Below the pieces are notes generated by a model. It was not told the origin of the DNA. It was given only the letters and a program-made list of their open reading frames with translations, and searched no databases. A DNA stretch of 64,000 bases from Gynurincola endophyticus (lineage in GTDB: Bacteria; Bacteroidota; Bacteroidia; Chitinophagales; Chitinophagaceae). Location of the stretch: assembly GCF_003991195.1 (NCBI RefSeq), contig NZ_RCWL01000001.1, positions 434,001-498,000 of the forward strand. The letters run 5' to 3'. Position numbers and translations under genes: made by a program. Positions 1 to 64,000 of this stretch are shown piece by piece. The first letter of the stretch is position 1, and every line of letters begins with the position of its first letter.

Positions 1-392
1 CATTAGGAATCGCTAAAGGAGCTTTTGAAGCTTCAGTAAAATACTCAAAAGAACGTGAGCAGTTCGGAAAGCCGATCAGTGAGTTTCAAGGTATTTCCTT
101 TAAACTGGCCGATATGGCTACAGAAATTGCAGCTGCTGAAATGTTAATACACCAGGCTTGCGGATTGAAAGAAAGAGGAATGCCGATGACAAAAGAAGCT
201 GCTATGGCGAAATATTATGCCAGTGAAGTAGCAGTTAAAGTTGCGAACGACGCTGTGCAGGTATTTGGTGGTTATGGATATACAAAAGACTTTCCGGTAG
301 AAAAATATTATCGTGATGCTAAACTCTGTACAATCGGCGAAGGAACATCTGAAATACAAAAGATTGTTATTGCGCGCGAAGTACTGAAATAA
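1..392 (+). CDS. Acyl-CoA dehydrogenase, C-terminal part (5' end outside window)
   Basis: The reading frame is open from the window edge (codons in phase with base 3) to a TAA at 390-392, so only the last ~130 residues are seen. The visible part starts LGIAKGAFEASVKY and carries KERxQFGKPI, then the C-terminal four-helix region with VQVFGGYGYTKDFPVEKYYRDAK and GTSEIQK. These are standard signatures of the FAD-dependent acyl-CoA dehydrogenase family, whose C-terminal helical bundle contacts FAD and substrate. The enzyme would perform the alpha,beta-dehydrogenation step of fatty-acid or branched-chain acyl-CoA breakdown in the cytoplasm. Short-chain, isovaleryl and general types cannot be separated from this fragment. 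The gene ends just before a strong hairpin. Confidence 0.95.
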   Translation, partial: LGIAKGAFEASVKYSKEREQFGKPISEFQGISFKLADMATEIAAAEMLIHQACGLKERGMPMTKEAAMAKYYASEVAVKVANDAVQVFGGYGYTKDFPVEKYYRDAKLCTIGEGTSEIQKIVIAREVLK

Positions 393-433
393 TTTATAAT
401 TACCTGGTCTATGATTGCTTGTTTATAATACAT

Positions 434-461
434 AAGAGCCCCCAACTTGTTGGGGGCTCTT
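434..461 (+). terminator. Hairpin terminator after the acyl-CoA dehydrogenase
   Basis: A perfect 12-bp stem (AAGAGCCCCCAA pairing with TTGGGGGCTCTT) encloses a 4-base CTTG loop. It lies about 40 bases after the stop codon. The downstream T-run is weak, but the flanking AAG/CTT makes it usable from both sides. Confidence 0.8.
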
Positions 462-535
462 GCTATTTGATGGAGATTTTCAATTCTGTTCTACATTCTC
501 AACTCATAATTCTTAATTACTAATTCTTCATTTAT

Positions 536-709
536 TTAAGGCATAAAGTCATCTTCTTCTTTTGGCCCGTACTTATTAAAAAGTTTATCAATGGCCCCGC
601 CGAAAATCGGAAACTTATCTTTCGCAAAGTTTTTTACGATTTCAACTGCTTTATAAGCCTGAACTTCAGTTAACCCTTCCGCCATTAATTTTTTTATTAA
701 TTCATCCAT
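536..709 (-). CDS. Small helical protein, 57 aa, downstream of clpX
   Basis: On the minus strand an ATG at 709-707 opens a 57-codon frame ending at TAA (538-536). The product begins MDELIKKLMAEGLTEVQAY and continues with a predicted second helix, a PIFGGAIDKLF segment and an acidic end (KEEDDFMP). The pattern of an amphipathic helix, GLTEVQA, another helix and a Gly-containing turn resembles small uncharacterised Bacteroidota proteins of about 50-70 aa. No function is known to me. It lies 16 bases after the clpX stop on the same strand and could be co-transcribed. The codon use looks like real coding sequence. I have some doubt because of its length. Confidence 0.65.
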   Translation of the reverse strand: MDELIKKLMAEGLTEVQAYKAVEIVKNFAKDKFPIFGGAIDKLFNKYGPKEEDDFMP

Positions 710-725
710 AGCATTGATAAAAGTA

Positions 726-1967
726 TTAAGCTACTTTCAAGCCTTTAAGTCCGCTACTATTAAATTTCTTCTCTGCATATGCCCGGGTAACCATAAATAC
801 TTTTTCGTCGCTGGAAGGTAATTCAAACATTGCATCGTTCAGAATATTCTCACATATACTTCTTAATCCTCTTGCACCTAATTTGTATTCTACGGCTTTG
901 TCAACCATAAAATCAAGGGCATCTAATTCAAATTCCAGTTCGATATTCTCAATATTGAATAACTTCTTGTATTGTTTGATCAACGCATTTTTAGGATCTG
1001 TTAAAATCGATCTGAGCGTTGGTTTGTCCAGTGGATTGAGATAGGTTACTACTGGTAAACGCCCTAACAGTTCAGGAATTAAACCGAATGATTTAAGGTC
1101 TGTTGCATTGATATATTGCAACATATTTTCTTTCATTGCATCCTGAACGTCTTTGTTGACGTTAAAACCGATCGCATTGGTATTTAAACGGCTGGCAATT
1201 ACTTTTTCGATACCGTCAAAAGCTCCGCCGCAAACGAATAAAATATTCTGCGTGTTGATTTTGATAAGTTTTTGTTCAGGGTGTTTTCTTCCGCCTTGCG
1301 GTGGAACCAACACGTCTGTACCTTCGAGCAATTTCAATAATCCCTGTTGTACACCTTCACCACTAACATCGCGGGTGATAGAAGGGTTATCTCCTTTGCG
1401 GGCAATTTTATCAATTTCGTCAATGAATACAATCCCTTTTTCAGCAGCTTCCACATCGTAATTACAAACTTGTAACAAACGGGTAAGAATACTTTCAACG
1501 TCTTCTCCTACATAACCGGCTTCTGTAAAAACAGTAGCGTCAACGATGGCAAAAGGAACATTTAAAATTTTAGCAATTGTTTTGGCAAGTAGTGTTTTAC
1601 CGGTACCGGTTTCGCCTACCATTACAATATTGCTTTTTTCAATTTCCACACCATCATCGGTAGGTTTAAAACCAAGACGTTTATAGTGGTTATAAACTGC
1701 CACTGCTAATACCTTTTTGGCCTGGTCTTGTCCGATTACATATTCGTCAAGAATACGTTTAATTTCTTTCGGTTTTTTAACATTCACAGAATAAGCAGGA
1801 ACTGTTGCTGTATCTGTATCGTTTTTTACACCCTGCTCCTCTAAAACAATTTCACGTGCGTGTTCGATACAGTTTTCACAGATATGGCCGTCAAGACCTG
1901 AAATCAGAATCTTCACTTCATTTCTGCTTCTACCACAAAACGAACACTGTAAGTTAGATTTCGCCAT
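726..1967 (-). CDS. clpX: ClpX, ATPase/unfoldase subunit of the Clp protease
   Basis: A 413-aa AAA+ protein, close to the usual ClpX length. The N-terminal zinc-binding domain has two CxxC pairs (Cys8/Cys11 and Cys30/Cys33). The ATPase core shows Walker A GETGTGKT (118-125), the GYVGED pore-loop segment (151-156) and Walker [12 protein letters not shown] (179 on), followed by the sensor-2 region GARGLR. ClpX recognises tagged substrates, unfolds them with ATP and feeds them into ClpP. It follows the second clpP by only 11 bases, which indicates one clpP-clpP-clpX transcript. Confidence 0.98.
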
Positions 1968-1978
1968 TTAAAATAAGC

Positions 1979-2626
1979 TTATAATTTTTCAACAATTTCA
2001 TCAGCGATACCATAAGCAATGGCTCCTTTGGCGTCCATATAATAATCACGGTCAAAATCTTTCATTACCTGTTCGAAAGTTTTTCCGCAATTGTCTGCCA
2101 GTATTTGTGCAGAAATTTCTTTTACTCTCTGCGTTTGAATCGCCTGAATTTCCAGATCCGCACTTACTCCTCTCAGGTATCCGCCTAAGCTTGGCTGGTG
2201 AATCATTACTTCTCCGTGCGGGTAGATTTTTCTGCTACCTTTTTTACCACCGCTTAACAGAATCGAACCCATTGAGTAAGCCATTCCCATGCAAATAGTA
2301 CTAACAGGTGAGCTGATCATTTGCATGGTATCATAAATCACCATACCGCTGGTAACAATACCACCAGGTGAGTTAATATAAAATTTAATTTCTTCACCCG
2401 GACGGTCGGCATCCAGTAATAAAAGTTTGGTAGTAATATCTTTTGCAGATTTATCATCTACCATTCCCCATAAGTGAATGCTTCGTGTTTTAAAAAACTG
2501 TTCTTCAACTTTTTTGCTGAAGATCATAATGTCTGACTTAGGGCGCTCTTCTTTTGGTTCTTCTTCCTCATCACCTTCTTCGTCATTTAAATGCCAGCCG
2601 TTTAATATATGTTTTTGAATACTCAT
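1979..2626 (-). CDS. ClpP family serine protease, second paralogue
   Basis: A 215-aa ClpP-fold protein. The catalytic triad is intact: Ser118 in AYSMGS, His143 in MIHQP and Asp194 in DRDYYM. Compared with its upstream neighbour it has a long acidic N-terminus (residues 14-30 are almost all Asp/Glu/Lys) and the GGKKGSRKIYPHGEV handle segment instead of the canonical GAKGKR form. It lies 33 bases downstream of the canonical clpP and 11 bases before clpX. The pairing suggests mixed ClpP rings or two proteolytic cores sharing ClpX, which is an inference. Because the triad is complete, it is not a ClpR-type dead subunit. Confidence 0.93.
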   Translation of the reverse strand: MSIQKHILNGWHLNDEEGDEEEEPKEERPKSDIMIFSKKVEEQFFKTRSIHLWGMVDDKSAKDITTKLLLLDADRPGEEIKFYINSPGGIVTSGMVIYDTMQMISSPVSTICMGMAYSMGSILLSGGKKGSRKIYPHGEVMIHQPSLGGYLRGVSADLEIQAIQTQRVKEISAQILADNCGKTFEQVMKDFDRDYYMDAKGAIAYGIADEIVEKL

Positions 2627-2659
2627 ATTTCAAGTTTAAATAATCAATGAAGAATAAAA

Positions 2660-3349
2660 TTACTTTTTCTCTTTACGAGGATTGGTCAGCAATACTTCAT
2701 CAACCAGTCCGTATTCTTTGGCTTCCATTGCAGTGAGCCAGTAATCTCTTTTACAATCTTCTTCTACCTGCTCAACTGGTTTGCCTGAATGGTCAGAGAG
2801 AATCGTGTACAGTTCACTTTTTAATTTCTTGATCTCGTTAACGGTAATTTCAATATCAGAAGCTTGTCCACCAATTGCGCCACTCGGCTGGTGAATCATC
2901 ACTCTGCTGTGTTTTAAGGCTGTTCTTTTGCCTGCAGCACCTGCGGCTAATAAAACCGCGCTCATCGAACCGGCCATGCCTACGCAGATCGTAGCAACGT
3001 CTGGTGAAATAAACTGCATGGTATCATACATCCCTAAACCGGCATATACTGAACCACCCGGAGAATTGATATATAATTGAATATCTCTGTTACGTTCGGT
3101 ACTTTCAAGGAAAAGCAACTGTGCATTCACGATGTTCGCTACCTCGTCAGATACAGGATAGCCGAGGAAAATAATACGATCCATCATCAAACGGCTGTAA
3201 ACATCCATCATAGTGATGTTTTTTACACGTTCTTCGATGATATAAGGAGTCATATTTTCAAACTGGTGCTTTTGAAAGTCATTCAGTGTATTGCTGGAAA
3301 TACCCTGATGTTTTATGGCATATTTTTCAAATTCTTTACCAAAGTTCAT
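2660..3349 (-). CDS. clpP: ClpP, ATP-dependent Clp protease proteolytic subunit
   Basis: A 229-aa canonical ClpP. It carries LYINSPGG (92-99), the nucleophile Ser128 in GMAGSMSA, His153 in RVMIHQP and Asp202 in KRDYWL. About 45 extra N-terminal residues precede the MMDVYSRLMMDR segment where the mature protein would start, so a processed or extended N-terminus is possible. It is the first gene of the clpP-clpP-clpX run, and a terminator separates it from trigger factor upstream. Its own upstream region has repeated TGNCA half-sites that may be regulatory. Confidence 0.97.
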   Translation of the reverse strand: MNFGKEFEKYAIKHQGISSNTLNDFQKHQFENMTPYIIEERVKNITMMDVYSRLMMDRIIFLGYPVSDEVANIVNAQLLFLESTERNRDIQLYINSPGGSVYAGLGMYDTMQFISPDVATICVGMAGSMSAVLLAAGAAGKRTALKHSRVMIHQPSGAIGGQASDIEITVNEIKKLKSELYTILSDHSGKPVEQVEEDCKRDYWLTAMEAKEYGLVDEVLLTNPRKEKK

Positions 3350-3404
3350 ATTCCAATACGATTAATAGTTTTCAATTGTAAAACGAAGTCAAATACCGTG
3401 CAAT

Positions 3405-3459
3405 TGTCAGATTTGCCCATTTTGTCACAAAATATCGTTTTTTTGGCAGAATATGTCAG
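3405..3459. promoter_or_regulatory. Repeated TGNCA half-sites upstream of clpP
   Basis: The intergenic region between clpP and the tig terminator contains TGTCAG (3405-3410), TGTCA (3423-3427), TGGCAG (3444-3449) and TGTCAG (3454-3459), all in the same orientation. The last two start 10 bases apart, one helical turn. This looks like a binding site for a stress regulator or a specialised sigma factor controlling the clp operon. No binding protein can be named from the sequence, and no perfect TAnnTTTG box is present here. Confidence 0.35.
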
Positions 3460-3606
3460 AAAAAGAGGAGATTATCGGTCTATTTTAGCATGAACAAGTA
3501 GTAGCTATTCTAACTGTTAACAATAATCAAATGTTATCCTGTGAACTGTTTTCTGACACTGATCAGTACATTGGTTCCGTCATTTTCCTGAAAGGCCGGA
3601 GAGGGC

Positions 3607-3646
3607 AAAAAAAATCCCCCGCCAACAAAACTGGAGAGGGATTTTT
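3607..3646 (-). terminator. Terminator downstream of tig
   Basis: Read on the minus strand, AAAAATCCC pairs with GGGATTTTT around a G/C-containing inner loop, followed by a run of eight T. It lies just after the trigger-factor stop, so tig and the clp operon are transcribed separately. Confidence 0.8.
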
Positions 3647-3660
3647 GAATCATTTATCGG

Positions 3661-5046
3661 TTAATGCTGATGATGCTGATGTTTTTCTAATTCTTTAGTA
3701 AACTCTTCAACACTCACTTTTTTATCTTTTCCTGTTACTAAGGTTTCGCTATGATCGAACATTTTTTGAGTTTGGATTCTGTGATAAGCATCCTCTACAA
3801 AACGGCGATCCTGCATCATTTTGTTAATGTAATCGTTCACCCATGGTTGTTCTTCGATAGCACCCATACCCATGCCACCCATGTAGCTGAATAATTGCTC
3901 TTTAGCAAATGCCTGAAGATCTTCAGGTTTTACTTCGATATTGTTCTCACGAACTAATTTATCAGTAATTAAAGTCCATTTTAACTGATTAGCAAAACTT
4001 GGATATTCTTCTTCAGCCTGCTCAGCAGTTTTAGGTTGTTCGCTACCGTTTTGTAACCATTTTTTCAGGAAAGGCTCAGGTAATTCGATAGATGTTTTAT
4101 CTAACAAAACATGATACAATTCGTGTTGTAAGTGATTGCTTGCCTGTTTATCCCAATACTCCTGGATAGAAGCTTCAATTGCTTTTTTGAATTCTTCTTC
4201 GGTTTTGATTTCTTTACCGGGTAATGCTACCTGGAAAAATGCTTCATTTAATTCAGCACGCTCTACAAAACCAACTTTGGTTACAGTCATTTTGAATTTC
4301 TGAGAAGTAGCGTTCGGATCGTTTTTGTCTAATCCTAAATCACCAATTAACCATTCTCTTTCTTTTTCATCGAATGCAGTTGCTAAATCAATGGTGAAGC
4401 TATCACCGTTTTTAACGCCCATTAATTGAGGACGGAAGCTTTCACCAAAATATTTTACCAGTAATGAATTGTCTTTCGGAGCGGCACCTTCTACTGCATT
4501 TCCATTTTCATCTACTGCTACAAAAGATACGTTTAATACATTATCATCACCTGTAACTGTTTCAGGTTCAGTCATGTTACCATGACGAAGACGTAAACGA
4601 TCAATTTCGTCGCTGATCATTTCTTCTGTGATGGTAACTTTATATTTGGTAAACTTTTCTTTCGAAACGTCTACTACTTCAAACTCAGGTTTTAATCCAA
4701 CTTCAAAAGAGAAATTGTAATCGCCCGGTTGATTCATATCTAGTTGGCTCGGATCGTTTTCATTCGAAGGAAGAGGTTGGGCAAAAATTTCCAACTTCTC
4801 ATTTGTCAGATAATCCATCAATCCTTTTTCTACTGCTTTTAATACTTCATCAGTAAAAATTGGTTGACCATGCATTTTTTTGATCATGCCTGCAGGAACC
4901 ATCCCTTTGCGGAAACCCGGGATGTTGGCATTTTTGCTATAGTTCTTGAGTGCCTTTTCAAATGAAGAAAGGTAATCTTCTTTAGAGACAGTTACGGTAA
5001 TTTTGTCATTCAGCAGCCCAATATTCTCTCTTGTAACGGTTGCCAT
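3661..5046 (-). CDS. tig: Trigger factor, ribosome-associated chaperone
   Basis: A 461-aa protein. The N-terminal ribosome-binding domain has the signature NIPGFRKGMVP near residues 41-51. A diverged FKBP-like middle domain follows (about residues 160-250, LNVSFVAVDENG to FTIDLATAF), then a long helical C-terminal domain. Trigger factor binds near ribosomal L23 and shields nascent chains. The extreme C-terminus is His-rich (HQHHQH), which could bind metal but may be incidental. The middle domain lacks several classical FKBP aromatic residues, so proline isomerase activity is uncertain. Its position next to clpP/clpX is common in bacteria. Confidence 0.95.
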   Translation of the reverse strand: MATVTRENIGLLNDKITVTVSKEDYLSSFEKALKNYSKNANIPGFRKGMVPAGMIKKMHGQPIFTDEVLKAVEKGLMDYLTNEKLEIFAQPLPSNENDPSQLDMNQPGDYNFSFEVGLKPEFEVVDVSKEKFTKYKVTITEEMISDEIDRLRLRHGNMTEPETVTGDDNVLNVSFVAVDENGNAVEGAAPKDNSLLVKYFGESFRPQLMGVKNGDSFTIDLATAFDEKEREWLIGDLGLDKNDPNATSQKFKMTVTKVGFVERAELNEAFFQVALPGKEIKTEEEFKKAIEASIQEYWDKQASNHLQHELYHVLLDKTSIELPEPFLKKWLQNGSEQPKTAEQAEEEYPSFANQLKWTLITDKLVRENNIEVKPEDLQAFAKEQLFSYMGGMGMGAIEEQPWVNDYINKMMQDRRFVEDAYHRIQTQKMFDHSETLVTGKDKKVSVEEFTKELEKHQHHQH

Positions 5047-5069
5047 ATTGCATTTTTTAATTTGGGGGG

Positions 5070-5077
5070 CAAAAGTA
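5070..5077 (-). promoter_or_regulatory. Probable -7 box of the tig promoter
   Basis: The minus strand reads TACTTTTG, matching the Bacteroidota housekeeping -7 consensus TAnnTTTG, 23 bases upstream of the tig ATG. The expected leader is under 20 bases. A good -33 TTTG is not visible. Confidence 0.55.
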
Positions 5078-5246
5078 CGTTTATTTGTTCACATATTAAA
5101 GCCCATCTGCTTTTTAACGATTTTATGCCTGTTTTTTAACCTTTTAAGATAGGTGATACCACTTATTGGGTATTGGGTATTTTCTTCAGTTTTGTATCTT
5201 AATGTGTAGAATGAACAAATTGATTACCTAAACCTTCGTCTGCTGA

Positions 5247-5441
5247 TTGAAAACTAAACTGATATATTACTGTTCGCTCGGCGCTTTGCTGTTGCTGGTT
5301 GCCGCAATTATAACCCTGGGTTACTGGTTGCCATCTTCACACCCCCACTTTGTTATTATTTTCGCATCGTTGATAAGCTTAACTGTTTTTATACTTATAA
5401 TAACAGTTGTTTTTCATGAAAAATTCAAAAAAATTTCGTAA
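5247..5441 (+). CDS. Small two-helix membrane protein (putative), 64 aa
   Basis: The frame uses a TTG start and encodes a hydrophobic 64-aa protein. Two membrane-spanning stretches are clear (about residues 8-28 and 35-56), joined by a short polar loop with SSHPH, and the tail is basic (EKFKKIS). No family is recognised. It stands alone between tig (divergent) and the tRNA-Leu terminator (convergent), with no convincing ribosome binding site. The amino-acid pattern is more like a true membrane protein than a chance frame, but the non-ATG start keeps confidence moderate. Confidence 0.45.
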   Translation: MKTKLIYYCSLGALLLLVAAIITLGYWLPSSHPHFVIIFASLISLTVFILIITVVFHEKFKKIS

Positions 5442-5516
5442 CTTTTATATACCTCTTTAAAATGTAGACGTTCAATTTTTTCATGGAGTTTTCGTTGTAA
5501 ATGCAGGTATGGGCAT

Positions 5517-5549
5517 AAAAAAACCCGATACAATTTAATTATATCGGGT
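5517..5549 (-). terminator. Terminator of the tRNA-Leu transcript
   Basis: On the minus strand ACCCGATA and TATCGGGT form a perfect 8-bp stem around an A/T-rich loop, followed directly by a T-run. It lies 6 bases past the tRNA 3' end. Confidence 0.88.
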
Positions 5550-5554
5550 GTCTG

Positions 5555-5636
5555 TGCGCATGGAGGGACTCGAACCCCCACGCCTCACGGCACTAGATCC
5601 TAAGTCTAGCGCGGCTACCAATTACGCCACATGCGC
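5555..5636 (-). tRNA. tRNA-Leu, anticodon UAG
   Basis: The 82-nt minus-strand sequence folds as a class II tRNA. The acceptor stem is GCGCATG with CATGCGC, the D arm contains AATTGGTAG, and the anticodon stem CTAGA/TCTAG encloses the loop CTTAGGA with anticodon TAG. A long variable arm (GCC-GTGA-GGC) and a T arm with TTCGAGT follow. Anticodon UAG reads CUN leucine codons. The discriminator base is A, and the 3' CCA is not encoded. A single-gene transcript is bounded by its own promoter and terminator. Confidence 0.96.
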
Positions 5637-5689
5637 ATATAAAAAAAAATAAAGAGCGGGTTTGCTACCCATTTTTCTGAATGGGAATG

Positions 5690-5697
5690 CAAAGCTA
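5690..5697 (-). promoter_or_regulatory. Probable -7 box of the tRNA-Leu promoter
   Basis: The minus strand reads TAGCTTTG, a perfect TAnnTTTG match, about 54 bases upstream of the tRNA 5' end. No other minus-strand gene could use it. The implied 5' leader is about 45 bases. Confidence 0.55.
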
Positions 5698-5756
5698 AAT
5701 AATAAATTCGAAAAAAAGAAAACTTTCTTTATAAATTCGTACTGATAATTAATCGA

Positions 5757-7982
5757 ATGGATACAGTAGCAGCGATACCAAAGTATAACTTGAATGAAGA
5801 ACAAGAAAAGAAATTGATTCTTCGGGAATACCGTGCTCTTTTGAGGTCTCTGAAAGCTAAACTCAAACCCGGTGATAGAAAATTATTGAGACATGCATTT
5901 GAAATGAGCGCAGAAGCGCATCAAACCATGCGTCGGAAATCTGGTGAACCATATATCTTACATCCGCTTGCAGTTGCAAAAATCGGCGTTGAAGAAATAG
6001 GGCTGGGTATTCGTTCCTCTATCTGTGCTTTACTGCATGATACCGTGGAAGATACGGATCTTACTTTAGAAGATATCCGTCGCGAGTTTGGTGAAGAGAT
6101 TGCAAAAATTGTAGACGGACTTACAAAAATAGCCACCGTTGTTGATGTAAATGCTTCGCAACAGGCTGAAAACTTTAAAAAAATCCTTTTCACACTAACA
6201 GATGATCCTCGTGTTATTCTGATTAAACTTGCCGATCGTTTGCATAATATGCGAACGATGGATTCAATGAAACGTGAAAAGCAGTTGAAGATAGCTTCGG
6301 AAACCATCTTTGTATATGCACCTTTGGCGCATCGGATGGGTTTGTATAGTATGAAAACCGAGCTCGAAGACCTTTCAATGAAATACCTCGAGCCGGATGC
6401 TTATCGCGAAATTGCCAAAAAACTGGCTGAAACAAAACGTGAAAGAACACGCTATATCAATGAATTTATCCGCCCGCTGAAAGAACGGATTGAACAAACC
6501 GGTTATGATTTTGAAATTTACGGCCGCCCGAAAAGTATTCATTCCATTTGGAACAAAATGAAAAAAAAGGGAGTCACTTTTGAAGAAGTGTACGACCTTT
6601 TTGCTATCCGTATTATCTTAGAAGTTCCTCAGGAAAAAGAAAAAGAAGCCTGCTGGAAAGTTTATTCTATTATTTCTGATGAATATACTTTACAGCCCGA
6701 CCGCATGCGCGACTGGCTGAGTAATCCAAAAGCAAACGGCTATGAAGCGCTGCATACAACCGTAATGGGGCCGCTCGGCAAGTGGGTAGAAGTGCAGATC
6801 AGAACTAAACGGATGAACGAAATCGCTGAAAAGGGCCTGGCAGCACACTGGAAGTATAAAGAAGATGTTTCGCATGAATCCCGTTTTGATAAATGGTTCC
6901 AGCAGATACGCGAAGCCATTAACTCGCAAGACTCCGATTCTATCGATTTCTTACAGGATTTTAAAATGAGTTTCCTCGCCGAGGAAATCTATATCTATAC
7001 GCCTAAAGGTGATTTGAAAATGTTACCTGTGGGTTCCACTGCACTCGATTTTGCCTTCAGTATCCACAGTATGGTAGGGTCGCAGTGTATCGGTGCAAAG
7101 GTGAATCATAAACTCGTTCCGATATCACATAAGCTCAATAGCGGTGATCAGGTAGAAATTATTACTTCTTCGAAACAAAAACCGAATGAAGACTGGCTGG
7201 GTATTGTGGTTACCGCCAAGGCGAAAGCAAAAATCAAAGATGCACTGAAAGAAGAGAAACGGAAGATCGCTGAAGATGGAAAATATACCCTTCAGAAAAA
7301 ATTGGAAGGGATGGGCGCCGGCTTTAATCAGACCAATATTGATACCTTAACCTACTTCTATAAGTTACAATCGCAACTTGATTTATTCTACCAGATCGCA
7401 GTAAAGCAGCTGGATCTGAAAGAATTAAAAGAGTTTCATATTTTAGGCGACCGGTTAGAACCACCAAAAGTGGAAAAACCTGTTATCGAAGAAAGGCACG
7501 AACCAGCTCACTTATCAAAAAAAGATTCAGAACTGATCATTTTCGGTGAAAGCAGCGATAAAGTAGTGTACAACCTCGCAAACTGTTGTAAACCGATTCC
7601 GGGGGATGACGTTTTCGGCTTCGTAACAACCGGTAAAGGATTAACCATTCACCGCACGAATTGCCCGAACGCTGCCCGCTTAATGGCAAACTACGGCCAC
7701 CGCGTTGTGAAAACCAAGTGGGCAAGAAATAAGGAAATTTCATTCCTGACCGGCTTGAAGATCGTTGGACTCGATGATGTGGGCGTTATTCACAAAATCA
7801 CGAACCTTATTTCGGGCGAATTGCGCATCAATATCAGTGCTATGACCATCGAAGCCAAAGAAGGTGTGTTTTTGGGAAATCTGAAAGTGTTTGTACATGA
7901 TAAAGAAGAGCTGGATGAATTAGTAACCAGTTTAAAAGATTTACCGGGTATTGAAACCGTTGACCGCTACGATACAGAATAA
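5757..7982 (+). CDS. Bifunctional (p)ppGpp synthetase/hydrolase (Rel/SpoT type)
   Basis: A 741-aa protein with the full RelA/SpoT architecture. The N-terminal HD hydrolase has metal ligands His69 (YILHP), His94-Asp95 (LLHDTVEDT) and Asp160 (KLADRLHN). The synthetase domain (about 240-370) has YGRPKSIHSIW, YDLFAIRI, GYEALHTTV and EVQIRT. A TGS domain covers about 400-460, a Cys-containing helical/zinc-finger-like part has NCCKPIPGD, and a C-terminal ACT domain runs from about 665. The intact HD residues indicate that it both makes and degrades the alarmone. It is probably the single long Rel of this organism. It stands alone, with a very strong terminator behind it. Confidence 0.97.
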   Translation: MDTVAAIPKYNLNEEQEKKLILREYRALLRSLKAKLKPGDRKLLRHAFEMSAEAHQTMRRKSGEPYILHPLAVAKIGVEEIGLGIRSSICALLHDTVEDTDLTLEDIRREFGEEIAKIVDGLTKIATVVDVNASQQAENFKKILFTLTDDPRVILIKLADRLHNMRTMDSMKREKQLKIASETIFVYAPLAHRMGLYSMKTELEDLSMKYLEPDAYREIAKKLAETKRERTRYINEFIRPLKERIEQTGYDFEIYGRPKSIHSIWNKMKKKGVTFEEVYDLFAIRIILEVPQEKEKEACWKVYSIISDEYTLQPDRMRDWLSNPKANGYEALHTTVMGPLGKWVEVQIRTKRMNEIAEKGLAAHWKYKEDVSHESRFDKWFQQIREAINSQDSDSIDFLQDFKMSFLAEEIYIYTPKGDLKMLPVGSTALDFAFSIHSMVGSQCIGAKVNHKLVPISHKLNSGDQVEIITSSKQKPNEDWLGIVVTAKAKAKIKDALKEEKRKIAEDGKYTLQKKLEGMGAGFNQTNIDTLTYFYKLQSQLDLFYQIAVKQLDLKELKEFHILGDRLEPPKVEKPVIEERHEPAHLSKKDSELIIFGESSDKVVYNLANCCKPIPGDDVFGFVTTGKGLTIHRTNCPNAARLMANYGHRVVKTKWARNKEISFLTGLKIVGLDDVGVIHKITNLISGELRINISAMTIEAKEGVFLGNLKVFVHDKEELDELVTSLKDLPGIETVDRYDTE

Positions 7983-7987
7983 AATAC

Positions 7988-8033
7988 AATAGCGTGTGAA
8001 ACAGCCTCTATTGAGGCTGTTTCACACGCTATT
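7988..8033 (+). terminator. Exceptionally long perfect hairpin after rel
   Basis: A 21-bp perfect stem runs from AATAGCGTGTGAAACAGCCT to its exact complement, with a 4-base TATT loop. It begins 6 bases after the rel stop codon. It probably acts as a terminator, although no T-run follows. Confidence 0.85.
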
Positions 8034-8152
8034 ACAGCACTAATAATTATATATTCACTTTTCTTTGTTCATCAGTTTAGAAATCCTCATTTTTGCATTT
8101 TGGTCTAAGAAATAAAGTACGCAGGTTATTTCTCGCTTTTACGGCGTTCGAC

Positions 8153-8160
8153 TATTTTTG
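8153..8160 (+). promoter_or_regulatory. Probable -7 box of the purA promoter
   Basis: TATTTTTG matches TAnnTTTG and lies 34 bases before the purA ATG. No clear -33 TTTG is seen at the expected distance. Confidence 0.45.
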
Positions 8161-8173
8161 CGCTTTAAATTAA

Positions 8174-9460
<1,287 letters not shown>

Positions 9461-9471
9461 TTAAAAAAAGA

Positions 9472-9501
9472 AGATTTCAAACAGGTTTTTTTTTGAAATC
9501 T
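9472..9501 (+). terminator. Possible terminator after purA
   Basis: AGATTTCAAA and TTTGAAATCT make a 10-bp stem around a loop that ends in a T-run. The stem is A/T-rich and no T-run follows the 3' arm, so termination efficiency is uncertain. Confidence 0.4.
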
Positions 9502-9624
9502 AATAGAAAAAGTCATATTTTTTTAACAATAAACTATCTTTTATTAGCTTAAAAATTTTTTGATCAAAAAGTTTGGCGAATTAAAAACTTCGCTGAAATT
9601 TTACATCAACAATCTTAATAGACT

Positions 9625-10098
9625 ATGGCAGCAAAATCTGTAAAAGCAAACAAGACCAGCGGCACTCCTGCACCAAAGTCTTCTAAGGATGAGCCAAAAA
9701 AAGCTTCTTCCAAAAGCAAGAAACAATTAGAAGATGATGAAGAGGATGACGAACTGGAAGAGGAAGAGCTAAATGTAAAAGCTCCTAAGAAAGCTGGTAA
9801 ATCATCTAAAAAGTCAAAAGACGACGAAGAAGGCGAAGAAGAGGATGACGATGATGAGGACGGGGATGACCTGGATGATGATGATTGGAACAAACCTGAC
9901 GAAGATGATAGTTGGGATCCTGATTTTGAGGAATTTGATTTACCCAGATCAAAAACCAAAAAATCCGGTGGAACCGGCACGGGCAGAGGTAAAGGAAGTA
10001 AAAATGAAGACGATGATGATCTTGGATTAGATGAAGACTTTAAAGATTTAGATCTGTTCAACGATTCAGGATTCGATGACGATGATGATATGTTCTAA
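9625..10098 (+). CDS. Extremely acidic, low-complexity protein, 157 aa
   Basis: The first ~35 residues are Lys/Ser/Ala-rich and basic. The rest has long Asp/Glu runs (about 37-48, 67-97 and 127-157) broken by two basic Lys/Ser or Lys/Gly patches (51-65 and 108-126). It ends with Asp/Phe repeats (LDLFNDSGFDDDDDMF). There is no signal peptide or membrane helix, so a cytoplasmic, largely disordered protein is expected. Basic/acidic block architecture occurs in histone-chaperone-like proteins and in the acidic tail of the Firmicutes RNA polymerase delta subunit, but I see no homologous folded domain. Function is unknown. Two in-frame ATGs of the following gene lie near its end. Confidence 0.85.
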   Translation: MAAKSVKANKTSGTPAPKSSKDEPKKASSKSKKQLEDDEEDDELEEEELNVKAPKKAGKSSKKSKDDEEGEEEDDDDEDGDDLDDDDWNKPDEDDSWDPDFEEFDLPRSKTKKSGGTGTGRGKGSKNEDDDDLGLDEDFKDLDLFNDSGFDDDDDMF

Positions 10099-10108
10099 TT
10101 CATTAGAA

Positions 10109-11389
10109 ATGAAGGATAGAGTTTATCAAAACTTTGAAGTTGTTGATTTTACAATATTTAAAACAAAAATGCTGAATTGGATGAAACCATTCAGCATTTC
10201 TTGTTTATTAGATAATCATTTGTATCAACAAAAACATACCCGTGCAGAATGGATTGCAGGGGTGAGTCAGTCTACGCACCATAGTCATCTGCTTTCTCCA
10301 CAGTATTGTTTCCAGGAACTTCAGCATTTACATGAAACAATTCCCGACTGGTACCTGGGGCATTTTAACTTTGAAGCGAACCAGCAGCAACCTCCTGAAC
10401 ACCCGGTCGCTTTTCCGGTAGCCCATTTTTTCAGGCCCGATACTATTATTCTACTAAAAGATAATCAACTGACAATCGGTTCAATCGTCGCCGATCCGGC
10501 AGAGATATTTGAAAGTATTCAGGCTTCAGCACCATCTGCTGCTGCTGCAGAGCCAGCAGAAGTGGAAATCAGATGTATTGAAACGAAAGAGACTTTTATT
10601 CAAACAATTGAAGCTATTCAACAGCATATTCAGCGGGGAGATTGTTACGAAATGAACTATTGTACTGCTTTTTATGCTGAAAATGCCTGCTTAGACCCAC
10701 TTGCCCTGTATCTTGCTATCTCAGCGTCCAATCCCAGCCCGTTTGCGGCTTATTACCGGTATTTTGATCAATACCTGATTTCTGCTTCACCTGAACGGTT
10801 TTTGCAAAAGAAAGCTACCGTATTGCGCTCTCAGCCAATCAAAGGAACTATTCAGCGGGCAGCAGATCAGCAGTTGGATGACCGCTTGCAACAACAATTG
10901 TTGCATTCGGCTAAAGATCAGGCTGAGAATGTGATGATTGTAGACCTGGTTCGCAACGATTTGTCAATGGTTTGCAAGCCCGGATCTGTAAAAGTGGAAG
11001 AAATGATGGCTTTGTACAGTTTTCCGCATGTACACCAGTTAATTTCAACAGTGACAGGTGAGTTGGAAAATGAGAAAGACTGGGGTAAGGCTATTGAAAA
11101 ATGTTATCCGATGGGTTCAATGACCGGTGCACCGAAAAAAACGGTGCTGGCCCTTACAGAAAAGTTTGAAAAACAACCGCGGGGATTATTCTCGGGAAGT
11201 ATCGGCTATTTACAACCGGATAGTGATTTCGACTTTAATGTGGTTATCAGAAGTATCTTATATAATAAGCAGTCTGGTTATGTCTGTTTTCCGGCCGGTG
11301 CAGGTATAACTATTTACTCGGATGCTGAAAAGGAGTGGGAAGAATGCGAATTGAAAATTGCAAACATAAAAAAAGTGCTGGCTCCATAA
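10109..11389 (+). CDS. pabB: Chorismate-binding enzyme, aminodeoxychorismate synthase component I (PabB-like)
   Basis: I chose the ATG at 10109 (426 aa). An upstream in-frame ATG at 10076 would overlap the acidic gene. The C-terminal ~260 residues are the chorismate-binding fold: RGDCYEMNYC, YLISASPERFL, SQPIKGT, IVDLVRNDLS, HVHQLISTVTG, YPMGSMTGAPK and GYVCFPAGAGI. PIKGT with the catalytic Lys is typical of aminodeoxychorismate synthase, which makes 4-amino-4-deoxychorismate for folate. Component I of anthranilate synthase is the main alternative, but no trp genes are nearby. The N-terminal ~130 residues are diverged. Confidence 0.85.
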   Translation: MKDRVYQNFEVVDFTIFKTKMLNWMKPFSISCLLDNHLYQQKHTRAEWIAGVSQSTHHSHLLSPQYCFQELQHLHETIPDWYLGHFNFEANQQQPPEHPVAFPVAHFFRPDTIILLKDNQLTIGSIVADPAEIFESIQASAPSAAAAEPAEVEIRCIETKETFIQTIEAIQQHIQRGDCYEMNYCTAFYAENACLDPLALYLAISASNPSPFAAYYRYFDQYLISASPERFLQKKATVLRSQPIKGTIQRAADQQLDDRLQQQLLHSAKDQAENVMIVDLVRNDLSMVCKPGSVKVEEMMALYSFPHVHQLISTVTGELENEKDWGKAIEKCYPMGSMTGAPKKTVLALTEKFEKQPRGLFSGSIGYLQPDSDFDFNVVIRSILYNKQSGYVCFPAGAGITIYSDAEKEWEECELKIANIKKVLAP

Positions 11390-11407
11390 GGAACCGGCAC
11401 TTTTTTT
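11368..11407. terminator. Bidirectional terminator between pabB and the transglycosylase
   Basis: AAAAAAAGTGCTGG pairs with CCGGCACTTTTTTT around a 12-base loop. A-run and T-run flanks serve both converging genes. The 5' arm overlaps the last codons of pabB. Confidence 0.88.
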
Positions 11408-11428
11408 ATGTGTTACCCCTGTTATTCA

Positions 11429-12508
11429 CTACTTGGTAGCATAACCCTCAATTACAGCAGTTTCGCTGGCAGAAGGTTGTATAGAATCTTTTTTATTTAC
11501 AAATAAGTGCATTTTTTCTGAAGGCAGATACATATCATACACTTCTGAAAGAGCCAGGTATTTGTCGAACTTAGGATTGTATCTGTTGAAATCTTTCAAT
11601 TCCATATCAACTAAACCGGCGATAACATCAGATTTTAAAGAGTTATCAACGGTAATCACTTCTACATTCAGTTTTTCTTCGTCTGAAAGTTTTCTGTTCA
11701 ACAAGTAAGTGGCGGTAATGCCGATTTGTTCGATAGTTTCTTCTCTTGTTAAAGTTACAAGGCTACCTTTATCTTCATATATATAATGAGTAGCAATGTA
11801 TTTCTTTACATGATTTCTGGTTTCACGAGGCAAAAATTGCTGTAATGACCAGAAGTCTTTCGACCCGCTTAAACGAATAGCTTTGTTAACACTTCCAGGC
11901 CCGCCATTATAAGCAGCCAGTACTAGAAGCCAGTCTCCGTATTCGTTGTATAAGTCTCTCAGGTACTTAGCGGCTGCGTGGGTGCTTTTTTTAATATCTT
12001 TTCTTTCGTCGATATTTTTAGCGATTTTCAGTCCTAAATATTTAGCGGTGGTAGGCATAAATTGCCATGGGCCCACTGCTCCGGCCTTTGAAACTGCGTT
12101 CATGTTCAACTTAGACTCGATAACGGCTAAGTATTTCAACTCAGAGGGTAAACCATATCCTTCTAAAATATTTTCAATTGTCAGAAGGTGCGCGTATTTA
12201 TTGGCGCGAATGTTTAAATAATACTTTGAGTGATTATTTTTGAAGTTCTCTACGAAGTCTACCGCGGCAGGGTTCATGAGAACGTTCGGCTCATTCAGAT
12301 AATCTTTCATATCATTTTCATGATACAAAGTATCTGCGTATGCTTTGATCCTATAGTTGGAATCATTCAAAATGAGCTGTAAGGGGTAATTGTCGACAGC
12401 TCCACTGTTTGTTGTATTAGCCGCTATAGCATTTGTATTATAAGTGAACACAAATGTAAGAAGCCATACCAGCGAAACCGTACTGGCAATTAAAGCTTTT
12501 CTTTTCAT
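11429..12508 (-). CDS. Secreted lytic transglycosylase, SLT/GH23 domain
   Basis: A 359-aa protein with an N-terminal signal peptide (MKRKALIASTVSLVWLLTFV, then an AIAA cleavage region). The SLT fold has catalytic Glu131 in LAVIESKLN, then SKAGAVGPWQFMPTTAKYLG and LVLAAYNGGPGSVNKA, all characteristic of MltD/Slt-type transglycosylases. These cleave peptidoglycan glycan strands to 1,6-anhydro ends in the periplasm. No complete LysM repeat is evident, although the C-terminal ~90 residues (FNRYNPKFDKYLAL, YDMYLPSEK) resemble a diverged wall-binding module. It is the last gene of the gatA-side minus-strand group. Confidence 0.92.
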   Translation of the reverse strand: MKRKALIASTVSLVWLLTFVFTYNTNAIAANTTNSGAVDNYPLQLILNDSNYRIKAYADTLYHENDMKDYLNEPNVLMNPAAVDFVENFKNNHSKYYLNIRANKYAHLLTIENILEGYGLPSELKYLAVIESKLNMNAVSKAGAVGPWQFMPTTAKYLGLKIAKNIDERKDIKKSTHAAAKYLRDLYNEYGDWLLVLAAYNGGPGSVNKAIRLSGSKDFWSLQQFLPRETRNHVKKYIATHYIYEDKGSLVTLTREETIEQIGITATYLLNRKLSDEEKLNVEVITVDNSLKSDVIAGLVDMELKDFNRYNPKFDKYLALSEVYDMYLPSEKMHLFVNKKDSIQPSASETAVIEGYATK

Positions 12509-12600
12509 TTATTTTTTGATTTGCACAACAATATCGACCCTTCGATATGGATTTTTTATCTTCCAAAACTACCGGTAGGCGTCGATGATTAGGTTCTCAA

Positions 12601-14061
12601 TTAATTTCCGGTAGCTCGGTATTTCAACATCCATTGATGCGATAAGCGAAGCAAAGATAGCTCGGAAAACTGAGAAGTCATAATCTGAATGCCATATGGC
12701 ATCCCATTTTTGTGCCAAAAAAGCGGAACGGAAATACCGGGAACCCCCACAAGGTTAGCAAAGACTGTAAAAATGTCAGCCAAATACATCTCAATTGGGT
12801 CATTTGTCTTTTCCCCGATTTTAAAAGCAGTGGAGGGGGAGGTGGGTAAAATAAGGGCGTCAAACTGCCTGAATATCAGTTCGGTTTTTTGTTTCAATAA
12901 TTGACGCACTTGTTGGGCTTTGGTAAAATAGGCATCAAAATAGCCTTCACTCAAGACAAAAGTTCCGAGTAAAATGCGTTTTTTGACTTCCCAGCCAAAA
13001 CCTTCAGATCGGTTAATTTTATAAAAATCTTCTAAAGAAATTTTTTTGTCGGGGGCTAAATTTACCCGATAACCATAACGAACGCCATCGTACCTTGATA
13101 AGTTCGATGAGGCTTCGGCAGTGGTGAGGATATAATAAGTAGGTACGATATAGTCTAAAAATTCAAAATTTACCGGTTCTACCGTATATCCGTCTGCCTG
13201 CAGTTCTTTAATAAAACGCAGAATTTGTTCTTTTATTTCAGGGTCGAGGGCATCTGATTCGAGTGCTTCCTTGAAATAAGCAATTTTTTTACCTGCTTTA
13301 GCGGTGTCCAGTTCTTTTGAATAAGCAGGAACCTCTACCTGAGCTACAGTACTGTCATAGGTATCCGGCCCGGCAATTTGTTCCAATACGAGGGCTACAT
13401 CAGGAATATTTTTAGCAAAAATGCCTATCTGGTCGAATGAGGAAGCGTAGGCAAGTAAACCGTATCTTGAAATACGGCCGTAACTTGGCTTTAAACCGAC
13501 GATGCCACAGAAGTCTGCCGGCTGCCTTACCGATCCTCCGGTATCAGAGCCAAGGCTTACCATGCACAAATCAGCCTGAACAGCAACTGCTGCTCCGCCT
13601 GAGCTACCACCGGGAACTCTGCTTTCATCAATAGCATTCAATACTTTGCCGTAGAAAGAATTTTCGTTTGTAGAGCCCATAGCAAATTCATCACAATTGG
13701 TATTTCCAATAATGACAGCACCTGCCTGCAGCAGTTTTTCAACTGCAGTAGCATTATAAAGTGATTGAAAACCAGAGAGTATTTTTGAGCTGGCAGTAAC
13801 AGGATGGTCTTTGTAGCAGATAACATCTTTTAAGGCAACGACTACGCCATGCAGCGGAGATAAGGAGGTAACAGAGTGGCGTTGCAGATCCAGTTCTTTA
13901 GCTTTTTCAAGCGCTTCTTCAAAGTAAGTATGGGTAAAAGCATTCAGGTGGGCATTTTTTTGAATGTTTGAAATATAATATTCAACTGCTGCCACACAAG
14001 TTGTCGTACCTGCCACTAATGCCTTTTGATAAGCTTCGATCGATTGAAATGGAGTAAACAA
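12601..14061 (-). CDS. gatA: Asp-tRNA(Asn)/Glu-tRNA(Gln) amidotransferase subunit A
   Basis: A 486-aa amidase-signature protein. The Ser-cisSer-Lys triad is Lys78 (VALKDV), Ser153 (GGSSGG) and Ser177 (GSDTGGSVRQP). GatA releases ammonia from glutamine and passes it to GatB for transamidation of mischarged tRNA. The start is a TTG at 14061-14059. No in-frame ATG lies between it and tatA, and FTPFQSIEAY matches the normal GatA N-terminus. gatB and gatC are not in this window. tatA is 47 bases upstream on the same strand. Confidence 0.96.
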   Translation of the reverse strand: MFTPFQSIEAYQKALVAGTTTCVAAVEYYISNIQKNAHLNAFTHTYFEEALEKAKELDLQRHSVTSLSPLHGVVVALKDVICYKDHPVTASSKILSGFQSLYNATAVEKLLQAGAVIIGNTNCDEFAMGSTNENSFYGKVLNAIDESRVPGGSSGGAAVAVQADLCMVSLGSDTGGSVRQPADFCGIVGLKPSYGRISRYGLLAYASSFDQIGIFAKNIPDVALVLEQIAGPDTYDSTVAQVEVPAYSKELDTAKAGKKIAYFKEALESDALDPEIKEQILRFIKELQADGYTVEPVNFEFLDYIVPTYYILTTAEASSNLSRYDGVRYGYRVNLAPDKKISLEDFYKINRSEGFGWEVKKRILLGTFVLSEGYFDAYFTKAQQVRQLLKQKTELIFRQFDALILPTSPSTAFKIGEKTNDPIEMYLADIFTVFANLVGVPGISVPLFWHKNGMPYGIQIMTSQFSELSLLRLSHQWMLKYRATGN

Positions 14062-14108
14062 TGCCAGTCTTGGATTTAAGGATCTAAAACATAAAACTTC
14101 TACTTCAA

Positions 14109-14333
14109 TTAAGAAGCAGAAGTTTCTTTATTTGATGAATCTTTTTCTTTCATACCTTCTTCAATTTCCTTTTTCACGTTGCTCTTCGCGTCATTGAACT
14201 CACGAATACCACGTCCGATTCCACGCATAAATTCAGGAATTTTTCTACCACCAAAAAGGATTAGAACGGCAATTACGATGATGATCCACTCAGAACCACC
14301 AGGCATTGATAAGAAAAGCAAACTATTGCTCAT
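14109..14333 (-). CDS. tatA: TatA/E-type twin-arginine translocase subunit
   Basis: A 74-aa protein with one membrane helix (about 14-28), the FGG hinge at 27-29, and an amphipathic helix containing KIPEFMRGIGRGIREF. A charged, disordered tail follows. This is the complete TatA plan. TatA oligomerises at the inner membrane to let folded proteins through with TatC, which is not in the window. It is co-directional with gatA and probably co-transcribed. Confidence 0.95.
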   Translation of the reverse strand: MSNSLLFLSMPGGSEWIIIVIAVLILFGGRKIPEFMRGIGRGIREFNDAKSNVKKEIEEGMKEKDSSNKETSAS

Positions 14334-14563
14334 AATAACATGTTTAAAATAAATGACGACGTACTACAAAACTACATCAATAATATTGAATTGATGGGTG
14401 ATTTTTCAGAATAAAATTTAAAAAAAATAAACAAACCTTAGTGGAAAAAGGTTCAATTGGTGGGCAAAATGATTGAATCAGCTTAATCTCAGTTAAAGGA
14501 AATGACTGTTTGAGGCTGAATATTACTGAAAGTGAGGAGTTAAGGGCCGTGGGGTAAAACAAA

Positions 14564-14595
14564 AACCTCTTTCCAAACTTATTTGGAAAGAGGTT
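14564..14595 (-). terminator. Terminator of rplS
   Basis: A 14-bp perfect stem (AACCTCTTTCCAAA with its complement) encloses a 4-base loop. On the minus strand it is followed by TTTTGTTTT. It lies 37 bases past the rplS stop. Confidence 0.92.
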
Positions 14596-14632
14596 AATAT
14601 AATTATGCTTGATCAGCAGTAGAACACTGAAA

Positions 14633-15004
14633 TTAAGCAGTGGTAGTAGATACAGATACGCGTTTTTCTTTAATACGGGCACTTTTACCGCTACGCTCAC
14701 GCAGGAAATACAATTTCGCGCGACGAACACGTCCGGTTTTGTTCTGCACAATTGAATCAATGTTAGGAGAGAAGATCGGGAAAGTTCTCTCTACTCCTAC
14801 ACCATCAGATATCTTACGTACGGTGAAAGTAGCTGTAGCACCAGTTCCCTGACGTTTGATAACATCGCCACGGAAACTTTGAATACGCTCTTTACCACCT
14901 TCCACGATTTTATAATTTACAGTGATATTATCACCAGCTTTGAATTTCGGGAACTCTCTGGCAGGTGTTAACTGCTCGTGTACAAATTGAACTACTGCGT
15001 TCAT
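14633..15004 (-). CDS. rplS: 50S ribosomal protein L19
   Basis: A 123-aa protein with the L19 hallmarks [48 protein letters not shown] and [14 protein letters not shown]19 lies at the 30S-50S interface. The gene is monocistronic, with a TAnnTTTG promoter box upstream and a strong terminator behind. Confidence 0.98.
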
Positions 15005-15026
15005 GACTTCTAAATTTTAAGGACGG

Positions 15027-15034
15027 CAAAGGTA
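15027..15034 (-). promoter_or_regulatory. Probable -7 box of the rplS promoter
   Basis: The minus strand reads TACCTTTG, a perfect TAnnTTTG, 22 bases before the rplS ATG. A TTG on the minus strand about 23 bases further upstream may be the -33 element. Confidence 0.55.
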
Positions 15035-15119
15035 TTGATTTTTTTTAAATAAACCCACAAAAAATACTTTTTTAAAAAAAATCAGCCTGAACCGAAAGGG
15101 TTTTACAATAAAGATTGTT

Positions 15120-16679
15120 CTAACGTGCTACGTTCACAGCGCGTTTTTCACGGATGACCGTAACTTTGATCTGACCCGGATAGGTCATCTCGGTTTGTAT
15201 TTTTTGAGCTATTTCGAATGATAATTTGTCTGAATCGTTATCTGTAACTTTTTCACTTTCAACGATTACTCTTAATTCTCTACCGGCTTGAATTGCATAA
15301 GCTTTTTCTACGCCCTGGTATGCCATTGCCAGATTTTCGAGTTCTTTAATACGTTGAATGTACTGTTGCATGATTTCACGACGGGCTCCCGGACGCGCAC
15401 CGCTGATGGCGTCACAAGCTTGTATAATCGGTGAAATCACATATTGCATTTCCATTTCATCGTGGTGCGCACCGATGGCATTGACTACCGCCGGATTCTC
15501 GCCATATTTTTCAGCCAGTTTTGCGCCTAATAACGCGTGGCTTAATTCTGTTTCTTCATCAGGAACCTTACCGATATCGTGTAATAAACCGGCACGTTTC
15601 GCCAGTTTAGGATTCAAACCGAGTTCTGCTGCCATAATACCACATAAATTGGCTACTTCACGGCTGTGCATTAATAGGTTTTGTCCGTAAGACGAACGGA
15701 ACCTCATTTTACCTACGATACGTACTAATTCTTTATGTAAACCGTGAATACCCAATTCTATAACGGTACGTTCACCGATTTCCATTACCTGCTCTTCGAT
15801 CTGGCGGCGGGTTTTTTCAACGATTTCTTCAATACGTGCCGGGTGAATTCTTCCGTCTGCTACCAGTCGTTGCAAACTTAAACGGGCAATTTCTCTTCTG
15901 AGCGGATCAAAAGATGAAAGAATAATGGCTTCCGGCGTATCGTCAACGATTAAGTCAACACCGGTAGCAGCTTCAATTGCACGGATGTTTCTTCCTTCTC
16001 TACCGATAATCTGACCTTTAATTTCGTCACTTTCCAGGTTGAAAACAGTGATTGAGTTTTCAATAGCCTGCTCGGCAGCCGTACGCTGAATAGATTGAAT
16101 AATAATTTTGCGTGCTTCTTTATTGGCTTTTTGTTTGGCTTCATCAATAATTTCCTGTTGAAGTGCCAATGCCTGCGTACGTGCTTCCTGTTTTAAACCT
16201 TCAATAAGCTGTATTTTAGCTTCTTCTGCTGTTAAACCAGCAATTTTTTCAAGTTTTTTGGTATGCTCGTCGAGGCTTTTGTCTAAAGTCAGCTTTTTCT
16301 GATTCACTACCTCAATTTGTTTATTGAGGTTTTCTTTGATTACATCTGTTTCTTTAGTTTGTTTTTCAACCTGTTCTATTTTTTGAGAAAGGGTTTGTTC
16401 TTTTTGACGAAGTCTGTTTTCGCCTTCACTGATTTTTCTGTTTCTTTCATTTACTTCTTTCTCATACTCAGACTTCAGTGCTAAAAATTTCTCTTTTGCC
16501 TCGAATTCTCTCTGTTGTTTGTAGCTATCGGCTTTTGTTTTAGATTCAGCTAACAAGGTTTTGGCCTGTAGCTCCGCCTCTTCAATCTTTCTCTGGGTGT
16601 TTTTTGCAAATATGAACTTTCCTAAGATGATTCCTACCAGCAAAGCCACCCCTCCAATTATATAATACATCGAATCCAT
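15120..16679 (-). CDS. rny: Ribonuclease Y
   Basis: A 519-aa protein of standard RNase Y length. It has an N-terminal membrane anchor (about 5-24), a long charged coiled coil (30-205), a KH domain with the GxxG loop in [10 protein letters not shown] (224-233), and an HD domain with His367-Asp368 in LLHDIGK. RNase Y is a membrane-tethered endoribonuclease that starts mRNA decay. The gene is downstream of zapA on the same strand, with about 170 bases between them. Confidence 0.98.
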
Positions 16680-16848
16680 TGTTCTGTTTAGTTTTTAATT
16701 TTTCTTGTATTGATCACTGCAATCGTTTAAAATTGTGGCTATTTGCGAAAATAAGCACATTTTTTCACGCTTCTGCGGAATTATTCTAAATATCTGAAAT
16801 TGAGTTGGTAATTTCATCAATTTCAGTAGTTTTTTTCGTGGTAACCTG

Positions 16849-17160
16849 TTAACCGTTATTGGTAAGTGCTTTATCGATCAGCTTTTCCATCTGCTCAAGG
16901 TCTTGCTTCCATAGCTCCTGAATGGCCAGCGGCGCAGTGGCCTGCTGTGAGGTGGCATACCATAAAATAACCATCGATATATAATCTTGCATATCCTTGC
17001 CCGCATACATCGTTTTAAACTCTAAGATCTTGTCGTTGATGAGTTTAAGTGTCTGCCGTACCACTTCTTCGTCTTTCGGGGCGATTTTGATCCGATAACT
17101 GCGATCGGCGATTACGATATTTATAGGAATCAATGCCTCCATATTAGTTGGTATTTTCAA
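16849..17160 (-). CDS. zapA: Cell division protein ZapA
   Basis: A 103-aa protein whose N-terminal half is the ZapA domain (PINIVIADRSYRIKI, then EEVVRQTLKLINDKI). A long C-terminal helix follows. ZapA crosslinks FtsZ filaments at midcell. It sits with a small coiled-coil gene upstream and rny downstream, a familiar Bacteroidota arrangement. Here an 84-codon gene on the opposite strand interrupts the pair. Confidence 0.9.
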   Translation of the reverse strand: MKIPTNMEALIPINIVIADRSYRIKIAPKDEEVVRQTLKLINDKILEFKTMYAGKDMQDYISMVILWYATSQQATAPLAIQELWKQDLEQMEKLIDKALTNNG

Positions 17161-17251
17161 TTTTTTTTCTTATGTTTAAGCAACAGCAGGTTTTTGCTGT
17201 TTAGACTCTGATTTGAACTCATTAACCCATTGAACCCAAAACCAAATCCTA

Positions 17252-17506
17252 ATGTTCGTAAAACTCAAGTCGAACACTTTTATTGATGTTTTGACGCTTG
17301 ATTTAGTAGCAAATGAGAAAACACCGATTCACGCAGTGCTCAAAAATGAAGAAGGATGTGAATGTAGCCGATTAGAAACGAAAGTGCCCAAAGAGGGGAG
17401 CACGGTAACCTGGAAAGGTTTAAACGATTTGCCTTACGGAAAATATACGCTTGAACTTTCTCAAGGAGATGATGCGCTCACATTACAATTGGTGAAGCGA
17501 ATCTGA
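17252..17506 (+). CDS. Small hypothetical beta-sandwich-like protein, 84 aa
   Basis: An ATG-started frame encodes a soluble protein with alternating hydrophobic strands: MFVKLKSNTFIDVLTLDL, then LPYGKYTLELSQGDDALTLQL. The central part has a CxC (ECSRLE). The shape, including the LPYGKYTLEL strand, resembles very small Ig/CNA-B-like beta folds, but no family is recognised. There is no signal peptide. Its stop codon at 17504-17506 directly abuts the stop of the convergent coiled-coil gene with no bases between, and it diverges from zapA. It is an opposite-strand insertion in the zapA neighbourhood. Confidence 0.75.
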   Translation: MFVKLKSNTFIDVLTLDLVANEKTPIHAVLKNEEGCECSRLETKVPKEGSTVTWKGLNDLPYGKYTLELSQGDDALTLQLVKRI

Positions 17507-17794
17507 CTATTCACTTAATAAAGCGATACAGCGTTCTATTTCTTTTATATACTGTTGTAATCTTCGTTCCAACTGCTTCTTTTCTTCTTCTGATAAAGAA
17601 GGTTTGGCAGAATTTAATGCTGCTAACTGAACCTCCATTGTATCTAACTTCTGCTTCTGAAGCCCATTTTCTTCTTCTAATTCTCTGATTTGCTTCAACA
17701 AACGATCCTGCTCTTTCTGCAATTGCTGATACTCCTGCAATAATAACTGCAGTTTTTGCATCACTCTGTTCACTACGCTGGCATCTGATGTCAT
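17507..17794 (-). CDS. Small coiled-coil protein next to zapA (ZapB-like by position)
   Basis: A 95-aa protein from the ATG at 17794; a TTG nine bases earlier is also in frame. It is almost wholly coiled coil, rich in Gln/Glu/Leu/Lys heptads (residues ~10-60 and 70-95). The family is a small conserved Bacteroidota protein usually found between pheT and zapA. Its shape and location suggest a division-associated partner of ZapA in the manner of ZapB, but sequence homology to ZapB cannot be claimed. It is separated from pheT by that gene's terminator. Confidence 0.85.
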   Translation of the reverse strand: MTSDASVVNRVMQKLQLLLQEYQQLQKEQDRLLKQIRELEEENGLQKQKLDTMEVQLAALNSAKPSLSEEEKKQLERRLQQYIKEIERCIALLSE

Positions 17795-17853
17795 AGCTAT
17801 CAATTATCTTCTTCTACAATTTAATGAAAATGCTTGAATTCTCCATTGAAAAA

Positions 17854-17874
17854 TAGCCGGCAATTTGCCGGCTA
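17854..17874 (-). terminator. Terminator of pheT
   Basis: TAGCCGGCAA and TTGCCGGCTA are complementary around a single T, so the working hairpin has an 8-9 bp stem and a tiny loop. On the minus strand it is followed by TTTTTC, 7 bases past the pheT stop. Confidence 0.85.
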
Positions 17875-17880
17875 CTCAAT

Positions 17881-20310
17881 TTATTTTCTAATCTCTGCCT
17901 GCAATTCCTTCTCGAAACTCTTGATGATCTTATCCATCATCGCATTGATTTCAGCATCCAGCATCGTTTGTTGTTCGTCGAGGAAGGTAAAGTTAAGGGC
18001 CAGTGATTTTTTATCTTTTCCTAACTTCTCACTTTCGAATAAATCGAACAGTTTTACTTCTTTCAGTTTATCGAGCTTTAGTTTTCTTACTACCTGCTCA
18101 AATTGGGCAAAGGCTGTGTTCTGACTCACTACCAGCGCCAGGTCACGATATACCGGTAATTGCTTAGGAAGTTCTTTGATCTTAATTTGTTTGCCACCTA
18201 TGTGTTCTAACAAGAGTTTCCAGTTGATATCAATGAAATAGGTAGTTTGCTTGATATCAAATCGTTTTAACTCTTTCGCTGAAACTTTACCTAAACTGAT
18301 GAGCGGTTGATTTTTAGACTTTACGATAATGCTTTCATTCAGCTTCGCCACTTCACCCAATTCCCATATGGCTTTATCAATACCGGTTAATTGTATCAAA
18401 CGTTGTACGAGGCCTTTCAGATAAAAGTGATCTACTTCTTTTGCTTTACTGTTCCAGCCGTCTACCCCGATTTTACCGGTAAGGTATAAGCAAAGGTGTT
18501 CCTGTTCGTAATATTTTCCTTCTTCAGTTTTATGATAGGTTTTGCCGAATTCAAAAAACTGTAAGTCGCTGTTTTTTCTATTGATATTATGGGCTACTGC
18601 TTCCAGTCCTGTTTCAAGCATGGAAGGGCGCATCATATTATGGTTAGCACTCAGGTTGTTTAATAAGACCACTGCATTCTCCAGTTCTGCCGCATCATAA
18701 TAAGCTGCATTGGTAATAGAATTGGTAAATATTTCATTAAACCCTTGTGATACGAGGTAATAAGTAACTTTTTGTTTTGTGAGTGCTTTATATCCGTCTG
18801 CTTCCATTGAAGGTGATAAGGTGATATTGACAGGAATATCAATATTATCTAAACCATCAATACGCATAATTTCTTCTACTACATCCGCCGGCAGTGTTAC
18901 ATCGGGTTTGCTATAAGGAGCCGCTACCCACAGATCGTCCATTCCTTCTTTAATAATTTCAAAACCTAAGCTCGACAGTATCTTCTTCACTGAATCGGAG
19001 TGGTAGTTTTTTCCGCTCAGCTTTCTCAGGTAATGGAACTTTAATACGATCTGAACCTTTTCTTTCGGATCAGGGTATACATCCACTATTTCAGAACTGA
19101 TTTTTCCGCCTGCGATTTCTTTGATCATCACAGCTGCGTGTTTTAATACCTGAACAGTGTTGCTGATGTCTACATTTTTTTCAAAATGAGTGGCAGCATC
19201 TGTTCTCAGCTGGTGACGGAAAGATGTTTTACGTGTGGTAACCGGGTTAAACCAGGCACTTTCCAGAAATATTTCTGTAGTGTCGTTGGTTACACCTGAT
19301 CCTAATCCTCCGAATACACCGGCGATACACATCGGTTCGCCCTCACCATTACAAATCATCAGATCATCGGCGCTGAGTTTACGCTCTTTGTTGTCAAGAG
19401 TAACAAACGGAGTTCCTTCCGCAACATTCTGAACAATGATTTTTCTGCCTTTGACCTTGGCCGCATCGAATGCATGTAGCGGCTGCCCGGTTTCGTGCAG
19501 TATATAGTTTGTAATGTCTACGATGTTATTGATGGGTCTTTGGCCGATAGCTCTCAGGCGGTTTTGTAACCATTCAGGGCTTTCTTCCACTTTTACACCG
19601 GTGATAGAAATACCGGCATAACGTTCACATGCTTCCTGATTAGCGATTTCAACTGCAAAAGGTGTTTGCGATTCGTCGAGATGAAAGTTGTTGCTGAAAG
19701 GACTGCGAACGCGGTTGTCTTTTTTATCGTGGTGGGTTAAGTAAGCGCATACGTCACGGGCAACACCAAGGTGGCTCATAGCGTCCATCCGGTTAGGTGT
19801 TAAACCAATTTCGAACACCCAGTCATTATATATTTTGAAATATTGAGCGGCAGGTGTACCAACTTTTGCTGTGTCTGGCAATACCAGAATTCCGGCGTGA
19901 TCTTCGCTCAAACCGATCTCATCTTCAGCGCAAATCATGCCGAAGCTTTCTACGCCTCTGATTTTTGCATTTTTCATGGTCATCGGTTCACCTGTGCTGG
20001 GATAAATCGTAGCACCTACAGTTGCTACAATTACTTTCTGACCGGCAGCTACGTTTGGTGCGCCGCAAACAATCTGAAGCGGTTCCCCACTACCGATATC
20101 TACAGTTGTTACGGAAAGTTTATCAGCATTGGGGTGTTTTTCACAAGTGATTACCTGGCCAATCACCAAACCTTTTAGTCCGCCCTTTAAACTTTCGTAT
20201 GCTTCTAAGCTTTCTACTTCCAGACCTACAGCGGTTAAAATTTTACTCAAACGCTCAGGCTCTACTTCCGATGGAAGGTATTGTTGTAACCAATTATATG
20301 AAATTGTCAT
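17881..20310 (-). CDS. pheT: Phenylalanyl-tRNA synthetase beta subunit
   Basis: An 809-aa protein with the full PheT domain series. It has the N-terminal YNWLQQYLP, an EMAP/OB-type tRNA-binding domain (GLVIGQVITCEKHPNADKL), the B3/B4 editing domain (LTPNRMDAMSHLGVARD, then ALRAIG-like segments), B5 (LRKLSGKNY to DVVEEIMRIDGLDNI), the catalytic-like core and a C-terminal anticodon-binding ferredoxin-like domain (LPVYRDLALVV). PheT pairs with PheS (not in window) to charge tRNA-Phe and edit mischarged Tyr. It is transcribed alone from a TAnnTTTG promoter. Confidence 0.98.
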   Translation of the reverse strand: MTISYNWLQQYLPSEVEPERLSKILTAVGLEVESLEAYESLKGGLKGLVIGQVITCEKHPNADKLSVTTVDIGSGEPLQIVCGAPNVAAGQKVIVATVGATIYPSTGEPMTMKNAKIRGVESFGMICAEDEIGLSEDHAGILVLPDTAKVGTPAAQYFKIYNDWVFEIGLTPNRMDAMSHLGVARDVCAYLTHHDKKDNRVRSPFSNNFHLDESQTPFAVEIANQEACERYAGISITGVKVEESPEWLQNRLRAIGQRPINNIVDITNYILHETGQPLHAFDAAKVKGRKIIVQNVAEGTPFVTLDNKERKLSADDLMICNGEGEPMCIAGVFGGLGSGVTNDTTEIFLESAWFNPVTTRKTSFRHQLRTDAATHFEKNVDISNTVQVLKHAAVMIKEIAGGKISSEIVDVYPDPKEKVQIVLKFHYLRKLSGKNYHSDSVKKILSSLGFEIIKEGMDDLWVAAPYSKPDVTLPADVVEEIMRIDGLDNIDIPVNITLSPSMEADGYKALTKQKVTYYLVSQGFNEIFTNSITNAAYYDAAELENAVVLLNNLSANHNMMRPSMLETGLEAVAHNINRKNSDLQFFEFGKTYHKTEEGKYYEQEHLCLYLTGKIGVDGWNSKAKEVDHFYLKGLVQRLIQLTGIDKAIWELGEVAKLNESIIVKSKNQPLISLGKVSAKELKRFDIKQTTYFIDINWKLLLEHIGGKQIKIKELPKQLPVYRDLALVVSQNTAFAQFEQVVRKLKLDKLKEVKLFDLFESEKLGKDKKSLALNFTFLDEQQTMLDAEINAMMDKIIKSFEKELQAEIRK

Positions 20311-20331
20311 TGTGTTCTTCTTAAATCACGG

Positions 20332-20339
20332 CAAAGATA
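20332..20339 (-). promoter_or_regulatory. Probable -7 box of the pheT promoter
   Basis: The minus strand reads TATCTTTG, a perfect TAnnTTTG, 21 bases before the pheT ATG. Confidence 0.55.
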
Positions 20340-20524
20340 ATGTTTTAGAGCTTGAGTTTTTACTCTATTATGAGTGATAAATTAAATACATCATTCGTTG
20401 CATTATGTTATAATCTATAATAAACATATTCCAATGATTGATTTGCAGTAGTTGAGGAGACTTCAACCCGGGGAGCAGTTGAAAGAAGCATATTGCCGGG
20501 TATGTTTGCTGATGATAAATTTAA

Positions 20525-20577
20525 AATGATTGTTATTTCAATCAAATTGGTCATTTTTGTATGAAATAACAATCATT
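20525..20577. promoter_or_regulatory. Perfect 16-bp inverted repeat: operator over the promoter of the HipB-like gene
   Basis: AATGATTGTTATTTCA (20525-20540) is exactly complementary to TGAAATAACAATCATT (20562-20577), with a 21-base spacer. The right arm ends at the base before the ATG of the regulator. The spacer holds CATTTTTG, one base from the -7 consensus. TTG at 20530-20532, inside the left arm, lies 19 bases upstream and can be the -33. A protein bound to both arms would cover the promoter, so this is very probably an autoregulatory operator. Confidence 0.85.
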
Positions 20578-20868
20578 ATGAGCAGAAAGAAACAGACTGT
20601 TTTTCCGAAGTATAATAAATTGCTGGAGCAGATGGGTGAAAATATTAAACTGGCAAGAAAACGGCGAAAACTTACAACCGTGCAGGTGGCGGAGCGTGCC
20701 GGTGTAGCCCGCTCAACCTTGTATTTGGTAGAGAAGGGGGGTAGCGGCGTAGCCTTCGGTGCTTATTTTAAAGTTTTACTGGTGTTAGGGTTGCAGCATG
20801 ATATTTTGAAATTGGCTGCAGACGATGAACCGGGGCGAAAGCTGCAGGATCTGGAGTTATTAAAGTAA
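20578..20868 (+). CDS. HipB-like HTH (Xre family) regulator, 96 aa
   Basis: I chose the ATG at 20578, which directly follows the inverted repeat; a longer frame would start inside the operator. The product is an HTH_XRE protein (about 18-75: MGENIKLARKRRKLTTVQVAERAGVARSTLYLVEKG). It has the basic N-terminus and the LVLGLQHDILKLA helix typical of HipB-type antitoxins that accompany HipA kinases in Bacteroidota. The expected hipA downstream is only a remnant. The antitoxin/regulator itself looks intact and probably still represses its own promoter. Any cellular role beyond that is unknown. Confidence 0.9.
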   Translation: MSRKKQTVFPKYNKLLEQMGENIKLARKRRKLTTVQVAERAGVARSTLYLVEKGGSGVAFGAYFKVLLVLGLQHDILKLAADDEPGRKLQDLELLK

Positions 20869-20885
20869 TATACCATCATGCCTAA

Positions 20886-21227
20886 ATACAAATCATAGAT
20901 AAGTTTTTGCAGAATACGGATGACCATTTGAGAAATCATGGTTTTCTGTTTAACGGATGAAGTTGGATGCTCTCTTGTGCTTATGATTTAAATCTGTCTA
21001 CTGATAAAAACGGTCTGTCTTTAAATATTGATACTGAAAATAATGAATTGAATATTGAGGCGGCTAAAAGTGTAGGTGCGTTTTTTAGACTGAATATAAC
21101 GCAGATAGATGTGATTAATACGGACGTATTGAAAAGTGTAAAGAAATGCAGAGCGGTTACGCAGAAAATTAGAATACCTGCGGCCGAACAGAAATTAGTG
21201 GAAACAGCATTTTTAGAAACATATTAA
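20886..21227 (+). pseudogene. hipA kinase remnant (C-terminal part only, internal stop)
   Basis: In one frame the sequence reads NTDDHLRNHGFLFNG, a TGA stop at 20958-20960, then SWMLSCAYDLNLSTDKNGLSLN and SVGAFFRLNITQ, ending at 21227. This is the conserved catalytic-loop and C-terminal region of HipA Ser/Thr kinases (family pattern NxDDHxRNHGF ... LSPAYDLNPS). The N-terminal ~250-300 residues of a normal HipA are missing, since only ~17 bases separate the hipB-like stop from the start of this open stretch. An ATG after the stop gives an 86-codon frame, but no functional kinase could result. It is a deletion plus a nonsense mutation. Confidence 0.85.
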
Positions 21228-22119
21228 TGTGAATGTGTTTCTAAAGTATAATGTAAAGGTGGATAGCTCCTAGTTCTTATTGATTATAAAGTAAAAAGGA
21301 TGGAGCTGTGCGTCGGAGAGCAGCGTTAATAATTTAGCTTCTTTTCTGATAATTTTTGAACGGGAAGCATTGGCAATTTCAATGACATTTGATCTGCTTA
21401 ACGCAATGGGAGTCAGCCGCTGACGACAAATATGCTCAACATTTTCCAAAACATTTCTGAATTGCGAGTGATCGGTCGCAATCAGCATTTCATAATATTT
21501 TGATGAGTATAAAAGCACGGCAAATATGATTAATGTTAAGTTTACCGGCAAGCTGCACCACCGGATTACATAAAAGATGAATTATTGTTAGTAAAAGTTG
21601 CATGCAGGAAGTATTATATTAGAAAGTAAGTGTTGATTTCCCCATTTTCTTATTAATTGTCAAAAGCTTTATTGTTAAAGTATTTCTCTTCAGCCTGTGC
21701 ATTCGGCAGGGAGGGATTGCCTGTAACTCTATAAGATTGATTTGTAATGAAAAAGATAAATTGATGGCGTGAGGATAGTTGTTTAACCATTCCTGCTGGC
21801 GATTGTTATCAAATTATTACCGAAAGAACAGATTTCGGGTGTTCCTGTATTCAAAAAAGTAGAAAAAAGTAATTTTTTAGAAAATTTTATTTCGCACACC
21901 AGTTGTGGATTACAGCCGAAAAAGATGGCAAAACTTTTGCAAATTGTGCATAACGAAATATTTTCTGTGAATAAGTGTGGTATTTTTGTGAATGGAACTG
22001 TGTGTGAAACGTTATTAACTATCTACCGGAATTTCTGGCTGTTTGTTCACCTAAGGGACTATATTCGTTCCCCTCGCTTAGTAAAGGGGAATTTAAGAAC
22101 ACAACCTTAATTACTATAA
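21228..22119. other. Long gene-poor region between the hipA remnant and dnaB
   Basis: About 890 bases with no convincing gene. A minus-strand frame at 21270-21488 (from ATG; longer with TTG) encodes ~73 aa ending LHPFYFIINKN. It has normal-looking composition but no recognised family, and may be a fragment of another decayed gene. Near the 3' end TATTTTTG at 21981-21988 is a good -7 box and could drive dnaB with a ~125-base leader. Short hairpins are present (for example TTCCCC/GGGGAA around 22070-22092). The rest appears to be degraded sequence. Confidence 0.6.
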
Positions 22120-23685
22120 ATGGAATTAACAAACCTTGGAACTGATCGTGGCAGATCAAGACGCAAACCTTCTACGGACCTTAACACCATGGTATACGGG
22201 AAAGTACCTCCCCAGGCCAAAGAGTTGGAAGAGGCTGTATTAGGAGCGGTGATGCTGGAGAAAAGTGCTTTTGATACTGTTGTTGAGATTCTTAAACCCG
22301 AGTGTTTTTATGTAGAAGCGCACCAGAAAATTTATCGTGCGATGTTGAACCTGCAACAAAAAAACCAACCGATTGATATTTTAACGGTGGTGGAAGAGTT
22401 GCGTTCTGCAAGTGAATTAGAATTGATTGGGGGGCCTTATTACGTTACTAAACTTACGAATGCTGTTGTTTCTTCAGCTAATATTGAGGCGCATGCGCGC
22501 ATTATTCTTCAAAAATTTATTCAGCGCGAACTGATTCGTATTTCCGGAGAAATTATTACCGAGTCGTACGAAGACAGTACTGATGTATTCGACTTATTGG
22601 ATGTAGCGGAAAGTAAACTTTTTGAAATTACCAATAACCACTTACGTAAAAACTTTGACAGCATTGACTCTGTATTGGTAAAAACTGTACAAAGAATTGA
22701 GGATATGCGTCACCGTACGGAAGAGATTACCGGTGTACCGAGTGGGTTTAAAACGCTTGATCAGGTAACATACGGTTGGCAACCTTCGGATCTGGTGATT
22801 CTTGCAGCACGTCCTGCTGTGGGTAAAACGGCATTTGCCTTAAACCTGGCGCGTAATGCTGCGTTGAACGCAGCTAAGCCTACCGGAGTTGCGTTATTCA
22901 GTTTAGAGATGAGTTCTGCCCAGCTGGTACAACGTATTTTGTCGGCAGAAAGTGAAATCTGGTTAGAAAAAATTTCGCGTGGTAAGTTGGAAGAGCATGA
23001 GATGAAACAGTTGTATACGAAAGGTATTCAGCGTTTGGCCCAGGCTCCGATATATATAGATGACACAGCGGCGCTGAACATTTTCGAGTTGAGAGCGAAG
23101 TGTAGAAGGTTGAAGAATAAACATGATATCGGCATTATTATCATCGACTATCTTCAGTTGATGAGCGGTGGTGGTGGCAAAAATACCAACCGTGAGCAGG
23201 AGATCAGTCAGATTTCGAGAAACCTTAAAACATTGGCAAAAGAGTTATCGGTTCCCATTATTGCCTTATCACAGTTAAGCCGTGCGGTAGAAACACGTAA
23301 AGAGGGCAATAAGATGCCGCAGTTGAGTGACTTGAGGGAGTCGGGTGCGATTGAGCAGGATGCGGACATGGTAATGTTTATTTACCGTCCTGAATACTAC
23401 GATATTACCCAGAACGAAATGGGTGAAAATAACAAGGGCGAAACGCATATCCGTATTGCGAAACACCGTAACGGTTCGCTTGAAACTATTAAGCTGAGAG
23501 CGCAGTTACATATTCAGAAATTTGTTGAGTTTGAAGAAGATGATTTCGGTGGTATCGGCGGCGGTAACTGGAAACCGGTTCCGTCGGGCGATCAGGAAGG
23601 CAATGGCGGGGCTAAACTTTATATTCAGGCCGGAAGTAAAATGAATGACATGCCTTTCGGAGAAGATGAAGACGCGCCTTTCTAA
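22120..23685 (+). CDS. dnaB: Replicative DNA helicase DnaB
   Basis: A 521-aa protein with the two-domain DnaB plan. The N-terminal domain is PPQAKELEEAVLGAVMLEKSAF (about 30-130). The RecA-like C-terminal domain has Walker A ARPAVGKTAFA (230-240), the H1a-like ALFSLEMSSAQLVQR, Walker B GIIIIDYLQLM and the arginine-finger region ISRNLKTLAKEL. DnaB is the hexameric 5'-3' helicase of the replication fork. The C-terminal 45 residues are Gly-rich and end in an acidic tail (FGEDEDAPF). There is no intein. The gene stands alone. Confidence 0.98.
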   Translation: MELTNLGTDRGRSRRKPSTDLNTMVYGKVPPQAKELEEAVLGAVMLEKSAFDTVVEILKPECFYVEAHQKIYRAMLNLQQKNQPIDILTVVEELRSASELELIGGPYYVTKLTNAVVSSANIEAHARIILQKFIQRELIRISGEIITESYEDSTDVFDLLDVAESKLFEITNNHLRKNFDSIDSVLVKTVQRIEDMRHRTEEITGVPSGFKTLDQVTYGWQPSDLVILAARPAVGKTAFALNLARNAALNAAKPTGVALFSLEMSSAQLVQRILSAESEIWLEKISRGKLEEHEMKQLYTKGIQRLAQAPIYIDDTAALNIFELRAKCRRLKNKHDIGIIIIDYLQLMSGGGGKNTNREQEISQISRNLKTLAKELSVPIIALSQLSRAVETRKEGNKMPQLSDLRESGAIEQDADMVMFIYRPEYYDITQNEMGENNKGETHIRIAKHRNGSLETIKLRAQLHIQKFVEFEEDDFGGIGGGNWKPVPSGDQEGNGGAKLYIQAGSKMNDMPFGEDEDAPF

Positions 23686-23775
23686 AATAAATTACAGTAT
23701 TATTTCAACCGTGATATAATGAGATAATGGATGAACTATCCGGTGCTGATTTAAAAGCTTCTATATCTTTCGTAC

Positions 23776-24504
23776 ATGAACGTTGACAGATTATTTTATT
23801 TGGAAGAATTGGGTGAGCAGTCATCCCTTATTACTTTGTCAGAGGAAACGGCAAAACATGTGATTCAGGTATTGAGAATGAAAAAAGGCGATGCGCTTTT
23901 TTTTACTGATGGCAAAGGCCGTACAGCAAAATCTATTATAGTAGATGATCATAAGAAACGCCCGCAGGTTGAGATTGTTTCTATTACAGCTTCAGATGCT
24001 CCACCGGCACAATTTGCAATAGCCATCGCACTCACCAAAAATGCCGGCCGCTTTGAATGGTTTCTGGAAAAAGCTACTGAAATAGGAATACAACAAATCA
24101 TTCCTTTAAAAACACATCGAACTGAAAAACAGCATTTCAGATTTGAAAGAATGAATAATATATTGGTCAGTGCAATGTTGCAGAGCCAGCAAAATTATTT
24201 ACCTCAATTATGGGAACCTGTTCATCTAGCTGAGCTATGTGAAAATGATTGGGTAAAAAATGAACCTCATAAGTATATTGCCCATTGCATAAATTCAGAA
24301 AAGAATACATTTACCGACCGGCTGTATCAAGATCAGAAAAGTGGTTTGATATTGATTGGTCCGGAAGGTGATTTTACAGAAGAAGAGATTCAGATGGCAT
24401 TGGAACACCACTTTCAACCGGTGAGCCTGGGCGAACACCGGCTAAGAACAGAAACGGCAGGAATGGTGGCCGCTACATTGATGATGATCGGAAGAACTAA
24501 ATAA
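23776..24504 (+). CDS. rsmE: 16S rRNA (uracil1498-N3)-methyltransferase RsmE
   Basis: A 242-aa SPOUT methyltransferase. It has an N-terminal PUA-like part (LFYLEELGEQS, HVIQVLRMKKGD) and the knot domain with AIALTKNAGRFEWFLEKATEIGIQQI, ILIGPEGDFTEEEI and SLGEHRLRTETAG. RsmE methylates N3 of U1498 in 16S rRNA using SAM. The length and all signature blocks are normal. A TATCTTTC sequence 4-5 bases before the ATG suggests a very short or absent mRNA leader. Confidence 0.96.
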   Translation: MNVDRLFYLEELGEQSSLITLSEETAKHVIQVLRMKKGDALFFTDGKGRTAKSIIVDDHKKRPQVEIVSITASDAPPAQFAIAIALTKNAGRFEWFLEKATEIGIQQIIPLKTHRTEKQHFRFERMNNILVSAMLQSQQNYLPQLWEPVHLAELCENDWVKNEPHKYIAHCINSEKNTFTDRLYQDQKSGLILIGPEGDFTEEEIQMALEHHFQPVSLGEHRLRTETAGMVAATLMMIGRTK

Positions 24505-24506
24505 TA

Positions 24507-24538
24507 AAAAAGCTGTTCGTATTCACGAACAGCTTTTT
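24507..24538. terminator. Bidirectional terminator between rsmE and terC
   Basis: AAAAAGCTGTTCGT pairs perfectly with ACGAACAGCTTTTT around an ATTC loop. The two genes converge on it. Confidence 0.93.
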
Positions 24539-24558
24539 ATTAGATCAGAATCATTCTT

Positions 24559-25365
24559 TTATTTTTCAGTACCCTCAATCATATCAGTTGTGGGCTCTCT
24601 TAATTGAACAGGATTTCTTCTGGATTCTTTTTTCTTTACCCACATGTTTAAGAGTTCAACGCCAAAGGAGAATGCCATTGCAAAATAAATGTAGCCTTTA
24701 GGGATATGTGCATGGTGGAAAGGCTCCAACCCTTCGAAGAATAAAGTAAATCCAACCATTAACAAAAATGACAAAGCCAGCATTTTTAATGTTGGATGTT
24801 TGTGAATGAAGTTCGATATTCTTTCAGAGTAAACAAACATAATCACCATGGCTATAATTACGGCAAGGGCCATAATTTCTACATGCCGGGCCATACCTAC
24901 AGCAGTAATAATACTGTCAAACGAAAAAACCATGTCTACTACAATAATTTGTGCCATTAATGCACCAAAAGTAGCGCCGCCTGATTTTTTTCCCGGACCT
25001 GCAGTCGTGTGTTCGTCTCCTTCCAGTTTCTGGTGCAGCTCTTTTACTGTTTTATAAAGCAGGAATAAACCTCCCAACAACATGATAATATTACGGAGAT
25101 TAAAACTGTAGTGTTTTTCGAACAGGTCGAGCCCGATGAGTTCTTTACTGCCGTTATTAACGAGCCAGCCCAGCGCCATGATTAATAAGATACGGGCAAT
25201 GATACCAACGATCATCCAGATGCGACGTGCCTTTAATCTTTCTTCGGGACGCATTCTTCCCATTAGTATTGAAACAAAAATAACGTTATCAACACCTAAA
25301 ACAATTTCCAGTGAAGCCAGCGTTAATAAGCTGATCAGTGACTCAACAGAAATCAGAGCATCCAT
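24559..25365 (-). CDS. TerC family integral membrane protein
   Basis: A 268-aa multi-pass membrane protein. The family blocks LASLEIVLGVDNVIFVSILMG (about 16-36) and IIVVDMVFSFDSIITAVGMA (about 139-158) each carry conserved acidic residues inside membrane helices. TerC proteins are implicated in tellurite resistance and in manganese/calcium efflux, including metalation of secreted proteins. The substrate here is not determinable. It is convergent with rsmE and has no tellurite genes around it, so a metal-export housekeeping role is more likely. Confidence 0.92.
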   Translation of the reverse strand: MDALISVESLISLLTLASLEIVLGVDNVIFVSILMGRMRPEERLKARRIWMIVGIIARILLIMALGWLVNNGSKELIGLDLFEKHYSFNLRNIIMLLGGLFLLYKTVKELHQKLEGDEHTTAGPGKKSGGATFGALMAQIIVVDMVFSFDSIITAVGMARHVEIMALAVIIAMVIMFVYSERISNFIHKHPTLKMLALSFLLMVGFTLFFEGLEPFHHAHIPKGYIYFAMAFSFGVELLNMWVKKKESRRNPVQLREPTTDMIEGTEK

Positions 25366-25394
25366 GTTTTGTATTATTAGTTCAGGTTAGTGTA

Positions 25395-25415
25395 TAAAAA
25401 AGAGGCCATTGCCTC
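25395..25415 (-). terminator. Terminator downstream of the secreted protein at 25486
   Basis: On the minus strand GAGGC-AATG-GCCTC is followed by TTTTTTAT. The stem is short (5 bp) but G/C-rich. It isolates the upstream gene from terC. Confidence 0.75.
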
Positions 25416-25485
25416 AGTAAATCTAATAATATTTATTTAAGATGCAGAAATTTGTAATGCCTTTTGTAAATAATTAATAGGAAGG

Positions 25486-26382
25486 TTAATAGGTAACGGT
25501 GGCGTAAAAGCTGGAGAGTACTTTAAACTTCTGCCACGAACCCTTTCCGTAATCGATCACATAAGTTGGATGAACACTAAGGGTTGCAGGAATGAAAGCG
25601 GTATACTGGTTCGTTGAGTTTTTTACCGCATTTTCACAGGATAGTGTTACAACTACTTCTTCGGAAAAGCTCAGTTTATAAGGTTTGAGGTCGAGATTGT
25701 GCCACCCGGTTGAATTATTGCTTATTTTAAAGCCGATATCTTCGGTTGCTATTTTTTTGTCGGGAAGTCCGTCTTTCATTGAATAGAAGTTTACTGAAAA
25801 GTACATTTCCGAGGTTTCGTTTTTTCTGAGATATACATTTATATCATCAACTCTGTAAGATTTATCTTTTAAACTGATTTTGAAGCCGAACTCGTTATTG
25901 TCGAGTGTACTGTCTTTGATCACACGGTCTTCGGTTTTGAGTGTGTTGATTTTTTTTGAATCATTTACACTTTTAATAGCCACCATAATAAAACCCGAAC
26001 TGCCTTTCCTTCCAAATGTAGTTTGTTTTCGTGGTTTTGCTTTTATAACTACTCCTTCCATAATGGAAGCTTTTGGCCTGAGGTAAACCAGTAAAGTATC
26101 TGAAGAGATGAATTCGCCAATAGAAATATTTCGGCTTTCATAACTGATATTTGATACGGTAAAGGTAGTTTTCTTATTATTATTTACGTTTAATGTAAAA
26201 ATACCCTGATCGTTACTGATAGTTGCTGTAGGATTGTTGTCCATCAGTACACTGCAATAAGCGATCGGTTTTTTGCTTTCCTCGTCCATTATTTTTCCAA
26301 TGATATGCTGCGGAGTTTGCGCTGAAGCCACGCTGCCTATAATCAGAGACAATAAAATCGAGAGGATGAATGATATAAGCAT
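25486..26382 (-). CDS. Secreted protein with N-terminal carboxypeptidase-regulatory-like domain
   Basis: A 298-aa protein with a signal peptide (MLISFILSILLSLIIGSVASAQ). Residues ~25-110 form a CarboxypepD_reg-like beta-sandwich (IIGKIMDEESKKPIAYCSVLM, ISNDQGIFTLNV), as found at the N-terminus of SusC-type proteins. The remainder (about 130-298) has repeated beta strands: DINVYLRKNETSEMYFSVNFY, then WHNLDLKPYKL. It is probably exported to the periplasm or outer membrane. It lacks the beta-barrel of a TonB receptor, so it is a stand-alone member of unknown role. Confidence 0.85.
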   Translation of the reverse strand: MLISFILSILLSLIIGSVASAQTPQHIIGKIMDEESKKPIAYCSVLMDNNPTATISNDQGIFTLNVNNNKKTTFTVSNISYESRNISIGEFISSDTLLVYLRPKASIMEGVVIKAKPRKQTTFGRKGSSGFIMVAIKSVNDSKKINTLKTEDRVIKDSTLDNNEFGFKISLKDKSYRVDDINVYLRKNETSEMYFSVNFYSMKDGLPDKKIATEDIGFKISNNSTGWHNLDLKPYKLSFSEEVVVTLSCENAVKNSTNQYTAFIPATLSVHPTYVIDYGKGSWQKFKVLSSFYATVTY

Positions 26383-26722
26383 AAAAGGTAAAGGTTCGTT
26401 TAAGGTGATGATAATAGTTAGTGCTGATTTTTGTTTGGTGCGCTAATATAAAAGACTGAAGGAAGAACCGGATATTACTAGATAAGTACAAATTCTATTT
26501 AACGTTTTTTTCGGGGTATCGGTGTGATTTTGTAATGATTTGTTAATACCGTTTAAGGTGATTTATTTATGAAGAAAGAGTATACATTTATATCAGGAAT
26601 GGGTGAGCACCAGGCATTGTCTGGCGCTGGAGAGGGAATAGTACCGGCACAATCCGGCTGGCACACTACAGCGTTTATCGCTAACAAAAGACGATCGTTT
26701 TTTCTTACCAACAATAAACAAA

Positions 26723-26748
26723 TAACCGTCTCTTTAGGGAGACGGTTA
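26723..26748 (-). terminator. Terminator of pyrD
   Basis: TAACCGTCTC and GAGACGGTTA form a perfect 10-bp stem with a TTTAGG loop. On the minus strand a T-rich stretch (TTTGTTTATTG) follows. It lies 10 bases past the pyrD stop. Confidence 0.85.
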
Positions 26749-26757
26749 CGATATATG

Positions 26758-27801
26758 CTAGTGCTTTTCTAAGTAGTCGCATATTTTTTTCACAATACCC
26801 GGGCCTTCATAAATGAAGCCTGTCCATACTTGTACCAGGCTGGCACCGGCGTCTAGTTTTTCTTTGGCATCCTGGCCGTTAAAGATACCTCCCGATGCAA
26901 TGACCGGAATTTTTCCTTCCAGTTTTGAAGTAAGATAGCGAACTACTTCTGTACTTCTTTGCTGAACAGGTTTGCCACTTAAACCACCAGCTCCGATCGC
27001 TTCCACTTTTTCTTTAGGTGTTTGTAATCCTTCCCTGCTGATAGTAGTGTTTGTAGCTACGAGGCCATCCAGTTTAATTTCAAGTGCAAGATCAATAACA
27101 TCATCAATTTCATGCGTTGACAAATCAGGTGCTATTTTTAAAAGTATCGGTTTATTGCTGTTTAGTTGAGCATTGATTGTTTGGAGGTGCGACAGAATTT
27201 TTCTTAAAGATTCTTTTTCCTGCAATGCCCGTAAGCCCGGTGTATTGGGCGACGATACGTTCACCACAAAATAGTCTACATATGGATACAAAGCTCTGAA
27301 GCAAATGTCATAATCCTTATAAGCATCTTCGTTTGGGGTAACTTTGTTTTTACCGATATTGCCACCAATCAGCATTTTGGTATGCCGGTTTTTATTGCGC
27401 CAGTTTGCCAGGCGAACTGCAATTTCTTTCACCCCATCATTATTGAACCCCATACGGTTGATCAATGCCTGATCGGTAGGTAAACGAAAGAGTCGGGGTG
27501 TGGGGTTGCCGTCTTGTGCCAGCGGTGTAACGGTACCAATTTCAACCGCTCCGAACCCTAAGGCTTCCAACTCTGAAAGATAGCTGGCATTTTTATCGAA
27601 GCCCGCTGCTAGTCCGACCGGATTGGTGAAGGATAATCCGAAAACCGTTTTAGTAAGCCGGGCAGATTGCGGCTGGCACTGTTTACGTATTACTGACTTG
27701 CCTACGCCTGTAGCGCAAACAAATTGCAATCCAGACATACTCAGGTGGTGAACTGTTTCGGTAGGAAATTGAAACAGTATATTTCTAAAAAACTTATACA
27801 T
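26758..27801 (-). CDS. pyrD: Dihydroorotate dehydrogenase (quinone), class 2
   Basis: I chose the ATG at 27801 (MYKFFRNILFQFPTETVHHL, 347 aa). A 42-residue extension is possible in frame but would cover the promoter region and is not family-like. Features are the N-terminal membrane-associating helices of class 2, FGLSFTNPVGLAAGFDKN, VEIGTVTPLAQDGNP, NRMGFNND, VVNVSSPNTPGLRAL, and the FMN-binding KIAPDLS, VATNTT and VIASGGIF. Ser in the SPNTPGLR block is the usual catalytic base. It oxidises dihydroorotate to orotate and passes electrons to the quinone pool. A dihydroorotase lies elsewhere in the window (45.9 kb). Confidence 0.96.
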   Translation of the reverse strand: MYKFFRNILFQFPTETVHHLSMSGLQFVCATGVGKSVIRKQCQPQSARLTKTVFGLSFTNPVGLAAGFDKNASYLSELEALGFGAVEIGTVTPLAQDGNPTPRLFRLPTDQALINRMGFNNDGVKEIAVRLANWRNKNRHTKMLIGGNIGKNKVTPNEDAYKDYDICFRALYPYVDYFVVNVSSPNTPGLRALQEKESLRKILSHLQTINAQLNSNKPILLKIAPDLSTHEIDDVIDLALEIKLDGLVATNTTISREGLQTPKEKVEAIGAGGLSGKPVQQRSTEVVRYLTSKLEGKIPVIASGGIFNGQDAKEKLDAGASLVQVWTGFIYEGPGIVKKICDYLEKH

Positions 27802-27949
27802 AATTAACTGCGAAGATAATAAGGCAGAGAAGGTGAAAAAACTCTTTTCTAAAAATTTTGATGTAAAGTTTGAAATGATTAACTTTGGTATATAAAGTTG
27901 TTTATGCAACTTTGTGAAAAGATTCATTTGACTTATAATATTTTATCAT

Positions 27950-29125
27950 ATGCAGGAAGCTTATATTGTTGCGGGGTACAGAACAGCAGTGGGTAAGTCT
28001 AAACGAGGTATTTTCCGTTTTTATCGTCCGGATGATTTAGCTATTACAGTGATTAAGGGTTTATTGGCCTCTGTGCCATCGTTAGATCCTAAGCGTGTGG
28101 ATGACGTAATAGTGGGTAATGCGGTTCCGGAAGCGGAGCAGGGGTTACAGGTAGGGCGTATTATTGCGGCCCGCGCCGTGGGCATTGGTGCACCGGGCAT
28201 GACGGTTAACCGTTATTGTGCTTCGGGGCTTGAAACCATTGCGATTGCTACGGCAAAAATCAGAATGGGAATGGCTGATTGTATTATTGCCGGTGGGGTG
28301 GAAAGTATGAGTATGGTACCGACGGCCGGCTGGAAGACAGCTCCTTCTTATAGTATAGCCGGAGACGATCCTGACTACTACCTGAGTATGGGCTTAACAG
28401 CAGAAGCGGTAGCAAAAGAGTTTAATGTGAGTAGAGAGGAGCAGGACCAGTTTGCTTATCAATCGCACCAGCGTGCATTAAATGCAATTGAAAACGGTTT
28501 TTTTAAAGAGGGAATATTGCCAATTGATGTAGAACAAGTATATTTAGACGAGAAAGGAAAACGTCAAACAAAAAAATACACGGTTGATACGGATGAAGGT
28601 CCAAGGGCTGATACGAGTCTGGATGCTTTAGCTAAATTAAAGCCGGTATTTGCGATGGGAGGTTCTGTTACGGCGGGTAACTCTTCTCAAACATCAGACG
28701 GTGCGGCTTTTGTGGTAGTGATGAGTGAAAAGATGGTAAAAGAAACAGGCATTCAACCGATCGCAAAATTAATAGCCTGTGCATCGGCAGGAGTGGAGCC
28801 CAGAATTATGGGTATCGGGCCGGTGGCTGCAATTCCGAAAGTGTTAGACCAGGCAAAATTAAATCTGAGCGATATTGATCTGATTGAATTAAACGAAGCG
28901 TTTGCTTCACAATCGGTAGCCGTGATCCGTGAATTAGGTCTGGATCCGCAAAAAGTCAACATTAATGGCGGTGCAATTGCTTTAGGGCATCCGTTGGGAT
29001 GTACCGGTGCCAAACTGACCATTCAGCTGGCGGGTGATCTGAAACGTCTGAACAAAAAGTACGGTATTGTTACGGCTTGCGTAGGCGGCGGACAAGGTAT
29101 TGCCGGTATTATTGAAAGATTATAA
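27950..29125 (+). CDS. Acetyl-CoA C-acyltransferase (thiolase)
   Basis: A 391-aa thiolase. The active-site Cys90 is in VNRYCASGLE, His347 in ALGHPLGCTGAK and Cys377 in ACVGGGQG, and the length is normal. It cleaves 3-ketoacyl-CoA (beta-oxidation, FadA-like) or condenses two acetyl-CoA. The sequence alone leans to the degradative type, and an acyl-CoA dehydrogenase lies at the window start, though far away. No fadB-like gene is adjacent. It diverges from pyrD. Confidence 0.95.
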   Translation: MQEAYIVAGYRTAVGKSKRGIFRFYRPDDLAITVIKGLLASVPSLDPKRVDDVIVGNAVPEAEQGLQVGRIIAARAVGIGAPGMTVNRYCASGLETIAIATAKIRMGMADCIIAGGVESMSMVPTAGWKTAPSYSIAGDDPDYYLSMGLTAEAVAKEFNVSREEQDQFAYQSHQRALNAIENGFFKEGILPIDVEQVYLDEKGKRQTKKYTVDTDEGPRADTSLDALAKLKPVFAMGGSVTAGNSSQTSDGAAFVVVMSEKMVKETGIQPIAKLIACASAGVEPRIMGIGPVAAIPKVLDQAKLNLSDIDLIELNEAFASQSVAVIRELGLDPQKVNINGGAIALGHPLGCTGAKLTIQLAGDLKRLNKKYGIVTACVGGGQGIAGIIERL

Positions 29126-29172
29126 AAGATATTCCATATAGGAAAAGTTCGTGTAACTGAGAGTCAAACTTC

Positions 29173-29207
29173 AAACGTCATTCTACTTGTAGAATGGCGT
29201 TTTTTTT
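29173..29207 (+). terminator. Terminator of the thiolase gene
   Basis: AACGTCATTCTAC pairs with GTAGAATGGCGTT (one G-T wobble) around a 2-base TT loop and runs into eight T. Confidence 0.9.
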
Positions 29208-29216
29208 AGTGTAGAA

Positions 29217-29359
29217 TTTGAAATTGTAATGGGAAACATGAAGAGAATGAAGGTATGAAGGTAAAGCAGCGCGGAAGACAGCACTTCATTCGCTTTTCAA
29301 CTTCATTTTCTTCATGTTTATGATGGTGATTATAAGATAGAATGAGCCAAAGCGAAGCG
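29217..29359 (-). repeat. Dispersed extragenic hairpin repeat, copy B
   Basis: This 143-base stretch is the reverse complement of copy A (41701-41835), nearly base for base. The main difference is an 8-base insertion (GGTATGAA region near 29252). Inner arms AAACATGAAGAGAATGAAG (29234-29252) and CTTCATTTTCTTCATGTTT (29301-29319) are complementary with one mismatch, giving a long stem. No ORF or transposase is inside. It lies directly behind the thiolase terminator. Confidence 0.85.
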
Positions 29360-29370
29360 ACAGGAGTTTC

Positions 29371-29562
29371 TTAATTTCTCCTGTGTTTGAAAATGGTAAT
29401 GGGAAACATGAAGGAAATGGAGGGAATGAAGAGGAAGTAACTTCTTTACTTCGGCAACAAATATGCTGATGGTTCAATGATGGCTTGAATGCTTCATTCG
29501 CTTTTCAGCTTCATTAACTTCATGTTTAAATCGGGGGCATCAAAATAGAATAAGACAAAGCG
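29371..29562 (-). repeat. Dispersed extragenic hairpin repeat, copy C (diverged)
   Basis: A second, more diverged copy follows copy B in the same orientation. Shared blocks are TTAATTTCTCCT, TAATGGGAAACATGAAG, GCTTCATTCGCTTTTCA, the right arm CTTCATTAACTTCATGTTT (29509-29527) and AGACAAAGCG. Unlike copies A and B it has extra sequence between the arms, including GGTTCAATGATGG. Confidence 0.75.
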
Positions 29563-29617
29563 TAGCAGCAGGTTAACACAGAATCTTAATGGTGAAAAAG
29601 AAATGGTATTATATAAA

Positions 29618-29685
29618 TAAAAAGCCCCGAAGATGATCCCCGGGGTGTACTAATCAAATACATTAACCATTAACCTTATCCTATG
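29618..29685 (-). ncRNA. Candidate small RNA, about 68 nt
   Basis: On the minus strand a perfect -7 box (TAACTTTG, 29699-29692) is followed 40-60 bases later by a factor-independent terminator. In that terminator CCCCG (29645-29641) pairs with CGGGG (29629-29625), then CTTTTTATTTATA follows. No protein gene lies between. A tiny frame MVNVFD with an upstream AGGATAAGG purine stretch is present, so a leader-peptide or attenuator-like RNA is possible. The predicted transcript starts near 29685 and ends near 29618. It is convergent with neither neighbour and antisense to nothing known. It remains a prediction only. Confidence 0.5.
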
Positions 29686-29691
29686 ATAGCG

Positions 29692-29699
29692 CAAAGTTA
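29692..29699 (-). promoter_or_regulatory. -7 box of the candidate small RNA
   Basis: The minus strand reads TAACTTTG (TAnnTTTG consensus). No strong -33 TTTG is seen 19-21 bases upstream. Confidence 0.5.
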
Positions 29700-29798
29700 G
29701 CTTGAATACCGGAACTTATATTGGGATAAATGTGAAAGATTTTATAAAAGGCACTGGTTTTTAGCTATATAGGTTTTGTGCAAAGCTGTATTAGGTTT

Positions 29799-29830
29799 TT
29801 TGAAAACATGGGAGTGAATCTGTACATTTG
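29799..29830 (+). promoter_or_regulatory. dnaX promoter with both Bacteroidota boxes
   Basis: TTTG (29799-29802) and TACATTTG (29823-29830) are separated by 20 bases, an exact match to the Bacteroidota -33/-7 arrangement. The dnaX ATG starts only 5 bases after the -7 box, so the mRNA should be leaderless or nearly so. Confidence 0.8.
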
Positions 29831-29835
29831 TAATT

Positions 29836-31662
29836 ATGGAGAAGTTTATTGTTTCGGCCAGGAAATATCGACCACAAACATTTGATACGGTAGTTGGGCA
29901 GTCACATATCACCACTACTTTAAAAAATGCAATTAAGAGTCAGCATCTGGCTCATGCTTTTTTGTTTTGTGGTCCGAGAGGAGTTGGTAAAACAACTTGC
30001 GCGCGTATTTTGGCAAAAACGATTAACTGTTTGCATGCAACTCCTGAAGGTGAGGCTTGTAATGAGTGTACGTCGTGTGTATCATTTAATGAAGGGAGCT
30101 CATTGAATATTCATGAGCTGGATGCGGCGAGTAATAACTCGGTAGAAGATATTCGTACATTGGTAGAGCAGGTACGTTTTGCTCCACAGGCAGGTAAATA
30201 TAAAGTATATATTATCGACGAGGTTCACATGTTAAGCTCTTCGGCATTCAATGCTTTTCTGAAAACGCTGGAAGAACCACCTTCTTATGCGATTTTTATT
30301 TTGGCCACTACAGAAAAACATAAAATTCTTCCTACCATATTAAGTCGTTGTCAGATTTTTGATTTTAAAAGAATTACGAATAACGATACCGTAGAACACC
30401 TGCAGGAAATTTGTGTAAAAGAGGAGGTAAATGCAGAAAAGCCTGCCTTACAGATTATTGCTCAGAAAAGTGAGGGGTGTATGCGTGATGCATTAAGCAT
30501 CATGGATAAGATTGTAAGTTTTACCGGTGGTGTATTGAACTATCAAAATACTTTAGAGCATTTAAATATTTTAGATGCCGAATATTATTTCAAGATACTG
30601 GGAGCAATGCAGGCGCAGGATCTGGGAACAGTGTTGAGTTTGTATGATGATATTGATAAAAAGGGTTTTGAAGGAGATCTGGTATTGAATGGCTACGCTG
30701 AGTTTATCAGAAACTTATTAGTGTGTAAGGATGAAAAAGTGGCGCATTTATTAACAGTGGTAGAAAGTTTTAAAGATAAATATATTGAAAGTGCAAAATC
30801 AGTCAGCGCTTCGTATTTAATATCTGCTTTAAATATATTAAATGAGGCAGAGTTACAGTTCAAAGCAGCACGTAATAAAAGGCTGCATGTTGAGCTTACT
30901 TTGATTAAACTGACTTATCTACAACAAGCGATATCGCTGGCGGCAGAAGATGCTGACCCGGCAAAAAAAAAACTAGTTGATCAGGCCCGGCCTGTTGCGT
31001 TTAAAAATATTCCCGGCATTCAGAGTGTAAAAAAGGAGAAACCCGCTGCTGCAAAAGAAACGGCGGTACCGGTTCAACCTGCAAAACAGTCTGAGCCGGT
31101 ACAAGCTCCGGCGGCATCTGCGCCAACTATAAGAACAACAATGCCGGCTACGACAATGGTTGCCCCGCCTCCGGCCGCTACCACAGCAACAGTATCGGCT
31201 AAATTACCGAAGCTGAATAGTTTGAATAAAATCAGAGCAGAGGTAGCACATCAGAATACCGGCAAAGTGGTGTATAGTGCTATTGATTTAAGTGAAGAGT
31301 CGTTGAGAGTATGTTGGGAGGATTATACACAATTACTCAGAGACGAAAAAAGTTCTGCAGCCTCGCCATTTACGCTTGCGGAGCGTAGAATTATTGATCA
31401 TGAAACGTTTGAGGTTTGGGTGACCGATAATGTGCAGAAGCAGTTTGTGGAGCATGAACGCAGGCGGTTAAGTGAATATATTCAGGGGCGTTTTCATAAC
31501 CGTCAGATAAAATATTCAGTACATCTGGATCCGAATGCAGTGTCGGCGGTGTCAGATGTTGTTGTACCTCCTACTACAAAAGAGCAATATATAGCGATTG
31601 TGGAGCAGTATCCGCTGGTGAATGAGTTAAGAGAGCGTTTGAATTTAGGCTTAGATTATTAG
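29836..31662 (+). CDS. dnaX: DNA polymerase III subunit gamma/tau
   Basis: A 608-aa clamp-loader subunit. The AAA+ part (1-230) has Walker A GPRGVGKT (46-53), zinc ligands Cys65, Cys75, Cys78 and Cys81, Walker B YIIDEVHML and the SRC sensor (LPTILSRCQIF). Domain III follows to about 370. A low-complexity Ala/Pro/Thr linker (about 390-455) precedes a C-terminal domain (455-608) that resembles the tau polymerase-binding region. I see no obvious A-run slippage site to make gamma. The gene has an unusually compact 5' end. Confidence 0.96.
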   Translation: MEKFIVSARKYRPQTFDTVVGQSHITTTLKNAIKSQHLAHAFLFCGPRGVGKTTCARILAKTINCLHATPEGEACNECTSCVSFNEGSSLNIHELDAASNNSVEDIRTLVEQVRFAPQAGKYKVYIIDEVHMLSSSAFNAFLKTLEEPPSYAIFILATTEKHKILPTILSRCQIFDFKRITNNDTVEHLQEICVKEEVNAEKPALQIIAQKSEGCMRDALSIMDKIVSFTGGVLNYQNTLEHLNILDAEYYFKILGAMQAQDLGTVLSLYDDIDKKGFEGDLVLNGYAEFIRNLLVCKDEKVAHLLTVVESFKDKYIESAKSVSASYLISALNILNEAELQFKAARNKRLHVELTLIKLTYLQQAISLAAEDADPAKKKLVDQARPVAFKNIPGIQSVKKEKPAAAKETAVPVQPAKQSEPVQAPAASAPTIRTTMPATTMVAPPPAATTATVSAKLPKLNSLNKIRAEVAHQNTGKVVYSAIDLSEESLRVCWEDYTQLLRDEKSSAASPFTLAERRIIDHETFEVWVTDNVQKQFVEHERRRLSEYIQGRFHNRQIKYSVHLDPNAVSAVSDVVVPPTTKEQYIAIVEQYPLVNELRERLNLGLDY

Positions 31663-31854
31663 AAAAAAAGCAGCGGAAAACGCGAATGGCATTAAATAAT
31701 ATTTAATATTTCAGGCAAAATACGGTGGAATTAGCATTGAAACGGAAAATGATTTATTTAGTTTTTAACGAAAGTTTCATCATTTATCTATTTTAGTGTA
31801 ATTTCGAAGCTTGAAAGCAACTTGTTATAAGAAATCTCAAATCAGAATTAATTT

Positions 31855-33504
31855 ATGGCTGAAGTGATCTTAATGCCCCGCCTGAGTGATACCATGACCG
31901 AAGGCGTGATTGCGGCATGGCATAAAAAGGTAGGTGAACCGGTCAAGAAGGGTGATTTATTAGCGGAAGTAGAGACCGATAAAGCCACCATGGAGTTAGA
32001 AAGTTATAAGGATGGTACCTTATTACATGTTGGGATTGAGCAAGGGGGCAAACTGCAAGTAAATGACTTATTAGCGATAATTGGTGAACCCGGTGAAGAT
32101 ATCAGTGCGCTGGTAAATGGTGGCGGTGCTGCGGCTCCTGCTGCTGAAAAGTCTGCACCTGCCGAAGAAAAAGCTGCTCCGGCCAAAGAAGCGGCACCTG
32201 CAAAACAAGAAGCCCCGGCTGCTGCTGCGGGTTTGGATCTTTCTACTATGCAGGAAGTTATTTTAATGCCTCGCCTGAGTGATACCATGACTGAAGGTGT
32301 GATTGCTAACTGGCACAAAAAAGTAGGTGATGCTGTTGCGAAAGGTGATTTATTAGCCGATGTAGAAACAGATAAAGCTACCATGGAGCTGGAGAGTTAT
32401 AAAACCGGAAAATTATTATATATCGGTGCTGAAGCCGGAGAAAAAGTTCCGGTGAACGCATTATTATGTGTAATTGGCGAAGAAGGTAAAGTTGATCTGG
32501 ATGCTATTATTGCAGCCAGCAAAGGTGGTGCTGTTGCGGCTCCTGCTGCTAAGCCAGCTGCTGAAACTGCAGCTCCTGCTCAACAACAACCGTCGCAAAA
32601 AGCTGCTGCTCCTGCGGCACAACCTGCAGCTTCAACCAGTACCGACGGAAGAGTAAAAGCTTCTCCGTTAGCTAAGAAAATGGCTGCGGATAAAGGAATT
32701 GATATCAGTTCTGTTGTAGGTTCAGGTGATGGTGGAAGAATTATTAAAGCTGATATTGATAACTATAAAGCATCAGCTGCTGCCCCTGCTCAACAAGCCG
32801 GCGCAACTCCTGCTGCATCAGGTGCTGCTTACGATGAAGTGAACGTTTCTCAAATGCGTAAAGTAATTGCAAAACGTTTAGCAGAATCTAAATTCTCCGC
32901 TCCGCATTTCTATTTAACGATCGCCATCGATATGGATAAAGCGGTAGCCAGCAGATCAAAAATCAACGAATTCTCTCCTGTAAAAATTTCATTCAATGAT
33001 ATGGTGCTGAAAGCATGTGCCGTTGCGTTGAAAAAACATCCGGCTGTAAACAGTAGCTGGTTAGGAGATAAAATAAGAATCAACCATAACGTAAATATTG
33101 GCGTGGCTGTAGCTGTTGAAGATGGTTTATTGGTTCCGGTAGTAAGAAATGCCGATCAAAAATCACTTTCCGCCATTACTACTGAGGTAAAAACTTTCGC
33201 TCAAAAAGCAAAAGATAAAAAACTTCAACCAAGTGACTGGGAAGGTAATACATTCACTATTTCTAATTTAGGAATGTTCGGTATCGACGAGTTCACTGCG
33301 ATTATTAACTCTCCGGATGCTGCGATTCTCGCAGTAGGAGCGATACAACAGGTTCCTGTTGTAAAAAATGGGCAGATTGTAGTGGGTAATGTAATGAAAG
33401 TAACCCTTAGCTGTGATCACCGTGTGATTGATGGAGCTACCGGTGCAGCGTTCTTACAAACCGTACAACAATTGTTAGAAGAACCCATGAGAATGTTAGT
33501 ATAG
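31855..33504 (+). CDS. pdhC: Dihydrolipoamide acetyltransferase, E2 of pyruvate dehydrogenase, two lipoyl domains
   Basis: A 549-aa protein. Two tandem lipoyl domains are nearly identical, each with the lipoylated Lys in ETDKATMELES (Lys43 and Lys174). Ala/Pro-rich flexible linkers follow (about 91-125 and 223-262), then a peripheral-subunit-binding domain (VKASPLAKKMAADKGID) and the catalytic acetyltransferase core with SCDHRVIDGATG (His522, Asp526). The enzyme transfers acetyl groups from E1 to CoA. E1 and E3 genes are not adjacent, so the complex is encoded at separate loci. Confidence 0.95.
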   Translation: MAEVILMPRLSDTMTEGVIAAWHKKVGEPVKKGDLLAEVETDKATMELESYKDGTLLHVGIEQGGKLQVNDLLAIIGEPGEDISALVNGGGAAAPAAEKSAPAEEKAAPAKEAAPAKQEAPAAAAGLDLSTMQEVILMPRLSDTMTEGVIANWHKKVGDAVAKGDLLADVETDKATMELESYKTGKLLYIGAEAGEKVPVNALLCVIGEEGKVDLDAIIAASKGGAVAAPAAKPAAETAAPAQQQPSQKAAAPAAQPAASTSTDGRVKASPLAKKMAADKGIDISSVVGSGDGGRIIKADIDNYKASAAAPAQQAGATPAASGAAYDEVNVSQMRKVIAKRLAESKFSAPHFYLTIAIDMDKAVASRSKINEFSPVKISFNDMVLKACAVALKKHPAVNSSWLGDKIRINHNVNIGVAVAVEDGLLVPVVRNADQKSLSAITTEVKTFAQKAKDKKLQPSDWEGNTFTISNLGMFGIDEFTAIINSPDAAILAVGAIQQVPVVKNGQIVVGNVMKVTLSCDHRVIDGATGAAFLQTVQQLLEEPMRMLV

Positions 33505-33517
33505 TATCTACATATTT

Positions 33518-33552
33518 AAAAGGGCTATCCGTTTTATGGATAGCCTTTTTTA
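33518..33552 (+). terminator. Terminator of the E2 gene
   Basis: GGGCTATCC and GGATAGCC(T) form an 8-9 bp stem around GTTTTAT, flanked by A-run and T-run. It can also serve the convergent hydrolase gene. Confidence 0.9.
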
Positions 33553-33570
33553 TTTTATATATCTTTTCTT

Positions 33571-34551
33571 TTAATTCCCCTTTCTCTTATTTTTTCCCTT
33601 TCCCGTGTTAGTCTGAATAAAACTTACAAGTTTAGTAAGCAACGCAGGATGAATTTCACCTGCTGCATCTGCATAACTTTTAATATTGGTATTCATATCA
33701 GCAGCAGACGCTTTCATCACATGATTAAGATCGTCGATAATAAATAATTCAGCTTTCGGTTGAGCTGCTTTTAAGCATTCCGCTTCTTCATTCTTGATTT
33801 GAATATCAGAGCCGCCGTTTACAATCAGTATGGGCATTTTCAACCCGGGCAGGATATCTTTTGCAGCATATCTGGTACTTGAGATTAAATAGGGCTGAGA
33901 AGGCGGTGCAAATACATTTGCCAATGCAGGCGGATATTTTGAAACTGTAAAGCCGGCTCTTAAACTGTCAATCGGTTCTTTAAAATAGCTATGTGAGCTC
34001 TCGGGTAATCGTTCTTTTAATTGTTTTTCAATGGTAGTGAGCAGATCAACACAGGTACCCGAAAGAGAAACATAAACATCTACCGGATGGTTTACAATTG
34101 CTGCTGCACCCAGCAGTGCGCCTTCGCTATGGCCGATCAGTACCCACTTTTTAATTGATGGATATTCTTTTTTCATGGCATCAATAATTGCTTCCACATC
34201 CTCTATTGAATGTGTCATGCCGGTATGTTCCGCTATTCTATAGCCATATTTACTTTCTCCGATTCCGCGTTTGTCGTATCGTATCGTTAAGAATCCTTTT
34301 TGTGTCAAAGCTTCGGCTAATAATTTATAAGATTTGAAATGAACGCCCAAAGGGTTTGCCCCGTCCCGGTCGGTTGGTCCGCTACCGGGTACAATTAAAA
34401 CACCTGTTTCATATTTTCCGGCGGGCGTAAGCGTCGTTCCAAACAAAGTATCGCCTTTAAAAATTGCTTTAAAGGGTAATTCCTGCTGTGCAGAGAGAAA
34501 GAGTTGTGGAATTAATAGTACGAAAACTACAAATAGCTGTTTCATATACAT
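33571..34551 (-). CDS. Secreted alpha/beta hydrolase (serine aminopeptidase/S33-like)
   Basis: A 326-aa protein with a signal peptide ending near SAQ (18-22). The alpha/beta-hydrolase features are GVLIVPGSGPTDRDG (oxyanion region), TIRYDKRGIGESKYG, nucleophile Ser142 in LIGHSEGALLG, Asp in ILIVNGGSDIQI and His in LNHVMK. The GSGPTDRDGxNP block marks a Bacteroidota family of exported esterase or aminopeptidase-like hydrolases. The substrate is unknown. The C-terminus is basic (GKGKNKRKGN). Start Met1 or Met3 are both possible. It diverges from the GbsR-like regulator. Confidence 0.9.
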   Translation of the reverse strand: MYMKQLFVVFVLLIPQLFLSAQQELPFKAIFKGDTLFGTTLTPAGKYETGVLIVPGSGPTDRDGANPLGVHFKSYKLLAEALTQKGFLTIRYDKRGIGESKYGYRIAEHTGMTHSIEDVEAIIDAMKKEYPSIKKWVLIGHSEGALLGAAAIVNHPVDVYVSLSGTCVDLLTTIEKQLKERLPESSHSYFKEPIDSLRAGFTVSKYPPALANVFAPPSQPYLISSTRYAAKDILPGLKMPILIVNGGSDIQIKNEEAECLKAAQPKAELFIIDDLNHVMKASAADMNTNIKSYADAAGEIHPALLTKLVSFIQTNTGKGKNKRKGN

Positions 34552-34610
34552 ACATATAAGTTTAAAGCAGGTGATACAAGAATTTTATCAAGTTAATAAA
34601 CAAGTTGGAA

Positions 34611-35111
34611 ATGGAGCTACAAGATGCCAAAAAAGAATTTATCGAATTATGGGGCGAGGTGGGTAAAGAATGGGGGATTTCTAAAACTATGGCAATGGTG
34701 CATGGATATCTTCTCATTCAGGAGTTTCCCGTACATCAGGAAATGATTAAGAATGATCTGCAATTGAGCAAAGGAATTGTGCATTACAATGTGAATGCAC
34801 TCATCAGATGGGGCCTCGTAGAACGTGTAGAGGTAGAGGGCGATCGTAAAGATCATTATCTTGCCGAAAACGATATCTACAAGGTGGCTAAAATTGTAGC
34901 CATAGAAAGAAAACAATTGGAGTTAGAACCCCTGGTAACCCGGCTGGAACCAATACTGGAAGTAGAGGGAGGCCTTGAGAAAATACATTTTATCAAGGTT
35001 GTCAGGGATGTTGCCGCATTTGCCGAACAGGCTAACAAAATATTGGAATTGTTTATTGGGTCCAGATCTTTAAAAGGACTGTCTATGTTGGTTCGTTTTT
35101 TACAAAAGTAA
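34611..35111 (+). CDS. GbsR/MarR-family transcriptional regulator
   Basis: A 166-aa protein from the ATG at 34611 (an upstream TTG is in frame). It has the GbsR-type winged helix: ELWGEVGKEWGISKTMAMVHGYLL, then LQLSKGIVHYNVNALIRWGLVERV and a wing with GDRKDHYLAE. A helical C-terminal half probably dimerises. Members regulate osmoprotectant or membrane-transport genes in Firmicutes and are widespread in Bacteroidota with unknown targets. The divergent hydrolase gene, about 60 bases away, is the obvious candidate target. Confidence 0.9.
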   Translation: MELQDAKKEFIELWGEVGKEWGISKTMAMVHGYLLIQEFPVHQEMIKNDLQLSKGIVHYNVNALIRWGLVERVEVEGDRKDHYLAENDIYKVAKIVAIERKQLELEPLVTRLEPILEVEGGLEKIHFIKVVRDVAAFAEQANKILELFIGSRSLKGLSMLVRFLQK

Positions 35112-35398
35112 CCCACTCACCCCCTTTCAAACCGGTAAAGTTTTTAGGTGCTATTGATCTGAAAAGGCAATGGCACCTAATTTATTTAAAGAAAAGACCG
35201 GATGTGCAAAATCTCACCAAAAAAGCGTAACTTAAATGGATACACTATGGAAAAATGTTAATATTTGACTAATGTGTTAATATTTAATAAATTATGTGTT
35301 CGGTACAGTTGATATTTACAATGAAAACCGATGAGAGAATGGTTAGGTTGGCTTTGGAACATTTTTAGTATATAATCTTAGTCAGTTAATATTAATTT

Positions 35399-35767
35399 AT
35401 GGCAGCGCAAAAAAAGACTTTAGTAATAGGAGCATCTACTAATCCCAATCGTTATAGCTATCTGGCAATTGACAAGTTGAGACAAAAAGGTCATCCTGTA
35501 GTGGCGATCGGTCAAAAAGAGGGGCAGGTGTTTGATATAGATATTCAGAAAGGCCAGCCTTCTTTAGAGGAAATAGATACAGTAACTTTGTATCTGAATG
35601 CTAAAAATCAGGCAGAATATCAAAACTATATATTAAAGTTACATCCCAAAAGAATCATCTTTAACCCAGGTGCTGAAAATGATGCTTTTGCCGATGAAGC
35701 AGAAAGAGCCGGTATAAAAGTATTAGAAGCTTGTACGCTTGTTATGCTTTCTACCAATCAGTTTTAA
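35399..35767 (+). CDS. CoA-binding domain protein (YccU-like)
   Basis: A 122-aa Rossmann-fold protein of the CoA_binding_2 family. It has the nucleotide-binding turn TLVIGASTNPNRYSYLA, then KGHPVVAIGQKEG, VTLYLNAKNQ, KRIIFNPGAEN and the C-terminal GIKVLEACTLVML. Relatives are stand-alone CoA-binding domains of succinyl-CoA-synthetase type with unclear roles. It is cytoplasmic. It heads a co-directional run of exported-protein genes, but the spacing suggests its own transcript. Confidence 0.88.
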   Translation: MAAQKKTLVIGASTNPNRYSYLAIDKLRQKGHPVVAIGQKEGQVFDIDIQKGQPSLEEIDTVTLYLNAKNQAEYQNYILKLHPKRIIFNPGAENDAFADEAERAGIKVLEACTLVMLSTNQF

Positions 35768-35827
35768 AGATCCGTCCTAAGCAATACCATTTACTCTCTG
35801 AAACGCTCATTCATTTAATACACATAA

Positions 35828-36262
35828 ATGAAACGATATAGTATTGTATTGATCTTAGGATTGCTTGTTATTCAAATAAACGCTCAGTCTCAAAGTGTTC
35901 CTTTTGAAAGTTTTGAGCGTACGGGAAAAGTTCTGCCTACGTCTGACTCCTGCCTGATTCATCTGGTAACCGCTGCTGTCGGAGATACTGTAATGGTTGC
36001 AACTGCAGCCGAAACACCTCTTTACGGTATTGTAAAATCGAATAAATCTGTAAATCACGCAGTATCCAACTTAAGCATAGAAGTCATTTCTTATCCTAAC
36101 ACGACCTTGTTTCTCTCGTACAGAAAAGGAGTTCCGAAAGGAGAGGGTTTTGTTGGAAGAATGATCCAAACTCACTCGAAAGAAGTGTATCTGCTATCCT
36201 TTCATCACCAACAAGGCTATTATTTTCAAAAAATGCCGGTAGATAAAGTGATCGCCCATTAA
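35828..36262 (+). CDS. Secreted hypothetical protein, 144 aa
   Basis: A clear signal peptide (MKRYSIVLILGLLVIQINAQ) precedes a ~125-aa beta-rich domain: CLIHLVTAAVGDTVMVATAAE, LYGIVKSNKSV, FLSYRKGVPKGEGFVGRM and YYFQKMPVDK. No family is recognised. It ends 5 bases before the metalloprotease gene, so the two are surely co-transcribed. A chaperone, inhibitor or partner role for that protease is possible but speculative. Confidence 0.8.
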   Translation: MKRYSIVLILGLLVIQINAQSQSVPFESFERTGKVLPTSDSCLIHLVTAAVGDTVMVATAAETPLYGIVKSNKSVNHAVSNLSIEVISYPNTTLFLSYRKGVPKGEGFVGRMIQTHSKEVYLLSFHHQQGYYFQKMPVDKVIAH

Positions 36263-36267
36263 ATGCT

Positions 36268-37857
36268 ATGCTTATGAAAATTCTTTACCTGTTTCTATTA
36301 TTGATTTCTTCTCAAATACTGTTTGCTCAGATTCCTAAATATGCCAGCCGGCCTTCTGCAACTTCGGTGGTATATCTTGACTTTGACGGACACCGGGTTG
36401 AAAACACTTCCTGGAATACCGATGAGTCTTCTATTGATGCTGCTCCTGCTGAATTAAGTGCAGAAGATATTTTTAAAATCTATCGCATCGTAAAAGAAGA
36501 TTTTATCACTTTTAATGTGAACATTACGACCGACTCAATGTACTATGAACAGGCGAGTGTATACAGCAGGCACCGGGTAATTATCACCCCCACTTCATAT
36601 TGGCGGGCAGAAGGAACAGGAGTGGCTGTAATTGGTTGTTTTGCCTTCGGAGACGAAACTCCCAGCTTTGTTTTTTCGGATAGATTAGGAAATCATTTTT
36701 ACAAGATCGGACAAATTGTTGCACACGAAATCGGGCATGCGCTCGGACTACAACATATATCCGAATGGAATGAAGACTGTACGCTGAAAAACGAATACAA
36801 AGGACAAACAGGTACAGTGTTTCCTACATTTTCTCCGATCATGGGTGAAAGTTTCGATAGTGATATCACCGGTTGGGTGAGTGATTTCAGTGTGCTGGCC
36901 TGTGATGATGTACAGGATGAGATTTCGATGTTCCACTCAGGAAGATTTGGTTTTATTCCCGTAGCAGATGATATTTCAAATTACTTCGCGGGTGCCAAAA
37001 CGTTTTCTGAATTTGAAGCTCATGTTACTGACGGAATTATTAATGATTCAAATGACATTGATATTTTTAAGCTTTCTTTAAAGCATGCCCGTATTGTTGA
37101 TATTGACATTACTCCTAACAGAATTAATAAACAAACAAGACTAGGAATTAATCTCAACCTTGCAGTTGATCTGTATGATGCCGATTCAGTATTGATCAGA
37201 ACTTATCAGGATACTGATAATATTGATATTTTTATTGACACTATTCTTAATGCCGGTACATATTATTTTGCAGTCAGGGCTGTAGGAAATGAAAATATGC
37301 CGCGCTACAGTAGTTTTGGTTCATATGAGTTTCTTTACCTCGTTAATAATGTTACCCTGAATGATCTGAATATAGATATTAACGGACTACAAAAAGGATA
37401 TCAGCATGAATTGCGCTGGAGTTTTAGCGGAGGAACAATGAACGGTACCGCTTTATTACAGCATAGTGTTGATGGTGTAAATTTTAGTCCGATTTATAAA
37501 GATAGTTTAAGGCTTGCTGAGTTTACATGGATGCCGCAAAATACTGGTAGTCATTACTATAGAGTTGGTGTAATGGAAAGAGATGGTTCTATGGGTGGCT
37601 ATTCAAAAGTATTGAAGATGGGAGTGGATAAGAAAACATACCGGTTGTCATATACTATGATCTCAGATAAAATTGAATTATTGATGTATGAGCCTGGTGA
37701 ATATGAGCTGATCGATCTGAACGGAAGAGTGCTGCAGCGGGGAAAATTAGGCGAAGGGTATCAGAAGATTTCGTTAATGTATAAGCCAAAAGGAGTGGTA
37801 TTGCTGCGTATTTTACAAAAAGGTGCACGAAATGTTGAAAAATTAATGGTTCTGTAA
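36268..37857 (+). CDS. Secreted zinc metalloprotease with T9SS C-terminal sorting domain
   Basis: A 529-aa protein (ATG at 36268; Met3 at 36274 equally plausible). It has a signal peptide to about residue 20. The catalytic motif HEIGHALGLQH (153-163) matches HEXXHXXGXXH of metzincin-like zinc proteases, with zinc ligands His153, His157 and His163. Downstream are a pre-peptidase/CBM-like beta domain (about 240-345, DIDIFKLSLKHARIVDIDI) and an Ig-like stretch. A C-terminal ~75-residue domain (YELIDLNGRVLQRGKLGEG, VVLLRILQKG) fits type A T9SS sorting signals. It should be secreted or surface-anchored through the T9SS. Confidence 0.9.
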   Translation: MLMKILYLFLLLISSQILFAQIPKYASRPSATSVVYLDFDGHRVENTSWNTDESSIDAAPAELSAEDIFKIYRIVKEDFITFNVNITTDSMYYEQASVYSRHRVIITPTSYWRAEGTGVAVIGCFAFGDETPSFVFSDRLGNHFYKIGQIVAHEIGHALGLQHISEWNEDCTLKNEYKGQTGTVFPTFSPIMGESFDSDITGWVSDFSVLACDDVQDEISMFHSGRFGFIPVADDISNYFAGAKTFSEFEAHVTDGIINDSNDIDIFKLSLKHARIVDIDITPNRINKQTRLGINLNLAVDLYDADSVLIRTYQDTDNIDIFIDTILNAGTYYFAVRAVGNENMPRYSSFGSYEFLYLVNNVTLNDLNIDINGLQKGYQHELRWSFSGGTMNGTALLQHSVDGVNFSPIYKDSLRLAEFTWMPQNTGSHYYRVGVMERDGSMGGYSKVLKMGVDKKTYRLSYTMISDKIELLMYEPGEYELIDLNGRVLQRGKLGEGYQKISLMYKPKGVVLLRILQKGARNVEKLMVL

Positions 37858-37914
37858 CATATTGTTTTTTTGTGGTTGGTTTGACTTTCGGTAAATTTAA
37901 GAAACAGATCCACC

Positions 37915-38388
37915 ATGAAATGGAGAACACTCAGTGGTAAATTCATTGAACAGCCCATTTATGAAGCCGTGGAAACAGTGATAGAAAGAGAAATATCCAA
38001 TGGCGTTCATCTGAAAGTATGTATCGGTACCGATTCACAAGTAAAAGGTGCCCATACCGATTTTGCAACTGTTATTGTATTTTTGCGTGAAGGAAACGGA
38101 GGTTTTATGTATATACAACAGGAGCAGGTATATAAAGAGTATTCCATAAAAGAAAGAATGCTATTAGAAGTAGCTAAGAGTATTGAAGTGGCTTATTCGC
38201 TCTGTGAACTGTTTAATAAGTATAACGTCGACATGGAAGTACATGCCGATATCAATACAAACCCCCAATTTAAAAGCAATGATGCGTTGAGAGAAGCAAC
38301 CGGGTATTTGATGGGGATGGGTTTTGCCTTTAAAACTAAACCCCTTGCCTTTGCGAGTTCGAGCTGCGCCGACAAAATTGTAAATTAG
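37915..38388 (+). CDS. YkuK family RNase H-like protein
   Basis: A 157-aa cytoplasmic protein. The first strand block VCIGTDSQVKGAHTDFATVIV, then MLLEVAKSIEVA, VHADINTNPQFKSND and AFASSSCADK match the YkuK (DUF458) family, which has an RNase H-like fold with acidic residues of a metal site (Asp in GTDSQ, Asp in HADIN). The biochemical function is not established. It lies 2 bases before the following exported-protein gene. Confidence 0.9.
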   Translation: MKWRTLSGKFIEQPIYEAVETVIEREISNGVHLKVCIGTDSQVKGAHTDFATVIVFLREGNGGFMYIQQEQVYKEYSIKERMLLEVAKSIEVAYSLCELFNKYNVDMEVHADINTNPQFKSNDALREATGYLMGMGFAFKTKPLAFASSSCADKIVN

Positions 38389-38390
38389 TA

Positions 38391-39563
38391 ATGATCAGAT
38401 CTTTTTTATTGTCTATCTTTTTTTGTGCGTTATCACTTTCTTTAGCAGCACAATGGAAATTTGAATATGCTCCAGTAGATAAACTATCTTCTCAGTTAAC
38501 AGACCCCTACAATAGTTATCAGCTACAAATGTATGCTACCGGTTTATCGATTAATCAGCAATATCTTTTGGCTACTTATTATTGGGATAAACAACAACCT
38601 CCTGTTAAGTATAAAGTAGATTCACTTTTCGGTGTTTACAGGTCTGCTATTGAATTGCCTGCTCAGGCAACATTATCGCGCTTGTCAGTTCCATATGATA
38701 TTTTGCTCATTGATGAATTACATCACCTCCCACAGCATCGTGTTTTTCTTCACTCAATGCTGAAGCAATTATATGTTAACGGCTATCGTTACCTGGCTTT
38801 AGAAGCTTTGTATGAGGATGTAATGAAAACCAAGACGGTTTCGGTAGATGCGGGTGTGTATACAAAGGAGCCGAATTTTGCAAATATGATTAAAGAAGCA
38901 ATGCGGTTAGGCTTTACCGTTTTTGGATATGAAGGGAATGATTTTTCCAGTAATACTGTTCGTGATTCTATAGCTACAATAAATATTTTAAAACAATGGG
39001 ATCCTGCCAATGGAAAATTGATCGTGTATGGTGGTCCGGCACATATCAATAAAGAAGAAACCCGTTGGGGGAAGTCTGTAGGTTATTGGTTAACCAAGGC
39101 AGGCTATAAAACGTTTTCAGCTACACAAACAGGGTTATATTACTCTGATCAACCAGAGTATGTTCATCCGTTCTATACATTTAATAAGAATAAGTATCCG
39201 GTTATATTAGGTATTTCAGATCAGCATTATTTTACTTCCAGAAAAGAAACAGACCTGATGATTATTCATCCGGTTACTAAAATAGAGAACGGATTACCTA
39301 ACTGGTTATTTAATTTGTATCCCACCCAGCCCCAGGTTTCTTTAAATGCAATATTTACCCCGCAAGTTGCATCTTATTGCAAAGTGTATGTTGCAAAAGA
39401 ATATGGAGAATCTGCTGTTCCTTATGGTATTTACAGCTTCAGACAGGGAATGCAACAAAATTTATGGTTGCCAAACGGCGATTATGTTTTAGAGGTAGAG
39501 CAACATCCGCTAAGAAAAGAAGTTATTCCGTTTTCTGTGAAATCCGGTGCAATTGTACAGTAA
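38391..39563 (+). CDS. Secreted EreA/ChaN-like (Tiki superfamily) protein
   Basis: A 390-aa protein with a signal peptide (MIRSFLLSIFFCALSLSLAA). The region LLIDELHHLPQHRVFLHSML (Glu109, His111, His112) followed by GYRYLALEAL (Glu138) and VYGGPAHINKEE (His218) has the layout of erythromycin-esterase/ChaN-type metal-dependent hydrolases (GExH, later ExE and GxxH). Substitution of GE by DE makes the assignment tentative. A C-terminal beta domain (~310-390) may bind or anchor. The substrate is unknown. It is probably co-transcribed with the YkuK gene and the following esterase. Confidence 0.7.
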   Translation: MIRSFLLSIFFCALSLSLAAQWKFEYAPVDKLSSQLTDPYNSYQLQMYATGLSINQQYLLATYYWDKQQPPVKYKVDSLFGVYRSAIELPAQATLSRLSVPYDILLIDELHHLPQHRVFLHSMLKQLYVNGYRYLALEALYEDVMKTKTVSVDAGVYTKEPNFANMIKEAMRLGFTVFGYEGNDFSSNTVRDSIATINILKQWDPANGKLIVYGGPAHINKEETRWGKSVGYWLTKAGYKTFSATQTGLYYSDQPEYVHPFYTFNKNKYPVILGISDQHYFTSRKETDLMIIHPVTKIENGLPNWLFNLYPTQPQVSLNAIFTPQVASYCKVYVAKEYGESAVPYGIYSFRQGMQQNLWLPNGDYVLEVEQHPLRKEVIPFSVKSGAIVQ

Positions 39564-39604
39564 TTGTACAAACAATATTATCTTGCAAATCTAAACCTGG
39601 CAGT

Positions 39605-41644
39605 ATGAAAACAAGATGGATATGCTGTGTCTTGCTGATTTGCTTTGTTCAACAATCGTTGTTTGCACAAATTCAGTTACCTAAACTGATCTCTGACGGA
39701 ATGGTTCTTCAAAGAGATCAGATAATTCCTATATGGGGATCGGCTAAAAACGCTTCTGTTATTCGCATTCAATTTCACGAGAATGTTTTTGAAACAAATG
39801 TCGGCGCTGATGGTAAATGGAGCTTCGAATGGCCGGCCATGCCCGAAGGCGGCCCCTATAATATGGAGATTTATGCATTTACTTTCAATGAGAAAGTTGA
39901 TACGGTGATCAAGGTGATCAATGACAGTACTATTCAGGAAGTTGAAACAGTTGTATCACTGATATTGACAGACTCTGCATTTGTTGAGGATATTCTGATT
40001 GGAGATGTATGGTTGTGCAGTGGCCAGTCAAATATGGAAATGCCAATGCGGAGAGTAGAGAAGCTGTATGCAGAAGTAATGCGTAATGCGAATGCCCCTT
40101 TGATTAAATATTTTGATGTACCTGTTCAATATAGTTTTTTAAAAGCTAAAAATGATCTGTCGGGTGGAAAATGGTTGCCGGTAACGCCCGAAACGATCAG
40201 GGAGTTCTCTGCTGTAGCTTATTTTTTTGCCACTAATATTCAGGCATCTTTAGATATTCCTATTGGTATTATTGAAGCTTCTCTGGGAGGATCTCCGGCA
40301 GAGGCCTGGATCAGTGAAGAACGCCTTCAGGCTTTCTCTTATCATTATGCCGAGCTTCAGAGATTGAAGAAAAAAGATTTTATTGAAGGGGTTGAAATGA
40401 CTGATCGTTTACGTACCAATAACTGGTACGCAAATGCACGAAAAAAAGACTCCGGCTACATGAACGCTACTCAGCCATGGTATTCAACAAAAACTGATGC
40501 TGCTGATTGGAAAACATTTAATGTACCGGGCTACTGGAAGGATGGAAGTATAGGGAATATAAACGGAATTGTCTGGTTTACGAAAACCATTCATCTCGAT
40601 CATGTAGACCAGGCTAATACCGCTACAATAGAGCTGGGCGCTGTTGTGGATGCTGATTCTGTTTGGGTGAACGGTGTTTTTGTAGGTACTACCAGTTATA
40701 TGTATCCGCCCAGGATTTATACGATTCCTGCAGGTATATTACAAGAGGGAGAAAATATCATTACAGTAAGGGTGATCAGTAATATCGGAGATGCGGGGTT
40801 TGTTCCTCAAAAACCTTATGAGCTGCGTTGGGATAGCCAGGCATTAAGCCTGGAAGGCGAATGGAAATATCAGATAGGTGCTATGATGACTCCGTTAAAG
40901 CCTCCGACTTCTTTCAGATGGAAACCTACCGGATTGTACAATGATATGATTCATCCGTTAATTCAGTATCCGATTAAAGGAGTTGTTTGGTATCAGGGTG
41001 AATCGAATACCAGCCGCCCGATTGAATACGAACAGTTAATGATTACATTGATTGAAAACTGGAGAAGCGACTGGAAGCAGCCACATTTACCTTTTTTGAT
41101 TGTTCAGTTAGCTAATTATATGAAAGAACAATCACAGCCGGTAGAGAGCCATTGGGCACATACCAGAAACGCGCAATATAATTTATCGTATTTACCCAAT
41201 GTATATGTAGCACCTGCAATAGATCTGGGAGAGTGGAATGATATACATCCTTTAAATAAAAAAGATCTGAGTGACCGTTTAGCAGCTATTGCTAAGAATA
41301 GAGTGTATGGTGCGGTTGATATTGTAGCGAGTGGCCCCGTATATTCTCACATGGAAGTTATTAAGGATACGATGGTACTTCACTTTAAAAATACCGGTAG
41401 TGCTTTGATTGCTAAAGATGGGAAAGAGCTGACTTACTTTAGTATTGCAGGTGTTGATCAGAAATTTGTATGGGCGAAGGCGTGGATTGAAGGCGATGTA
41501 GTAAAAGTATATAGCCCTTCGGTAAGAAATCCTCAGGCGGTAAGATATGCATGGGCTGATAATCCGGCTACTGCTAATTTGTATAACGAAGACGGATGGC
41601 CATGTTTCCCGTTCAGAACAGATGATTGGGCTTTTATTCCGTAA
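39605..41644 (+). CDS. Sialate O-acetylesterase (SASA family) with inserted sugar-binding-like domain
   Basis: I chose the ATG at 39605 because a signal peptide follows (MKTRWICCVLLICFVQQSLF, then AQ); the frame is open upstream but that part has no such signal. The 679-aa product has the SGNH-like nucleophile Ser142 in CSGQSNMEMP, YQGESNTSRP (462-471) and the Asp546/His548 pair in NDIHPLNKKDLS. Between the two esterase halves (about 300-395) sits a beta-sandwich like the sugar-binding domain of GH2 enzymes: NGIVWFTKTIHL, then DSVWVNGVFVG. It removes O-acetyl groups from sialic acids or other acetylated glycans in the periplasm. Confidence 0.92.
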   Translation: MKTRWICCVLLICFVQQSLFAQIQLPKLISDGMVLQRDQIIPIWGSAKNASVIRIQFHENVFETNVGADGKWSFEWPAMPEGGPYNMEIYAFTFNEKVDTVIKVINDSTIQEVETVVSLILTDSAFVEDILIGDVWLCSGQSNMEMPMRRVEKLYAEVMRNANAPLIKYFDVPVQYSFLKAKNDLSGGKWLPVTPETIREFSAVAYFFATNIQASLDIPIGIIEASLGGSPAEAWISEERLQAFSYHYAELQRLKKKDFIEGVEMTDRLRTNNWYANARKKDSGYMNATQPWYSTKTDAADWKTFNVPGYWKDGSIGNINGIVWFTKTIHLDHVDQANTATIELGAVVDADSVWVNGVFVGTTSYMYPPRIYTIPAGILQEGENIITVRVISNIGDAGFVPQKPYELRWDSQALSLEGEWKYQIGAMMTPLKPPTSFRWKPTGLYNDMIHPLIQYPIKGVVWYQGESNTSRPIEYEQLMITLIENWRSDWKQPHLPFLIVQLANYMKEQSQPVESHWAHTRNAQYNLSYLPNVYVAPAIDLGEWNDIHPLNKKDLSDRLAAIAKNRVYGAVDIVASGPVYSHMEVIKDTMVLHFKNTGSALIAKDGKELTYFSIAGVDQKFVWAKAWIEGDVVKVYSPSVRNPQAVRYAWADNPATANLYNEDGWPCFPFRTDDWAFIP

Positions 41645-41675
41645 TGGAGATTTGGGTTTACCGTTAAGAATTGAA

Positions 41676-41888
41676 CCATTAAGAAATTAAGATACTCTGC
41701 CGCTTCGCTTTGGCTCATTCTATCTTATAATCACCATCATAAACATGAAGAAAATGAAGTTGAAAAGCGAATGAAGTGCTGTCTTCCGCGCTGCTTTACC
41801 TTCATTCTCTTCATGTTTCCCATTAACATTTCAAACATAGGAGAAATTAAGGTAATTAAGTTTCCTGATTCCCTTAATTTCTTAATGG
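41676..41888 (+). repeat. Dispersed extragenic hairpin repeat, copy A, with perfect terminal inverted repeats
   Basis: CCATTAAGAAATTAAG (41676-41691) and CTTAATTTCTTAATGG (41873-41888) are perfectly complementary 16-base ends. Inside, AAACATGAAGAAAATGAAG (41741-41759) pairs with CTTCATTCTCTTCATGTTT (41800-41818) with one mismatch. Bases 41701-41835 match copy B (29217-29359) in inverted orientation. No ORF and no target-site duplication are apparent. It fills the gap between the esterase and the ysxC 3' ends. Confidence 0.85.
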
Positions 41889-41898
41889 CAAAAAATAT

Positions 41899-42564
41899 TC
41901 AGTCCAGTTCTTCTTCTTTTTGCTGCTGTTCTATTTCTGTATTGCACTGATCGATAAAATCGAGTACCTGTTTTCGTCCCAACTTTTTTTCTGCGCTGGT
42001 TATAAAGTGTTGTGGCAAGAACTGCCAGGTTTTTCTTAATTCATTTAAGAATTCCTTTGCATTATTATTCGCTTCTTTTTGAGTGGTTTTATCTGCTTTT
42101 GTAAATACCAGGCTCAACGGAATTTTCCACTTCGCTAATTGATTTACGAATTCAATATCGATTTTTTGAGGAGTATGCCTGCTGTCTATCAATACAAATA
42201 CATTAATCAGGTTCTCACGTTTTACCAGATAATTTTCAATCATTTTAGCCCATGACTTACGTTGTGATTGAGAAACTTTTGCAAAACCGTATCCTGGTAA
42301 ATCTACCAGGTACCATTCAGAATAGTCACCTGGCTTCAGGTTATTTTTTTCCGGAGCACTTTTGATGGTAAAATGGTTAATCATCTGGGTTTTTCCCGGA
42401 GATGAAGAGGTTTTTGCTAATTTCTGGTGATTACATAGCATATTAATCAGCGATGACTTACCTACATTACTTCTTCCGATAAATGCATATTCAGGAAGAT
42501 CTGCCGGCGGGCAAGACTCAACATCAGGACTGCTGATTATATATTTTGCACTTAAAATGTTCAT
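41899..42564 (-). CDS. ysxC: Ribosome biogenesis GTP-binding protein YsxC/EngB
   Basis: A 221-aa TrmE-Era-EngA-EngB-type GTPase. G1 is GRSNVGKSS (30-38), the switch region has KTSSSPGKTQMINHF, G3 is DLPGYGFAKVS and G4 is TKAD. It is needed for 50S subunit maturation. The C-terminus has an extra Gln/Glu-rich tail. It diverges from menG. Confidence 0.95.
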   Translation of the reverse strand: MNILSAKYIISSPDVESCPPADLPEYAFIGRSNVGKSSLINMLCNHQKLAKTSSSPGKTQMINHFTIKSAPEKNNLKPGDYSEWYLVDLPGYGFAKVSQSQRKSWAKMIENYLVKRENLINVFVLIDSRHTPQKIDIEFVNQLAKWKIPLSLVFTKADKTTQKEANNNAKEFLNELRKTWQFLPQHFITSAEKKLGRKQVLDFIDQCNTEIEQQQKEEELD

Positions 42565-42633
42565 GGCTGCAAGTTACAACAATTTGAAGCATTGATTTAT
42601 AGGAGCTTTAACGTAACGAATGAATGAAAGAAG

Positions 42634-42641
42634 TATATTTG
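42634..42641 (+). promoter_or_regulatory. -7 box of the menG promoter
   Basis: TATATTTG is a perfect TAnnTTTG. It lies 8 bases before the ATG at 42650, so transcription would begin at or very near the start codon. This argues for 42650 and against the upstream in-frame ATG at 42620. Confidence 0.65.
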
Positions 42642-42649
42642 CAGGCATT

Positions 42650-43402
42650 ATGGCTAAGTTTTCGCACGATGATATAGTTCCGTTTGAGGGTACGGAAAAG
42701 ACTAAGAAAGAGCAAGTTGCGTCGATGTTCGACCAGATTGCGTTCAGATATGATTTTTTAAATCGTTTTCTTTCTATCGGAATTGACGTATATTGGAGAA
42801 AAGTTGCCATCAAAAAAATCGCTGATATTCAACCTCAGCGTATCCTAGATGTAGCAACAGGAACCGGTGATTTAGCAATAATGACCCACAAGTATCTGAA
42901 ACCCAATGAAATTGTTGGAATTGACATTTCAGAGGGTATGTTGAGTGTGGGCAAAGAGAAAATTGCTAAAGCCGGCTTAAGCGATATCATCAAGCTTGAA
43001 AAGGGCGATAGTGAAGCAATAAACTTTCCTGAGGGGTCGTTTGATGCTGTAACTGTGGCGTTTGGAGTCAGAAATTTTGAAAACCTGGAACTGGGGCTTG
43101 CAGAGATGTACAGGGTGATCCGTCCGGGTGGAAAAGTAATGATTCTTGAATTTTCAAAACCACGAAGAGTTTGGTTTAAGGGTATTTACAATATGTATAT
43201 GAATATTGTTGCTCCTAAAGCCGGCCAGTGGCTATCTAAGAATAAAGACGCATATCAATATTTAAATCAATCAATTAAAGCATTTCCAGAAGGCGAAACA
43301 TTTCTACACATTTTACAATCTGTTGGATTTAAACAAACCAGTCTTAAAAGATTGAGCTTAGGAATATGTACAATTTATTGCGGAACAAAGCCTGCCAATT
43401 AG
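42650..43402 (+). CDS. menG: Demethylmenaquinone methyltransferase (MenG/UbiE)
   Basis: A 250-aa class I SAM methyltransferase. It starts MAKFSHDDIVPFEGTEKTKK, leading to KEQVASMFDQIAFRYDFLN. SAM motif I is LDVATGTGD (66-74), followed by GDSEAINFPEGSFDAVTVAFGVRNFEN and RPGGKVMILEFSKP. In menaquinone-using Bacteroidota it performs the final C-methylation of the quinone. Its 3' end overlaps porT by 37 bases, which indicates translational coupling. Confidence 0.96.
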   Translation: MAKFSHDDIVPFEGTEKTKKEQVASMFDQIAFRYDFLNRFLSIGIDVYWRKVAIKKIADIQPQRILDVATGTGDLAIMTHKYLKPNEIVGIDISEGMLSVGKEKIAKAGLSDIIKLEKGDSEAINFPEGSFDAVTVAFGVRNFENLELGLAEMYRVIRPGGKVMILEFSKPRRVWFKGIYNMYMNIVAPKAGQWLSKNKDAYQYLNQSIKAFPEGETFLHILQSVGFKQTSLKRLSLGICTIYCGTKPAN

Positions 43403-44106
43403 TTATTGGCCTTTTGGTATGTGGTCTCAGCTTTCAAAAAGTTCAGGCTCAGAATCGTACCTTACATTTAGAAAACCATGATGATAAAAAGTATTATCTG
43501 GGCATAGCTTTGATGTATAATACTTCAAGGTTTAATGTTTCTCATGATGCCAGCTTCTTATTTCATGATAGTGTTAGTGCCATCAATCCTCTTAACTCAG
43601 GAGGTTTTGGTTTAGCCGGTATGCATACTTATCGCTTTAGCGACAGGTTTGAAGTGCGTGCCATCTTCCCTCAGCTACTCTTTGCTTACAAAGATCTTCA
43701 GTATGATTTAAAAACACCCGATCCTTTTTATGACGAAGCACCAGTAGTGACTAAAAGAGTTGAATCTATTCAGTTAGGATTACCTGTTCACTTAAAGTTC
43801 AGAAGCGATCGTATCAATAACTTCAGGGTATATATGTTTGCCGGAGGAAAGGTGGAGTATGACTTATCGAGTAATTCGAATGCCAGAAAAGCAGATGATA
43901 TGATCAAGTTGAAGAAGATCGATTATGGCATTGAGGCCGGAATCGGTTTTAATTTTTATTTCCCCGTGTTTATTTTGTCGCCTGAGATTAAAATCAGTAA
44001 CGGTGTACAAAATATTCATGCGCGAGATGCCAGCTTTAAGTACTCCAGTACTGTTGACCAACTCAAATCGCGCATGATCATGTTCTCTCTTATTTTTGAA
44101 GGCTAA
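43366..44106 (+). CDS. porT: PorT family protein, type IX secretion/gliding component
   Basis: A 246-aa outer-membrane beta-barrel protein. The signal peptide lies in MYNLLRNKACQLVIGLLVCG to VQAQ. Strand-like blocks include KKYYLGIALMYNTSRFNV, YRFSDRFEVRAIFPQLLFAY, SIQLGLPVHLKFRSD and IDYGIEAGIGFNFYFP. PorT was defined as essential for gingipain (T9SS) secretion, and the gene directly following menG/ubiE is the usual porT position in Bacteroidota. It starts inside menG. It ends in a 4-base overlap with the convergent RemB/Wzi-like gene. Confidence 0.85.
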   Translation: MYNLLRNKACQLVIGLLVCGLSFQKVQAQNRTLHLENHDDKKYYLGIALMYNTSRFNVSHDASFLFHDSVSAINPLNSGGFGLAGMHTYRFSDRFEVRAIFPQLLFAYKDLQYDLKTPDPFYDEAPVVTKRVESIQLGLPVHLKFRSDRINNFRVYMFAGGKVEYDLSSNSNARKADDMIKLKKIDYGIEAGIGFNFYFPVFILSPEIKISNGVQNIHARDASFKYSSTVDQLKSRMIMFSLIFEG

Positions 44107-45788
44107 TAGTCGTATAACCTTCTAAACATATTCATTCGAAGGCCTAATGATATTAATGTAGAATTCATATTAATATCATTAGGCATTTTTTGATTTCTTA
44201 ATGAAAGCTGTGTTTCTAAGAAAATATTTTCCCTTACTTCATATCCTACGTAGGCATTTACATATAATGATTTTGCCAAAGGGCCTGAAGGAAGTTTATA
44301 ACCGTAATCGCCCATTGAACGGGTGTTATACAATTTAAAAATATTACTTCCTACATTATCAGCTGGTGTCAGGTCTATACCTTGCGCCCAATAGATAGCA
44401 ATTGCCTGCATGGTCCATTTTGGATGCGGTTGGTAGCGAGCAATTCCTATTAACTCAGCAAAGTTGGCTCCTGACGGATGTGCCAGCGGCTGATTGTAAT
44501 GGGTGAAATTTGCAGCGGAATCGTAATGGCTATAGTTGAAAGGCCTTACCAGATTCACTTCTCCCTGCAGATCTAAATTTTTTACTCCGAATGCATTAAT
44601 GTATTTAGCTCCGGCCTGTATTCCGAACTTGTTTCCCCACCAGCCGTTTCCTGATGTTAGTTCTTTAATTTTAAATTCATTGAACAGAAGTTGTCCGTAT
44701 AGCTGAACCTTTTTCGCAATATTTATTTTAGCATCTAACCCTACCATTGCATTGTCGCCGCTTCCTACCTGTTGTTCGGCCGCTCTTAAAAACATAACGG
44801 GGTTTAAATAACTGAATTCAAAGTGATTTTTTCTTCCGAATGAAATGGCTTCAAATACACCTATATTCAGCCATCTGGTGGCTTGTAAACTCAGACGGTG
44901 CATTGCCATATATTTTTTATCCAGAATTTTATTACCGGCATTGATATGAATCGTTTGTGGTACGAGTTCGGTAAATAGGTTCGTATAGTCAAACTTCCAG
45001 ATTCTGGTATTGATTTTAAAGAACAGGTAACTGTTGCCGAAATCACTTAAAAAAAGAGACCGGTAACCGTTACCAACAAAAAGTTTATCATATCCGAATT
45101 GAAGTTTTATATACTTAGTAGCACCGAAATGTATACTGCCTCTTGCGTCAAAATAATCAACTGCAGTGGTTTTGAAACGTTTATAGAAGCCTACTCCGGG
45201 AGTTGCGTTGTGGTCAGCGATCCAGCGGTGAAAATAATCCGGACCTCTTTCCTGATTTTCCATGATGGTAGCATCAAACCCTACCTTTTCTGCAATTAAC
45301 CCTCTTAATTGTACTCCTCTGGTATTTAAAAAAACATTCTTATCGTTGTCAAACTCTTTATTCTGCTGATATTGAAGAATCGGATTTACTGCCAGATAGA
45401 AATCTTTTTGATCTACTTCAAAGAAATTGGCTTTGTCTTTATAAAACGTTTTGAAAATAGGTTTTTTAGAGGCAAAATCCGGATCATCAGTGTCGTACCA
45501 TTCCTGATTGTTCAAATAGAAGCTGCGGATATAAGCCTGATCAACAGCAGATAATTCTAATTCTCCAAGTTTTGAAAGTGAATCTGCTTTCTGAATTACC
45601 TCCATTGCATCTTTCCGGTACACAGTTTTAGTGTAACCGATGTGGCCCGGCATCAGTATATCAATTCTGTTCAGCAGGGCTTCAAATTTATGCCCCTGAG
45701 GTAACAGGCTTGACTGTGCTTGGGAAATATTCGTACAAATGAAGCAGAATAATGTAGCTGCTAGTGCTTTTTTTACAATAAATTGCAT
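44103..45788 (-). CDS. Outer-membrane beta-barrel, RemB/capsule-assembly Wzi-like
   Basis: A 561-aa protein with a signal peptide (MQFIVKKALAATLFCFICTN, then ISQAQ). About 18 beta strands follow with the Wzi/RemB pattern: LNTRGVQLRGLIAEKVGFDA, then YIKLQFGYDKLFVGNGYRS, LFLSDFGNSYLFFK and AMHRLSLQATRWLNIGVFEA. Wzi is the outer-membrane lectin that anchors capsule. RemB is a gliding-motility surface protein of the same fold in flavobacteria. Proximity to porT and a polysaccharide region fits either. Its stop codon overlaps the porT stop. Confidence 0.75.
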   Translation of the reverse strand: MQFIVKKALAATLFCFICTNISQAQSSLLPQGHKFEALLNRIDILMPGHIGYTKTVYRKDAMEVIQKADSLSKLGELELSAVDQAYIRSFYLNNQEWYDTDDPDFASKKPIFKTFYKDKANFFEVDQKDFYLAVNPILQYQQNKEFDNDKNVFLNTRGVQLRGLIAEKVGFDATIMENQERGPDYFHRWIADHNATPGVGFYKRFKTTAVDYFDARGSIHFGATKYIKLQFGYDKLFVGNGYRSLFLSDFGNSYLFFKINTRIWKFDYTNLFTELVPQTIHINAGNKILDKKYMAMHRLSLQATRWLNIGVFEAISFGRKNHFEFSYLNPVMFLRAAEQQVGSGDNAMVGLDAKINIAKKVQLYGQLLFNEFKIKELTSGNGWWGNKFGIQAGAKYINAFGVKNLDLQGEVNLVRPFNYSHYDSAANFTHYNQPLAHPSGANFAELIGIARYQPHPKWTMQAIAIYWAQGIDLTPADNVGSNIFKLYNTRSMGDYGYKLPSGPLAKSLYVNAYVGYEVRENIFLETQLSLRNQKMPNDINMNSTLISLGLRMNMFRRLYDY

Positions 45789-45875
45789 TACGAACGTTTA
45801 TAAATAATTTAAGAATGCAGATGCCCTAAAGCGGCTTAGATATTTAGAGGTGCTGCAATATATGAATTTCATGTT

Positions 45876-47252
45876 ATGGCGCAATATTTAATCAAGAATA
45901 TTACCTTAGTCAATGAAGGTAAAAAATGGGTAAGTGATGTTTTAATTAACGAAGGAGTTATCGCAAAAATTGCACCTGCAATAGAGGTAAAAGGTGCGGT
46001 AACAGAGATAGACGGTACCGGTAAGTATTTGTTACCCGGGGTGATCGATGACCAGGTACATTTCAGAGAGCCGGGTTTAACCCATAAGGCCAGTATCTAT
46101 ACTGAAGCAAAAGCGGCAGTAGCAGGAGGGGTTACTTCTTTTATGGAAATGCCGAATACGGTTCCACCGGTTTTTACACAAGAGTTGTTAGAACAAAAGT
46201 ATGAGATCGCTAAAAACCACGCATTAGCCAATTACTCTTTTTTTATGGGTACTTCTAATGACAATCTGGAAGAAGTTTTAAAAACAAACGATAGAAAGAG
46301 AGATGTTTGCGGTATCAAGATCTTTATGGGATCATCTACCGGCGGTTTGCTGGTAGATAATTATCTTACTTTAAATAAGATTTTCGGCGAAGCGGAAGTA
46401 TTGATTGCAACGCATTGTGAAGACGAAAAAATCATTAAAGCCAACCTTGCCCGTATACAATCAGAAAAAGAATTGGAAGCAAGCGACCATCCTGTGATCA
46501 GAAGCGTGGAAGCTTGTTTTGAGTCTTCATTTACGGCTGTTCAGCTGGCCAAACAAAATGATACCCGTTTACATATTCTGCATATCAGCACCGCAAAAGA
46601 ATTGCAGTTGTTTAGTAATATGGTTCCTTTAAAAGACAAAAGAATCACCAATGAAGTTTGTGTTCATCACTTACATTTCACTGCTGACGATTATGCCGCT
46701 TTGGGAAACCGTATTAAATGTAATCCGGCTATTAAGTCGCCGGAGAATAAAGAAGCTTTGTGGGAAGCTTTATTAGATGACCGGTTAGATGTAATAGCTA
46801 CCGACCATGCTCCGCACCTGCTAAGTGAAAAAGGTTATGAACGCCGTAATGGTGAATTGGTAGAAGTGTCAAAAGACTACGCCCACGCCCATGCAGGTTT
46901 ACCATTGGTGCAGCATTCGCTGTTGATGATGTTAGAGTATGTAAAAAAAGGACGTATTTCTATTGAAAAAGTGGTAGAGAAAATGAGCCACGCAGTAGCT
47001 GTTTGTTTTCAGATTGAAAACAGGGGCTTTATCAGAGAGGGGTATTTTGCAGACATGGTAATTGTTGACCTTCAACACGAAACTGAAGTGAACGAAGCCG
47101 GATTATTGTATAAATGCGCATGGAGCCCGTTAGAAGGAACCCGTTTTTCTTCAACCATCGAAAAAACTTTTGTAAATGGCCATTTAGTATATGGAAATGG
47201 TGTATGGGATGAATCTCTTAAAGGAGCCCGTTTACAATTTAACAGACCATAA
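45876..47252 (+). CDS. pyrC: Dihydroorotase, Bacteroidota type with QxH metal motif
   Basis: A 458-aa amidohydrolase. Metal and substrate residues are VIDDQVHFREPG (Gln60, His62, Arg64), a Lys148 carboxylation candidate in GIKIFMGSSTGG, His180 in IATHCEDEKI, His236 in ILHISTAKEL and Asp310 in VIATDHAPH. It should close carbamoyl-aspartate to dihydroorotate in pyrimidine synthesis. The first ligand, His in the usual HxH, is Gln here. Allantoinase or hydantoinase are alternatives, but the overall pattern and frequent Bacteroidota occurrence favour dihydroorotase. Confidence 0.88.
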   Translation: MAQYLIKNITLVNEGKKWVSDVLINEGVIAKIAPAIEVKGAVTEIDGTGKYLLPGVIDDQVHFREPGLTHKASIYTEAKAAVAGGVTSFMEMPNTVPPVFTQELLEQKYEIAKNHALANYSFFMGTSNDNLEEVLKTNDRKRDVCGIKIFMGSSTGGLLVDNYLTLNKIFGEAEVLIATHCEDEKIIKANLARIQSEKELEASDHPVIRSVEACFESSFTAVQLAKQNDTRLHILHISTAKELQLFSNMVPLKDKRITNEVCVHHLHFTADDYAALGNRIKCNPAIKSPENKEALWEALLDDRLDVIATDHAPHLLSEKGYERRNGELVEVSKDYAHAHAGLPLVQHSLLMMLEYVKKGRISIEKVVEKMSHAVAVCFQIENRGFIREGYFADMVIVDLQHETEVNEAGLLYKCAWSPLEGTRFSSTIEKTFVNGHLVYGNGVWDESLKGARLQFNRP

Positions 47253-47265
47253 TTAAAGTTTATAT

Positions 47266-48579
47266 ATGCTGATAGATGTTACTACTTATAAAGATTTATC
47301 CATTTTTCAAGGTGAAGATGAATACTCTGTATTTAGTAAACTGAATTTTACCAATACGGTGGAGGGGCGCGAACAATTATTGAAATTCTTTAAAACGCCC
47401 CTGAAGGATATCAAAGAAATAACACAGGTACAAAACATTGTACGGAAAATGAGCCGGTTAATGGCCGACTGGCCTACGCAAATCTCGAATGGTACCCTGA
47501 TGGTACTGGTAAAATTTTACGAATCAAATCTTGACTCTATTCCACGAGGATCAGTTGTCAGCTCTTACAATTATAGACTTTTCAATAGTGCCGATTATGC
47601 TATTCTGCGATTTTCTGTAGAGCATTTCATCAGATTTGTGAAAGGAATGTATCAGTTGATTGCAATGGCTAAACAATCAGACCTTCCGCATCCGGCTGCA
47701 CATTATATAGCATTGGCTGAAAGTATTCTCAGAAAGCCTGCTTTTGTGGAAGTATTTAAAGTAAATGAAGACCAGAAGTTATCAATAACTGACAATACCT
47801 ATTTCGGCAAGTTTTTTAAGGAAGAAGCACGTGCCGATATCTTTCAGCTGATTGCCATCTTCGGCAAATTTGATGCATGGTATTCCATGGCCAAAGCACA
47901 GGAACATTATCAACTGGTGTTACCAGAGTTTATCGAAAGCGATAAGCCTGAATTAGAAGTAGAAGGTCTTTTTCATATTCTGTTAGATAATCCCGTTAGT
48001 TACAATGTTAACCTGAATCAGAAAAGTAATTTTATATTTTTAACCGGTGCGAATATGGCCGGCAAAAGCACTTTTATCCGCGCGGTCGGAATTTCTGTTT
48101 ATCTGGCCCATCTCGGTATGGGAATTCCGGCAGCAAGTGCAAAAATGTCTGTATTCAACGGATTGCTGAGCAACATCAATGTGCTGGATAATATTTTTAA
48201 AGGCGAAAGCTATTTCTTTAATGAAGTACAACGCATTAAGAATACCATTACGAAAGTAATGTCAGGAAATAAATGGCTGGTATTAATTGACGAACTATTT
48301 AAAGGAACGAATGTAGAAGATGCGGTTCGTTGCTCCACTACCGTTATAAAAGGACTGGTAAAAATAGATCAGTCATTATTCATTTTATCTACCCACCTTT
48401 ATGAAATTGCGAATGAGCTAAAGGAATATGATAATATATCATTCAGATATTTTGAAACAAATATAAATGGAGAACAACTTGAATTCAGTTATAAATTGAA
48501 AGAAGGGGTCTCTAAAGACAGGTTGGGCTATCTTATTCTTAACAGGGAAGGAGTAGTGGATTTGTTGAACAATATTTAA
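47266..48579 (+). CDS. Short MutS-family ATPase without mismatch-recognition domain
   Basis: A 437-aa protein. The C-terminal half is a MutS ATPase: Walker A GANMAGKST (261-269), IPAASAKMSVFNGLLSNIN, Walker B WLVLIDELFKGTN (337-349), signature AVRCSTTVIKGL and STHLYEIANEL. The N-terminal 250 residues form a helical core/lever region (VEGREQLLKFFKTP). Domain I (with the Phe-x-Glu mismatch wedge) and the MutS2 Smr nuclease are absent. Such short MutS-like proteins are common in Bacteroidota with unproven function. It starts 13 bases after the dihydroorotase, an apparent operon. Confidence 0.88.
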   Translation: MLIDVTTYKDLSIFQGEDEYSVFSKLNFTNTVEGREQLLKFFKTPLKDIKEITQVQNIVRKMSRLMADWPTQISNGTLMVLVKFYESNLDSIPRGSVVSSYNYRLFNSADYAILRFSVEHFIRFVKGMYQLIAMAKQSDLPHPAAHYIALAESILRKPAFVEVFKVNEDQKLSITDNTYFGKFFKEEARADIFQLIAIFGKFDAWYSMAKAQEHYQLVLPEFIESDKPELEVEGLFHILLDNPVSYNVNLNQKSNFIFLTGANMAGKSTFIRAVGISVYLAHLGMGIPAASAKMSVFNGLLSNINVLDNIFKGESYFFNEVQRIKNTITKVMSGNKWLVLIDELFKGTNVEDAVRCSTTVIKGLVKIDQSLFILSTHLYEIANELKEYDNISFRYFETNINGEQLEFSYKLKEGVSKDRLGYLILNREGVVDLLNNI

Positions 48580-48602
48580 GCCGGTATTACCCGGTTTTTT
48601 TT
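48578..48602 (+). terminator. Terminator of the MutS-like gene
   Basis: AAGCCGG pairs with CCGGTTT (one G-T) around TATTAC, running into a T-run of eight. It overlaps the stop codon. Confidence 0.75.
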
Positions 48603-48771
48603 ACCCGGTAATTTTGATTTTTCAATATAAAACCGTATCTTATTAGAATAGGCATCTTGTATTTCATACACATTCTTACTATAGTATATTTATTTTCTTC
48701 CCTTGAAATCATAAAGTTTATATTTTAAAATCCACACATAAAGTATTCCCGTATATATACTAAAAGTTACT

Positions 48772-50292
48772 ATGCTGGTAAAAACGTTCGGAAGTGCTAT
48801 CTATGGGGTAAATGCAGTGCAAATAGTGATCGAAGTAAATGAGTTGCCCGGCGTAAAGTATTATATAGTCGGTTTACCTGATAACGCAGTTAAAGAATCA
48901 TTGCAACGCGTAGAAAGTGCCATCAAAGAAATGGGTTTTAAAATGCCACGGCGAAAACTGGTCATTAATCTATCTCCCGCCGATATTAAAAAGACGGGTG
49001 CAGCATTTGATTTGCCCATTGCTATCGGTATACTGGGGGCATCTGGTCAGATTAAAAACTGCAGTGTATTAAGTGAATATGTAATGATGGGTGAATTAAA
49101 TCTGGATGGCAGCATTCAACCTATCAAAGGTAGTTTGGCGATGTCGATCATGGCAGCCGATCTGGGTTTTAAAGGCATTCTTCTGCCTAAGGCAAATGTA
49201 GGAGAAGCTTCTGTAATAGCATCTATAGATGTTTTGGGAGCAGCAAGTTTAAAGGAAGTGGTAGCCTTTATCGAAAAAGGAGAACCGGTGTTCAAAGCAG
49301 ATCCGGCCAGCTTACAAAGAAGTTTTTCTAATGAATGGAAGGATGATTTTCGTGATGTAAAAGGGCAGACGCTGGTTAAAAGGGCGCTGGAAGTTGCCGC
49401 AGCAGGTGCACATAATATACTGATGATTGGACCTCCGGGGGCGGGTAAAACAATGATGGCTAAAAGATTGCCCACCATTTTACCTTCCTTGAACCTGAAA
49501 GAAGCTATTGAAATTACAAAGATTCATTCCATCGCGGGTATTCTACCATTAAATCAGCAAATGATCTGAATACCTCCTTTTCGTGCACCGCACCATTCTG
49601 TTTCTGATGTTGCCTTAGTAGGCGGAGGCAGCATTCCTCAGCCTGGAGAAATTTCTTTAGCTCACCGCGGTGTATTGTTTTTGGATGAATTACCGGAATT
49701 TAAAAGAACTGCATTAGAAGTACTGCGACAACCTTTGGAAGATGGATCGGTGGTGATCTCCAGAGCTAAAATGAGTGTGGAATATCCGGCAGAATTTATA
49801 TTAGTAGCAAGTATGAATCCTTGTCCTTGCGGCTATTTCACTCACCCTGAAAAAAAATGTACCTGTTCATCGGTAACTATACAGAAATATTTAAGCAAAT
49901 TATCCGGGCCGTTGCTCGACCGGATTGATATTCATATTGAAGTTGAGCCTGTTAAATTGGAAATGTTACAGGATGCTAAAGAAGAAGAAGCTTCGGTTAT
50001 TATTCAGGAAAGAATATATCAAGCTAGAGATTTACAAATGCAAAGATTTGATAATCAATTGTTTTTAACAAATTCACAGATGAGAAAAAAACAATTGCAA
50101 GTATACTGTAAAGTAGATTCAGCAGGTGAAAGTTTACTAAAAACAGCAATGGAAAAACTACATCTCTCTGGTAGAGCTTACGATAAAATTCTGAAAATAA
50201 GCAGAACAATTGCCGATCTGGCAAAGTCTGACCAGATAAAAGCAGAACATATTGCAGAAGCAATCCATTATAGGAGTCTGGACAAAATTTAG
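48772..50292 (+). pseudogene. comM: comM/yifB Mg-chelatase-like AAA+ ATPase, interrupted by one in-frame UGA
   Basis: The frame encodes a full-length YifB/ComM (506 codons, normal ~505-512) except for TGA at 49567-49569 (codon 266). Before it are the Lon-like fold ([19 protein letters not shown]) and Walker A GPPGAGKT (220-227). After it, in the same frame, come PFRAPHHSVSDVALVGGG, Walker B LFLDELPEF (303-311), the zinc-like CPCGYFTHPEKKCTC and the C-terminal helical domain. ComM is a hexameric helicase promoting branch migration in natural transformation. The stop separates Walker A from Walker B, so the truncated product cannot be an ATPase. A sequencing error or a very recent mutation is likely, because nothing else has decayed. 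Confidence 0.85.
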
Positions 50293-50349
50293 ATTTGTAA
50301 ATACCTGATTATTAGTGTCTTAGTTATTTGGAGCTGAATAGATAAACAA

Positions 50350-50371
50350 AAACCGGCTTTAAAGCCGGTTT
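50350..50371. terminator. Palindromic terminator between comM and the sugar transferase
   Basis: AAACCGGCTTT and AAAGCCGGTTT form a perfect 22-base palindrome (working loop of 4 bases). It sits between converging genes and can act on both strands. Confidence 0.85.
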
Positions 50372-50394
50372 GAAAGTATTTATTATATATTAAG

Positions 50395-51129
50395 TTATAT
50401 CTTATTATAAGAAGGGGAAAGTTTTGACTTTCTCAAACCACCTTTTGCTTTGTCAGCAATAATCATGATGGTTTGAATGGCTGTTAACCGGATAATTCTT
50501 AAATCGAGTCCGAAGTTGGCATTTCTGATATAAAAAGCGTCGAACTGGTATCTGTGAAAAATATCTTCGTAGCAATTTACCATTCCTCTGTATCCCTTTA
50601 CCTGTGCGAGGCCTGTGATACCGGGTTTTACTAAATAGCGTGTTTTATATTGTGGGATAACTACCGAAAATTTATCTGCATCTGCGTGCATGTGTGGGCG
50701 TGGGCCTACTATACTCATATCGCCCATCAATACATTAATAAACTGTGGAAACTCATCTAAGTTAGTGTTTCTTAGTAGTTTACCTATTTTTGTAATGCGT
50801 TGATCTTCCTGGCTGGCTTGTTTAAAATCAGCTTCGGCATTGATCACCATAGTTCTGAACTTGAGGCAGTAGAAAGGTTTGCCGGCAAAACCTACTCTCT
50901 TTTGAATAAAGAAAACAGGGCCTTTTGAACTAAGCTTGATAATGAGCCCTAAAAGAGGAATCATCCAGGAAAGTAAAGTAATACAAACCAATGAGGAAAT
51001 GAATATGTCAACGAATCTTTTAGTTGCAAAATATCCTTTTCTTTCAGTAATGTATGATTTATAACTTGACGCCTGTTCACCAATTACTTTAACATATTGC
51101 TTATCTGTAGAAGTTCTTAGTTTGTTCAT
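50395..51129 (-). CDS. Bacterial sugar transferase (undecaprenyl-phosphate glycan priming enzyme)
   Basis: A 244-aa protein of the WcaJ/PglC type. It has a basic N-terminus, one membrane hairpin (about 42-66), VFFIQKRVGFAGKPFYCLKF-RTM (72-94), the catalytic Asp125-Glu126 in NTNLDEFPQF, DMSIVGPRP (137-145) and KPGITGLAQVKGYRG. It loads the first sugar phosphate onto undecaprenyl phosphate to start a surface polysaccharide. It lacks the long N-terminal domain of full WbaP-type enzymes. It diverges from the polymerase-like gene and opens the glycan cluster. Confidence 0.93.
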   Translation of the reverse strand: MNKLRTSTDKQYVKVIGEQASSYKSYITERKGYFATKRFVDIFISSLVCITLLSWMIPLLGLIIKLSSKGPVFFIQKRVGFAGKPFYCLKFRTMVINAEADFKQASQEDQRITKIGKLLRNTNLDEFPQFINVLMGDMSIVGPRPHMHADADKFSVVIPQYKTRYLVKPGITGLAQVKGYRGMVNCYEDIFHRYQFDAFYIRNANFGLDLRIIRLTAIQTIMIIADKAKGGLRKSKLSPSYNKI

Positions 51130-51496
51130 AGTATTGATTCCCTCAATATATTTTTCTGTTTATATGATTAATATCCTGAAGGGGATATATCTCTTATGAT
51201 CCTATAAGGTTATTAAACGTTGCTTTTCCTTAAAACTTATTTTTTCGTTGAAAAAAAATACAAACTATATGCCTCGTTATCTAAAATCACCTTCAGATAA
51301 TGAAGAAAGTTGAATTTAACTATATTTTAAGGAATAAATATTCAGCGTAATACACAATAAATGGCCTCAAAAAAGAATATGGCAATTCGTTTGATATAAC
51401 GAAGTTACTATATTCGCGTTGATGTGGAAAACTAATTTTTTTCCAAAGCAACATTGTTAACCTGCCATTTGTCACGTATTTTTAACTAGAGTAATT
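51130..51496. other. Divergent promoter region of the polysaccharide cluster
   Basis: 367 A/T-rich bases between the sugar transferase and the polymerase-like gene. I see TATATTCG near 51411, a possible -7 variant, and a 7-bp hairpin TGGAAAA/TTTTCCA (51425-51445). There is no ORF of note, and no clear operator was identified. Confidence 0.5.
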
Positions 51497-52738
51497 ATGT
51501 TTGGAACAGAAGAATTAAAGAAAAGAGAATGGTTTTTGATTGTAATTTATTTCTTCTTTAATACTGTGTTCCTTCCTCATGGGTTGTTGTACACTACTTT
51601 ACTGACTCCTCTTTTCATGTACAGTTTATACCAAAGAAATATATATAAGTATATCTATTGGTACCCTTTAGCACTACTACCTTTCTTTATTCAACATCTC
51701 ACGAATGGCATCGAACTATACTACTATGTAAAGTCTACCGTATTAATGTTTACGGTTGTTGTATTCTGTGTGTTTGTGTACCATTGGGCAAAAGACTTTC
51801 AGGCCTGGGATAAAGTAATGCGAAGGCTGGTGTACTGGAATGCAGTGTTTCTTGTGTTTGCTATAATCGCTTATCAAACACCACAGTATGCACACAAGTG
51901 GTGGTGGATCAGAGGCATCAGTTCGGGTATAGAAGGTGTTTCACGATTGAAACTACTCACCTACGAAGCGTCATATTATTCATTGTTGTTAGTACCGGTT
52001 TTCTCTTATTTCATTGTCTCAAGTGTAATGAGTGATTGGTGGAAAAAAAATATCATCCCGGTATTGATATTGATGGTATTGCTGGTTCTGTCATTTTCGT
52101 TGGGTGTAATCGGAGGACTGATTATAGCACTGTCAATTGTATTAACCGTGCTTTTATATAATAAAATCGGCCTGAAGAAGTTTACTTTGTTAGGTGTCGG
52201 TGTCATTGCCTTATTAATCGGGGCAATCTGGTTGGTAACCGAGCTATATCCGCATAGCATGTTGGTTACCCGTTTGAACAATGTGCTGAGTGGTAAAGAC
52301 ACATCTTTTAACGGACGAACATCAGACTCTTTCTTTTTGGCAGATGTATTGTTGGGAATGAAGAATAAGTTTTGGGGGATCGGATTCGGGCAGATAAAAG
52401 TGTTAGGACTTGAATTATGGCGTTCGTTCTATATGCACCCATATACGTTTGAAGAAGTGGCTATTCCTAATGCGGCTGCCGAAACTTTCGCCATTTTTGG
52501 ATATTTAGGGTTAATTTTGAGAATTTTAGTTCAACTTACTTTATTCTTTACTACGAAAGTGTACAAGAATGCTTTTAGGTTAAGCTTATTTCTATTCATC
52601 TTTATATACCAGTTTACCGGCAGCTATATATTCAGCATCGCTGAATATATGATCTGGATACTTGCCTTTGTTCCGAATTTTAAAGATTTTGACTTTATTA
52701 ATATTAAAAAGAAAAATGAGAATACTCTTCCTGTCTAG
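51497..52738 (+). CDS. Multi-pass membrane protein, putative polysaccharide polymerase (Wzy-like)
   Basis: A 413-aa protein with about 10-12 membrane helices and a large polar loop (about 255-320: TRLNNVLSGKDTSFNGRTSD, then IGFGQIKVLG). That layout, with Arg and Gly-rich loop residues, is typical of O-antigen polymerases and exopolysaccharide Wzy proteins, which are too diverged for firm assignment. Its last 22 bases overlap the following glycosyltransferase, so the two are coupled. The product would polymerise repeat units at the periplasmic face. Confidence 0.75.
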   Translation: MFGTEELKKREWFLIVIYFFFNTVFLPHGLLYTTLLTPLFMYSLYQRNIYKYIYWYPLALLPFFIQHLTNGIELYYYVKSTVLMFTVVVFCVFVYHWAKDFQAWDKVMRRLVYWNAVFLVFAIIAYQTPQYAHKWWWIRGISSGIEGVSRLKLLTYEASYYSLLLVPVFSYFIVSSVMSDWWKKNIIPVLILMVLLVLSFSLGVIGGLIIALSIVLTVLLYNKIGLKKFTLLGVGVIALLIGAIWLVTELYPHSMLVTRLNNVLSGKDTSFNGRTSDSFFLADVLLGMKNKFWGIGFGQIKVLGLELWRSFYMHPYTFEEVAIPNAAAETFAIFGYLGLILRILVQLTLFFTTKVYKNAFRLSLFLFIFIYQFTGSYIFSIAEYMIWILAFVPNFKDFDFINIKKKNENTLPV

Positions 52739-53789
52739 AGCAAGTTTATTTACGAATAAAGGCGGCGATACTACTCAGATCGAACAAACAGCGAAAGCAT
52801 TGATTCGTTTGGGGATTGATGTGACGATTAAAACTACCAATGAAAAGATTGATTACTCAGCATATGATTTAATCCATTTCTTTAATATCATCAGGCCGGC
52901 TGATATCATGTACCATATTGAAAAATCAAAGTTACCTTATGTGGTTTCTACGATTTATCTTGATTATTCAAGCATCAGAGAACAAGGTATTAAAGGAATG
53001 ATGGGAAGAATACTGGGTAAAAACAGCATGGAGTATGTAAAAACCGTTGCACGCGATATAGTAAACGGAGAACGTATTCAATGGAAGCCTTATTGGTATA
53101 AAGGACATAAAGCAGCTATTAAGGAAATTCTTAAGAATGCTAAATGTTTATTACCCAACTCCGATTCGGAATATCAACGGTTTAAAAAAGATTTTCCTCA
53201 GGCAGGTAATTATGTAGTGGTGCCGAACGGAATCAGAAAAGAAGTTTTCAACCTTGACCAATACCGGCATGTACAAAGAATCGGCAATAAGGTGATATGT
53301 GTAGGGCGGATTGAACCCCGCAAAAATCAGCTGAACTTAATTAAAGCATTGAATAATACCGAATTTGAATTGTATCTGATTGGTATTATTTCAACCAATC
53401 ATAAAGACTATTACGAAGCTTGTCAAACAGCTGCTGCAAAAAATGTTCACTTCGTGGCACGCCTGAGTATCGGTGACTTATTAACTGAGATGGCTTCTGC
53501 ACAAGTACACGTATTACCCAGTTGGTTTGAAACAACCGGATTGAGCTCGTTAGAAGCTTCTGCCATGGGATGTAATGTAGTGGTAAGTGCTATGGGTGAT
53601 ACAAAACCATATTTCAGAGACCTGGCAAGCTATTGTGAACCGGGAGACGTGAACAGTATTTACAATGCTGTAAAAGAAGCTGCCGTAGCTGACCAATCGG
53701 CATTAAGAGCATTAATTGAAAAAGAATATACCTGGGATGCTGCTGCTAAAGTAACCTTGGAAGTATATAATAAAATCCTTCTGAAGTAA
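52716..53789 (+). CDS. Glycosyltransferase family 4
   Basis: A 357-aa protein from the ATG at 52716 (MRILFLSRASLFTNKGGDTT); an upstream in-frame start would extend further into the previous gene. GT-B fold features are the N-terminal GGDTTQIEQTAKALIRLG, the linker with VVVPNGIRKEVF, donor-site VICVGRIEPRKNQLNLIKAL and the ExxxE-like VLPSWFETTGLSSLEASAMG. It should transfer a nucleotide-activated sugar to the lipid-linked glycan at the cytoplasmic face. It is followed immediately by another glycosyltransferase (1 base). Confidence 0.93.
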   Translation: MRILFLSRASLFTNKGGDTTQIEQTAKALIRLGIDVTIKTTNEKIDYSAYDLIHFFNIIRPADIMYHIEKSKLPYVVSTIYLDYSSIREQGIKGMMGRILGKNSMEYVKTVARDIVNGERIQWKPYWYKGHKAAIKEILKNAKCLLPNSDSEYQRFKKDFPQAGNYVVVPNGIRKEVFNLDQYRHVQRIGNKVICVGRIEPRKNQLNLIKALNNTEFELYLIGIISTNHKDYYEACQTAAAKNVHFVARLSIGDLLTEMASAQVHVLPSWFETTGLSSLEASAMGCNVVVSAMGDTKPYFRDLASYCEPGDVNSIYNAVKEAAVADQSALRALIEKEYTWDAAAKVTLEVYNKILLK

Positions 53790-53790
53790 T

Positions 53791-54879
<1,089 letters not shown>

Positions 54880-55381
54880 TACTCTTACTTTTTTTATTCA
54901 GTGAGATTATTCCTGTTGATTTGCCGGTGGTAATTTCTGAAGATATACGATCATCACATTTTATAACTGTAAGGATATTATCTGAACTTTGATATTTGTC
55001 AAATATCGATCGACTACACCCCAATCCCCTATCTATAAAAAAACATACATCAGCTTTTAGACGCGTGCAGTACAAATGTCTAATAAATAATTTAAAAAAA
55101 TATGTATGTTAATCGGTCAGGATTTTAGGAAAATCAACATCTTTATTTATACATTTATGAGATTTATTATAAATGCTGTTGTAAATGTTAATATTCGTCT
55201 GAACGTAAATTAGGATATTCGATAGCCTTGTTTACAATGGCTTATATTGTACCTTGCAATTAGTTTATAGTAATAGATTTCCGGGTGAAATAATGAATGA
55301 CTTTGAAGGAAATATTCAATGTCCCGGATAGTAAGGTGAACAAAAAAGACTACCAACACTTTTAATAAGGCACAGGTTCGA
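54880..55381. other. A/T-rich intergenic region with a short palindrome
   Basis: About 500 bases without a credible gene. After the terminator, GATATTTG (54991-54998) and CAAATATC (55000-55007) form a perfect 8-bp inverted repeat around one base, a possible operator. The rest is A/T-rich with no clear TAnnTTTG box before the next gene. Confidence 0.5.
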
Positions 55382-56668
55382 ATGCAACATTTAAAAAACA
55401 CAATGAGTAACAGATGGCAAATGACAGCTGCTATCCTATTAGCTGCTATACCAGTGAGCTGTGTATTTAATTTGATGAAAATCAATAGTCTGGCGATTAT
55501 TCTGGTCGTTGCCTTTAGTTTAGTCGTCGGATGGGGAAGTCGAAAAAACATAAAGCTTGATTTCTTTAAATTATCCTACCTTCTGTACTTTGCTGTTATT
55601 GTGTCGGCGTTGATCCATACCTCCAATTTCTCGTTAGAACTAAAAAATATTGAATCTAAATTAAGCTTGCTCATTTTACCCTTTGCTTTTGCTTTATTAC
55701 CATTCAAATCAGTTTATATAAGACAGCTGGTTTTACTCTTTACTACTCTTGCTGTTTTAGTAAGCTCAATAATATGTTTGATCTTTGCCGGAATGTATTG
55801 GACAAAAACCGGGGATACTTCTCATTTCTTTTATCATGAGTTCTTAACTCCATTAAAACATCATGCAGTATTTTATTCCATCTTTGTTTTTATATCCCTG
55901 ATGTTTTTCCTGATAGAAACACCTTTTATCAACTCCATTCAGTGGTTAAAAAAAATCAAGTGGGGTATCATTCTTTATTTGCTACTGCTGCTATTTGTTT
56001 TATCTTCTAAAATGGTTATTGTCATCAGTTTCTTATTATTACCCGCTATCTATTTGAAACGGAATGATTGGAAAAGATGGTGGTGGATACCGGCTTCATT
56101 GCTGGTTGTGGCTATTGTTGGTTTAAGTTACAAGAATTCTATCAGCAGCCGTTTCCATGACTTATTGGATACGAATTTTACCATGTTAAAGTCTGATGTT
56201 ATTGGCAAAGGCGAATACCTGAACGGTTTAGAGTTCAGACTATTACAATGGCGTAATACTTATGAGATTTTAAATAATAAAGAAGCGTGGTGGTTTGGAC
56301 TCACTTTTTCTGAAACCAATAAGACACTTTACGAACAATATGATGCCTTACAGTTATACGGAGAAAATACGGCTACCGGCAAAACAGGTTACTATTTATA
56401 CGACACCCATAATCAGTTTTTACAAACAACTTTAGAATATGGTATATTGGGTCTGTTGCTTCTTTTACTTATTTATATTGCAATTGTTCGATTGGCTGTT
56501 TTACAGAAAGACAAGCTATTATTCTGCCTTGCAGTAATTTTTATTACTTTCTCTTTTACCGACACTATTTTAGAGCGACAGTACGGGATGGTTTTATTTG
56601 TTTTTTTACCACTATTGCTGCAATCTGCTCATTTTACTCCGAAAAGTAAAACTGAATCGGAAGGTTAA
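55382..56668 (+). CDS. O-antigen ligase/polymerase-like membrane protein
   Basis: A 428-aa protein with about 11 membrane helices (ATG at 55382; Met8 at 55403 also possible). The large loop before the last helices contains GLEFRLLQWRNTYEILN and YDTHNQFLQTTLEYGILGLL. The HNQFLQ motif followed by Gly-rich hydrophobic sequence is the Wzy_C/WaaL signature. It would join or polymerise undecaprenyl-linked glycan at the periplasmic face. A second such protein lies at 51497, so one may be the polymerase and the other the ligase. Confidence 0.85.
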   Translation: MQHLKNTMSNRWQMTAAILLAAIPVSCVFNLMKINSLAIILVVAFSLVVGWGSRKNIKLDFFKLSYLLYFAVIVSALIHTSNFSLELKNIESKLSLLILPFAFALLPFKSVYIRQLVLLFTTLAVLVSSIICLIFAGMYWTKTGDTSHFFYHEFLTPLKHHAVFYSIFVFISLMFFLIETPFINSIQWLKKIKWGIILYLLLLLFVLSSKMVIVISFLLLPAIYLKRNDWKRWWWIPASLLVVAIVGLSYKNSISSRFHDLLDTNFTMLKSDVIGKGEYLNGLEFRLLQWRNTYEILNNKEAWWFGLTFSETNKTLYEQYDALQLYGENTATGKTGYYLYDTHNQFLQTTLEYGILGLLLLLLIYIAIVRLAVLQKDKLLFCLAVIFITFSFTDTILERQYGMVLFVFLPLLLQSAHFTPKSKTESEG

Positions 56669-56751
56669 ATGAAGAGTCCGTAAAGTTCAAATAACTTAAT
56701 TCTTACTGTTAATCGAATACGTTAATTTCGGGTCTTAAATTTCAATCTCGA

Positions 56752-58536
56752 ATGAAGCTTTTATTTACGTATTTGAAACCATATAAATGGTTGATCGTCA
56801 TAGTGTTGTTATTGTCTTCGATGAGCATCATCTTTTCATTGATTGATCCGATCATTTTTGGTAAAATAGTGAATCTGGCAGCTGATTACCGTTCTGGTTC
56901 AGGCAACTTCACAGAACATGATTTTCTGTACTCAATGGATAAGGAACATCCCGGAGTGATGTATTATATTCTGGTGGTAATTGCTGTTGCCATGGGAGCT
57001 CGTCTTGCCAAGAATTTTCAAGATTATGTAATGAGTATCATCACTCAGAAATATGGAGCTAAAATCTTCACAGACGGATTAAAACATGCGATGAGTTTGC
57101 CCTATCAGGAATTTGAGGATCAACGGAGCGGCGAAACGCTCAGCGTATTAAAAAATGTTCGTGAAGATACCGTAAAGTTTATCAGCAACTTTGTCAACAT
57201 CCTTTTTCCCGTCTTTGTAGGTATTATTATGGTAGCCGTTTTTGCTTATCAGCGTCATTGGTCGCTACCGATTATTTATTTTGGCGGTATTGCAGTTTTG
57301 TTGGTGGTATCAGGCATATTGAGTAAAAAAATCAAAACTATTCAGAAGAATATTGTTACCGAATCAAATATTCTGGCAGGAGCTACCACAGAATCTTTAC
57401 GGAATATTGAACTGGTAAAAAGTTTAGGTCTCACCAGTCAGGAAGTTGATCGTTTAAATAGCAATACTTACAAGATATTAGGACTCGAACTGAAAAAGGT
57501 AAAGAATATCCGCTCTATTAGTTTTTTGCAGGGAACTTTTGTGAATGCTTTACGACAAGGAATTTTATTTCTGCTGCTCTGGTTGGTATATCGCGAACAA
57601 CTGGATGCCGGTGAGTTGGTAACGATGCAGGTGTTTTCATTTTTTTTGTTTGGTCCTTTACAGGATATCGGGAATATTATATTATCGTATCGTGAATCGC
57701 AGGCTGCTCTTCAGAATTTTAAAGATCTGATGGCTAAAAAACCAGAGGCAAATCCCATTACTCCTTTACATATAGAGCACCTGGATACGCTACGTTTTGA
57801 GAAAGTGAGCTTTCAGCATCGCTCGGCAAAACAGAAAGCGGTCGATAATATTGATTTCACCTTAAAGCGTGGAGAAACAATTGCATTTGTAGGACCATCT
57901 GGTGCAGGTAAGTCAACCATGATGAAATTGTTGATTGGTTTATATCCGCCATTAGAAGGCGAAATCTATTATAATGAGATTCCGTTTCATAAGATTACCC
58001 TTGACTCTATTAGAAACCAGATTGGTTTTGTATCTCAAGACACCCAATTGTTTTCAGGAACCATTCGTGAAAATCTTTTGTTTGTAAAACCGTCAGCTAC
58101 AGACGAAGAGTTGATGAGGGTTTTAGAAAAAGCCGCCTGTCAGTCTATTTTAAACAAAGCTTCTGACGGTCTGGAATCAAAAATCGGTGAAGGCGGATTA
58201 AAGCTTTCGGGCGGCGAAAAGCAACGTTTATCCATTGCCCGTGCCTTGTTGAGGAATCCTTCTATTTTGCTCTTTGATGAAGCTACTTCAGCGTTAGATT
58301 CCATTACAGAACTTGATATTACCACAACGATTAAAGATATTGTGAAAGAGCGCACCCGTATCACCGTAATTATAGCCCACAGACTGTCAACGATTATGCA
58401 TGTAGATCGTATTTATGTACTGGAACAGGGAAAAATCATAGAAACGGGCAATCATGAGGAATTACTGGAAGAAAAAGGGCTTTATTACGCTATGTGGCGT
58501 CAACAAATAGGAGAGAGAAGCAAAAACCTGATTTAA
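56752..58536 (+). CDS. MsbA-like ABC exporter (fused permease-ATPase)
   Basis: A 594-aa half-transporter. Six membrane helices lie in residues 1-320. The nucleotide-binding domain has Walker A GPSGAGKST (381-389), Q-loop GFVSQD, signature LSGGEKQR (485-492), Walker B ILLFDEATSALD (505-516) and the H-loop IIAHRLSTI. It works as a dimer. Its location behind the O-antigen ligase-like gene suggests export of lipid A core or lipid-linked glycan, but multidrug export cannot be excluded. Confidence 0.93.
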   Translation: MKLLFTYLKPYKWLIVIVLLLSSMSIIFSLIDPIIFGKIVNLAADYRSGSGNFTEHDFLYSMDKEHPGVMYYILVVIAVAMGARLAKNFQDYVMSIITQKYGAKIFTDGLKHAMSLPYQEFEDQRSGETLSVLKNVREDTVKFISNFVNILFPVFVGIIMVAVFAYQRHWSLPIIYFGGIAVLLVVSGILSKKIKTIQKNIVTESNILAGATTESLRNIELVKSLGLTSQEVDRLNSNTYKILGLELKKVKNIRSISFLQGTFVNALRQGILFLLLWLVYREQLDAGELVTMQVFSFFLFGPLQDIGNIILSYRESQAALQNFKDLMAKKPEANPITPLHIEHLDTLRFEKVSFQHRSAKQKAVDNIDFTLKRGETIAFVGPSGAGKSTMMKLLIGLYPPLEGEIYYNEIPFHKITLDSIRNQIGFVSQDTQLFSGTIRENLLFVKPSATDEELMRVLEKAACQSILNKASDGLESKIGEGGLKLSGGEKQRLSIARALLRNPSILLFDEATSALDSITELDITTTIKDIVKERTRITVIIAHRLSTIMHVDRIYVLEQGKIIETGNHEELLEEKGLYYAMWRQQIGERSKNLI

Positions 58537-58565
58537 ATCATACGTTTTATACTTCAAAAATTAAG

Positions 58566-58573
58566 TAATTTTG
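58566..58573 (+). promoter_or_regulatory. Probable -7 box for the DUF983 gene
   Basis: TAATTTTG matches TAnnTTTG and lies 19 bases before the ATG at 58593. Confidence 0.5.
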
Positions 58574-58592
58574 CTTATATAAATTGATAGTT

Positions 58593-59030
58593 ATGGCTAC
58601 AAGTAATTCAAAACCAAGTATTTTGACAAGTGTGTTTGGGATGAAATGTCCGAAATGCAGAAAAGGAAAGATGTTTAGAAGTAGCAATCCCTGGAACCTG
58701 AAGAAGGTCTTTGATATGAATGACCACTGTCCTAACTGTGGTCAGCCATTTGAATTAGAGGTAGGTTTTTATTACGGAACAGGTTATGTGAGTTATGCTT
58801 TATGCGTTGCTTTTTCTATTGCCACTGCAGTAGCCTGGTTTGCATTGGTTGGGTTCACCGCTTATAGTATGAGTTTTTTACATTGGTTGATTATTAACGT
58901 ACTGTTATTAGTAGTACTGCAACCATGGTTTATGAGACTCAGCAGAAGCATTTATATACACTTTTTTGTATCGTATGATCCGGGAGCGATCGAACGTCAT
59001 CAACATGAAGTAAGCGGTACTGCTAAATAA
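58593..59030 (+). CDS. DUF983 membrane protein with zinc ribbon
   Basis: A 145-aa protein from the ATG at 58593 (an in-frame TTG at 58584 is weaker). The N-terminal zinc-ribbon has MKCPKCRKGKMF and HCPNCGQPFE, and the conserved GFYYGTGYVSYAL leads into two membrane helices (about 65-90 and 95-118). DUF983 proteins are widespread, with no established function. It ends 1 base before the convergent DUF2721 gene. Confidence 0.9.
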   Translation: MATSNSKPSILTSVFGMKCPKCRKGKMFRSSNPWNLKKVFDMNDHCPNCGQPFELEVGFYYGTGYVSYALCVAFSIATAVAWFALVGFTAYSMSFLHWLIINVLLLVVLQPWFMRLSRSIYIHFFVSYDPGAIERHQHEVSGTAK

Positions 59031-59031
59031 A

Positions 59032-59457
59032 CTACTTTAAAAGTTTTCTAAAAATATTTTCCTCTTCTAAGTTTTCAATATCACTCAGTACTAAATCAAG
59101 CGCTTTGGTGCTGAGTGCTATTTCAATGAAACTCAATACCAGGCTGATAGTAAAGGCTAGTATACTTAATGCAAATATCCAATAACTTGCCACTGCCCAT
59201 CCTCTGAAGATGCAGTACATACATATCACGCAAAAAATAAAACTGATTACCCCGAAGGCCTGCATTGATTTAATCAACTTAATTCTTGTTCGAAGGTTTT
59301 TTATCTGATCAACTAAGTTTTGTTCAGGCCCGGCGCTGTATTTGTCTTTTAATCCTCTGATAAGAGAGGCTAATGCTAAAAAACGATTCGTATATGCCAG
59401 CATTAGTAGTGATATAGCAGGAAAAAGAAGAGCAGGGGTAGAGATGGATAATTCCAT
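59032..59457 (-). CDS. DUF2721 family membrane protein
   Basis: I chose the ATG at 59457 (MELSISTPALLFPAISLLML, 141 aa). The frame is open further upstream but that stretch is part of repeat copy D and is not family-like. There are three membrane helices: an N-terminal one (about 6-25), then about 75-95 and 97-120. A conserved cytoplasmic stretch NRFLALASLIRGL to QIKNLRTRIKLIKSMQ sits between. Its function is unknown. It is convergent with the DUF983 gene. Confidence 0.85.
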   Translation of the reverse strand: MELSISTPALLFPAISLLMLAYTNRFLALASLIRGLKDKYSAGPEQNLVDQIKNLRTRIKLIKSMQAFGVISFIFCVICMYCIFRGWAVASYWIFALSILAFTISLVLSFIEIALSTKALDLVLSDIENLEEENIFRKLLK

Positions 59458-59493
59458 TTTTTTATTCAAATATAAGAATAATTGAAAATTGAG

Positions 59494-59622
59494 AATGGAG
59501 AATTGAAAGCGGTTGGATTGTTGAGTAAGACTTAGATTTTCCTGTATTTCTGGTATTGAACCATTAAGGAAATAAGGAATTAAGCTAACGTTTTCCATTT
59601 TTCAATTCTCCATTTCCCATTA
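59494..59622 (+). repeat. Dispersed extragenic hairpin repeat, copy D (different arm sequence)
   Basis: AATGGAGAATTGAAA (59494-59508) and TTTCAATTCTCCATT (59600-59614) are perfectly complementary. The frame around them is shared with copy A: TTGAAAGCG follows the left arm (TTGAAAAGCG in A), TTGAACCATTAAG occurs at 59556-59568 (41671-41683 in A), and TTTCCCATTA follows the right arm. Arm sequences differ from copies A-C but pair equally well. The right end overlaps the TonB-receptor stop codon. Confidence 0.7.
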
Positions 59623-62085
59623 AAACTGTAGCGGAACGTTTACTTTAACATTGAAATTTCTTCCCATATTGAATACCCCCATTCTTCCGGTGGTATTATT
59701 AACGTCAGTGTATTTTAATCTGCTTAAATGTGATTGATAGGCAACATCTGTCAGGTTATTACCTGCTAAATAGATAGAGAATCTTGTTTTTCCTTTCCAG
59801 GTTACATCGGTTCCTATTCCAATGTTGAATAAACTATAGGCCGGCGTAACTGTTTCCGTATTATAGCCGGTAAAAGCATGATTTTGCTTAAACGTATTGT
59901 CTAGTTGTACTTTCACATACAGATTGGAAATATTTTTTGATTTTTCAATGAGTGTAGCGCGCACTTCATTGATCAGGCGTGGCCCAGGAATGAATGGAAG
60001 GTTACGGCTGCCATCGCGACGCTCTGTCAACATTCCCCTTACATAAGAGAATGTATTTTCAATATGTAACCAGTGAAGCGGATGCGGGTGAATATCAAAT
60101 TTGATTTCTCCTCCCACCAGAAAGGCGTTTGCCTGATCAAATTCAAACGCATATAAATCACCATGAGCATGGCCATGTGAATGGCCGTCGTGGTCTTCGT
60201 GGTCATTATCGGCTACAATAACAGAATCACCTCCATTAACAGATTGCAGGCGCTGGTAATAAATATAATTTTTTACATAATTGTAGAAAAGGCTTGCTTC
60301 TATAGAAATGTGGTCGTTGTCAAAACCAACACCTCCATCAATCTGAAAGCTGCTTTCTGATTTCAGCTGCGCATTGCCATATTCGAAACGATTGGTTCCA
60401 TGGTGAGCTCCGTTACTGGCCAGTTCTGCTAAACTGGGTGCTCTGAAGCCTTTAGCTACATTTAATTTAAGATTCCATTTCGGATGAAACGCATAAGAAA
60501 AACCGACGCTTCCCGATATATTATTGAAATCTCTTTTAAATGCTTCAAACTGTAAATCATGATCATGTTCTTCTTCTTCGTCATGGTGCTCTTCTTCTGA
60601 AGCTTTAGCGTTAATTTTTCTGATGTCGTATCTGATACCACCGCTCAGTGTTACTTTATTCATTGTTTTTTGAGTTACAATAAATACACCTGCATCAAAT
60701 AAATCGTAATCAGGAATCATCATCTCATGTCCGGTATTGGTATTTGACTGCCACATCCCGTTTACACCTACATTGGTTTTCCAATCTTTTAAAGTGTTGA
60801 TATGGTAAGCGAGATTATAGTTAAAAGTTTGCAGGTCAAATCCCATTTCGGTTTCACTTGGATTCAATACATTTCCTAATTCTTTCCGGTGATTCTTCTG
60901 ATAGCCGAGGTTGAGCGACAAACGGTTGGCTCCGAGGTGGAAGCTGTTTTCTAACCCTACTTTCAAGTGTTGAATTCTTTGACGCGGAATAAACGGCTGT
61001 GTACTGTTATGATCTTTTTCGGTAGGAAACTCTTCATGTGTATGATCGCCGTGCGGTACATACATAATTAATTTTCCGGTAGCGCTATCACGTTCTCCAC
61101 TCACCATTCCGATCGTTTGATCGAAGTGAGTGATATTGAGTTGGCTGGATCCCCAGTTTTTATGTAATCCTATATATCCACCAAAGTTTTGCTCATTAAA
61201 TTTAGAGTTAAAAACCCTGCCATCATATCGGTTACGATAATCAGCCGCCGCTTTTAAAGAAGCATATCCACCCCAAACAAAACCATTGGAATTGCCGCCG
61301 ATGTTTACGTGTCCGCCTCTTTGAAGATTATTGGTATTAAAACTTCCGAGTACATTACCGCGGATGGTACCCTCCGGTACAGGTGATAAACTGATAATGT
61401 TGATTACTCCGGCCAGGGCATCGCTTCCGTACATTAATGAGGCCGGTCCTTTCAGTACTTCAATTTTAGAAACACTGAATTCGTCAATTTCAATACCATG
61501 TTCTTCGCCCCATTGCTGGCCTTCCTGACGGATACCATCATTCACTACTACCACTCTGTTAAAACCTAAGCCTCTGATAACAGGTTTGGAAACAGCAGGG
61601 CCACTGGATATTTGTTGCAAACCGGGTACTTTACTAATCACATCAATCAGGTTGGTACCTGAGCTTCCTAACAGTTCACGTTTATTAATTAGTTGAACTG
61701 CAATGGGGGCTTTTTTAGCACTCATTGCTGAAGAAACACCTGTTACTACTACTTTTTCCTGTTCTACAATAGAGGTTACCAGCGAAAAAGATTTTTCCTG
61801 ATAAGTAGCAGTATTGATTTTTTCTACTAATGTTTTATAGCCGTAATAACTGATTTCTATAATGTAATCTCCTACCGGTACACCTGAAATGGAAAAGCTG
61901 CCGCTTTCATCGGCTACAGCTCCTCTTTTAAAATCTGGAAAATAAACGGTAGCACCACTAAGTGCTTTTAGGGTAGCGGCATCTATTACTTTACCTTTTA
62001 CGGTTGTTGCATTTTTAGATTGCGCGAAAGCAAAAACAGGTATATAGCACAATGCTATAAACCATATTCTGAAAATATGTTTCAT
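59620..62085 (-). CDS. TonB-dependent outer-membrane receptor with His-rich loops (probable metal uptake)
   Basis: An 821-aa protein. It has a signal peptide (MKHIFRIWFIALCYIPVFAF, AQ), a CarboxypepD_reg-like domain (27-105: VKGKVIDAATLKALSGATVY), a plug (about 118-235: RGLGFNRVVVVNDGIR, LMYGSDALAGVINI) and a 22-strand barrel ending in FNVKVNVPLQF. Three surface-loop-like segments are packed with His/Asp/Glu (345-359, 497-509 and 628-642, the last with GHSHGHAHG). Such loops occur in ZnuD-type zinc and other transition-metal receptors. Zinc, copper or nickel are plausible substrates. It is co-directional with a small His/Cys-rich protein gene upstream. Confidence 0.9.
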   Translation of the reverse strand: MKHIFRIWFIALCYIPVFAFAQSKNATTVKGKVIDAATLKALSGATVYFPDFKRGAVADESGSFSISGVPVGDYIIEISYYGYKTLVEKINTATYQEKSFSLVTSIVEQEKVVVTGVSSAMSAKKAPIAVQLINKRELLGSSGTNLIDVISKVPGLQQISSGPAVSKPVIRGLGFNRVVVVNDGIRQEGQQWGEEHGIEIDEFSVSKIEVLKGPASLMYGSDALAGVINIISLSPVPEGTIRGNVLGSFNTNNLQRGGHVNIGGNSNGFVWGGYASLKAAADYRNRYDGRVFNSKFNEQNFGGYIGLHKNWGSSQLNITHFDQTIGMVSGERDSATGKLIMYVPHGDHTHEEFPTEKDHNSTQPFIPRQRIQHLKVGLENSFHLGANRLSLNLGYQKNHRKELGNVLNPSETEMGFDLQTFNYNLAYHINTLKDWKTNVGVNGMWQSNTNTGHEMMIPDYDLFDAGVFIVTQKTMNKVTLSGGIRYDIRKINAKASEEEHHDEEEEHDHDLQFEAFKRDFNNISGSVGFSYAFHPKWNLKLNVAKGFRAPSLAELASNGAHHGTNRFEYGNAQLKSESSFQIDGGVGFDNDHISIEASLFYNYVKNYIYYQRLQSVNGGDSVIVADNDHEDHDGHSHGHAHGDLYAFEFDQANAFLVGGEIKFDIHPHPLHWLHIENTFSYVRGMLTERRDGSRNLPFIPGPRLINEVRATLIEKSKNISNLYVKVQLDNTFKQNHAFTGYNTETVTPAYSLFNIGIGTDVTWKGKTRFSIYLAGNNLTDVAYQSHLSRLKYTDVNNTTGRMGVFNMGRNFNVKVNVPLQF

Positions 62086-62125
62086 TGAATACTATTGGGT
62101 TACAAATTGGGAATACGATAAGTGG

Positions 62126-62470
62126 TTATGTATGTTTTGTAACCGGCGGACCGCGCAAGCCGTATAGTTGTTCAGGAATAGTGAACCGGGAAGATAAATT
62201 TTCTGAATAGTCAGCTGCTAATACAGGTGCCGCCAGGGCTGCACCAATAATCAGTTTGTTATCATATAACTGATCGAACCATGAACAAACACAGTCGCAG
62301 GAAGCTGATGGCGGATCATAATGCGGATGAGCATCCGGAATGTGATAATAAGACTTATAATGATGATCGGCGAAAAGTTCATGAAATACGATCTTCGGCA
62401 CCGAGCTGAAAACAAATACAGCGGTGGCAAAAACAGATAAAAAGGGTTTTATGATCGTGGAACGTATCAT
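62126..62470 (-). CDS. Small His/Cys-rich exported protein upstream of the TonB receptor
   Basis: A 114-aa protein with an N-terminal hydrophobic segment (about 8-26). Then come a His/Asp/Tyr-rich stretch (FHELFADHHYKSYYHI, DAHPHYDPP) and CDCVC, all potential metal ligands. The C-terminus ends GLRGPPVTKHT; an RGPP-type ending is seen in small proteins paired with TonB-dependent receptors in Bacteroidota. It lies 40 bases before the receptor gene on the same strand. A periplasmic or lipid-side metal-binding accessory is likely. I know of no characterised homologue. Confidence 0.8.
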   Translation of the reverse strand: MIRSTIIKPFLSVFATAVFVFSSVPKIVFHELFADHHYKSYYHIPDAHPHYDPPSASCDCVCSWFDQLYDNKLIIGAALAAPVLAADYSENLSSRFTIPEQLYGLRGPPVTKHT

Positions 62471-62516
62471 GAAATTTGCAACATTGTAACAAATTTACTG
62501 AAAAAAGGAATCGGTT

Positions 62517-64000
62517 TTACTTCCTGATGACAATTATAAATGAAGTACCGTTTTCAGGGGTACTTTGGCAGGTTATGGCGCCCCCCAGTTCGTCTACCAG
62601 GCGTTTTACAATAGTCAGGCCGAAACCGTTTCCATCTTCTCCATTCGTTCCCGTGGTAGATTTGTTGGCATGTTTGTCAAATAATAAGGGTAATGCATCT
62701 GGTGGAATTCCTACTCCGTGGTCGTGTACGATTATTTCAATCATACCGGCTGTTTCTTCAAATTTCAGCTCGATTTTACCTTTCGGGTATGAAAACTTAA
62801 TGGCATTTGAAAGCAGGTTTTCAAGAATTCTCGTGATAATCTGTACATCGGAGATCATTTTCAGGTTCTCCGGTACTACCTGAATATTTACTTCCAGCTC
62901 TTTTTCGGATAACTTTTGTTTGAACGACTCTACTACCTGGTGTGCCATTGGTAAGAGTGCGATTTCTTCTAAATGGAGGTTATCTGCGCCGGTATTTTTT
63001 TCAATATCCAGAATGCGTTGAATCAGTTGTTGGCCGTAACCACAGGATTGCAGTATTTTTTTTATGGCAGTTTGCTGATCGTTTGAAAGGTTGTCGCTTT
63101 GAGAGTCTAAAATATGACTCCACATACCAATAGAAATGAACGGAGTTTTCAGGTCGTGCGAAACCATGCCGATCAGGTCATTTTTTTGCCTGTTCAGTAT
63201 TGCCAGCTGTTCATTTTTTTTAGCCATCAGCTCATTATTTAGCTGTAACTCTTTATTGGCTTTTCTTTTATAAATAAAAGCACTCAATATTACAATGATA
63301 ATGATTGCTAACCCGATAATGTAGATAATGAACGTACGGTTTTTGAAGCTTTCGGTTTTAATGGTTTCCTGTAACAATTTATTTTCCGCGATCTGTTCAT
63401 TGATATTATACTTTTCCTGCAACTCAAGAATTGTATTATAGGTTTCTAACCGGATAGAAGCTGTATCGTATTCGTACCATTTTTTCTGGTAGTCGTAGGC
63501 TCTTCTATAATCGCCTCTTTTTGCTTCCAGCGATGCTTTCAATGCGTAAATGTCTGCCAGTTTACTTTTCGACTGTAACTGGTTAGCCAGTTGTTCTGCT
63601 TTATTAATATGAAAAAGAGAACTGTCGAGCTGATTTAACTCTACAAATACATACCCTAAATTCAGGTGGGCAATCCATTTGGCGGGTAAATAAATATGGG
63701 AGGAATCGAGTTGTAATCCGTATCTGAAATGTTCTACTGCCTGGTCATACTTTTTTGTTTTAAAGTATATATTACCCAGGTTATTGTAAGTTGTATTTAA
63801 ATCGATTAATGAATCGTAAGGTTTTCCGATGCGTAAAGACTCGTTGAGGTAGTACGCCGCACTGTCGAGGTCATCGAGGCGTGAATAAACCGTACCTAAA
63901 TTAGAAAGGCAACTTACGAGCCCGCTGATACTTTTGGTTTTTTTATGGTACTCGAGTGAAATTAAAAAATTCTCTTTGGCTTTGTCCAGCTGTTTGATCG
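62517..64000 (-). CDS. TPR-containing sensor histidine kinase (5' end outside window)
   Basis: The minus-strand frame is open from the window edge to TAA at 62519-62517. The N-terminal visible part has at least three tetratricopeptide repeats (SNLGTVYSRLDDLDSAAYYL, NNLGNIYFKTKKYDQAVEHF and LNLGYVFVELNQLDSSLFHI). A coiled coil, one membrane helix (FIIYIIGLAIIIIVILSAFI) and a HisKA domain with the phospho-acceptor His in MVSHDLKTPF follow. The HATPase domain has NLLSNAIKFS (N box), HDHGVGIP (G1) and NGFGLTIVKRL (G2). It is presumably a periplasmic-TPR hybrid-free two-component kinase. No response regulator is in the window. The 46-base gap to the metal-uptake genes leaves a functional link open. 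Confidence 0.93.
   Translation of the reverse strand, partial: IKQLDKAKENFLISLEYHKKTKSISGLVSCLSNLGTVYSRLDDLDSAAYYLNESLRIGKPYDSLIDLNTTYNNLGNIYFKTKKYDQAVEHFRYGLQLDSSHIYLPAKWIAHLNLGYVFVELNQLDSSLFHINKAEQLANQLQSKSKLADIYALKASLEAKRGDYRRAYDYQKKWYEYDTASIRLETYNTILELQEKYNINEQIAENKLLQETIKTESFKNRTFIIYIIGLAIIIIVILSAFIYKRKANKELQLNNELMAKKNEQLAILNRQKNDLIGMVSHDLKTPFISIGMWSHILDSQSDNLSNDQQTAIKKILQSCGYGQQLIQRILDIEKNTGADNLHLEEIALLPMAHQVVESFKQKLSEKELEVNIQVVPENLKMISDVQIITRILENLLSNAIKFSYPKGKIELKFEETAGMIEIIVHDHGVGIPPDALPLLFDKHANKSTTGTNGEDGNGFGLTIVKRLVDELGGAITCQSTPENGTSFIIVIRK

Follow-up and report, generated by a model that had tools for sequence, protein, structure and literature searches.

A conserved disordered charge-block protein encoded between purA and pabB in Gynurincola endophyticus

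Gene X and its upstream element

The window, that is the whole 64,000-nucleotide stretch of Gynurincola endophyticus DNA that was analysed, carries a gene, called here X, between a purA ORF (8186-9460) and a pabB ORF. X starts with ATG and encodes a protein of 157 residues, which the first-pass annotation had described as a basic-then-acidic charge-block protein with two basic patches, a description confirmed from the sequence. Past the second basic patch, the protein is acidic through to residue 157. The gene, the element upstream of it and the charge blocks of its product are located as follows.

9572..9602, + strand: promoter-like element TTTG-N19-GAAATTTT (TTTG at 9572-9575, GAAATTTT at 9595-9602), a fixed pattern in the orthologues and their alignment
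9625..10098 including the stop codon, + strand: gene X, encoding a 157-aa disordered polyampholyte protein (ORF, orthologues, dN/dS, no confident fold)
9625..9723, + strand: lysine/alanine/serine-rich head, residues 1-33 (from the sequence; K4, K10, K26 and K30 each conserved in at least 90% of 98 sequences)
9730..9768, + strand: acidic block 1, residues 36-48 (from the sequence and the block order)
9778..9819, + strand: basic patch 1, residues 52-65 (from the sequence and the block order)
9820..9885, + strand: acidic block 2, residues 66-87 (from the sequence and the block order)
9946..10002, + strand: basic patch 2, residues 108-126 (from the sequence and the block order)

The net charge of X is -32, with a median of -29 over 98 family sequences. 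Among 399 ORFs taken from 464 kb of the same chromosome (ATG-started, at least 70 aa, greedily chosen so as not to overlap), X ranks first for acidity and also for charge, Asp and Glu making up 37% of its residues versus 20% for the runner-up. Across the 98 sequences cysteine is absent from every one, and lysine represents 17% of the residues. A 148-aa ORF on the opposite strand of the gene is serine-rich, in our own reading because it mirrors the GAT, GAC and GAA codons of X.

Searches up to E 1 returned no Pfam or NCBIfam match for X, which, together with its having a gene of its own, agrees with the earlier view of a dedicated, uncharacterised protein. PHROGs gave no match either, and the search against solved structures gave two matches, the best at only E 0.77. 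Two Pfam names, each on 1 of 20 X members, and a DNA polymerase gamma/tau model with weak matches in 11 of 55 members (best E 0.042) were set aside as probably compositional, each judged without a control of its own. The AlphaFold2 model, built from an alignment of 55 sequences, had a mean pLDDT of 53.7 and a pTM of 0.15, none of the 157 residues reaching a pLDDT of 70; helices were predicted only at residues 135-141 and 144-147, both short and of low confidence. The earlier statement that no folded domain is visible is thus borne out by the model and by the Pfam search. No published description of X was found in the literature searched, most subscription journals lying outside its scope.

The promoter-like element, TTTG-N19-GAAATTTTAC, ends about 20 nt 5' of the X start codon and is conserved. 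Its fixed pattern was found upstream of 87 of 101 orthologues, with a spacer of 19 in 78 of them, and in 16 of 5000 random windows of the same chromosome; when a stricter pattern was used in the same genome, the X site was the sole match. The element resembles the Bacteroidota promoter consensus TTTG/TANNTTTG given in the available part of PMC6847099, and we infer from the sequence that it serves as a promoter. Two of the six defined letters differ from the published -7 element, namely the first T and the last G, both described in the same excerpt as nearly invariant in Flavobacterium johnsoniae, in which the -33 element is described as weak (PMC6847099). A conserved RNA hairpin in place of a promoter was rejected: the X upstream sequence of this genome can form one, but the stem, judged by eye, is not kept across the alignment. 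A weak, A+T-rich hairpin of ten pairs lies 3' of purA (9472-9501 in the window), and its role as a terminator is uncertain and unproven since 24 of 200 shuffles fold equally well. Regarding the other flank, the pabB ORF is listed from 10076 and an in-frame ATG at 10109 is the better-fitting start; as this ATG lies 10 nt past the X stop, X and pabB may be cotranscribed in this genome. The codon shares of X, compared without a ribosomal-gene yardstick, are close to background and do not support the earlier suggestion of high expression.

Orthologues, selection and conserved motifs

A phmmer search matched X in all of 24 genomes sampled from its own family and gave a single match, at E 0.88, in 15 genomes from other families of the same order. 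A profile built on the 24 phmmer orthologues found matches in 373 of 394 family genomes and in 319 of the 331 good ones, counts that refer to sampled genomes and not to full sets. Among the best 80 of 312 loci, named matches belong to Niastella, Flavihumibacter, Paraflavitalea, Puia, Limnovirga and Sediminibacterium, and many others to metagenome bins labelled just Bacteroidetes or Chitinophagaceae; the family carrying X would therefore, from these names, be the Chitinophagaceae, and one X-bearing bin labelled Williamsia is taken as misnamed. In these same best 80 of 312 loci, purA lies upstream of X on the same strand at all 73 that could be judged, in line with the earlier expectation of Chitinophagaceae orthologues at the same locus, and pabB lies downstream in 61 of 75, the remaining 14 of 75 having no pabB found nearby.

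Eight of the 21 family genomes without a profile match were examined further. Assembly gaps are suggested for five of them, as four had no purA match either and in the fifth purA lies where a contig stops. In G628, a diverged 82-aa acidic ORF was found between purA and pabB, and in G589 and G654 a different gene occupies the locus. Nine genomes gave two or more matches, the extra ones being mostly fragments of the same gene and not paralogues. On viral contigs, 137 stretches fit the X pattern, none of which proved a relative by tblastn. The order purA-X-pabB also occurs in G397, which is assigned to a different family of the class; this genome may be misplaced, contaminated or from a sister lineage.

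To describe conservation, a set of 98 distinct sequences was used, drawn from 80 loci (the best of 312) retrieved with the pattern D[PK]DF[ED]EFD and 24 others obtained by phmmer, after removal of five rows with open ends or with X in the sequence and merging of a duplicate. The 32 close pairs compared, not independent of one another, gave a median dN/dS of 0.08 (range 0.04-0.18). The alignment contains 14 columns with at least 95% identity and 23 with at least 90%, compared to none and 0-3, respectively, in five local-shuffle control alignments, the shuffle tests being approximate. The order of charge blocks is +-+-+- in 84 of the 98 sequences, +-+-+-+- in 11 and different in 3, so that the block order considered in the first-pass annotation is indeed conserved. 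These results show that X is an uncharacterised protein under strong purifying selection in which block order and short motifs are kept. Neither the lack of orthologues nor the unconstrained variation that had been considered was found, and X is not an unconstrained repeat given its orthologues in 373 of 394 genomes, its low dN/dS and its kept block order and motifs. A charge polymer drifting under little constraint and without a specific role would fit the variable block lengths (107-208 aa) and the other gene found at the locus in two genomes, but this reading is already contradicted by the dN/dS range, by the near-constant presence of X and by the conservation of the motifs and of the upstream element, and can be given almost no weight.

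Three motifs and a C-terminal tip stand out in the second half of the protein.

9880..9903, + strand: motif 1, residues 86-93 (DDWNKPDE; family form DDWEKxEE), with D86 in 100%, W88 in 94% and K90 in 92% of 98 sequences
9913..9963, + strand: motif 2, residues 97-113 (WDPDFEEFDLPRSKTKK), with D98, F101, E103, F104 and P107 in 100% of 98
10030..10065, + strand: motif 3, residues 136-147 (DEDFKDLDLFND; family form DE[DE]FKDLDLF), with F139 in 97%, K140 in 96% and F145 in 95% of 98; the sole place of predicted helix, at low confidence
10072..10095, + strand: C-terminal tip, residues 150-157 (FDDDDDMF), the last residue being F in 82, Y in 15 and L in 1 of 98

Motif 2 has the family form WDPDF[ED]EFD[ILV]PKSKxKK, W97 being present in 93% and P99 in 95% of the 98 sequences. 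Its conservation is circular for most of the set because the search used D[PK]DF[ED]EFD; motif 2 is nevertheless present in the 24 sequences found by phmmer. As the aromatic, proline and terminal aromatic positions are nearly invariant, X is more than a charge polymer, and specific docking is indicated. The earlier label of charge-block polymer therefore holds for the blocks and their conserved order and is incomplete as regards these positions. Very probably, X is a selected disordered docking adaptor. Its aromatic/acidic motifs (DDWEK, WDPDFEEFDIP, FKDLDLF and the terminal F or Y) would dock on a folded partner, in grooves that are basic and in part hydrophobic, and its lysine patches would hold nucleic acid or be covered by the acidic blocks until X meets that partner.

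The charge blocks, together with 7-13 aromatics per protein, could also be those of a condensate or nucleoid organiser, a blocky polyampholyte forming droplets with nucleic acid in which the motifs act as stickers; in a Bacteroidota species, Rho undergoes phase separation driven by a disordered region, as reported in the available part of PMC10284900. However, the motif letters are kept position by position, more tightly than sticker models require, and arginine amounts to just 0.5% of the residues, and we regard such an organiser as improbable. The tip raises another reading, in which X would be a replication/repair hub whose acidic end and terminal aromatic bind the pockets that read the SSB C-terminus. 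The SSB tail is likewise disordered and acidic with a terminal aromatic, 97 of 98 X proteins have an acidic run with F or Y as its last residue, and the DnaB of the same window ends EDEDAPF. By contrast, X has no OB domain, most of its conserved letters lie outside the tip, and the penultimate proline, part of the [LI]P[FY] ending of 13 of 15 family SSBs (the other two end in DLIF and, as read, PEDNE), occurs in 0 of 98 X proteins. Mimicry of the SSB tail by X thus fails, and the hub reading is highly improbable.

Relatives in other families and the DksA-type proteins

The X profile was extended with diverged members and used at E ≤1 on 248 genomes of the order. It matched 88 of them, 60 from the same family as X, 24 from a second family (f8) and 4 from others. 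Proteins from 20 of the 24 f8 matches were read (18 newly fetched and 2 earlier; 4 were left out). In 17 of the 18 newly fetched loci gltX lies upstream, and in 17 of the 18 a gene for a B12-binding mutase subunit lies downstream; both genes also flank the two f8 loci read earlier. All 20 proteins end in F or Y and contain EEF[DES]D[ILM]I[ED][KNQ][KR]S. The profile-profile comparison of own-family X with f8 gave a score of 40.4 and a probability of 89%, 100 column-shuffled controls reaching at most 31.4; single-sequence tests were weaker, with 11 of 20 f8 proteins and, in reverse, 5 of 8 own-family proteins outscoring 95% of their shuffles. The profile-profile comparison argues that the f8 proteins are related to X beyond composition, in a second family of the order and at another locus. 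A role of X in purine metabolism is not favoured, because the f8 relatives follow gltX.

ORFs of X-like appearance, ending in Y or F, were also found between purA and pabB in G025 and G133 (family f3) and in G033 (f11). Kinship beyond composition was not supported for them, shuffles reaching the real scores in 32 of 200 cases for G025, 38 of 200 for G033 and 75 of 300 for G133; the arrangement purA-ORF-pabB is the sole support for kinship. Across the class, the extended profile matched 16 of 395 genomes, namely 9 of the same family, G397 and two each of the families f62, f66 and f32. In f66 and f32, the matches are small basic-then-acidic proteins ending in DDF, at two other loci. Out of 200 shuffles, 1 and 5 reached the scores of the f66 proteins and 4 and 4 those of the f32 proteins, and in a repeat with 300 shuffles 1-6 and 1-9 did so, respectively; with scores reached by 1-5 of 200 shuffles, a relation to X is possible, not certain.

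The f62 match, in two genomes of one genus, corresponds to the disordered arm of a DksA/TraR-type protein (L057 1333-2388 and L058 895-1962), which carries a basic arm and an acidic stretch resembling the X core. This protein matches PF01258 over the cut-off, and the DksA-type protein of the X-bearing genome studied here (G000:C23:510104-510529) also matches PF01258. The f62 gene sits between genes read as ileS and lspA, gene names outside the family searches having been read by eye from translations. The stretch of the arm around DDDDDDEDVDVKDDYEKNEEDDEIVGDLEE aligns with the X core, its score exceeding those of 899 of 900 local shuffles. Within this one genus, the likeness spans X profile positions 6-97 (head and middle) and the acidic stretch resembles motif 1, the second half of motif 2, motif 3 and the tip of X having no counterpart in the alignment. 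X itself is not a DksA/TraR protein, as it has no C4 zinc finger PF01258, no coiled coil and no cysteine in 98 sequences.

In each of the 15 genomes read from the family of X, the DksA-type protein carries a long arm that is rich in lysine and has no long acidic block; in some other families of the order such an arm is absent. A lysine-rich arm is the feature that DksA/TraR-type proteins with disordered arms in Bacteroidota share with X, and it is the f62 protein that adds the acidic stretch. The arm of the own-family protein is very long and resembles histone H1 tails. Eight genomes outside the family were read as well. G025, G026 and G030 have a DksA with a long lysine-rich arm, and G024, G027, G028 and G031 have short DksA-type proteins (open frames of 129-151 aa); the frame of G029 contains a stop and was excluded. 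An X-like ORF is present in G025 and in G062, a congener of G030, and in the comparison of the eight outside-family genomes was not found in G030, in G026 or in the four arm-less genomes. Co-occurrence of an armed DksA with an X-like ORF is thus suggestive, the genomes being too few to count. In G010, the gene order is ileS, DksA-type gene, purA, X, pabB (L294 5299-8533); no DksA gene was found in the flanks of the 80 named X loci, the best of 312. A DksA-type protein of G198 (f18; L311 4503-5096) has a basic-then-acidic C-terminal tail whose likeness to X may be compositional: using one profile, 8 of 300 shuffles reach its score, and using the other, 121 of 300 do.

Comparison with acidic arms and possible partners of X

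In other bacteria, sigma region 1.1 is an acidic disordered arm on RNA polymerase, the delta subunit has a basic tract ahead of its acidic part, and known DNA mimics are mostly folded. Like X, the N-terminal arms of primary sigma factors (NCBIfam NF004560; region 1.1) have a lysine/alanine head followed by an acidic stretch. NF004560 weakly matched three X relatives (f66, f3) at E 0.03-0.09; homology with sigma was rejected, since 9 of 9 local shuffles match too, at E 0.39 or better. The X protein of the window gave 0 matches to sigma models, and X is unattached to any sigma. With the f62 DksA-type arm, NF004560 gave E 0.0004, a value without a shuffle control of its own.

Regarding the delta subunit (RpoE) of Firmicutes RNA polymerase, the available part of PMC7749165 describes a folded N-terminal domain of about 90 residues and, in likeness to X, a disordered and strongly acidic C-terminal region, of net charge -47 in B. 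subtilis. X is not delta, for without a Pfam match or any residue at a pLDDT of 70 or more it is without the folded N-terminal domain. It further differs from delta by its basic head, its alternating blocks and its conserved aromatic motifs, and we only infer polymerase binding for X. The negative charge of X could compete with DNA, as could that of DNA mimics such as DMP19 (available part of PMC5722371), from which X differs in having no confident fold and in carrying basic blocks as well. From these comparisons, X would work most like an acidic disordered arm that makes up a whole protein.

Transcription is favoured as the setting because of the acidic stretch on the f62 DksA-type protein, the likeness to delta and the Bacteroidota primary sigma, which is described as having no region 1.1 in the available part of PMC6847099. 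Between the roles of nucleic-acid mimic, histone-chaperone-like buffer and RNA-polymerase tail put forward in the first-pass annotation, the f62 lead likewise favours transcription. The transcription machinery, although the likeliest partner considered, is nonetheless only a candidate, and on balance an unlikely one; against it stands G026, with its armed DksA-type protein and no X detected. If X does act there, it would tune how polymerase releases or excludes nucleic acid, as acidic disordered arms do elsewhere, possibly together with the DksA-type factor, whose lysine-rich arm would be its charge complement in the same genomes. That X is a detached acidic arm of this machinery, supplying in trans the role of sigma region 1.1 or delta, and that its acidic module exists both as stand-alone genes following purA or gltX and within the arm of a DksA-type factor, is doubtful. 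The best explanation as a whole, that of a core, single-copy and fully disordered polyampholyte adaptor with a partner in transcription, is tentative and falls somewhat short of probable.

The lysine-rich arms bear on a further reading, namely that X chaperones or buffers strongly basic clients (HU, ribosomal and lysine-armed proteins), which its acidic blocks would neutralise and for which its motifs would add affinity. Very basic protein arms are indeed present in the same genomes, and X is strongly negative throughout the 98 sequences. Pure buffering would, however, need neither the invariant W, F and P positions, nor the fixed +-+-+- order, nor the conserved lysine head, and we consider this role rather unlikely.

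X is of interest as a near-universal family gene, unnamed in Pfam and NCBIfam and without a confident fold, that is yet selected at single aromatic residues. Should X bind RNA polymerase, it would reveal how Bacteroidota, with a main sigma without region 1.1, gain an acidic arm; with any other partner, X would be a clean bacterial example of a whole protein built of disordered docking motifs. Elsewhere in the window, the DnaB helicase (PF03796, 22120-23685) ends in MNDMPFGEDEDAPF, which is like an SSB C-terminus.
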